Of a stretch of 41,713 nucleotides of DNA, positions 1 through 41,713 are shown piece after piece. Source of the DNA: Alphaproteobacteria bacterium (lineage in GTDB: Bacteria; Pseudomonadota; Alphaproteobacteria; SHNJ01); contig SHNJ01000013.1 of the NCBI GenBank assembly GCA_004295055.1, positions 1-41,713 of the forward strand. The letters run 5' to 3'. Made by a program: the position numbers and the translations under genes. A model generated the notes under the pieces. That model had not been told where the DNA came from. It did no database searches and saw nothing but the letters and a program-made list of their open reading frames with translations. Every line of letters starts with the position of its first letter. Positions within the stretch are counted from its first letter, which is position 1.

Positions 1-178
1 CCCGGCGAATTAATTGAAGATCTTCGATCAGGCGTATGGCAATCTCAACCGCCAATGCGCCGCGGTCAGCCTTGGAAAAAGCGGCTTTTTTTCGTCTTTG
101 GCGCAACAAAGCGCGGTCGAATGGCTGTTGATTCAATTTGCTTGTTCTCTGTGTAAAATGAATTAGGCTTTGTACCAT
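1..178 (-). CDS. SAM-dependent methyltransferase (BioC/NDUFAF5-like), 5' part only
   Basis: The minus strand from the ATG at 178-176 stays open to the window edge, giving 59 residues. The stretch FDRALLRQRRKKAAFSKAD (about residues 20-38) is the N-terminal signature of the BioC-like class I methyltransferases that sit divergently next to comF in many alphaproteobacteria. The catalytic Rossmann core would lie outside the window, so neither substrate nor full length can be judged. A TTG 14 codons downstream gives the N-terminus usual for the family and has AGAG about 10 nt upstream, so the true start may be there. With the ATG start, the start codon overlaps the comF ATG on the opposite strand. 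Confidence 0.72.
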   Translation of the reverse strand, partial: MVQSLIHFTQRTSKLNQQPFDRALLRQRRKKAAFSKADRGALAVEIAIRLIEDLQLIRR

Positions 179-944
179 GTTTGCCCGCAAAACAACAGCC
201 CGCTTGACGGGCGCACCCTCGGCCAATCCGGCTTCCAGATTGCTGGATCTGGTGTTGCCGCACACATGCGGCCTGTGCCGCGAGGTAATGCAATCCGGCC
301 AAAGTCTTTGCGCCGAATGTTGGAATGGGCTGCAATTTATCGTCCGGCCGCATTGCGATTGTTGCGGGTTGCCTTTTGCCTTTGATTTAGGGCCTGGGGC
401 GCTGTGCGCCAAGTGCGTTGAAAAACGGCCATCCTATGTTGCCGCACGCGCGGCATTGAAATATGACGATCACAGCAAGCAAATGATTCTCGCCTTTAAA
501 CATGGCGATAAAATTCATTTACGCGGATTGCTGGCAAAATTTTTATATCAATCCAGTAAAGATATTTTGCATGGCGCTGATTTAATCGCGCCAGTGCCGT
601 TACATTGGTGGCGCTTGGTAAAACGCAAATATAATCAGGCGGCGTTATTGTCGACAGAAATTGCCAATTATTCCAGCCTTGATCACGAACCGCATTTGTT
701 GCTGCGAAAAAAACGCACGACACCGCATGAAAATATGACGCGGGATGAACGCGAAAAAAATGTCCGGGCAGCCTTTGCCGTAAATCCAAAATATACGGAC
801 AAGGTAAAAAACAAAATTATCGTTTTGGTCGACGATGTTATGACCAGCGGCGCAACGGTCAATGAATGCGCCAAAACCCTGTTGAAACACGGCGCGGCGG
901 AGGTAAGGGTGCTAACCCTGGCCCGTGTTCTGTTCGATCATTAA
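177..944 (+). CDS. comF: ComF family amidophosphoribosyltransferase-like protein
   Basis: A 255-residue protein with the two halves typical of ComF. The N-terminal part is cysteine-rich and likely binds zinc (C31, C34, C45, C48, C60, C62, C63, C77, C80). The C-terminal phosphoribosyltransferase-fold domain carries the PRPP-binding loop VLVDDVMTSGAT near residues 216-227. In naturally competent bacteria ComF acts in the cytoplasm during DNA uptake. In alphaproteobacteria its role is not well defined, and nothing else in this window belongs to a competence apparatus. The gene is divergent from a methyltransferase, the common alphaproteobacterial arrangement. No good ribosome binding site precedes the ATG. 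Confidence 0.9.
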   Translation: MFARKTTARLTGAPSANPASRLLDLVLPHTCGLCREVMQSGQSLCAECWNGLQFIVRPHCDCCGLPFAFDLGPGALCAKCVEKRPSYVAARAALKYDDHSKQMILAFKHGDKIHLRGLLAKFLYQSSKDILHGADLIAPVPLHWWRLVKRKYNQAALLSTEIANYSSLDHEPHLLLRKKRTTPHENMTRDEREKNVRAAFAVNPKYTDKVKNKIIVLVDDVMTSGATVNECAKTLLKHGAAEVRVLTLARVLFDH

Positions 945-1046
945 TATCGTTGAATCTTTGCCTTTTCCGGTTTAGATTTGATAAAATTTTCTATCGGTAT
1001 TCCCATGAATTTGACATCAACCCCCCAAAGTGTGAAGGAGAAGTGG

Positions 1047-1343
1047 ATGAAACGCATTATTGCATTGGCGTTGGTATTGCTTGCCATTACCGCCGCCGCA
1101 GCCGTCGCCGGCGATGGCAAGGATGGCCGTTTTCAGGTTATCAATACGACGATTTCGATGCCTGGTCCGGTGAAATATGATTTGTCGCAGCCAGTGTTGG
1201 TCGATACGCAAACCGGCAGCACCTGGATTCTGGCGCAACCCGAAGGACAGATCATCGGCTGGTATCCATTGACCAAATCCGACAAAATGCCGGAACCACC
1301 GAAAAAACCAGCCGCCGCGCCGGACGCTCAGCCGAAACAATAA
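1047..1343 (+). CDS. Small exported protein of unknown function
   Basis: A 98-residue protein. I start it at 1047 because AGGAG lies at 1036-1040, just upstream, and the resulting N-terminus (MKRIIALALVLLAITAAAA) is a clear Sec signal peptide; a longer in-frame start at 978 would bury it. The mature part has one recognisable stretch, VLVDTQTGSTWIL, followed by a Trp-containing strand. This resembles the small one-domain periplasmic proteins of alphaproteobacteria that describe a value held in a cofactor-like TQTG loop, but no function is known to me. The C-terminus is Pro/Ala/Lys-rich (PEPPKKPAAAPDA) and probably disordered. It lies between comF and grxC. Confidence 0.7.
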   Translation: MKRIIALALVLLAITAAAAVAGDGKDGRFQVINTTISMPGPVKYDLSQPVLVDTQTGSTWILAQPEGQIIGWYPLTKSDKMPEPPKKPAAAPDAQPKQ

Positions 1344-1344
1344 C

Positions 1345-1422
1345 GGGATTTGGGGTTAGGGGTTTGGGTTTCGGGTGATTTTTTCAGCCTTTCCAAACCC
1401 CAAAACCCAATACCCAAAACCC
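1345..1422. repeat. G-rich / C-rich intergenic hairpin with quadruplex potential
   Basis: Directly after the stop codon at 1343 the plus strand carries five G-tracts (1345-1347, 1352-1355, 1359-1362, 1366-1368, 1373-1375) separated by 3-4 nt T-rich loops. Four C-tracts follow at 1398-1401, 1406-1408, 1413-1415 and 1420-1422. The two arms are roughly complementary, so RNA or single-stranded DNA could fold either into one long imperfect hairpin or into quadruplexes on each strand. It fills the gap before grxC, which has no visible Shine-Dalgarno. Confidence 0.7.
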
Positions 1423-1431
1423 TGTCATCCT

Positions 1432-1683
1432 ATGATTGAAATCTACACCACAACCTATTGTCCGCACTGCACCCGCGCTAAAGATTTGCTGAAGAAAAAA
1501 GGCCAAAGCTTTACCGAAATCAATTGCGAGGAAGATGAGAATGTCTGGAACGAATGCGTCAAACGTTCCGGCGGACGGCAAACCGTGCCGCAGATTTTCA
1601 TCAACGGCACTCATGTCGGCGGGGCGGATGATTTATATGCGCTGGATAAGGCCGGAAAATTGGATGGGATGTTAGGCCTATAA
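1432..1683 (+). CDS. grxC: Glutaredoxin 3
   Basis: An 83-residue dithiol glutaredoxin that would reduce protein and glutathione-mixed disulfides in the cytoplasm using glutathione. The active site is C10-P-H-C13 rather than the commoner CPYC; CPHC occurs in the family. The cis-proline motif TVPQIFI and the glutathione-binding GG pair (HVGGADDL) are both present. I chose the ATG at 1432 because it gives the canonical N-terminal beta strand MIEIYTTTYC; the longer reading from 1375 would run through the repeat hairpin. No clear ribosome binding site is seen. Position between comF and ubiG/lysC matches other alphaproteobacteria. Confidence 0.93.
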   Translation: MIEIYTTTYCPHCTRAKDLLKKKGQSFTEINCEEDENVWNECVKRSGGRQTVPQIFINGTHVGGADDLYALDKAGKLDGMLGL

Positions 1684-1703
1684 TTAAGGGGTTAATGAAT
1701 AAA

Positions 1704-1737
1704 TTGACAATTGTATCTTTATAAGATACAATTCTCT
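1704..1737 (+). promoter_or_regulatory. Near-consensus promoter with embedded 23-bp palindrome
   Basis: TTGACA at 1704-1709, a 17-nt spacer and TACAAT at 1727-1732 make a near-perfect housekeeping promoter. The ATG begins five nt after the -10 box, so the predicted start of transcription falls on or next to the start codon. A perfect 10-bp inverted repeat (ATTGTATCTT / AAGATACAAT, three-base centre TAT) spans 1710-1732, covering the spacer and the -10 box. A protein bound there would block polymerase, so I read it as a candidate operator. Confidence 0.75.
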
Positions 1738-2178
1738 ATGTCTTTAGTTGATCAAATCTCGGCTATGTATGACGCCGATCAATTCGCCCGTTTAGCTGGA
1801 AAAGATTTGGGACCTCTTGATGAAACCCATGGTCTCAGAATCCGGGCTATTAAACAAGATTTAGGTGGTTGGCCGGATGATCGGCATTTGGACGCGGAGG
1901 GATTGCGTAAATTTGCCTTGTTGGTGGTGCATCAAACCCTGCAACCTGAAATGCAGAAAGATTTCGCGCCGCATTTAAAGGGATTGTGCAAACGGCAATT
2001 GGTTCCATGGCAGTATTACGCTGTAATTAAAGATAAAATTCGCATTGCCGCGCACCGCCCACAAATTTATGGCACGCAGCTGAATGACAGTCCCGTGCAG
2101 CGGTTGGAAACAGTAGACAAGCGGCGTACGCTTTTTGGTTTGCAAACTTTAGAAGCCTATCGCGCTAGAAATCTTTAA
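1738..2178 (+). CDS. DUF6624 family protein
   Basis: A 146-residue soluble protein. The central motif ALLVVHQTLQPEMQ and the downstream DKIRIAAHRPQIYGTQ match the DUF6624 pattern (LxxQH ... DRxxxxxGxxQxYGTQ), followed by the usual C-terminal R..LFGLQTLEAY. The domain has no established biochemical role. A TTG at 1711 is in frame but lies inside the promoter, so the ATG at 1738 is the better start; it has no ribosome binding site and is probably translated from a leaderless message. Its stop codon overlaps that of the convergent ubiG by two bases. The palindromic operator upstream implies tight regulation. Confidence 0.75.
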   Translation: MSLVDQISAMYDADQFARLAGKDLGPLDETHGLRIRAIKQDLGGWPDDRHLDAEGLRKFALLVVHQTLQPEMQKDFAPHLKGLCKRQLVPWQYYAVIKDKIRIAAHRPQIYGTQLNDSPVQRLETVDKRRTLFGLQTLEAYRARNL

Positions 2179-2900
2179 ATCGCGCTAATAATATAATTCA
2201 CGCCCAGATCACCACTTAGTTTCCAATTCCGCCCAATCGGCGAAAAAGAAAATCCTTTTTGCGCGCGAATTTTGAAATCACTTTCATCAAGGATTCCGGC
2301 CAATTCTTCGGGCCTGATAAATTTATTCCAGTCATGCGTGCCCGGCGTGACCCATCCCAAAATATCTTCGGCCATTACAATCGCTTGGGCATAAGATTTC
2401 ATAGTACGGTTCAAGGTCGATAGAATTAAAATCCCGCCTGGTTTCAACACGCGGCGCAACGATTGAACGAATAATTCCACATTATCGACATGCTCGATAA
2501 TTTCCAGCGCCAATGCGACATCGAAATGTTTTTTGGCCTTGGCTAGGTTTTCAATACTTTGTTTTTGATAGGCGATCGCAAGTCCGCTTTGCTTGGCATG
2601 ATTTTGCGCAACAGTAATGGCTACTGGATCGGCATCGATGCCGGTTACATTGCCGCCAAGACGCGCCAACGGCTCGCATACTAATCCGCCGCCGCAACCC
2701 ACATCCAAAATTTCTAAACCGGAAAGCGGCGATGGCTGATTCTGTTTTATTTTAAAATGCGCCGCGATTTCACCGACGATAAATTCCAATCGTGTTGGAT
2801 TCAGCGCGTGCAACGGTTTGAATTTACCATTCTCGTTCCACCAATCGGGGGCGTCTTTGGTAAAATGATCGATTTCGCGTTGGTTGATGCTGCTGCGCAT
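2175..2900 (-). CDS. ubiG: Ubiquinone biosynthesis O-methyltransferase
   Basis: A 241-residue class I SAM methyltransferase performing the two O-methylations of ubiquinone synthesis at the inner face of the membrane. The N-terminal FTKDAPDWWNENGKFKPLHALNPTRL block is the UbiG signature, followed by motif I DVGCGGG at residues 66-72, the acidic SAM-ribose residue in GIDAD, and the C-terminal HDWNKFIRPEEL. Length matches the family. It is divergent from lysC, the standard alphaproteobacterial arrangement, with a repeat hairpin between the two. Its 3' end overlaps the DUF6624 stop by four bases. Confidence 0.95.
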   Translation of the reverse strand: MRSSINQREIDHFTKDAPDWWNENGKFKPLHALNPTRLEFIVGEIAAHFKIKQNQPSPLSGLEILDVGCGGGLVCEPLARLGGNVTGIDADPVAITVAQNHAKQSGLAIAYQKQSIENLAKAKKHFDVALALEIIEHVDNVELFVQSLRRVLKPGGILILSTLNRTMKSYAQAIVMAEDILGWVTPGTHDWNKFIRPEELAGILDESDFKIRAQKGFSFSPIGRNWKLSGDLGVNYIISAI

Positions 2901-2904
2901 AATT

Positions 2905-2994
2905 AGGTTCCAGGTTTCAGGTATCGGGTTTCAGGTTCAACAGTATATATTATTGAGCAAAACCTGGCACCTGAAACCCGACACTTGGCACCTT
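2905..2994. repeat. Inverted repeat built of degenerate GGTTTCAGG units
   Basis: Between divergent ubiG and lysC the plus strand has a G/T-rich arm at 2905-2937 with repeated GGTTTCAGG-like units, and a complementary C/A-rich arm at 2961-2994. The best-paired part is a perfect 12-bp inverted repeat, CGGGTTTCAGGT (2925-2936) with ACCTGAAACCCG (2969-2980). The AT-rich centre TATATATTATTG may hold promoter elements. The composition recalls the G-rich hairpin at 1345-1422. Confidence 0.75.
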
Positions 2995-3032
2995 ATCTTG
3001 CCTTTTTCCCAAAAACCCTTAAAATCCACCAA

Positions 3033-4244
3033 ATGGCACGTTTAGTCTTAAAATTCGGCGGTACATCAGTGGCGGATATTGCCCGCATCCGCAAAGTGGC
3101 GCGCCTGGTGAAATTGCAATTGGATTTAGGCCATGAAATTGCGGTGGTATTGTCCGCGATGGCGGGTGAAACCAATAAATTGGTAGCCTTGGCCCGCGAA
3201 ATGCAAAAAGTGCCCAATCCGCGCGAATATGATTTGATCATCTCGGCCGGGGAGCAAGTGACGGTTGGCTTATTGGCCATGGCGCTCGAAGATATCGGCG
3301 CGTCCGCAAGATCGTTTTTGGGATGGCAAATTCCGATACGCACCAGCGATCAATATGGCAATGCTTGGATCGACCAGGTCGAGGGCCAAAAATTGATCGC
3401 CCTCATGCAGCAAAAAATTATTCCGGTGATTGCCGGATTCCAAGGCGTCAGCCCGGATGGTTCGGTCACAACGCTGGGCCGCGGTGGATCGGATACCACG
3501 GCGGTTGCCGTTGCCGCTGCGGTCAAGGCGGATCAATGCGATATTTACACCGATGTCGAAGGCGTGTTCACCACCGATCCGCGCATTGTCGACAATGCCC
3601 GGAAATTGGAAAAAATTTCGTACGAAGAAATGCAGGAATTCGCCTCGCAAGGTGCGAAGGTATTGCAGCCTCAATCGGTCGAAGTTGCGCGCCGCAACAA
3701 GGTACGCGTGCAAGTATTATCCAGTTTTAAAAACGAAGCTGGCACGTTTATGGTGGATGAGAAAGAAATTTCCAATATCCGGTCGGTCAGCGGTTTGGCG
3801 TACAGCAAGGAAGACACCAAAATTGAAATCAATGGCGCCGTCCAAGATAAAGAAATTTTTGCATTGCTGGATGCGGCCAATATTCCGGTCGATATGGTTG
3901 CAAAAAATACCAGTTTGGTTTTCACCGTGCCTAAAGTCGATTTGGATCGCGCGGTAAAGATGCTGCGCCAAAGCCAGTCCAAACTTGGTTTTTCGGATAT
4001 TATGGCCGATGTCAATATAGCCAAGGTTTCTATCGTTGGGCTTGGCATTCGCAACCATCCGTCGGCCGCAGAAACTATGCTGGATACATTGACGGAAAAA
4101 TCCATTGCGATCTACGCAACAACAAAATGCGATATCAAAGTTACGGTGTTGATTGGGGCGGAGCATCTGGAATCCGCTCTGCGCGCGTTGCATGTGGCGT
4201 TCGCGCTGGATCAGGATGAAAAAACAAAATCGGTGGCGGCCTAA
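3033..4244 (+). CDS. lysC: Aspartate kinase
   Basis: A 403-residue monofunctional aspartokinase that phosphorylates L-aspartate, the first step to lysine, threonine, methionine and diaminopimelate. The kinase motif KFGGTSVAD is at residues 7-15. The catalytic-domain signature GRGGSDTTAVAVAAA lies near the middle, and two C-terminal ACT domains (around VSGLAYSKEDTKIEI and VSIVGLGI) would bind feedback effectors. I start at 3033 because it gives the standard N-terminus MARLVLKFGG; the in-frame extension to 2985 adds 16 unlikely residues. Its stop overlaps the ATG of the next gene by one base (TAATG), implying translational coupling. Confidence 0.96.
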   Translation: MARLVLKFGGTSVADIARIRKVARLVKLQLDLGHEIAVVLSAMAGETNKLVALAREMQKVPNPREYDLIISAGEQVTVGLLAMALEDIGASARSFLGWQIPIRTSDQYGNAWIDQVEGQKLIALMQQKIIPVIAGFQGVSPDGSVTTLGRGGSDTTAVAVAAAVKADQCDIYTDVEGVFTTDPRIVDNARKLEKISYEEMQEFASQGAKVLQPQSVEVARRNKVRVQVLSSFKNEAGTFMVDEKEISNIRSVSGLAYSKEDTKIEINGAVQDKEIFALLDAANIPVDMVAKNTSLVFTVPKVDLDRAVKMLRQSQSKLGFSDIMADVNIAKVSIVGLGIRNHPSAAETMLDTLTEKSIAIYATTKCDIKVTVLIGAEHLESALRALHVAFALDQDEKTKSVAA

Positions 4245-5263
4245 TGAAAAAAATCCACACCCTGGAATCCTTGATGCAAGATGGTTGCCAGTTTTTGGGA
4301 ACCAAATACGCCATTATGGGCGGGGCGATGACTTGGGTTTCCGAACGCAATCTGGTCGCGGCGATTTCAAATGCTGGCGGATTCGGCGTTGTGGCGTGCG
4401 GATCGATGACGCCGGAATTGTTGGACGCGGAAATCAAGGCCACGCAAAAACTGACCAAAAACCCGTTTGGCGTGAATTTGATCGTCATGCACCCCAAACT
4501 GGATGATTTGGCGCAAACTTGCATCAATAACCGGGTCAGCCATGTGGTGCTGGCCGGGGGTGTGCCGAAAAAAGCATTAATTCAAAAATTAAAAGACGGT
4601 GGGTGCAAGGTAATATCTTTTGCGCCGGCGTTGGTGATCGGCAAAAAACTGCTGAAGGACGGTATTGACGCATTGATCGTCGAAGGATCGGAAGCGGGTG
4701 GCCATATCGGCCCGGTCAGCACTTCGGTTCTGGCGCAAGAAATTCTGCCCAATATTTCCGAGGTGCCGGTATTTGTCGCGGGCGGTATCGGACGGGGCGA
4801 GGCGATTTTAAGTTATCTGGAAATGGGCGCGGCGGGAGTGCAATTGGGCACCCGTTTTGTGTGCGCGCGGGAATGTGTTGCGCATCCGAAATTTAAACGC
4901 GCTTTTATTAATGCCGCTTCGCGCGATGCCATGCCATCGGCGCAAATCGATCCGCGGTTTCCGGTAATTCCGGTGCGTGCATTGCAAAATGAAGGCACCA
5001 AGCGGTTTATGGAAAAACAGCGCGAAGTGATCGCCAAATACGAAAGCGGCGTTTTATCGATGGATGCGGCGCAATTGGAAATCGAGCATTTTTGGGCGGG
5101 CGCCTTGCGCCGCGCCGCCATTGATGGCGATGTGGAAAACGGATCCTTAATGGCCGGGCAGAGTGTGGGCATGGTCAGTGCCGAGCAAACCACACAAGAA
5201 ATCATTGATGAGCTGATTTATCAGGCCGACCATGCGTTAAACAACAAGATCAAGTATGCTTAA
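4244..5263 (+). CDS. Nitronate monooxygenase / 2-nitropropane dioxygenase family flavoprotein
   Basis: A 339-residue FMN-binding TIM-barrel protein of the NPD/FabK-like family. Visible motifs are the N-terminal YAIMGGAMTWVSERNLVAA, AGGFGVV, the glycine-rich phosphate-binding EGSEAGGHIGP, FVAGGIGRGEAI and GVQLGTRFV. Members oxidise nitronates or, in the FabK branch, reduce enoyl-ACP, and sequence reading alone does not separate the two. It starts on the last base of the lysC stop codon, so it is co-translated with lysC. The same pairing occurs in other alphaproteobacteria without an obvious metabolic reason. Confidence 0.88.
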   Translation: MKKIHTLESLMQDGCQFLGTKYAIMGGAMTWVSERNLVAAISNAGGFGVVACGSMTPELLDAEIKATQKLTKNPFGVNLIVMHPKLDDLAQTCINNRVSHVVLAGGVPKKALIQKLKDGGCKVISFAPALVIGKKLLKDGIDALIVEGSEAGGHIGPVSTSVLAQEILPNISEVPVFVAGGIGRGEAILSYLEMGAAGVQLGTRFVCARECVAHPKFKRAFINAASRDAMPSAQIDPRFPVIPVRALQNEGTKRFMEKQREVIAKYESGVLSMDAAQLEIEHFWAGALRRAAIDGDVENGSLMAGQSVGMVSAEQTTQEIIDELIYQADHALNNKIKYA

Positions 5264-5367
5264 ATCGGGGTTTCAGCGGCCTTAATTTGGGCACAACTCG
5301 CCCGGATAATCCGCCGCTGTTTACCGGAACTGGGTTTCGTTTGGCAACTTTCTTTGGCGCTTGGTGA

Positions 5368-7653
5368 ATGTTAACTGCTCCTGTCACCACTTCGAAAAAA
5401 CTACTTAAGGATCTGCGCGATATTATCGGCAGGTACCCGGACGCGCGCGAACGTCTGCAACAAGTGGTCAAGGCGATTGCAACCGGCATGGTGGTCGAAG
5501 TCTGTTCGGTCTATATCAAACGTCCCGGCGATTTGCTGGAATTATTCGCCACTCAAGGTTTGAATCCATCCGCAATCAATAAAACCCGCTTGCGCATCGG
5601 TGAAGGTTTGGTTGGTCTTGTTGCGTCGACCGCGCAACCGGTGGTCGCGGCTAATGCTTGGGAACATCCGAATTTTGCTTATCGCCCTGAAACCGAGGAA
5701 GAGAATTTCAAATCTTTCTGCGGCGTGCCGTTATTGCTTGGCGGCCGCGTCGTGGGCGTGCTGGTGGTGCAAAATATCAAACAGCGCCACTATAACGATG
5801 ACGATATCGAACAACTGGAAACGATCGCGATTTTGCTTGGCTATCTGATTACGTCGGGCGATTTGATCAAGCCCGAGGAACAGGTCGGCAGCGATGGCAT
5901 AGGATTGATGCCAACGCGCCTGACTGGCTTGCGGATTCATTCTGGCCTGGCGATTGGCCGCGCATTTTTATATAACGCCGCGCCGCGCATCACCCGCATG
6001 ATGTCGGATAACACGGACGAAGAATTGGCAAGGCTGCAAAAAGCGTTGGATGAAATGCACGTATCGATCAGCGGCATGATCGAGGACGCCGCCAACGATA
6101 TGCCGGTGGCGGCGGGGCAGGAACATGTCGAGGTATTGGAATCTTATCGGTTGTTTGCATCCGACAAAGGCTGGCTGAACCGCATCCGCGAGTCGATCAG
6201 AACCGGACTTTCGGCCGAGGCATCGGTGCAAAAAGTGCATAATGAAACCCGCGCCAGGATGAATTTGATCAACGATCCTTATATCCGCGCGCGCTTGTCG
6301 GATCTCGAAGATATCACCGCCCGTTTGTTGCAACATATTTTGGGCGAAGAAACATTGATGGCGCGGCATATCGCCGACCAGGATTTTATCGTCATCGCGC
6401 GGGATTTAGGCCCGGCGGCATTATTGGATTTCGACCGCAAGCGTTTGCGCGGCGTGGTATTGGAAGAAGGCTCGCAAACCGCTCATGTGGCCGTCGTCGC
6501 CCGCGCGCTGGATATTCCGGTTGTTGGCAAGATCGGCGATGCGTTGCGCCGGATTGAATCTGGCGATTCGTTGATCATCGATGGCGAGGGCGCCGAAATA
6601 TATATTCGCCCAGGCGAAGAAGTGATTCAGTCTTTCCGCGAAAATATTGTCTTGCGCGAAAAACGCAAGGCGCAATATGCGGCGGCGCGCAATTTACCGG
6701 CAATCACCGCCGATGGCGTGCCCGTATCGTTATTAATGAATGCTGGGTTGCCGATCGATATCGATCAATTGGATGCGACCAATGCCGACGGAATCGGGCT
6801 GTTCCGTACCGAAATTTCTTTCATGACTTACGGCCAGGTCCCAGGGCTTGCCGAGCAAACCGAATTTTATAAACAGATGATCGATGCCGCCGGATACCGG
6901 CATATTGTATTCCGCACCATCGATGTTGGCGGGGACAAACCATTGCCGAACATGCCGCATCATGCCGAGGAAAATCCGGCCATGGGCTGGCGCGGATTGC
7001 GCCTGGCGCTCGATATGCCGTCGTTATTGCGCCAGCAATTGCGCGCGATGCTGCGCGCATCCAAGGGCAAACGTTTGCAATTGATGTTCCCAATGGTCGC
7101 GGAAATCGCCGAATTCGATGCCGCCAAAAATTTGCTGGATATGGAGGTTAGACGGTTCAAGGAACGCGGCGAAGATTTGCCATCGCAAATCGCGGTTGGC
7201 GCGATGCTCGAAGTCCCCGCCTTGTTATGGCAGTTGCCGGCGCTTTTAAAACGCGTCGATTTTCTGTCGATCGGCAGCAACGATTTGATCCAGTTTTTAT
7301 TCGCCAGCGACCGGGGCGGGGCGCGCACATCGTTGCGGTATGATGCATTGTCGCCGCCTGTGCTGCGCGTGATACGCAATTTGGTGGAAGAATGCGATAA
7401 GGCCGGTGTGCCGTTGACCTTATGCGGAGAAATGGCGGCAAGGCCGCTCGAGGCAATGGCATTGGTCAGCCTGGGTCTGAATCGCCTGTCTATGTCGGCA
7501 TCCAGTATAGGGCCGATCAAAGCCACGATCCGCCAGTTGAATGTCGCCCAATTGCGGGCCTATATTTTGTCCTTATTGGACAGCACAGAGCATAGTATTC
7601 GAGGCAAACTGAAAGCCTTTGTTGCGGATCGGGGTATTTTAATCCAGGATTAA
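5368..7653 (+). CDS. ptsP: Phosphoenolpyruvate-protein phosphotransferase, nitrogen PTS enzyme I
   Basis: A 761-residue enzyme I of the nitrogen phosphotransferase system. It takes phosphate from phosphoenolpyruvate and passes it to NPr and then EIIA-Ntr, a regulatory cascade linked to nitrogen and potassium status. An N-terminal GAF domain (about residues 20-165) identifies PtsP rather than PtsI. The phospho-histidine domain follows, with the acceptor at H373 in GSQTAHVAVVAR. The PEP-binding barrel contains GLFRTE, the RTIDVGGDK stretch, GSNDLIQFLFA and the catalytic cysteine C686 in TLCGEMAA. Neither NPr nor EIIA-Ntr is in the window. The lysC-ptsP order is typical for the class. Confidence 0.96.
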   Translation: MLTAPVTTSKKLLKDLRDIIGRYPDARERLQQVVKAIATGMVVEVCSVYIKRPGDLLELFATQGLNPSAINKTRLRIGEGLVGLVASTAQPVVAANAWEHPNFAYRPETEEENFKSFCGVPLLLGGRVVGVLVVQNIKQRHYNDDDIEQLETIAILLGYLITSGDLIKPEEQVGSDGIGLMPTRLTGLRIHSGLAIGRAFLYNAAPRITRMMSDNTDEELARLQKALDEMHVSISGMIEDAANDMPVAAGQEHVEVLESYRLFASDKGWLNRIRESIRTGLSAEASVQKVHNETRARMNLINDPYIRARLSDLEDITARLLQHILGEETLMARHIADQDFIVIARDLGPAALLDFDRKRLRGVVLEEGSQTAHVAVVARALDIPVVGKIGDALRRIESGDSLIIDGEGAEIYIRPGEEVIQSFRENIVLREKRKAQYAAARNLPAITADGVPVSLLMNAGLPIDIDQLDATNADGIGLFRTEISFMTYGQVPGLAEQTEFYKQMIDAAGYRHIVFRTIDVGGDKPLPNMPHHAEENPAMGWRGLRLALDMPSLLRQQLRAMLRASKGKRLQLMFPMVAEIAEFDAAKNLLDMEVRRFKERGEDLPSQIAVGAMLEVPALLWQLPALLKRVDFLSIGSNDLIQFLFASDRGGARTSLRYDALSPPVLRVIRNLVEECDKAGVPLTLCGEMAARPLEAMALVSLGLNRLSMSASSIGPIKATIRQLNVAQLRAYILSLLDSTEHSIRGKLKAFVADRGILIQD

Positions 7654-7663
7654 ACATAAAAGT

Positions 7664-7813
7664 TACCCTCCCCTTGAGGGAGGGTCAAAAATGCGGTAGC
7701 ATTTTTGGGGTGGGGACTTCAGCCTATCCAATCAACAGGATTTATAATATTTACCACCGCATCCCCACCCCAAACCCGCTTTGCGGCTTTGACCCTCCCT
7801 CAAGGGGAGGGTA
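7664..7813. repeat. 150-bp inverted-repeat element (MITE-like)
   Basis: The 26 bases at 7664-7689 and 7788-7813 are perfect inverted copies. A further inner pair (TTTGGGGTGGGGA near 7703-7715 and TCCCCACCCCAAA at 7762-7774) continues the match. Each terminal arm contains its own smaller palindrome (CCCTCCCC..GAGGGAGGG). There is no open reading frame and I see no convincing target-site duplication. Elements with ends of this CCCTCCCCTTGAGGGAGGG type recur between genes in many proteobacteria, so it is best read as a non-autonomous mobile or palindromic repeat. In RNA it would make a very stable hairpin after ptsP. Confidence 0.85.
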
Positions 7814-7883
7814 GCAAATATTATATTCGTAAACTCTTTTTCCCATCTGGCAAATTATTGAAAAATAGGCTAAAAATACCTCC

Positions 7884-8774
7884 ATGTCTCAAGTTTCCTC
7901 AAACACTATATCTTCCGGCAACAATCCGAATTTTGGCGTTGGAAAAATTTTACGCGATGCCCGCGAAGAGCAGGGCTTGAGCATTGACGATATTGCCAAT
8001 CAATTATGCATCCGCGCCGTGCATTTAAAAGCCATTGAAGAAGGCGATTATGATACGCTGCCGGCGCTGGTTTATGCGCGGGGCTTTGTGCGTTCCTACG
8101 CAGATTTTCTAAGTTTGAATCAGGAAGACATATTGGATCAATTCCGCCGCGAAACCGCTGGCCGCGAAGAAGTTTTGGATCCGATTTATGTTCCGTCCAA
8201 TTCCAACCGGCAATTGCCCAGCAAGCGCACCATGATCGGATCGCTGGCTGCGTTTTTGCTGTTGATTATGATTTGGTCTTATTGGTCGTCGCCATCGTCG
8301 GTCGATGCGCCAATTGCCGAAGCGATGGGCCCAATCGATATGCCTTCTGAAGAAGGCACGCAAATAACCTCGTCAGGCGACGCACAGCAAAATGTTTTTA
8401 CTCCGCCGGCGGATGAAAAACCCGCCAACAGCGAAGCGACCGCGGATAATGGGGCACCGATGACGCCGGCGCCAGCCGCGGAAGAAGTTCCGCCTGCTTC
8501 CGGTTTGTCCTTTGAAGTGCTTAGCGATTCGTGGGTGGAAATCAGTAACAATGACGGCCATACCTTGTTCAGCAAAGTCTTGCGCAAGGGCGAAACGTAT
8601 AATGTTCCCGCCAATTTCAAAGGCGCTTATTTATCGACCGGCAATGCCGGGGGATTGATGGTGCGCGTCGATGGAAAACGCGCCGGATTATTGGGCCATC
8701 AGGGCGAAGTTATGAACGATGTGCTAGTAGATGCCCGTAATATGGCTCGCAGAGCACGCGATTTGCCGCGTTAG
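7884..8774 (+). CDS. RodZ-like protein (HTH, one TM segment, DUF4115)
   Basis: A 296-residue protein with RodZ architecture. A cytoplasmic Xre-like helix-turn-helix comes first (GKILRDAREEQGLSIDDIAN, residues 20-39, through GFVRSYADFL). A single membrane span follows at about 117-134, then an Ala/Pro/Glu-rich periplasmic linker and a C-terminal DUF4115 beta domain from about residue 205 (SFEVLSDSWVEI). RodZ links MreB to the elongation machinery and sets rod shape. The gene sits just upstream of ispG and hisS, as rodZ does in many proteobacteria. No Shine-Dalgarno is visible before the ATG. It ends in Arg. Confidence 0.85.
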   Translation: MSQVSSNTISSGNNPNFGVGKILRDAREEQGLSIDDIANQLCIRAVHLKAIEEGDYDTLPALVYARGFVRSYADFLSLNQEDILDQFRRETAGREEVLDPIYVPSNSNRQLPSKRTMIGSLAAFLLLIMIWSYWSSPSSVDAPIAEAMGPIDMPSEEGTQITSSGDAQQNVFTPPADEKPANSEATADNGAPMTPAPAAEEVPPASGLSFEVLSDSWVEISNNDGHTLFSKVLRKGETYNVPANFKGAYLSTGNAGGLMVRVDGKRAGLLGHQGEVMNDVLVDARNMARRARDLPR

Positions 8775-8783
8775 CAATTTTAT

Positions 8784-9890
8784 ATGACCGATCACACGAC
8801 CATACGTCCTTACCGGACGATTCACAGACGCGCTTGCCGTAAAATTATGGTTGGCAAGGTTGCGGTGGGGGGCGACGCGCCGATTTCGGTGCAGTCGATG
8901 ACCAATACTTTGACAACCGACGTTGATGCGACGGTTCGGCAAATACAGTCCTTGGAATCGGCTGGCGCGGATATCGTGCGCGTGTCGGTACCGGACGAAG
9001 GATCGACCGCGGCACTGAAAAAAATTGTCAAGGCGGCCAAAGTTCCTATCGTCGCCGACATTCACTTTCATTATAAACGCGCCATCGAAGCGGCAGAGGC
9101 TGGCGCGGCTTGTTTACGCATCAATCCCGGCAATATCGGATCGGATGACCGCGTACGCGAAGTGGTCAAGGCGGCGCGCGATCACGGATGTTCGATGCGG
9201 ATCGGCGTGAACGCAGGCAGTTTGGAAAAAGAGTTATTGGAAAAATACGGCGAGCCATGCCCCGAAGCCATGGTCGAAAGCGCGTTGAACCATGCTCGGA
9301 TTTTACAAGATTTGGATTTCCACGAATTTAAAATCAGCGTCAAGGCATCGGATGTATTTCTGGCCGTCGCGGCGTATCAGCAATTGGCAACCGCTATCGA
9401 TTGCCCGCTGCATATCGGCATTACCGAGGCTGGCAGTCTGCGCACCGGGACGGTAAAATCGTCGATTGGGCTTGGCATGTTGTTATGGTCGGGCATCGGC
9501 GATACGATTCGCGTGTCGCTGGCCGCCGATCCGGTCGAAGAAGTCAAAGCCGGATTTGAAATGCTAAAATCCTTGGGCTTGCGGCATCGCGGCGTAAATA
9601 TTATCGCTTGTCCGTCTTGCGCGCGGCAGCAATTTAACGTGATTGAAACCGTTCGGGTGTTAGAGGAAAAATTGGCCCACATTACAACGCCGATGACGGT
9701 TTCCATCATCGGCTGCGTGGTTAATGGCCCGGGCGAGGCGGCCATGACCGATATCGGCCTTGCCGGTGGCGGTAATAATACGCATATGGTATATGTGGCT
9801 GGAAACCAAGATCACCGGATCAAGGACCAGGATATTGTGTCGCATATTGTAGAGATGGTGGAAAAGAAGGCTGGAGTCAGGAATGTCTAA
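8784..9890 (+). CDS. ispG: 4-hydroxy-3-methylbut-2-en-1-yl diphosphate synthase
   Basis: A 368-residue IspG (GcpE), a [4Fe-4S] enzyme of the non-mevalonate isoprenoid pathway that converts MEcPP to HMBPP. The N-terminal barrel has [15 protein letters not shown] and VADIHFHY. The C-terminal domain carries the cluster ligands C276, C279 (CPSC) and C311 with E318 in [10 protein letters not shown], each offset by six from E. coli IspG. It begins ten bases after the rodZ-like stop and overlaps hisS by eight bases, so these genes form one operon. Confidence 0.97.
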
Positions 9891-11118
9891 ATTACAACCC
9901 GTGCGCGGTACCCACGATTTATATGGCGACGATATGCGCCGCCACCGCCATGTGGTCGAAGTCGCGCGCGATATCGCCAGCCGGTATATGTTCGAAGAAA
10001 TCATCCCGCCGATTTTCGAATTTACCGACGTATTCGCGCGGTCGATGGGCGAAACATCCGATGTGGTGTCGAAAGAAATGTATTCCATGACCGACAAGGG
10101 CGGGGAAAATATCACCCTGCGCCCGGAATTGACTGCGGGATTGTGCCGCGCGGTGATTTCGGAAGGCATGGCGCAAAACGCGCCGCTGAAATTTTTCAGC
10201 CATGGTCCGGTGTTCCGGTACGAACGTCCGCAAAAGGGCCGCCAGCGGCAGTTCCATCAAATCGACGTTGAAATTATCGGTGTCGAATCGCCGGTCGCGG
10301 ATGTGGAAAGCATTTCGCTGGGCGCGCGGATTTTGGATGCGCTGGGTATTTTCCGCCGCTGCACATTGGAAATCAATACGCTGGGCGATATGGAAAGCCG
10401 CAAAAATTATCGCGGCGCGCTGGTGAAATATTTCACTTCGCACAAGGATCAATTGTCCGAAGACAGTTTAAAGCGCCTGGAAAAAAATCCGATGCGGATT
10501 TTGGATTCCAAGGATGAAGGCGATAAACGTTTGGTCGCCAGCGCACCGGATTTTTCCGAATATTTGAATGAACCGTCCAAAGATTTTTTTGCCAAGGTCA
10601 AAGACGGCCTGACGGCGGTCAATATCCCGTTCAAAATAAACACGCGTTTGGTGCGCGGTCTTGATTATTACTGTCACACCGCGTTCGAATTTATCACGAG
10701 CGATCTCGGCGCGCAGGGAACGGTGATGGGTGGCGGCCGGTATGACGGTTTGATCGAAAGTTTAGGCGGACCGAAACTGGCCGGTATCGGCTGGGGTGCT
10801 GGGATTGAACGTTTGGCGATGTTATTGGAATATGTGCCGATGATGGCGCGTCCGGTGGCCATTGTGCCGGTCAGCGAGAATGAACAGGCGTTTGCCGCAA
10901 CATTGGCCGATGATTTGCGCCGGGCGGGAATTGCCGTGGATATGGGATATTCCGGCAATGTCGGCAAGCGCATGAAACGCGCCGGGGACCGCAATGCGCG
11001 GTTCGCGGTGATTATTGGCGGCGATGAAATAAAATCCGGCCAGGCGCAAGTGCGCAACATGGATTCGGGCGAAGAAAAGAAAATCGCCTTCAATCAATTG
11101 CAACATTTTTTAAAATAA
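9883..11118 (+). CDS. hisS: Histidyl-tRNA synthetase
   Basis: A 411-residue class II synthetase that charges tRNA-His. It contains motif 2 ([16 protein letters not shown]), the histidine-specific segment [15 protein letters not shown], motif 3 ([15 protein letters not shown]) and a C-terminal anticodon-binding domain starting near RPVAIVPV. The TLRPE motif is followed by LTAG where E. coli has GTAG; variation there is common in alphaproteobacteria. Translation is probably coupled to ispG through the eight-base overlap. prfA follows 13 bases downstream. Confidence 0.96.
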
Positions 11119-11131
11119 ACAGGATACGAGT

Positions 11132-12199
11132 ATGTTAGTCGAAGCAAAACTTGAAAAAGTATTGAAGCGTCATAATGATCTACGCGATCAATTATCCACG
11201 CCTTTGAAACCGGAAGAATTGGTAAAATTGAACAAGGAATACGCCGAATTGACGCCAGTCGCCGAGAAGATCGAGGAATGGAAAAACACCCGCAAGGAAA
11301 TGGCGGATTTGGAAGCCATGAAAAACGATGCCAGCGGCGATGCCGACATGCGCAAAATGGCCGAAGAAGAATTTTACGCGTTAAAAGAAAAATTGCCGGG
11401 CATCGAACATGAATTGCAGGTGATGTTATTGCCAAAAGACGCGGCGGACGAGAAAAACGCGATTCTGGAAATTCGCGCCGGCGCGGGCGGGGACGAAGCG
11501 GCGTTATTTGCCGCCGAAATGTTCCGCCTATATGAAAAATATGCGGCACTGCGCGGCTGGCGATTCGAAGTTTTAAGCATTTCCGACACTGGCCTTGGCG
11601 GGTTCAAGGATGCGACGGCGGAAATTACCGGCACGGGCGTTTTCGCGCGCATGAAATTCGAATCCGGCGTACACCGGGTACAACGCGTGCCGGATACCGA
11701 AGGATCGGGCCGGGTGCATACATCGACGATCACCGTTGCGGTTCTGCCCGAGGCGGAAGAGGTTGATATTAAAATCGAAGAAAAAGATTTGCGGATTGAT
11801 GTGTTTCGCTCCTCTGGTCCAGGCGGCCAGTCGGTCAATACCACCGATTCCGCCGTGCGTATCACCCATATTCCAACCGGTACGGTGGTACAGCAACAAG
11901 ACGAAAAGTCGCAGCATAAGAACAAGGCCAAGGCGTTGAAAATTCTGCGTGCGCGTTTATACGAGGTGGAGCGTGCCAAGATCGAAGCGGAAATGGCCGC
12001 CAAGCGCAAGGGCCAAGTGGGCACCGGTGATCGTTCCGAACGCATCCGCACCTATAATTTCCCGCAAACCCGCGTGACCGATCACCGCATCAACATGACG
12101 CTGCACCAAATGGATAAAATCATGCAGGGCGAGATTGACGAATTGGTCGATGCGCTTATCGCAAATGACCAGGCGGAACGGTTGGCGGCGCTGGAGTAG
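11132..12199 (+). CDS. prfA: Peptide chain release factor 1
   Basis: A 355-residue class I release factor recognising UAA and UAG. The catalytic GGQ is at residues 231-233 ([10 protein letters not shown]), and the codon-recognition tripeptide of the P-x-T type is P187-D188-T189 in RVPDTEG, aligned with PAT of E. coli RF1. The C-terminal helical segment [17 protein letters not shown] is intact. A ribosome binding site (ACAGGA) precedes the ATG. In most relatives prmC, which methylates this GGQ glutamine, follows directly; here two minus-strand genes separate them, and the first overlaps the last 44 bases of prfA in antisense. Confidence 0.97.
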
Positions 12200-13097
12200 G
12201 TTTTTTGCCTGTAGGCGTATAAATATTCAGCCCGGTACTATCGTTATTGCCCGGCGGCATCCGGCCAGGGTTGGTCGCCATGTTAGACATCACCGCTGTG
12301 GACGGCTTGAACCAGGCTTGAAGAATAGCTGTCAAATTTGTGTAGCCCAAATCGCGGACACGTTCATAAACATGCGTAAAATAAGATTGATCCACGTGTT
12401 CGGCTGGCGATTTGCTTACGCGCTCGCATAATTCGGGAATTCTTACGGCCTGTATTTCATCGAATTTACGCAGAGCTCTGCTAACCGAAACTTCGCATAA
12501 AGGCGTTTCCCCTTGGAAATATGCGGCCAATTCCGGCTCCTTCATTGGACCCACTATATTTTGCCAGTGATGGTGAAAAATATCCGAAATCCGCTTGGAT
12601 AATTTGCCTTCTTGGTCTTTCCATCGCGCCAATTGCGTTATAACATATGGGCTTGGGTTTTGTATTTGAATTGGCTGTTTAAGTTTTTTGATATTGCGCA
12701 ATAAAGAACTCAGGTAAATTGGTTGCCGGTTGGCCAAGGCAGCTGGTTCCGCCGCCATAAATTTCGGCCATTTCCAGGGCCATCGTAAGGAAATTGGCGG
12801 TTTCCACGGCAATTTGGCGCGCAATTCATTTTCGGTATATTCCGATTTGTCACCGGCAATAATTTGGGCGGCTATTTTCTTGCCGCGCCGCGCGCCGTAT
12901 AACCTCTCGCAACTGGCGTTGATCGAGGCGATATATTGCGGTGTTTCCAGCTCTCTTGTGTTTTCCGACTCCATCGCCGTTTCATAGGCATCGGCCAGAG
13001 CATAAAGAAAATCCGATTGAGTTTTTAACAAGGATACTTGCGTAACAAAATCCGCAAAATCGTCGAATGCCGTGCGCGCTGTTTCCGGCATATTCAT
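12156..13097 (-). CDS. Unknown protein A (first half of the prfA-prmC insertion)
   Basis: A 313-residue protein I do not recognise. I start at 13097 because AAGGA lies about 8 nt upstream; the in-frame upstream extension is low-complexity and overlaps the preceding gene. The sequence is mostly helical and charged. It contains an odd Trp/Pro block at about residues 96-113 ([19 protein letters not shown]98, W106, W108, W110) and a Pro-rich tail ([16 protein letters not shown]) ending in Arg. No signal peptide or membrane span is evident. The start lies two bases after the stop of gene B, so the two are coupled. The 3' end overlaps prfA by 44 bases on the opposite strand. Confidence 0.75.
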
Positions 13098-13099
13098 GC

Positions 13100-14068
13100 T
13101 TACCGTCCTTGTTCGGGACCGGTGTGAATGGGATGGGGCGGAGTAGCGCTTGGATTTGTGCGGCGATGGTGCTTGGTTCGAGTATCTTCCGGTGGACGCT
13201 TGTCGCATTTGGTTCCAACTTTTCCGTCTTTCGCCCACTTCTGGATTCGGTCAACAACGTCGCTAAATCCACGAATTCCAGCACTGTGAATAATCTTGCG
13301 ATAACGACCGGCAGGCACAATCGTGGCATCTTGTTTTGGAAGCTCGGTTACCAAACGGTCTAATTCTTGCTTGTTATATTGGCCGCGTTTTGCTCTATCT
13401 TGTTTCAGACGATCAATGGTTTCTTTTATGACGGCGGGGGTAGGGTTTTCCGGCACATCCCAATCGGAACGATAAGGGTGCAATTTAACCATTTGATGCC
13501 AAGCATTGTTGACTTCACCGGCTAATCTTGATTGCAGGATAAGATATGACGACTTGTCGTCTTGTCCGATTCTTTGCTGCACATGATCGGCTTTCATGGC
13601 AGATTTAAAAACTTCGATATCGCCGGTCAGTTTACGAATCACTTGTTGCAAATCAGGAATCTTGTCAATTTGCCGACCATGTAAATCTTTGGCAAGATCG
13701 GGCAGGCGGTCATATCCGCCCATCGATCGAATAACTTTACTAGCTGTTCGCAAGGCCCAATTATCGCTGTGCAATGGCGCGGCTTGCCAGGGGCGTTCCA
13801 AAATGAATTTGACTGCCTCGGCATTATTCTCACCGGCCAGCTTCTGAAACATAGCGGCCGCATTTTTGGAGCCCCAAATTTTTTCGCACATGGCCAGAAT
13901 CTCGCGCCCAGTCTGATGCATAGTTTGGGTGGCGTGCAAAGCGAATGATAATTCGGTAACGGCACCAATTCGGTCTTCCATGCGGAGGTCCGAGACCGCC
14001 AAGGATTGTTCTCTTTTTAGCACCCGCTCTATTTGATCGAGGGGAGTATCGTCGACAAATGCTATCAT
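13100..14068 (-). CDS. Unknown protein B (upstream partner of A)
   Basis: A 322-residue protein with no family I recognise. It is soluble-looking, helical and charged, with a His/Pro/Arg-rich tail (RTKHHRRTNPSATPPHPIH) ending in Arg. It is the first gene of a two-gene minus-strand unit with A (stop TAA, two bases, then the ATG of A, whose ribosome binding site lies inside B's last codons). The ATG at 14068 has no Shine-Dalgarno, and a promoter lies immediately upstream. It diverges from prmC. The pair separates prfA and prmC, which are adjacent in most alphaproteobacteria, so it was probably inserted in this lineage. Confidence 0.78.
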   Translation of the reverse strand: MIAFVDDTPLDQIERVLKREQSLAVSDLRMEDRIGAVTELSFALHATQTMHQTGREILAMCEKIWGSKNAAAMFQKLAGENNAEAVKFILERPWQAAPLHSDNWALRTASKVIRSMGGYDRLPDLAKDLHGRQIDKIPDLQQVIRKLTGDIEVFKSAMKADHVQQRIGQDDKSSYLILQSRLAGEVNNAWHQMVKLHPYRSDWDVPENPTPAVIKETIDRLKQDRAKRGQYNKQELDRLVTELPKQDATIVPAGRYRKIIHSAGIRGFSDVVDRIQKWAKDGKVGTKCDKRPPEDTRTKHHRRTNPSATPPHPIHTGPEQGR

Positions 14069-14101
14069 GTCTTAATAGGATACATCAATTTTGCTGTAAA
14101 A
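14069..14101 (-). promoter_or_regulatory. Promoter for the B-A unit, close to the start codon
   Basis: On the minus strand TTTACA, a 17-nt spacer and TATTAA are followed after three bases by the ATG of gene B. An alternative is TTGATT-17-TATCCT with eight bases to the ATG. Either gives a message with almost no leader. The TGTATCCTATTAAGA stretch here resembles the palindrome upstream of the DUF6624 gene (15 of 23 positions), but more weakly than the copies at 17111 and 22458. Confidence 0.5.
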
Positions 14102-14187
14102 TCAAGTGTTTAAACCAATTATTTCGCATATAAATCAATCACTTAATACTGCTTGCCAATAGACCATAGGGCGGGTTAATTGGCGGT

Positions 14188-15102
14188 ATGTGGGGCAAAA
14201 ACCGAATTAAAGATCAATTGCACTGGGCGGAAAAACAACTGGCCAAGGTTGGCATCAACGAAGGCAGGCTAATTGCCCGCGTTCTGATGGAATATACGTT
14301 AACGCCTGTGGGCGATGTGCCGAAACCCTATACGTTGCGGTATCGCGAAGATGAAAAAATAACGCGCGAAGATCAGGATAAGTTCCGCGATTTCGTTTTT
14401 CGCCGCATGCGTGGCGAAGGGACTTCGCGTATTACCGGATACCGCGAATTTTGGTCGCTGCCGTTTAAATTGAATTCCGCAACCCTTGATCCGCGTTCAG
14501 ATACCGAGTCATTGATTGAAACCGTATTAAAACAATTATCGACACGCGACGCGGAATATAAAAAACGCGCCTGGAAAATGCTGGATTTGGGCACAGGTAC
14601 GGGTTGCATTATTATATCTTTGCTGCATGAATTGCCATTGGCGCAAGGATTTGCCGGCGATGCCAGTATGCAGGCGCTGGAAGCGGCGGCGGAAAATGGC
14701 CATTTAAATAAGGTTGCGGACCGCTTGCATTTATTTGCCAGCGATTGGGCCAGCGCGATTGCAACGCCGGATGAGGCGCGGAAATTCGATATTATTGCGT
14801 GCAATCCGCCTTATGTGCCGGAATATTACCGTACTTTGCTGTCTAACGAAGTTTTGCATTTCGATCCGCCATTGGCGTTGTGGGGTGGGCCGACGGGGCT
14901 AGATGGGTATGCCAAAGTTATGCCGCAAATAAAAACTATGCTGAAAAAAGATGGGCTTGGATTCTTGGAAATTGGTTCCGATCAGGCCGATGCTGTCGCG
15001 CAAATTGTGGCGGATCATGGATTTACTGTTATGGAAGTGGCGCGCGATTTATCCGGGCATGCGCGATGCATTGTATTGGAGCATAACGCTAGATCCAATT
15101 GA
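14188..15102 (+). CDS. prmC: Release factor glutamine methyltransferase
   Basis: A 304-residue PrmC (HemK) that methylates the glutamine of the GGQ motif in RF1 and RF2. It has the N-terminal helical release-factor-binding domain, then the SAM-binding core with DLGTGTGCI, and the catalytic NPPY at N206-Y209. The region EVLHFDPPLALWGGPTGLDGYAKV is the family signature. The family's usual YGxxxF region reads YREFWSLPFKLNSATLDPRSDTE with the PRSDTE hallmark. It is separated from prfA by the A-B insertion, so it needs its own promoter; I see only weak candidates in 14102-14187. Confidence 0.95.
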   Translation: MWGKNRIKDQLHWAEKQLAKVGINEGRLIARVLMEYTLTPVGDVPKPYTLRYREDEKITREDQDKFRDFVFRRMRGEGTSRITGYREFWSLPFKLNSATLDPRSDTESLIETVLKQLSTRDAEYKKRAWKMLDLGTGTGCIIISLLHELPLAQGFAGDASMQALEAAAENGHLNKVADRLHLFASDWASAIATPDEARKFDIIACNPPYVPEYYRTLLSNEVLHFDPPLALWGGPTGLDGYAKVMPQIKTMLKKDGLGFLEIGSDQADAVAQIVADHGFTVMEVARDLSGHARCIVLEHNARSN

Positions 15103-15128
15103 GAAAAAATCACGCCGTTTTATATAAT
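15099..15128 (+). promoter_or_regulatory. Promoter for the DUF4167 gene
   Basis: TTGAGA at 15099-15104 (overlapping the prmC stop codon), an 18-nt spacer and a perfect TATAAT at 15123-15128. Transcription would begin near 15135, leaving a leader of about 190 nt before the ATG at 15324. That leader includes a small perfect hairpin, AATCTA/TAGATT around GGCGG (about 15160-15180), but I recognise no known riboswitch in it. Confidence 0.55.
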
Positions 15129-15323
15129 ATTCACAGGCCTAAAATTAGACTTGGCAGGGTGGAATCTAGGCGGTAGATTGAAAATATAACCATAATCGAT
15201 GCCGGGTAAAACAGAGTAAGTAATAACGGCTTAAATAGTGGCAAAACAAACTGCGGAATGCGAATAGGCACAGCAGGATTTGCCGGAAAAATATGAAGAA
15301 CATAGACTTAAAAAGGATCATGC

Positions 15324-15764
15324 ATGAGACCTAATTCCAATCGTCGTGGGCGCAACGGCCATCATCGCCATGGTGGCGGCGGACATAATTCTGGCGGTGG
15401 CAATAATAATCACCGCCGCGGTTCTGTGCCGGTACGATATCAGGTTTTTGAAAGCAAAGGCTCGGAAGTTAAAGTCCGCGGCAATCCGCAGCAAATTTAT
15501 GATAAATACTCGTCCCTGGCGCGCGATGCCTTGGCGTCTGGCGATCATGTCCGCGCCGAAAGCCATTTTCAGCATGCCGAACATTATTTCCGCCTGTTGA
15601 ATTCGGAACCGCGTCCGCAATATCAGCCATCGCCCGAAGAATTGGCGGCGGCCGAAGTTGAACTGATCAATGCCGGTGAAGCGGTAGTGGAATCTTTGGT
15701 TCCGCCAGCGGCGCCCAGCAACGATGGCAGCGAAGCCGACGATAAATCCGGCGAAGCGGCGTAG
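15324..15764 (+). CDS. DUF4167 domain-containing protein
   Basis: A 146-residue protein with a basic Arg/Asn/Gly/His-rich N-terminus (residues 1-33), typical of a disordered nucleic-acid-binding tail. The DUF4167 core follows: VRGNPQQIYDKYSSLARDAL, then SGDHVRAESHFQHAEHYFRLL, then an acidic Ala/Glu-rich C-terminus. The family is near-universal in alphaproteobacteria and lies downstream of prmC and upstream of clpB, as here. Its function is undetermined; the basic tail suggests RNA or ribosome contact, which is inference. The ATG has a strong ribosome binding site (AAAAGGATC). A second ATG four bases upstream is out of frame. Confidence 0.92.
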   Translation: MRPNSNRRGRNGHHRHGGGGHNSGGGNNNHRRGSVPVRYQVFESKGSEVKVRGNPQQIYDKYSSLARDALASGDHVRAESHFQHAEHYFRLLNSEPRPQYQPSPEELAAAEVELINAGEAVVESLVPPAAPSNDGSEADDKSGEAA

Positions 15765-15783
15765 ACGATAAATTTTATAAAAT

Positions 15784-15810
15784 AAAAGCGGCCTTGAGGC
15801 CGCTTTTTTT
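15784..15810. terminator. Bidirectional intrinsic terminator
   Basis: A perfect 10-bp stem, AAAAGCGGCC (15784-15793) and GGCCGCTTTT (15798-15807), with a TTGA loop. It is followed by T's on the plus strand and by TTTTATT on the minus strand. It ends the DUF4167 transcript and the convergent gene C, whose stop codon starts at 15809. Confidence 0.92.
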
Positions 15811-17023
15811 ACATGGCATGCGAATTGCCGCGCCAGGCTTGCCACAAAATACCTAAAACAGATTTTGGCGGTTCCGGTCTTTCCGCCGCCTGTTTCGCGG
15901 CGCGCCTTTTTTCTTGATCGAGACTTCTTTGAAGAATAGTAACGGCGCGGTGATCTGTCGCAAGAGTCCGAATATCGGATTTAATGCTGGCTAAAATAAA
16001 TGGAGTTCTTGCTCCCATTTCTATCATATTCGTATTGCTGCCGATCGGCGCTTTGTCGACGCGGACATAATCGCATAACGCTTTCAAACAATCCGGGCGA
16101 TGGAACGCCGTATGCAATACGTTCAAATCGGCGATATCCTGTCTTAAAAGTGCTTGATCGCTGTCGGCTGTTTCCGGTCCGCCATTGACAATCGCCCGGC
16201 GGCTTAATTCGGTCATAATTGTTGTTAAGCCTTTACCGCACGCATCGTAATCAGGTGCGGTGAATGCTTGAATGGCTTCGGCTACATAGCTGGCGGGTTG
16301 GCCAGGATCAACCTGACTCACATCCGCATTGGTTGTTAAAAACTCGGTCATTAATGTATCCGCAAGACCCGGATACTCGTCGTTCGGAAAACGGTTTTGT
16401 AAAAAAGTTTCAACATGATTAGTTATGGCTCTGGTTGCCATAACCGCCAATGCTTCATTGGTAATAAAGATTCCGCCATTTTGCCGGTAAGCAGTAAATG
16501 CACGGTGACGATTCCCTTGCGCCGATGCTAAATCGAACGGATCGGTCGCAGAATCAACTGCAAACTCCGGGCTGTAATCCCACCACGCATCCGGAGTTTT
16601 TAGGGAATTTTCTAAAAGAAATTGGCCTGTATCGCATTTTGCAGCGGCCTGCTTAAATATAGACCGGATGGCGAGTAATCCATATTCCGATAATTCGTCG
16701 CGGCCAAATAATTTGTGAATGCTATCTTCATGACCAGTTAGAGCGTAAAGTCCGACGACTTGACGCAGATCATTGTCATTCAATATTCCATGTAATACAC
16801 GCAAGGCATTAATTCTTTTCGTATTGGCAGGAGAATCTGAGCCACCGAGCAAACTCACTAAATTTTCAAGCGTTTGAAGGCGAATAGAAGGGCTTGGCGA
16901 CAGAAAACCGTCAACCAAATCGTCAACGGCTGTTTCGGCTGTAACTTGCGTGTTGTTGGCAATCAATCGGCGCAAAAACAAGCTGATGGAATCCGGCAAA
17001 TGAATATCCATTTGGTACAGCAT
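15809..17023 (-). CDS. Unknown protein C
   Basis: A 404-residue protein of no family I recognise, largely alpha-helical with repeated Leu/Ala-rich amphipathic segments suggestive of a HEAT- or ARM-like solenoid (inference only). No signal peptide is seen. The C-terminus is basic then aromatic (KRRAAKQAAERPEPPKSVLGILWQAW). The reading frame is open to 17095, but the first 24 codons of that version read through a tRNA-like sequence, so I place the start at the ATG at 17021-17023, with GGA about eight bases upstream. It diverges from clpB and is convergent with DUF4167, sharing its terminator. A copy of the 23-bp palindrome lies upstream. Confidence 0.75.
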   Translation of the reverse strand: MLYQMDIHLPDSISLFLRRLIANNTQVTAETAVDDLVDGFLSPSPSIRLQTLENLVSLLGGSDSPANTKRINALRVLHGILNDNDLRQVVGLYALTGHEDSIHKLFGRDELSEYGLLAIRSIFKQAAAKCDTGQFLLENSLKTPDAWWDYSPEFAVDSATDPFDLASAQGNRHRAFTAYRQNGGIFITNEALAVMATRAITNHVETFLQNRFPNDEYPGLADTLMTEFLTTNADVSQVDPGQPASYVAEAIQAFTAPDYDACGKGLTTIMTELSRRAIVNGGPETADSDQALLRQDIADLNVLHTAFHRPDCLKALCDYVRVDKAPIGSNTNMIEMGARTPFILASIKSDIRTLATDHRAVTILQRSLDQEKRRAAKQAAERPEPPKSVLGILWQAWRGNSHAM

Positions 17024-17097
17024 GCTGGCATCCGTCGGGTTGGGCCCGACAGGCTCAGCATTTACATTTTCTGCGGTATCAACCAATTTAACCAAAA
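17024..17097 (-). pseudogene. tRNA-Leu-like relic upstream of gene C
   Basis: The minus strand carries a D-arm-like segment (GGTTAAATTGGTTGATACC, compare tRNA-Leu GGTGAAATTGGTAGACAC) and, 25 bases on, a perfect T-arm-like hairpin GTCGG..CCGAC whose loop reads GCCCAAC instead of TTCAAAT. Translated, it gives MVKLVDTA..PVGPNPT, the hallmark of false ORFs called over tRNA-Leu genes. The acceptor stems do not pair and the T-loop lacks T54/T55, so it cannot be a working tRNA. It may be the scar of a tRNA used as an integration site. Confidence 0.45.
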
Positions 17098-17110
17098 TTC
17101 CCTCTTATCA

Positions 17111-17133
17111 ATCATATCTAAAAAAGATACAAC
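17111..17133 (-). promoter_or_regulatory. Second copy of the 23-bp palindrome, upstream of gene C
   Basis: Arms ATCATATCT and AGATACAAC surround an A-rich centre. The site matches the palindrome at 1710-1732 at 17 of 23 positions on this strand and 18 of 23 on the other. A possible promoter, TTTACA-17-TATCTT on the minus strand, uses the left part of the palindrome as its -10 box, again placing an operator over the promoter. Confidence 0.55.
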
Positions 17134-17204
17134 ATATTTGACGGCTTGTAAATACAGTAAATAATGGCATTACAGCCACTTAGTAATTAATATAATATTA
17201 ACCA

Positions 17205-17234
17205 CTTGAAATCTATATCTTAATTACCCACCTA
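17205..17234 (+). promoter_or_regulatory. Heat-shock (RpoH-type) promoter for clpB
   Basis: CTTGAA at 17205-17210, 16 bases, then CCCACCTA at 17227-17234. This fits the sigma-32 pattern (CTTGAA with a C-rich CCCCATNT-like -10). It lies about 40 bases upstream of the clpB ATG at 17276, as expected for a heat-shock chaperone. Confidence 0.7.
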
Positions 17235-17275
17235 GTATATATGATCTTAAAAATCAACAAGTTTATGGCACATCA

Positions 17276-19864
<2,589 letters not shown>

Positions 19865-19865
19865 T

Positions 19866-21119
19866 TTATCTTCCCCGGGTTGGTATGGTCTGTTCCACAA
19901 TCGCGGCAGCGGCGGTTTCCGCGGTAAAGGTTGCGGCTGGTTTTTTGGCGGCACCGTGTGGCGACATTAGCGCTTGAGCCTCTGACGTTTCCGTATAAAG
20001 TTTAAAAGCGCCCGGTATCTCCCGTTCATAGTGCGGTTTTACAGGCCACTGCATGCCCAGGGCTGACGTTCCGCCTTTTCCCGATTTTTGTTTTGTTATA
20101 TGACTGTGCGCCTCGAAAATTGCGCCGGCCATAAAATCCGTCCAAGCCACAGGCGGGTTTTGGCGCGCGCACCAGTTAGTAGCGTGCTTGTGATGTATGC
20201 CAAACACGTCATCCAATACCATGATTTGAATATCTTCCATCCAGGGTTGAATCCACGCGCGCCCTGATGGAATGTTTTTAAAAATTTGTGGCAATGCTTC
20301 GGTAAGTTTCCCTTCTGTAGCGCGATTCAAAATAATCGCGGCTGCTATAACCGGATGGAGCATGTGTATATCGTCGCTGATACTAACTTCGCGCATCAGC
20401 AACGTTGTGCAATCCAATAGGCGTTTGGCATAAAGATTCATATGTCCTAAACCAAATGCATCTATAAACCGTTGGCTTGGATTGTCTAAAACTTCCGGCA
20501 TTTTTATATTGCCGGGTTTTCTGTTGGCGGCTAAGGCCACCTGCGCATCGAAAGCCTTTTTCCATGGGGAACGGTCATCTATTACTAGCGGCCTAAATTT
20601 GCGTTCACGGCCTGGCGGAGTTTCGGTGGCGCCGGCGTTCGGTGCCCCAGAATTTGAATCTGACTGGCTGTGAGGTAATTTGGCGATTGGGGTAGGGACA
20701 GTGTTTGACTGATCACATGCATTGATCAGTTGACTGATAATCCGGTAATGTTCAGCCTTGATTTGCGCAATTTCGCCGCGCGAAGCCTTTTCCAGCCATT
20801 CTTTACGTTTTTGCGGATTGCGTATGTCGTTAGCTTCCAATTGCTGCAGCATCTGCCAAATGACCTGGCGGTGTGGCGGGGTAAAGTTGCCTGTAAAGCC
20901 CAGCAATTCTTTTAATCGATTGACTTGGTACCCGGCATCCGTCGCTTTCGCTGTGCTTGTTAAATATCGCATCAAAATGATTGGATCGCGTTTTGCCAAT
21001 CCCAAAACCGTTATCTTGGCCGCTATTTTTTCAAGCGATGCGGCAATAGCCGGGTCGGTTTCTGATAATTCCAGGGCGTTATCCGGTAAAGAGTTATCAG
21101 GTGGTGTTGGATTTGACAT
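19866..21119 (-). CDS. Unknown protein D (operon partner of the lysozyme-like gene)
   Basis: A 417-residue protein of no family I recognise. It has an N-terminal helical region (about 20-140), a low-complexity Ser/Pro/Asn linker around 140-175 (PHSQSDSNSGAPNAGATE), and a C-terminal region with His-rich patches (FGIHHKHATNW, FEAHSHITK) that could bind metal, although no standard motif is complete. There is no signal peptide or membrane span. It ends in RGR. The gene begins 47 bases after the stop of gene E on the same strand, so the two are probably cotranscribed. No good ribosome binding site precedes the ATG. Confidence 0.75.
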   Translation of the reverse strand: MSNPTPPDNSLPDNALELSETDPAIAASLEKIAAKITVLGLAKRDPIILMRYLTSTAKATDAGYQVNRLKELLGFTGNFTPPHRQVIWQMLQQLEANDIRNPQKRKEWLEKASRGEIAQIKAEHYRIISQLINACDQSNTVPTPIAKLPHSQSDSNSGAPNAGATETPPGRERKFRPLVIDDRSPWKKAFDAQVALAANRKPGNIKMPEVLDNPSQRFIDAFGLGHMNLYAKRLLDCTTLLMREVSISDDIHMLHPVIAAAIILNRATEGKLTEALPQIFKNIPSGRAWIQPWMEDIQIMVLDDVFGIHHKHATNWCARQNPPVAWTDFMAGAIFEAHSHITKQKSGKGGTSALGMQWPVKPHYEREIPGAFKLYTETSEAQALMSPHGAAKKPAATFTAETAAAAIVEQTIPTRGR

Positions 21120-21166
21120 GTTTATTCACGCGGCAACTTTTTGGTTTCCTATGCGCCCCTATATAG

Positions 21167-22402
21167 TTACCGTACGCGTTCCATAGCAGAGGACAAGCGC
21201 GTAATGCCGGGATCGGAAACCCCTACTGCCGTTGGAATGGCATTTTGAATGGCTGGCCACTGTTCTTGAAAATTCTGAAAGCCTTCAACATCAAATGGGT
21301 TTAATGGGGTGCTGCGTTGTCTAAATCCGCTGAGCATTTTTAAACTTAAATCTTGGCCAGTTGTGGATTTTAAGAATGTGGCTGCTTCGGTATAGCGGCG
21401 AACACGCAAACGCGGATCTTTTTTTACATTGCAGCGTAAGGCGATTTCACACGCGGCATTTTTCCAATCTTTCTGCTGGATATACCCCAGAAGCCCCTCG
21501 CCAACCAAACCAGGGTTATTGATACACAAGGAAACCAAAGTAATTTTGGCGCCTGGCGGCAATTTATCGAAATCCATTCCCCGGCTGTTGAACTTGTTGT
21601 TTAGGATTTTCATGCGTTTTGCCAAGTCGGCTTCAAATAAAGCTATTACTTGTTCCGCATTTAAACTTTTTTCACCATTCAAGTATCCCTGGAATTCTTT
21701 GTTGTCGCATGGGATAGTCTCGCGGAATGTGATGCGGTTGGCTTCGACATCCAGATTGAAACCTATGCCGATGGTTCGTTTGTTCGCAGTACATTTATAT
21801 TGGCAGGACCTTATGCCTTCGGCGTGAAATATGAATTCGCGCAAAGCGCGATCATAAGATGGCATAGTGCTGATATGATCGCGTAACGATCTTTCAATGC
21901 TGACATCAGGGCTAAGGCCCATTTGCAGTGGGCCCGACTCGACAGTGCCTAAACTAGACGTATGAAGCGATGGAATTGGTTTTTGTATGTCCGGCACTGT
22001 TGGTGCGGCGGGAGTAAGAGATAAATTTGAAGAATATGGAACTGGTTCGAGTGGTGTAGCCGGGCCAGATCTTGCACCGCCGAAATTGAATATATTAAAT
22101 GATGGAGTTGGTTCAAGTGCAGAAGTTGCTGGCGGATTCGAAGGTATGATGGCGGCTTGAGCGCTGTTAGATTTGGAAGTGGAACCCGATAAAACAGATA
22201 GGCTAAGGAAAAGGGTGGTCATACTGGCGGTAAATGCCAGCAAAATATTCAAGGCTCGATCAGGCAGAATTTTATGTGCGAGTGGGGAGTTCACCATCCG
22301 CGAATAAAGAGATCTTTGCGGAGGAATAGTTCTTGGGTGCACAGGATTTATCTGTGCACCAGGAGGTCTCACGCCGCCTGATTTGGTGATGGCTCTAGTC
22401 AT
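21167..22402 (-). CDS. Membrane-anchored GH24 (T4-lysozyme-like) protein with Cys in place of Asp20
   Basis: A 411-residue protein. The basic N-terminus and one membrane span at about 51-72 suggest an inner-membrane anchor with the bulk in the periplasm. A Pro/Ser-rich linker (about 75-165) follows, then a lysozyme domain (about 185-330). Residues 195-214 align without gaps to T4 lysozyme 11-30: E195 matches catalytic Glu11, Y202 Tyr18, T210 Thr26, and the TIGIG strand is kept, but C204 replaces catalytic Asp20. The later SLCINNPGLVGEGLLGYIQQ also fits GH24. It would cut or bind peptidoglycan. I start at the ATG at 22402; a TTG six codons upstream is less likely. It is followed by gene D and ends in RVR. 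Confidence 0.8.
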   Translation of the reverse strand: MTRAITKSGGVRPPGAQINPVHPRTIPPQRSLYSRMVNSPLAHKILPDRALNILLAFTASMTTLFLSLSVLSGSTSKSNSAQAAIIPSNPPATSALEPTPSFNIFNFGGARSGPATPLEPVPYSSNLSLTPAAPTVPDIQKPIPSLHTSSLGTVESGPLQMGLSPDVSIERSLRDHISTMPSYDRALREFIFHAEGIRSCQYKCTANKRTIGIGFNLDVEANRITFRETIPCDNKEFQGYLNGEKSLNAEQVIALFEADLAKRMKILNNKFNSRGMDFDKLPPGAKITLVSLCINNPGLVGEGLLGYIQQKDWKNAACEIALRCNVKKDPRLRVRRYTEAATFLKSTTGQDLSLKMLSGFRQRSTPLNPFDVEGFQNFQEQWPAIQNAIPTAVGVSDPGITRLSSAMERVR

Positions 22403-22457
22403 AAAATCTCTGTACCCCAAAAATTAAATTAATTACATGTTTTTAATGATTTATACT

Positions 22458-22480
22458 AATTTATCTTTAAAAGAAACAAA
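22458..22480 (-). promoter_or_regulatory. Third copy of the 23-bp palindrome, upstream of the lysozyme-like gene
   Basis: On the plus strand it reads AATTTATCTTT then AAAAGAAACAAA, matching the palindrome at 1710-1732 at 18 of 23 positions. On the minus strand a plausible promoter, TTGTTT-18-TATAAA, has its -35 box and spacer inside the site. It lies 56 bases upstream of the ATG at 22402. Confidence 0.5.
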
Positions 22481-22642
22481 AGTAAAGCATAAAATTTTAT
22501 TGCTGATTTTAAAGGGGCTGGGGGACCGTTCGCCGCGTTTCCTTACAACGGTTCAGGGTGTACATCATCGCAAATCTTTCAATCCATGGATATTTTTTCA
22601 CCATTATGCTTTATGGTAGAAAGATCATCATAGGGAAGGCAT

Positions 22643-23077
22643 ATGAACCAAATTATCGAAAAGCCGAATAAAAACGAATGGGGTTTGACCGCAGCCAGCA
22701 CCACGCCAAATACTATTAATTGGAAGGAATCGGCCGAATACAAAAAAACCGCGCAGTTTGTCCGCACGGCCTATGGCCCGTTTGGCAAGGTGGTATTTAC
22801 CGGCATTTGGGTGATTTTCCTGGTGGCTCTTGGAATTTGGGGCGTCAGTTTTCTGGTGGATGCGCTGGAATTGGTGTTCAATGCCGTACGCAATGTTCCA
22901 AATGCCAGCGGCGCGGGCGCGGCGATCGGATCGGTGGCAGGCGCCTTGTTCGCCGCTTGTTGGAAAACGGCAATGGGCGCGGTTATTTTATTCCCGGTTT
23001 GGTATGGGTTTAAAATTGCCTATAATCGTTTTCTGATTTTATTGGCCGCGGAACAAAATTCATCCAGCAAAGAATAA
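22643..23077 (+). CDS. Small membrane protein of unknown function
   Basis: A 144-residue protein with two predicted membrane segments: about 49-75 (VVFTGIWVIFLVALGIWGVS) and about 92-126, a Gly/Ala-rich span ending AVILFPVWYGFKI. The N-terminus is polar and short, and the C-terminus is Glu/Ser-rich. I recognise no family. The ATG has a good ribosome binding site (AGGGAAGG). It is flanked by unrelated minus-strand genes and ends in an intrinsic terminator that extends into the M23 peptidase gene on the opposite strand. Confidence 0.75.
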   Translation: MNQIIEKPNKNEWGLTAASTTPNTINWKESAEYKKTAQFVRTAYGPFGKVVFTGIWVIFLVALGIWGVSFLVDALELVFNAVRNVPNASGAGAAIGSVAGALFAACWKTAMGAVILFPVWYGFKIAYNRFLILLAAEQNSSSKE

Positions 23078-23087
23078 TCTTTAGGGA

Positions 23088-24836
23088 TTAGCGCCAGGCG
23101 ATCTTGGCGCCTTTTTTGCCGTCTTTCAACGTGGCAATTTTTTGCTGCGTGTCCGCCAGAGCCAGTTTAAATTTCTGCAATTCCTTGCCAGCCAGTTCGC
23201 GGCCGGTGGCGAATTTTACGCCCAACGGATTGATTTTGCGCACGCCGCGATGGACTTCGTAATGCAAATGCGGACCGGTGGAAAGGCCGGTCGAACCGAC
23301 ATAGCCGATCACATCGCCTTGATGTACCCGTCCGCCAACGTTCAATGTTTTGGCATATCGGCTTAGATGGCCATAAGCGGTCGCGTATTCGCGGTTATGC
23401 TGAATTTCAATATAATGGCCGTAACCGCCATTCCATCCTTTTTGTTTTACAACGCCGTCACCGGCGGCAAGAACCGGCGTTCCCATACCAGCGCCGAAAT
23501 CCACGCCTTCATGCATTTTGGAATAACCCAGAATCGGATGGCGGCGCATGCCGAAACCGCGTGTAATCCGCGCACCGTCGACTGGCGTGCGCAATAAAGC
23601 CTTCCGCACCGATTTACCTTCAGCGGTGAAATAATCCGCGCGCGTGTCGTCTTGCGGCTTGTAACGGAAAATTTTCAATTCCTTGCTGCCATATTTCAGA
23701 TTGGCAAAAACCATATTGCCTGGTTTTACGAAACGGCCTTCTTCGTCATAGATTTCTTCGAATGCGACTTCGAATTTATCCCCGGAATGAACTTCGCGCT
23801 GAAAATCGACGTCATAGGAAAATACCCGGATCATATCCGATAAAACGCTTTGCGGAATGCCCGCTTTTTTGGCGGCTTCCGACAGGCTGTTATTGATCGT
23901 GGCTGTGATGACATTCATTCGCACTTCGACCGGGCGGGATTCGGATTTGGCTTTGAACTTATTGCCCGTGCGCGAAATCATAATGCGCTGGTCATGCGTT
24001 GGGGTAAAAGTAACCTGATCGATGGCACGAATGCTATTGTCTGCAACGGTTTGTTTGGCGTCTTTCGCTTTGCCTTTTGGTTTATCCGGTTGCACCGGCT
24101 GATCGGAAAATACGATGGTGATTTCTTCGCCGATATCGATGGTTTTCGGATTTAAAATGGTTTTTAAGGCCGAGGTAATCGCACCAGCTTGCTTTTTATC
24201 GACACCGGCGGAAATAAGGGCGTTGTTAAAGCTTTCGCCGCGCGCCAATTTAATGGTTTTTTGCTCGGCTTTTAAGGCCAGGGATTGCTCGCCATAGTTA
24301 TTGGCTTCGCCCGATAAACTTTCTTTATCCGTGGCCACATCGTCGTTCATGTCGTTCTGGGTCGGCAATGCCGCATCCGCCGTGCCGATGGGATTCAGGC
24401 TTTTGGCAAAATCATTCGCATCGTTTAGAAACTTGGCATAAATATGATTGATCGGCTGATTGGGCGGTTCTTCATATCGGCCGGTGGGCGAGCTTGCGGC
24501 AATCAAGGCAAATAACAAAATCAAAGCGCCGGCATAAAGATTGCGTTTGTTGGCAAGCTGCTTGAATTGTATTGGATTGAATTGAATTTTGCGCCAGGAC
24601 GCCAATTTCGGCGTGGCCAAGGCGGGGATTTTAGGCAGGTCTGGTAGTGCCGACAGGGACGTGGAAGGTATATCGATTTCAATATCTTGATTCAAAAAAT
24701 CGGCGATTTTGCGCAAATCGGCTTTGACCAATGGCAACTGTTTTTGGGTGAATGCCATGACGGCATCAAAGCCAACGGCCAGATACCAATCAATCTCTCG
24801 CAACGCATTAATGAATCGCGTTTTAAAGTTCTGCAA
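23088..24836 (-). CDS. M23 family peptidoglycan DD-endopeptidase (MepM-like)
   Basis: A 582-residue zinc peptidase that cleaves peptide cross-links in periplasmic peptidoglycan. A cytoplasmic N-terminal stretch of about 98 residues and one membrane span at about 99-115 precede a linker, an OapA/LysM-like regulatory region (about 195-300) and the C-terminal LytM domain. Zinc and catalytic residues H442, D446 (HEGVDFG), H523 and H525 (GPHLHYE) keep the exact spacing of LytM. All are present, so it should be active. The 98-residue cytoplasmic extension is longer than in E. coli MepM. A perfect 14-bp palindrome, TCTTTAATTAAAGA, lies 24 bases upstream of the ATG at 24860-24873. Confidence 0.93.
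   Translation of the reverse strand: MQNFKTRFINALREIDWYLAVGFDAVMAFTQKQLPLVKADLRKIADFLNQDIEIDIPSTSLSALPDLPKIPALATPKLASWRKIQFNPIQFKQLANKRNLYAGALILLFALIAASSPTGRYEEPPNQPINHIYAKFLNDANDFAKSLNPIGTADAALPTQNDMNDDVATDKESLSGEANNYGEQSLALKAEQKTIKLARGESFNNALISAGVDKKQAGAITSALKTILNPKTIDIGEEITIVFSDQPVQPDKPKGKAKDAKQTVADNSIRAIDQVTFTPTHDQRIMISRTGNKFKAKSESRPVEVRMNVITATINNSLSEAAKKAGIPQSVLSDMIRVFSYDVDFQREVHSGDKFEVAFEEIYDEEGRFVKPGNMVFANLKYGSKELKIFRYKPQDDTRADYFTAEGKSVRKALLRTPVDGARITRGFGMRRHPILGYSKMHEGVDFGAGMGTPVLAAGDGVVKQKGWNGGYGHYIEIQHNREYATAYGHLSRYAKTLNVGGRVHQGDVIGYVGSTGLSTGPHLHYEVHRGVRKINPLGVKFATGRELAGKELQKFKLALADTQQKIATLKDGKKGAKIAWR
23091..23117 (+). terminator. Intrinsic terminator inside the end of the M23 gene
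   Basis: GCGCCA (23091-23096) pairs with TGGCGC (23105-23110) around an 8-base loop, followed by TTTTTT at 23112-23117. It serves the plus-strand membrane-protein gene ending at 23077, yet most of it is coding sequence for the last residues of the convergent peptidase. Confidence 0.75.
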
Positions 24837-24859
24837 TCTTCACCTAAATTTGCGAATGG

Positions 24860-24873
24860 TCTTTAATTAAAGA
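24860..24873. promoter_or_regulatory. Perfect 14-bp palindrome between the M23 gene and thiC
   Basis: TCTTTAATTAAAGA, 24 bases upstream of the M23 start codon on the minus strand. It shares the TCTTT..AAAGA core with the 23-bp palindromes but lacks the outer GTA/TAC bases, so it may or may not be the same kind of site. The rest of the 275-bp gap to thiC is AT-rich, and I recognise no TPP riboswitch in it. Confidence 0.4.
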
Positions 24874-25099
24874 TAGTAGAAATAAAAGAATACCCGTTTA
24901 TAATTTTGCTCTACTTGCGCGCTTACAGCCGAACTGTCAACCACAAAAAACACAATCTCTTAATATAATTACAATAACATGAAGCCTGACAAAATATTAT
25001 TAATATTGCGTCAATATCTAATCATTTTGGGTGTGTATAAATCACCTCAGTATGCGCTGGCCATACCATAAATGCCCCATATATAAGTAGTTCAGATAA

Positions 25100-26926
<1,827 letters not shown>

Positions 26927-26963
26927 TGATAGGATGCCCCATTGATTTAAAGGAAATAGTATC

Positions 26964-27806
26964 ATGAAGAATATTGTTGTTTCTGCTTTGATCGCGTTGA
27001 TTGTCAGTTTATTCGCAGTTCATTTTTCAAAACAATCTGCGGAAGTAAAAGAAACCGTGTTGGAACGCATCGAACGCACGAAAACATTGCGCTGTGGCTA
27101 TAACATCGAACCGCCGATGAATATGGTTGATGCCAATACCGGCAAAGTGTATGGCGCGATCCCGGATATCGTCGAAAAAATCGCCGAATATATGAATTGG
27201 AAAGTAGAATGGACCGAGCAAGTGCCGTGGTCCGACTTGGTGGTGGGTTTGCAGGCGAATCGGTACGATTTGGCGTGTGTTGGCAAATGGGTGTTCATTC
27301 CACAAGTGCGTGGCGGTCAATTCAGTCAACCCCTTTATTTTGCCAAGGTGCATGGCTATGGTAGAGCAGACGAAAGCCGGTTTGACGATACGTTGTCGAC
27401 TTTAAACGATCCTAAATTCACGATTGCCTCGATTGACGGTGAAATTAATTATTATATTTCACGCAATAAATTTCCCAAAGCCAAACGTTTGGAAATGCCA
27501 GGTATTGCCAATCCCGGTGAATTGCAGCTTAGTGTGATCAATAACAAAGCCGATGTCACTTTTCTGGCAAAATTCAGTGCCGATGATTACATAAAAACGA
27601 ATCCCGGTAAAATAAAGCAACTGACAAAGCAGCCGGTGGCGTTTTTCGATACCGCCTTAATGTTCAAAGGCGGAGAGGCGGCTTTTGGTGGTGCGTTGGA
27701 CGCGGCGTTACGGCAAATGCATGGCGATGGATTTATCGCGGCGACATTGGATAAATGGAAAGTCCCCGCGGATTCTATCGCGCGGGTAAAGTTGCCGGTG
27801 GATTGA
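26964..27806 (+). CDS. Amino-acid-type solute-binding protein (SBP_bac_3)
   Basis: A 280-residue periplasmic binding protein with an uncleaved-looking N-terminal hydrophobic segment (about 4-21). The bilobed SBP_bac_3 fold follows: LRCGYNIEPPMNM, GAIPDIVEKIAEYMNWKVEW, LQANRYDLACVGKWVFIPQ. Such proteins deliver polar amino acids to ABC permeases or form sensory domains. No permease or ATPase gene is near, so it works with a distant transporter or on its own. A good ribosome binding site (AAAGGAAAT) precedes the ATG. It follows thiC by 37 bases and may be read with it. No terminator is visible before the convergent DinB-like gene. Confidence 0.85.
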   Translation: MKNIVVSALIALIVSLFAVHFSKQSAEVKETVLERIERTKTLRCGYNIEPPMNMVDANTGKVYGAIPDIVEKIAEYMNWKVEWTEQVPWSDLVVGLQANRYDLACVGKWVFIPQVRGGQFSQPLYFAKVHGYGRADESRFDDTLSTLNDPKFTIASIDGEINYYISRNKFPKAKRLEMPGIANPGELQLSVINNKADVTFLAKFSADDYIKTNPGKIKQLTKQPVAFFDTALMFKGGEAAFGGALDAALRQMHGDGFIAATLDKWKVPADSIARVKLPVD

Positions 27807-27828
27807 TAAAATCCGCCGATTTTTGGAG

Positions 27829-28386
27829 TTAATCCAACCCGGCGATAATTTTTTCGATCTGCTGGCGGTGCAATCGTTGATGGGTTGCCAGCATTTTGTA
27901 CCATCCGGCCGCATTTAACGGGCCGAACCAGGGGTGGTCGAATGTTATGCCCGGCGCCTGGTCCAGGGCTTGTAAATCGAATCGGTTTGGCCAGGATGTT
28001 ACCAATTGTTCGAATGATTGGCGCGCTTGTGCCCCCGTGTAACGGTCTTGCGGTTTTACCGCCGCCATCGACGCGGCCCCTGCCGGTTTTTTATTTTGCC
28101 GGAGCGATTCAATCACAGGCATGATCGCGTTGGCGACGATGATTAAATGTTCGATGGTCATGCTGACCGACCAGTTGGTCGAAACGGGATCGAGTCCTGG
28201 AATGCGTTTGATTTGCACGCGCTGGCGCAGGGCAGATTCCGGCAAATCGGCGCTTAAACGCAGAATCTTTTTGCCTTCCTCGATAAAAATATCCCGCGCC
28301 TTGGCGGCACTAAACCGCCGCAATTTGGGCGCTATGACCCATCGGATAATCCATTTTTCTACTGTGGGTATGGTACTGCTGCTCAT
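27829..28386 (-). CDS. DinB-like superfamily protein (DUF1569)
   Basis: A 185-residue four-helix-bundle protein. The motif HPWFGPLNAAGWYKMLATHQRLHRQQ near the C-terminus is that of DUF1569/DinB_2 proteins, whose bundle usually holds a divalent metal with three His ligands; candidates are H in SMTIEHL, H in FDHPWFG and H in LATHQRLH. Members are metal-dependent transferase-like proteins of mostly unknown substrate. A clear ribosome binding site (AAAGGAG) precedes the ATG at 28386. It is convergent with the solute-binding protein gene and follows FkbM on the same strand, 59 bases downstream. Confidence 0.8.
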   Translation of the reverse strand: MSSSTIPTVEKWIIRWVIAPKLRRFSAAKARDIFIEEGKKILRLSADLPESALRQRVQIKRIPGLDPVSTNWSVSMTIEHLIIVANAIMPVIESLRQNKKPAGAASMAAVKPQDRYTGAQARQSFEQLVTSWPNRFDLQALDQAPGITFDHPWFGPLNAAGWYKMLATHQRLHRQQIEKIIAGLD

Positions 28387-28445
28387 AACGGCTCCTTTGA
28401 TTTGACTTTATCTAAAACCGCGCCGGGTTAAGTAAAGCCCCCAAA

Positions 28446-29432
28446 TCAGGAGAAGAACCTCGTCGCCGTTTGCGGGTGTATGGCAATAACATTAAGGGCT
28501 TCGGCGAAAAGCGGTCTTGTATCCAGCGGCAAAGGTATCAAACATAACGCCGTTGCCTTGCCGTCTTTTTCCAAATCGCGGGTAAAATAAGTTTGGCCAT
28601 TGGCCGTATGTTCGAAGGCGATCTGATAGAACTCGTATCCCCATGCCGCCAATAATTGAAGCGGTTCCAGCATCGCGGCCGATTTTTTTGCGTCAAACCA
28701 GCTTTCTAAAACAATGATTGGTTTTGCGCGCTGGATGCGTTTTGCTCCGCCATTGAACACCGCCGCCTCATGGCCTTCGACGTCTATTTTGACAATATCC
28801 GGGTCGGGCAGATCCAAATCGTCCAGCCGGCATACTTTGACCATGGTGCCGTGGGTTGCATTCGGGTCAAGACGGGACAGGGCGCTGTGCCGTCCCTCGT
28901 GCAGCGGAAAGAAACCTTCGCTGTCGGAAAGTCCATAGGGATGAGTGGTTATTTTTTTCGGGCATGCCGCCGTTAGTTTGGACAGATCGGCAAAAGTGCG
29001 CGGCGAAATTTCAAAAGCATGCACGCCGCCTTTAAAATCCTCGCGTGTTGCAAACAAAGCGGTGAAATAACCCCAATTTGCGCCGATGTCATAAACGGTG
29101 TTGGCGCGTTTTGCCAAGACATTGAAAAAATAAGTTACATCGTTTTCATACCCGCCGTCGTTTTTGCGGATGGTGTGGTTGATGTAAGCCGTATTGCGCA
29201 AGTCGAGGGCAATCTGTCCTTGCGGCAAAATAATTTCGCCGTATCTGCAGGGATTCGGGACGGTTAGAAGCAGATCGTAAATTCTACGCAACGTTTTGCG
29301 CCAAATGCGTTTTAAGCCGCGCTGTTTGCCCAATGACAAACGCACCATCAGGTTGGCGATCGATGGCAGGCGCGTATCGACAATAGGGTTATAGGAATCT
29401 AGCGGTAACCGGATAATTTTAGGATCTGGCAT
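28446..29432 (-). CDS. FkbM family methyltransferase
   Basis: A 328-residue class I SAM methyltransferase. Motif I is VYDIGANWGYFTALFA near residue 113, and the FkbM hallmark is DIVKIDVEGHEAAVFNGG, followed by IVLESWF. Family members O-methylate sugars or natural products; with no polysaccharide cluster nearby the substrate is unknown. No ribosome binding site precedes the ATG. A strong promoter (TTGACA-17-TAAATT) ends eight bases before it, so the message is probably leaderless. It diverges from the LysE gene. Confidence 0.88.
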   Translation of the reverse strand: MPDPKIIRLPLDSYNPIVDTRLPSIANLMVRLSLGKQRGLKRIWRKTLRRIYDLLLTVPNPCRYGEIILPQGQIALDLRNTAYINHTIRKNDGGYENDVTYFFNVLAKRANTVYDIGANWGYFTALFATREDFKGGVHAFEISPRTFADLSKLTAACPKKITTHPYGLSDSEGFFPLHEGRHSALSRLDPNATHGTMVKVCRLDDLDLPDPDIVKIDVEGHEAAVFNGGAKRIQRAKPIIVLESWFDAKKSAAMLEPLQLLAAWGYEFYQIAFEHTANGQTYFTRDLEKDGKATALCLIPLPLDTRPLFAEALNVIAIHPQTATRFFS

Positions 29433-29440
29433 GGAGTGGC

Positions 29441-29469
29441 AATTTATTGATTGCTATCTATCCTGTCAA
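29441..29469 (-). promoter_or_regulatory. Promoter of the FkbM gene, leaderless layout
   Basis: On the minus strand TTGACA (complement of 29464-29469), a 17-nt spacer and TAAATT (complement of 29441-29446). Eight bases separate the -10 box from the ATG at 29432, so the first transcribed base should be at or next to the start codon. Confidence 0.6.
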
Positions 29470-29507
29470 AATTAAAATGCGGGAACCAATTAGTATAAGG
29501 GATTCGC

Positions 29508-30128
29508 ATGTTGTTGCTAAAGGCTTTTGTTCTTGGATTCTCCGTTGCCGCGCCGATCGGCCCGGTTGGAATGCTGGTTATTTCGCGGGGCTTGAATCAG
29601 GGAAGGCGCTCGGCGCTGGAAACGGGATTGGGCGATGGATTGTCGCTGGCAACCTACGCGTTACTGGCGGCGCTGGGATTGGAAAATTTATTTAATTCTA
29701 TTCCGTGGCTGCGGCCTTGGTTTTGTATTCTTGGCGCGATAGTGATGGTATATTTCGGCATTAAAATCTGGCGATTGAAACCGGCATTGCAAAGCGCCGA
29801 CATTAACAGCAGCCGCGGATATATTCTGTCGACATACCTGTTCGCGATGACCAGTCCAGCCACTATTCTGGTATTCGCAGGATTTTATTCGGGTATGAGC
29901 ATCGGGGCAGGCAGTTTGGATTTTATAAATTTAATCGGATTTGCATTCGCGGTGTTGTTGGGGTCTTTGGCCTGGTGGATAATATTAAGCATGCTTTTGC
30001 ATTGGTTAAAGCCGCGCCTTGGCATCGGGATTTTGCATAAAATCAACATGGCTTCCGCATTGGTGTTTTTCGTCTTTGCTGTCATGGCTTTATATAATCT
30101 GCCACCCGTTCATTTTACTTCGTTTTAA
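29508..30128 (+). CDS. LysE family translocator
   Basis: A 206-residue inner-membrane exporter with about six hydrophobic segments. The LysE signature GFSVAAPIGPVGMLVISRGLNQGRRSAL is at residues 8-35, GLGDGLSLATYALLAALGL follows, and the fourth segment begins TYLFAMTSPATILVF. Members export amino acids such as lysine, arginine or homoserine derivatives. The substrate cannot be told from sequence and no regulator gene is adjacent. The ATG is preceded only by a weak AAGGGA. It diverges from FkbM with 75 bases between. Confidence 0.9.
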   Translation: MLLLKAFVLGFSVAAPIGPVGMLVISRGLNQGRRSALETGLGDGLSLATYALLAALGLENLFNSIPWLRPWFCILGAIVMVYFGIKIWRLKPALQSADINSSRGYILSTYLFAMTSPATILVFAGFYSGMSIGAGSLDFINLIGFAFAVLLGSLAWWIILSMLLHWLKPRLGIGILHKINMASALVFFVFAVMALYNLPPVHFTSF

Positions 30129-30252
30129 CTTAGAGACAGCCAATCGGCCCATACGGGGAAATAATGGGGGTTAACTTGCGCTGTTCCATGTTAATCATCG
30201 CAAAAACGCCACAATTCAGTATTCTAACCTGCATCCAAAATAAGGAATCGAT

Positions 30253-32178
30253 ATGCCGAAAAATATTATGTATTTCATTCGCCGTCTGTTGCCATTTGCG
30301 GCGATATTCTTCTTAATTGAAACCATTCTTCGCGCGGTATTGTGGCGCACGTCCTATGTCGAAGCGCAATGGTCCGAACTATTTCACATTTTTACAATCG
30401 GCTTTGCGTTTGATCTGACCGTATTTTTATTTTTCAGTATTCCTTACACTTTATATCTGACTTGCTTGCCGGCGCGCCGGCATGGGGCCAGGTTTGATCG
30501 CCTCTTCACCCAGGCTACTTTGTTTTTATTTGCGGCGCTGATTTTATTCGGCGCGATTGGCGAATATTTGTTTTGGGATGAATTTACCGCAAGGTTTAAT
30601 TTTATCGCGGTCGATTATTTGGTCTATACGACCGAAGTATTGGCCAATATTAAAGAATCTTATCCTTTGCCATTATTGTTCTCCGTCTTGGGCATGGCAA
30701 GCTTGACCCTGTGTTGGCTGGCGAATCGTATTTTTAAAAATAAATATCCATCTTGTTCCCTAAATTTCAGGCAACGCCTGGCTGGTCTGGCAACTGTATT
30801 TGTGCTGTGCTTTTCGGCCTACAGCGCCATGGACATTCGCTATACGCAGTGGGATGAAACCCAAACGCCGAACGAATTGTCGGCCAACGGCACTTACAAC
30901 TTATTTCATGCCTATAACAATAATGAACTGGATTACACCCATTTTTATAAAACCGACAATCCGCAGGAAGTAGAAAAACGCATTCGCGAACTGGTTCAGG
31001 AGCATAATACCACTTTTACCAACGATGAAAATGCGATTACGCGCATGGTGCGCTATCCAGGCCCGGAAAAACACAAGAACGTCATGCTGGTGGTTATGGA
31101 AAGCCTAAGCGCCGAGTATATGCAGAGTTTCGGCAATCAAAATAATTTCACGCCTAATTTAGACGCATTGGCCAAGCAAGGATTATTTTTTACCAATTTA
31201 TATGCAACCGGAACGCGCACGGTTCGCGGTTTGGAAGCGGTTACATTGTCCGTGCCGCCAACACCAGGCCAATCTATTATCCGGCGGCCCGGCAATGAAA
31301 ACTTATTTTCGATTGGCTTTGTGTTCAAGGACCGCGGTTACGACACGCGTTTCATTTATGGAGGATATGGCTATTTCGACAATATGAATTATTTTTTCGA
31401 AAATAATGGTTTTGAAATTTTGGATCGCGCAAAAATGCCAAGCGATGAAATTCATTTTGCGAATGCCTGGGGCGTATGCGACGAGGATTTGTACGCTCAA
31501 GCCATTAAGGCAGCGGATAAATCTTTTTCGTCGGGTAAAAAATTCATGCATTTGATCATGACAACATCCAACCACCGTCCTTACACATATCCCGAAGGAA
31601 AAATCGATATTCCGCCGCCGGGCGGAAGGGCAGGGGGCGTCAAATATCATGATTACGCGATTGGGGAATTCATCAGGCAGGCAAAAACCAAACCCTGGTT
31701 CAACGATACTTTGTTTGTTTTCGTTGCCGATCACACCGCCAGCGCGGCTGGGAAAACGGAACTGAGTTTAAGCAAATATCATATTCCGTTAATTTTCTAC
31801 GCGCCTGGGTTTGTGAAGTCCGCGCGGTTTGAAAATCTCGCCAGCCAGATCGATACGGCTCCAATTATGCTGGGTTTGTTGAAATTCAGCTATTACAGCA
31901 AATTTTATGGCGAGGATTTGCTAAACGATTCGGATGAAATTCCGCATACGTTCGTTTCCAATTATCAAAAAGTAGCGATTGTCAAAAAGGGCCAATTGGT
32001 CGAATTGTCACCCAAGCGCTTGATTGAAGCTTATGAACAAGACAAAGCATTAATGGAAAAAGATATCGATGCATCTGTGGTCGACGATGCGGTTGCATAT
32101 TATCAATATGCGGCGAATTGGCGCGAACGAATGAAACGTCTTCCGACGACAATTGTAAATACGGTCAACACCAACTAA
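30253..32178 (+). CDS. LtaS/OpgB-type phosphoglycerol transferase (sulfatase superfamily)
   Basis: A 641-residue integral membrane enzyme. About five N-terminal membrane spans (residues 10-215) precede a large periplasmic sulfatase-fold domain. Metal-site residues include E283 (VVMESLSAEY), the likely nucleophile T323 in ATGTRTVRGLE, and D493-H494 (FVADHTA). Such enzymes transfer phosphoglycerol from phosphatidylglycerol to lipoteichoic acid or, in Gram-negatives, to periplasmic glucans, or modify lipid A with phosphoethanolamine. The TGTRT-RGLEA form favours the phosphoglycerol-type branch. The acceptor is unknown. The ribosome binding site is AAGGAAT; a terminator follows directly. Confidence 0.88.
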   Translation: MPKNIMYFIRRLLPFAAIFFLIETILRAVLWRTSYVEAQWSELFHIFTIGFAFDLTVFLFFSIPYTLYLTCLPARRHGARFDRLFTQATLFLFAALILFGAIGEYLFWDEFTARFNFIAVDYLVYTTEVLANIKESYPLPLLFSVLGMASLTLCWLANRIFKNKYPSCSLNFRQRLAGLATVFVLCFSAYSAMDIRYTQWDETQTPNELSANGTYNLFHAYNNNELDYTHFYKTDNPQEVEKRIRELVQEHNTTFTNDENAITRMVRYPGPEKHKNVMLVVMESLSAEYMQSFGNQNNFTPNLDALAKQGLFFTNLYATGTRTVRGLEAVTLSVPPTPGQSIIRRPGNENLFSIGFVFKDRGYDTRFIYGGYGYFDNMNYFFENNGFEILDRAKMPSDEIHFANAWGVCDEDLYAQAIKAADKSFSSGKKFMHLIMTTSNHRPYTYPEGKIDIPPPGGRAGGVKYHDYAIGEFIRQAKTKPWFNDTLFVFVADHTASAAGKTELSLSKYHIPLIFYAPGFVKSARFENLASQIDTAPIMLGLLKFSYYSKFYGEDLLNDSDEIPHTFVSNYQKVAIVKKGQLVELSPKRLIEAYEQDKALMEKDIDASVVDDAVAYYQYAANWRERMKRLPTTIVNTVNTN

Positions 32179-32181
32179 TAA

Positions 32182-32205
32182 AAAACCCGCCTTTCGGCGG
32201 GTTTT
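32182..32205 (+). terminator. Intrinsic terminator
   Basis: A perfect 10-bp stem, AAAACCCGCC (32182-32191) and GGCGGGTTTT (32196-32205), with a TTTC loop, lies just after the phosphoglycerol transferase gene. The A-run on its left side makes it usable for the convergent YceI gene as well. Confidence 0.92.
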
Positions 32206-32211
32206 CATTGT

Positions 32212-32850
32212 TTAATTCATTGTCTTGGCGTCTTCATAATGAAATTCGGTTTGAATTTCGATGGCGACTTCGTCGCCAACCAAAGGAATTCCTTCGGTCA
32301 TGCCGAAATCGCTGCGTTTGATCGTGGTGGTGGCCGCAAATCCCAAAACAGGAGTGCCGGTAAATGGAAATTTGCCGCCGCCATTAAACTTGGCTTGCAG
32401 CTGAATTGGTTTGGTAACACCGTGAAAATTTAAATCGCCGGTAATAATGCCGGTGGTTGGGCCGGTTTGTTTGACGCTGGTGGCTTCGAAAGTAATATCG
32501 GGAAACGAAGATGTATTAAAATATTTTTCGCCTTTCAATTCGCCTTCTAATACGCGGTGATTCACATCCACGCTGTCTGGATCGATCGACACCGATAAAT
32601 CGCTGTTGGTGATATTGTTTGCATCAAAGCTTAGCGTGCCTTTGATATCGTTGAACCGGCCGATATATTGCGAGAATCCCAAATGGCTGATTTTAAAAAT
32701 CACATTGGTGTGCGATGGATCCAGCCTGTAGGTGCCGGATTGCATGGTTTTATAATTAAGACTTGGCTGTTTAAATTCTGGCATGGCATCCGCGGCATGT
32801 GCAATCCCGGCAGATAACAATACAAGAACAAAAGTAAGAATACGGATCAT
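32212..32850 (-). CDS. YceI family periplasmic lipid-binding protein
   Basis: A 212-residue protein with a cleavable signal peptide (MIRILTFVLVLLSAGIAHA, residues 1-19) and a full YceI lipocalin-like barrel: YRLDPSHTNVIFKISHLGFSQYIGRF, VDVNHRVLEGELKGEKYFNTSSFPDITFEA, ITGDLNFHGVTKPI, IKRSDFGMTEGIPLVGDEVAI. YceI proteins bind isoprenoid or fatty-acyl chains in the periplasm. A good ribosome binding site (AAAGGAA) precedes the ATG. It lies downstream of the small lipoprotein gene, about 45 bases after its corrected stop, and may share its transcript. Confidence 0.95.
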   Translation of the reverse strand: MIRILTFVLVLLSAGIAHAADAMPEFKQPSLNYKTMQSGTYRLDPSHTNVIFKISHLGFSQYIGRFNDIKGTLSFDANNITNSDLSVSIDPDSVDVNHRVLEGELKGEKYFNTSSFPDITFEATSVKQTGPTTGIITGDLNFHGVTKPIQLQAKFNGGGKFPFTGTPVLGFAATTTIKRSDFGMTEGIPLVGDEVAIEIQTEFHYEDAKTMN

Positions 32851-32895
32851 AGAAAATTCCTTTCCGGTAAGATGAACAATAAAATCTGCATTAAA

Positions 32896-33163
32896 TTATA
32901 AGTCGCTGCAAAAATAAGAAAAGTCTTTGGCGATTTTATAATATTTTTCCCCTGCTGGTTTTTGATAAAGCATAAATTCGCCGGGTGCCACGCAAGGGTT
33001 GACGTGGATTGTATTTGAACGGTGGTGAATTTGGTTTTAATTCGCGTGAAGGTTGTGCAGGCTGGGCTTCTTGGTCCAGGGACGGTGCATTTTTTGTGGC
33101 GCATCCCAAAATAAAGTTAACGCCAATTAACGTGCCGACGAGGCATAGTTTAAATTTTTTCAT
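32896..33163 (-). pseudogene. Small lipoprotein gene, probably split by a +1 frameshift
   Basis: From the ATG at 33163 the frame encodes a lipoprotein signal peptide with lipobox ILGC (mature Cys at residue 21) and a Pro/Ser-rich spacer. As it stands the frame ends at 32936 after an unlikely basic tail (GTRRIYALSKTSRGKIL). If one C of the CCC run at 32996-32998 (GGG on plus) is removed, the frame continues as CVAPGEFMLYQKPAGEKYYK through KDFSYFCSDL to a stop at 32896-32898, giving 88 residues of natural-looking sequence. I read this as a frameshift, a sequencing error in the run, or less likely programmed slippage. I do not recognise the family. AGGAAT lies 13 bases upstream of the ATG. Confidence 0.55.
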
Positions 33164-33473
33164 CGATTTAGACTATTCCTGTGCCGGTCGTTTCACAAGC
33201 GATCTTAAAAAACGGTAGTGTTTGCCTAAATATCAAAGACACCCTTTAAAACCGAAATGAGATCGTTATTGGGTCGAAACCAATACAGAATTTGGATTTT
33301 ATCCAAAGTCATAAATGAATAATATTGTTGTTTTATATCAATATTTTAGTTAATAAAACGAGAGGGGTTGGGGATAAAATTAACGGTAAGAATTTGGTTT
33401 GAAAACCACCTTCTTTTTGAGATCGTTTTTTGGTATACTCAGTTACTTTCCAGTCAAAAAAATACCTTCAGGG
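33164..33473. other. AT-rich gap upstream of the rrn promoter
   Basis: About 310 bases without a gene. I see no conserved protein or known RNA. It holds a small hairpin (TGGTTT/AAACCA near 33399-33414) and a TATACT box near 33434 without a convincing -35 partner. It probably contains upstream activation sequence for the rRNA operon, which is inference from its AT-richness and position. Confidence 0.4.
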
Positions 33474-33482
33474 TTATCCACA
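33474..33482 (+). promoter_or_regulatory. Consensus DnaA box upstream of the rrn promoter
   Basis: TTATCCACA at 33474-33482 is an exact match to the TTATNCACA DnaA box. It lies 32 bases upstream of the -35 element of the rRNA promoter. It is a single box with no visible cluster, so it is not an origin; it could be a DnaA-responsive control site or chance. Confidence 0.4.
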
Positions 33483-33514
33483 TCGTTTTTGTAAAATTTT
33501 TATAAAAATAGTGT

Positions 33515-33543
33515 TTGACAAGGGAATAGGGGCGGCGTATAAA
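33515..33543 (+). promoter_or_regulatory. rRNA operon promoter
   Basis: TTGACA at 33515-33520, a 17-nt G-rich spacer and TATAAA at 33538-33543, followed by a GC-rich discriminator (GCCGCTCCCG). A GC-rich discriminator is the hallmark of stringently controlled stable-RNA promoters. Transcription should start near 33550, about 365 bases before mature 16S. An AT-rich stretch (33486-33510) just upstream looks like an UP element. Confidence 0.85.
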
Positions 33544-33601
33544 GCCGCTCCCGTCGCGAAACCGCAGTAGTGCCGAGTAGTGATGGTGAAAGTTTGACTT
33601 C

Positions 33602-33623
33602 GTTATTTGACATCGTGAATAAG
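33602..33623 (+). promoter_or_regulatory. boxA-like antitermination signal in the rrn leader
   Basis: The sequence TTATTTGACATCGTGAATAAG resembles boxA (TGYTCTTTRACA), where NusB/NusE load to prevent premature termination of rRNA. An almost identical copy lies in the spacer at 35923-35944, so the pair mirrors E. coli, where boxA occurs before 16S and before 23S. Confidence 0.6.
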
Positions 33624-33780
33624 ACAAGAAAAAGGATACGTGGGCGGCGTTATGCGTTTGCAACGTTTATCGTTGTAAACAATAATCCGTCTATTTAACG
33701 TATCCAAACAAAGCCTATTTAAAAAAACATATAGGGCATGGGTAATAACGCGCTTCGGCGCGATGTTGTCTTGTCTTATT
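33618..33780 (+). ncRNA. Structured rRNA leader element
   Basis: A nested set of inverted repeats: AATAAGACAAGA (33618-33629) with TCTTGTCTTATT (33769-33780), GGATACGT (33634-33641) with ACGTATCC (33698-33705), and inside them the perfect hairpins CAACG/CGTTG (33661-33675) and CGCGC-TTCG-GCGCG (33749-33762). It folds as one closed unit of about 163 nt and does not need the distal rRNA flanks. It is likely cut out during rRNA processing; whether it persists as a stable RNA is unknown. Confidence 0.55.
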
Positions 33781-33914
33781 TTGTTTTCCAAATACATATG
33801 TTTGTGATGTCGTACCGGTTTCCGGTGCGGCAGTTATTTGACGGGTTACGTCAATTAGCGACACTGATTTATTTTATATTTAATTCAGTAAAGCTAGGGA
33901 CAATTTTCTCAAAT

Positions 33915-35405
<1,491 letters not shown>

Positions 35406-35553
35406 AAATTCTGGCAAGTCGTCTGCTCTGCAGGACTCAGAATTTCTAAAGAAACATAAAAAATCCAGTTGATCGATCAACGTCAGATCGACTGGTCGTA
35501 ACGCCGTCCACTTATCCTTTTTCTTGAAGTTTCGTTTTTGTGTGACCTGGTAA

Positions 35554-35630
<77 letters not shown>

Positions 35631-35765
35631 CCCTTTGCTCCTGCGGAGCTTCGGGTGGCGAAGCCAGTCGAAGCCAGCATAAAGTGAAGGGTGTCCCCCA
35701 AAGCTTTAGCGTAGGGGGACTGGCGCAGTCAAAGTTTTCTGCCTAAAGCAGGGCATTAGAGTTAC

Positions 35766-35841
35766 GGGGGTGTAGCTCAGCTGGGAGAGCACCTGCTTTG
35801 CAAGCAGGGGGTCATCGGTTCAATCCCGTTCACCTCCACCA
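35766..35841 (+). tRNA. tRNA-Ala (TGC)
   Basis: A 76-nt cloverleaf with acceptor GGGGGTG/CACCTCC, anticodon TGC in CTGCTTTGCAAGCAG, T-loop TTCAATC and encoded CCA. It is the second spacer tRNA, 135 bases after tRNA-Ile. Confidence 0.98.
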
Positions 35842-35922
35842 ACTTTCCAATCGAAACTTCGGAAAAATTCAAATGGATCTAAATTTTCCTTCTTCGTTTA
35901 TCGAAGATTGAATTCTTGTCTT

Positions 35923-35985
35923 GTTGTTTGACATCGTAAATAAGTATGTAAATTTTCAATCATAATGATGAGTAATGATTGAAAA
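35923..35985 (+). promoter_or_regulatory. Spacer boxA-like signal followed by a hairpin
   Basis: TTGTTTGACATCGTAAATAAG at about 35924-35944 repeats the leader boxA. It is followed directly by a perfect 11-bp stem, TTTTCAATCAT (35953-35963) and ATGATTGAAAA (35975-35985), with an 11-base loop. The layout resembles a nut-like antitermination module placed ahead of 23S. Confidence 0.55.
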
Positions 35986-35996
35986 AAATAGTGGTC

Positions 35997-36138
35997 GTGT
36001 TTTAAAGGGCGCGAATCAACAACCGTATGTGTTCGAAAGAATGTATACAGCAAATTCGCGTGGGGGCTATCGAGTTGGCCTCACCAGCAAGAGACTACTT
36101 CATGCTTGGCGCAAGCCAAGTCCTGGTTTTTAAAACAC
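35997..36138 (+). ncRNA. Self-closed structured element in the Ala-23S spacer
   Basis: Perfect 10-bp terminal repeats GTGTTTTAAA (35997-36006) and TTTAAAACAC (36129-36138) enclose a second stem, CGCGAAT (36010-36016) with ATTCGCG (36054-36060), and a GCTTGGCGCAAGC hairpin. It would fold alone into a unit of about 142 nt, like the leader element. The following bases to 36330 show no further feature I can name. Confidence 0.5.
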
Positions 36139-36330
36139 ATTGATATAATAACATTCTCTGCCTGCACCATAATTTGTGCAGGCATCAAGCGAGAATCTCT
36201 CAGATTGTGCTTAATCTGGATTAATTTTTTGTCTTAGGATGAAAAGTTGGTCGCAAAGTCCGCCCGCTGATTTCTTACAAGAGGGTCAGAAAGGACGATG
36301 CGATAAAGAAATTTGTCTGAATTTTGCAAG

Positions 36331-39069
<2,739 letters not shown>

Positions 39070-39180
39070 CTTGCATGATTCAGATTTCTGAATTGCAATG
39101 CAGATTCTTGCGCCGCTTGCAAAAGCGGTCTTAAAGAGAATGTTAAAATAAAGATCACTATATGATTTCTGTTCTTCATC

Positions 39181-39298
39181 GAGCTGGTGGCTATACCAGC
39201 GAGTGAACACCCGATCCCATCCCGAACTCGGAAGTGAAAATCGCTTGGGCCGATGGTACTATGACTTAAGTCCTGGGAGAGTAGGTCGTTGCCAGCTC
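39181..39298 (+). rRNA. 5S ribosomal RNA
   Basis: About 118 nt closed by GAGCTGG/CCAGCTC. It contains the conserved loop sequences CACCCGATCCCATCCCGAACTC and the GGGCCGATGGTA region (each part of the standard 5S fold). It follows 23S by about 110 bases. No tRNA-fMet follows, although many alphaproteobacterial rrn operons carry one here. Confidence 0.95.
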
Positions 39299-39373
39299 TA
39301 TGAAGCACAGAAATCGCATACTTATTGAACGATCCTTCTACGCTAAAGCTACGAAGGACAAAGCAAGATTTTA

Positions 39374-39408
39374 AACCGCCCGGTGAAGCAATTCCCGGGC
39401 GGTTTTTG
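39374..39408 (+). terminator. rrn operon terminator, first of three near-identical copies
   Basis: AAACCGCCCGG (39374-39384) pairs with CCGGGCGGTTT (39396-39406), loop TGAAGCAATTC, then a T-run. Stem and loop recur almost unchanged at 40122-40156 and 41090-41125. Confidence 0.92.
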
Positions 39409-39444
39409 CTTGCATGGCAGAAATAATTTGTACTAAAAAGATTT

Positions 39445-39467
39445 AAATTATCTTTTTAAGACTAAAT
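39445..39467. promoter_or_regulatory. Weaker relative of the 23-bp palindrome, upstream of the kinase gene
   Basis: The stretch with core TATCTTTTTAAGA matches the 1710-1732 site at 16 of 23 positions. It overlaps another inverted repeat, AAAAAGAT/ATCTTTTT (about 39434-39456). Being AT-rich, this match could be chance. It lies 20 bases before the kinase ATG. Confidence 0.3.
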
Positions 39468-39487
39468 AAAGCTAGAGAATCAAGAAA

Positions 39488-40093
39488 ATGACAATTTTGA
39501 TATTGATTGGCGGGAATCCAGGCACCGGTAAAACTACCATTAGCGAAAAAGTCGCTCGGAATTTACGCGCGGCTTGGATGGACAATCAGTATTTGGATCC
39601 GATGATGGATCACGCTCTTCTGCTTGCTGGCGCGGGTCCGCAACAATATGATACCCCTCATTACAAGCAATTGCGTCCTGTGCTGTATGCGGCGGCGAAA
39701 AATATTGTAACGGCTCAATTGCATACCGGTCTTCCAACGATATGGTCGGCGCCTATGCAATCCGAATTTGTAAAAAACGATGATCGCTTTTTGACGGAAA
39801 TGGGACATATTGCGGCTCAAGCCCAAGCAAAGTTTTTGCCCGTATGGTTATGGGCGCCTGAAGATGTCACAAAGCAAAGGCTTATCACTAGAAAAGAAGA
39901 TAAAGATAAAAATAAGATCGATAATTGGCCCGATTACGCCAGCCAAATTCATTTTGGGCCGATTGTGGATACGCGAGTGCGTCATCTGCAGGCCCTGTCG
40001 ATCCCTGTATTGAATATCGAAAATCCAGATGCGGATGCGGACTTGGCCGTAAATAAAATAGTGGAAACAAGCAGGGAGCTGCTCGCGCGTTAG
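39488..40093 (+). CDS. P-loop NTPase / small-molecule kinase-like protein
   Basis: A 201-residue protein of the AAA_33 / gluconokinase-like P-loop kinase group. Walker A is GGNPGTGKTT at residues 8-17 (K15, T16). A following aspartate-containing segment (WMDNQYLDPMMDH) and a lid-like basic region RLITRKEDKDKNKIDNW near residues 131-147 fit a phosphotransferase closing over its substrate. The substrate is unknown; relatives phosphorylate sugars, nucleosides or antibiotics. It lies alone between two copies of the same terminator, directly after the rrn operon. Its ribosome binding site is weak (GAGA). It ends in Arg. Confidence 0.78.
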   Translation: MTILILIGGNPGTGKTTISEKVARNLRAAWMDNQYLDPMMDHALLLAGAGPQQYDTPHYKQLRPVLYAAAKNIVTAQLHTGLPTIWSAPMQSEFVKNDDRFLTEMGHIAAQAQAKFLPVWLWAPEDVTKQRLITRKEDKDKNKIDNWPDYASQIHFGPIVDTRVRHLQALSIPVLNIENPDADADLAVNKIVETSRELLAR

Positions 40094-40121
40094 TATTTTA
40101 TATGAAAAGATATTTTCAGCC

Positions 40122-40156
40122 AACCGCCCGGCGAAGCAATTCCCGGGCGGTTTTTT
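40122..40156 (+). terminator. Intrinsic terminator, second copy
   Basis: AACCGCCCGG (40122-40131) pairs with CCGGGCGGTT (40143-40152) around CGAAGCAATTC, followed by six T's. It ends the kinase transcript. Confidence 0.92.
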
Positions 40157-40182
40157 GTTGTATAAACAATTGCATAAAATCG

Positions 40183-40216
40183 TTGACATAAAGGAAACAT
40201 ATTTTACAATGTTTTT
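40183..40216 (+). promoter_or_regulatory. Promoter of unknown gene F, leaderless layout
   Basis: TTGACA at 40183-40188, a 16-nt spacer and TACAAT at 40205-40210, with the ATG six bases later at 40217. The -35, the -10 and the distance to the ATG are almost the same as for the DUF6624 gene, but the spacer lacks the palindrome. Confidence 0.65.
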
Positions 40217-41059
40217 ATGACTACAACCGCTCCAGCAGTTATCGAACTAACTTCACCGGACGATCTATTTCGACATTTGGTGGAATTGGGTTTGGACCTT
40301 TCCGCAGTAATAAAAGGTTATTCGGATTCGCCTTATGCTGTATCTTGGATCGACGCTAAAGAAGCAAATCAAACAGCGGCGGAAAAATTATCGCAATTAT
40401 GGAATGCCGCGAATAAAAAAGGCTGGAGAGATATATTCACCGCCAATATTATTTCCCGCGAGCGATTGACCCCAAAAGGCGCAGAAGAAAGTTTGGCCTT
40501 TGGCAACAGGGGATTATGGCTTCCTATTTCGCGGTTGGCCTCAAAAATGGTGCGGCATTATCCGGGTTTGGTTTGGGATGCAAACGATCCCGCTATACAA
40601 AATTTTTGTCAACGGTGCGTTTTTGGCGGATTGGATACCTATGACAATAATGAAGTGGTCTTAGAAGTCATTCTCGATCGCTTGGAAAAAGCGCGCGATC
40701 CCAATTTCCCCGCCGAACGGCGCGATGCGCATATGGCGGCGAGCCATCAGATGGCAAGATTCTTATTGCAATCCAATCTTCGTTACCGCACCGTCGAATT
40801 AAGCGCGCAAGACAGAGCGTTGTTAGAAAGTGCCGTGACTCAGGCAAAAGATTCTGCGGCAATAGCGCTATTATGTGCGAGGTTGGATTATCGGTATGCG
40901 GCGGTAAAATGGGTGGATAAATCAGGCATAGAAGCAGGGCAGAAACGCGCCACGGCGGCGGAAGGTCGTGCTTTAAAATTACGGCCATCCCAAGCCGATG
41001 ATTCAAATCCGGTGCTACTCGTGGCACTGCGACAAGCACGCGGGTACGGACCGAGATAG
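40217..41059 (+). CDS. Unknown protein F
   Basis: A 280-residue protein of no family I recognise. It appears soluble and mainly helical. A middle region, GNRGLWLPISRLASKMVRHYPGL, and the following NFCQRCVFGGLDTYDNNEVVLEVI are the most conserved-looking parts. The C-terminus is basic (LRQARGYGPR). There is no signal peptide, membrane span or recognisable catalytic motif. It has its own promoter and its own terminator, so it is monocistronic. No ribosome binding site precedes the ATG, in keeping with a leaderless message. Confidence 0.75.
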   Translation: MTTTAPAVIELTSPDDLFRHLVELGLDLSAVIKGYSDSPYAVSWIDAKEANQTAAEKLSQLWNAANKKGWRDIFTANIISRERLTPKGAEESLAFGNRGLWLPISRLASKMVRHYPGLVWDANDPAIQNFCQRCVFGGLDTYDNNEVVLEVILDRLEKARDPNFPAERRDAHMAASHQMARFLLQSNLRYRTVELSAQDRALLESAVTQAKDSAAIALLCARLDYRYAAVKWVDKSGIEAGQKRATAAEGRALKLRPSQADDSNPVLLVALRQARGYGPR

Positions 41060-41089
41060 TATCAAGCTATAAAAATAGCAGTTTCGAGT

Positions 41090-41125
41090 AAACCGCCTGG
41101 CGAAGCGATTCCCGGGCGGTTTTTT
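41090..41125. terminator. Intrinsic terminator, third copy
   Basis: AAACCGCCTGG (41090-41100) pairs with CCGGGCGGTTT (41112-41122), one G-T wobble, loop CGAAGCGATTC, then T's. It serves gene F and, read the other way, lies directly beyond the stop of the HIT gene at 41124. Confidence 0.9.
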
Positions 41126-41713
41126 ACCGTGTGCGCAAATTATGCACGGTAAATCTTACGATTTTTCCCCCTGCTTGGGCGCGCGGCTCTTCAGTAGGGG
41201 CATCAGCAAAATAATCGGGCCGCGTAAATTCGGTGCCTAGCAAACCTGAAATACGACTAACTTCCGGTAAGTCTGGATTTTTGCGCCAATCCCAACCCTC
41301 ATTGTGCCCTGCTCGCATATCCCGAATGTTTGCGTCCGAAATTGCTGCGAATACTGCGCGGCGAAAAAATTGCCGAGTATATTCTCCGAATTTTTCCTGG
41401 GGATTGCGCCAGATATATAGGCTGTGCGCGGCCTCGGGATATAAAGACAGCATAAAATAGGGGGTACCTTCCAATGTTTTTAAATCCCGAATATTGCGGA
41501 ATATTTCCGGTCGGCCGCCGATCGCTGTGTAATAATCTAAGACTCTATAAGAGGCTCCTCGCGTGGTAGATAAATGCCAATGCGCGTGATCGGTGCATGC
41601 GCCTCCTTGGTGTGCCAAACAGGCTTTTTGTTGTGTTGTAACTTTGCGGCTGCCGGCTCCGGTCGCGCCATGTTCGCCCAGAATAATATTTTCACCTAGA
41701 TCCAACTTCATCA
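41124..41713 (-). CDS. HIT-like (histidine triad) hydrolase, 5' end outside the window
   Basis: At least 195 residues, open to the window edge. The motif ACTDHAHWHL (H42, H44, H46 counted from the ATG at 41711), with an upstream ILGEHGATG, matches HIT-superfamily proteins that show EHG ... C-x-D-H-A-H-x-H-L. These hydrolyse or transfer nucleotidyl groups, for example on Ap4A. Family members usually have more sequence before the EHG motif, and the codon before the ATG is not a stop in what is visible, so I treat the gene as truncated. The C-terminal half (from about residue 100) is helical and not obviously HIT. It ends in RTR. Confidence 0.65.
   Translation of the reverse strand, partial: MKLDLGENIILGEHGATGAGSRKVTTQQKACLAHQGGACTDHAHWHLSTTRGASYRVLDYYTAIGGRPEIFRNIRDLKTLEGTPYFMLSLYPEAAHSLYIWRNPQEKFGEYTRQFFRRAVFAAISDANIRDMRAGHNEGWDWRKNPDLPEVSRISGLLGTEFTRPDYFADAPTEEPRAQAGGKIVRFTVHNLRTR

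Follow-up and report, generated by a model that had tools for sequence, protein, structure and literature searches.

The window analysed here, the whole 41,713-nucleotide stretch of alphaproteobacterial DNA, contains a gene whose product resembles T4 lysozyme around the active site but has Cys in place of the catalytic Asp20. The preliminary description of this locus took Cys to be an unusual replacement at that position and proposed a natural, possibly redox-sensitive active site, switched by a disulfide with a second cysteine four residues earlier. This raises the question whether the gene encodes a redox-controlled lysozyme, a decayed domain or an ordinary enzyme of its family. We consider it likely that this chromosomal gene encodes a muramidase that is tethered to the membrane, acts in the periplasm and carries a Cys-type GH24 domain.

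Counted from the ATG at 22402, E195, C200, Y202, C204 and T210 are found where they had originally been placed, so the residue numbering is correct, and the stretch 21791-21820 of the minus strand runs from codon E195 through codon C204. An in-frame TTG at 22420, six codons 5' of the ATG, gives an alternative version of 417 aa, which is the form given by the ORF finder. The hydrophobic segment ILLAFTASMTTLFLSLSVL is preceded by eight K/R and one D/E, a layout that recurs in both homologues described below, and is predicted to be either an N-in signal anchor or a signal peptide. Coordinates are collected in Table 1.

Table 1. Features of the lysozyme gene and of the ORF downstream of it (window positions).
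Feature	Positions	Strand	Basis or remark
GH24 (T4-lysozyme-type) membrane-anchored muramidase gene, predicted	21167..22402	-	411 aa from ATG 22402
Single N-terminal hydrophobic segment ILLAFTASMTTLFLSLSVL, residues 53-71	22190..22246	-	hydropathy only
Pro/Ser-rich linker, residues 79-182	21857..22168	-	17 Pro and 17 Ser of 104
GH24 catalytic domain, residues 183-345	21368..21856	-	viral profile match and predicted T4-lysozyme fold
E195, catalytic Glu11 equivalent	21818..21820	-	invariant in 3/3 subfamily members and 35/35 aligned GH24 domains
C200 (E+5), not conserved	21803..21805	-	Lys/Gln in homologues
Y202, Tyr18 register	21797..21799	-	identical in both homologues
C204 (E+9), equivalent of T4 Asp20 and P1 Cys51	21791..21793	-	3/3 subfamily members
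T210, Thr26 equivalent	21773..21775	-	invariant (3/3 subfamily members; 35 aligned GH24 domains)
C232 in CD motif, predicted loop between two helices	21707..21709	-	Cys in 3/3 subfamily members
417-aa ORF, probably co-transcribed with the lysozyme gene	19866..21119	-	directly downstream

The protein carries a complete GH24 domain, T4-lysozyme-like as had been proposed. By phmmer the stretch beginning at E195 was aligned to T4 lysozyme without gaps, with E195, Y202, C204 and T210 in register with T4 residues 11, 18, 20 and 26; Glu11, Tyr18 and Thr26 are kept and Cys stands exactly at the Asp20 position. The phmmer matches were weak (E-values of 0.005-0.02, the engineered D20C mutant 1QTZ being among the top matches), as was that to Pfam PF00959 (15.8 bits, below the cut-off of 22.3); PHROG_7 (endolysin) matched with E=5e-11. 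A GH24 profile was built from viral sequences alone, using 202 non-redundant viral GH24 domains. It scored 51.3-51.9 bits over residues 183-345 (profile positions 9-153), covering the whole domain, while 1000 shuffles reached at most 3.9 bits. For the bare motif E-G-x5-Y-x7-T-I-G the chance expectation in the window is 0.00 occurrences. Modelling had been suggested in the preliminary description; an AlphaFold model made from a 35-row alignment has the T4-lysozyme fold, and its pLDDT exceeds 90 near the active site and in most of the domain. The Foldseek matches of this model were T4 lysozymes and chains carrying a T4-lysozyme fusion, 1QTZ among them, with a target-normalised TM of about 0.7 between the predicted domain and T4 lysozyme structures. 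Three features of GH24 membership, namely the Glu-x8-(Asp/Cys)-x5-Thr triad, the predicted fold and a whole-domain profile match, are present. The protein differs from T4 lysozyme and its D20C mutant, whose Glu11/Tyr18/Thr26 register it shares and whose fold it is predicted to share, in its extra helices, its linker and its N-terminal hydrophobic segment, and from the T4 wild type in having Cys for Asp20 and Phe for His31. The latter substitution had been noted correctly; the position varies widely among other GH24 enzymes too.

Is Cys at position 20 then exceptional? The GH24 family motif has been published as Glu-x8-(Asp/Cys)-x5-Thr (PMC8228626, PMC3556154, PMC4640515), and P1 lysozyme, with Glu42/Cys51/Thr57, is given in the same literature as a Cys example or listed among the bearers of the motif (PMC3556154, PMC4640515, PMC8228626). 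Viral contigs were searched with a motif in which residue 20 was left free; since some codons were fixed this is a rough sample. Among the 80 viral matches listed there were 40 with Asp, 39 with Cys and one with Pro, the last a clear chance match. On a FastTree phylogeny of 205 domains, built with the Asp/Cys residue masked, at least 37 changes between Asp and Cys are required, versus 70 with shuffled labels. C-type motifs were also found in 22 of 289 sampled alphaproteobacterial genomes, against two matches for a reversed control pattern. The free-position count, the tree and the literature together rule out that Cys is an unusual replacement: it is one of the two standard residues of the family. 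The accompanying statement that T4 lysozyme with Asp20Cys stays active holds, in that a passage of PMC8228626, citing Hardy and Poteete 1991, states that this mutant retains activity. Because Cys is one half of a normal Asp/Cys choice, its presence is no special evidence for redox control.

Two full-length homologues that share this layout were identified (L002, the same as L021, and L003, the same as L022), with an overall identity of about 25-29%. The anchored subfamily thus comprises three members, all from metagenome or draft assemblies, and searches of the class, the phylum and the order of G033 returned no full-length members beyond these same three. Each has one N-terminal hydrophobic segment preceded by mostly positive charges, followed by a linker, which is Pro/Ser-rich in the window protein, and then the GH24 domain. 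E195, Y202, C204 and T210 are identical in both homologues and E-x8-C-x5-T is retained; residue 204 is not random and the Glu195 position has not been lost. The invariance of E195, C204 and T210 favours, as judged from conservation, a live C-type muramidase over a decayed binding domain, so that the original idea of an active site rather than a dead enzyme is likely right. The suggested test of whether both cysteines are conserved came out positive for C204 (3/3), not for C200, which is replaced by Lys in one homologue and by Gln in the other.

Other readings have to be weighed against this conservation. SpmX of Caulobacterales reportedly has a catalytically dead, co-opted GH24 domain (Randich et al.), and the window protein might be of the same kind: it comes from the same bacterial class, has a chromosomal setting, is rich in linker and shows weak similarity to Pfam's phage lysozyme. 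Like the window protein, SpmX is encoded on an alphaproteobacterial chromosome and combines a GH24 domain with a proline-rich region. Its GH24 domain is at the N-terminus and its membrane segments are at the C-terminus; the window protein has the reversed domain order and an intact triad. That all three triad residues are kept among members less than 30% identical disfavours a dead enzyme, and we regard this reading as unlikely, although a domain with an intact triad could still be used mainly for binding. Conservation also bears on the disulfide switch, according to which a C200-C204 bond would block the active site and be opened to switch the enzyme on. In favour of this switch, the window protein has both cysteines, its domain probably lies in the periplasm, and in P1 Lyz a disulfide that includes the active-site Cys keeps the enzyme inactive (PMC3556154). 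However, not only is C200 Lys and Gln in the homologues, but Cys five residues after the catalytic Glu (E+5) is found in just 1/117 viral C-type and 0/116 viral D-type enzymes, versus 33/117 C-type enzymes (and 17/116 D-type) at the P1-type E+2. The model places C200 within the first beta strand (model positions 38-43) and C204 immediately after it. Residues four apart on an extended strand are about 12-13 Å apart between alpha carbons, normally too far for a disulfide, which makes a C200-C204 bond unlikely. Conservation and predicted strand geometry thus argue against this disulfide, and a switch built on it appears extremely improbable.

In the viral_contigs sample (L023-L262), the sequence EGC, with Cys two residues past the catalytic Glu, is frequent among C-type and D-type GH24 enzymes alike. 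As it occurs in D-type enzymes too, E+2 Cys alone is no marker of P1-like disulfide caging. The caging cysteines of P1 Lyz are Cys44, the E+2 residue, and Cys13; the window protein has Ile197 at E+2, and its E+5 Cys is not conserved. Apart from C204, C232 is the only Cys conserved in the whole subfamily, and a C204-C232 redox pair might cage the enzyme in analogy to P1 Lyz with different residues. That these are the only two cysteines retained in three diverged members speaks for such a pair, yet the predicted inter-helix loop with C232 comes long after the hairpin of the active site, and this Cys could have a structural role or be conserved by chance among three sequences; we hold such a pair to be quite unlikely. 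Very unlikely, in our view, is the wider idea that chromosomal C-type GH24 muramidases tethered to the membrane make up a small subfamily in Alphaproteobacteria and use C204/C232 as a periplasmic redox switch when the cell remodels its own wall, with a caging scheme unlike that of P1 Lyz.

The source genome is a 1.95-Mb assembly of 37 contigs with an estimated completeness of 99%. The neighbours of the lysozyme gene include ispG (GcpE), hisS, prfA, clpB, thiC and an M23 peptidase, and no phage genes were identified among them. A tblastn search against phages gave one weak match, to a tail lysozyme, and a search of viral_contigs gave no homologue; together with the housekeeping neighbours this led us to reject a phage or prophage origin of the locus. 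Housekeeping neighbours and the lack of an identified phage gene among them point to the cell's own, or a long-domesticated, enzyme. The 417-aa ORF downstream has no Pfam or NCBIfam matches; a weakly similar gene occupies the same place in a genome of the same family (BLASTP E=3e-4, 102 aa), whereas in the third genome no counterpart is found downstream of the lysozyme gene and the next gene is convergent.

Other proteins with predicted cell-wall hydrolase domains were observed. The M23 peptidase has a Csd3_N2 domain (window 23088-24836, minus strand) and is a second such enzyme near the lysozyme gene. Separately, two large proteins end in pesticin/phage-lysozyme domains (matches to PF16754 and PF00959 above cut-off) and have an N-terminal region in common: G000:C7:69205-69582, L346:1471-3219 (-), faced by L346:657-1466 (+), and G000:C32:20497-20712, L347:1348-2811 (-), faced by L347:527-1351 (+). 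Each gene lies tail-to-tail with one for a secreted protein of about 270 aa; these two neighbours are homologous (BLASTP 3e-12), and both pairs are candidate lysozyme effector and immunity modules.

One of the closest known counterparts is phage P1 endolysin Lyz (GH24, PDB 1XJT). The two have in common the triad Glu-x8-Cys-x5-Thr, whose Cys stands where T4 has Asp20, a hydrophobic segment near the N-terminus and a probable site of action in the periplasm. P1 Lyz serves phage lysis and carries a SAR segment that can be released, whereas the window protein is chromosomal, about 410 aa long and has a long Pro/Ser linker, and its gene lies among housekeeping neighbours instead of the phage lysis cassette context of P1 Lyz-type SAR endolysins. 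The N-terminal segment of the window protein is weakly hydrophobic. We infer that the protein is exported, tethered and active and that it takes part in remodelling the cell's own wall. Export and anchoring would be brought about by the N-terminal hydrophobic segment, and the Pro/Ser-rich linker would let the GH24 domain reach the peptidoglycan. There the MurNAc-GlcNAc bond would be cleaved by E195, as the general acid, together with C204 and T210, in the manner of P1 lysozyme.

The locus adds an unannotated C-type GH24 example, an enzyme that apparently works for the bacterium and not for a phage. Its value is mainly corrective: when T4 lysozyme is the only comparison, Cys20 seems exotic, yet in the family as a whole Asp and Cys are alternatives of nearly equal frequency that have replaced each other many times.
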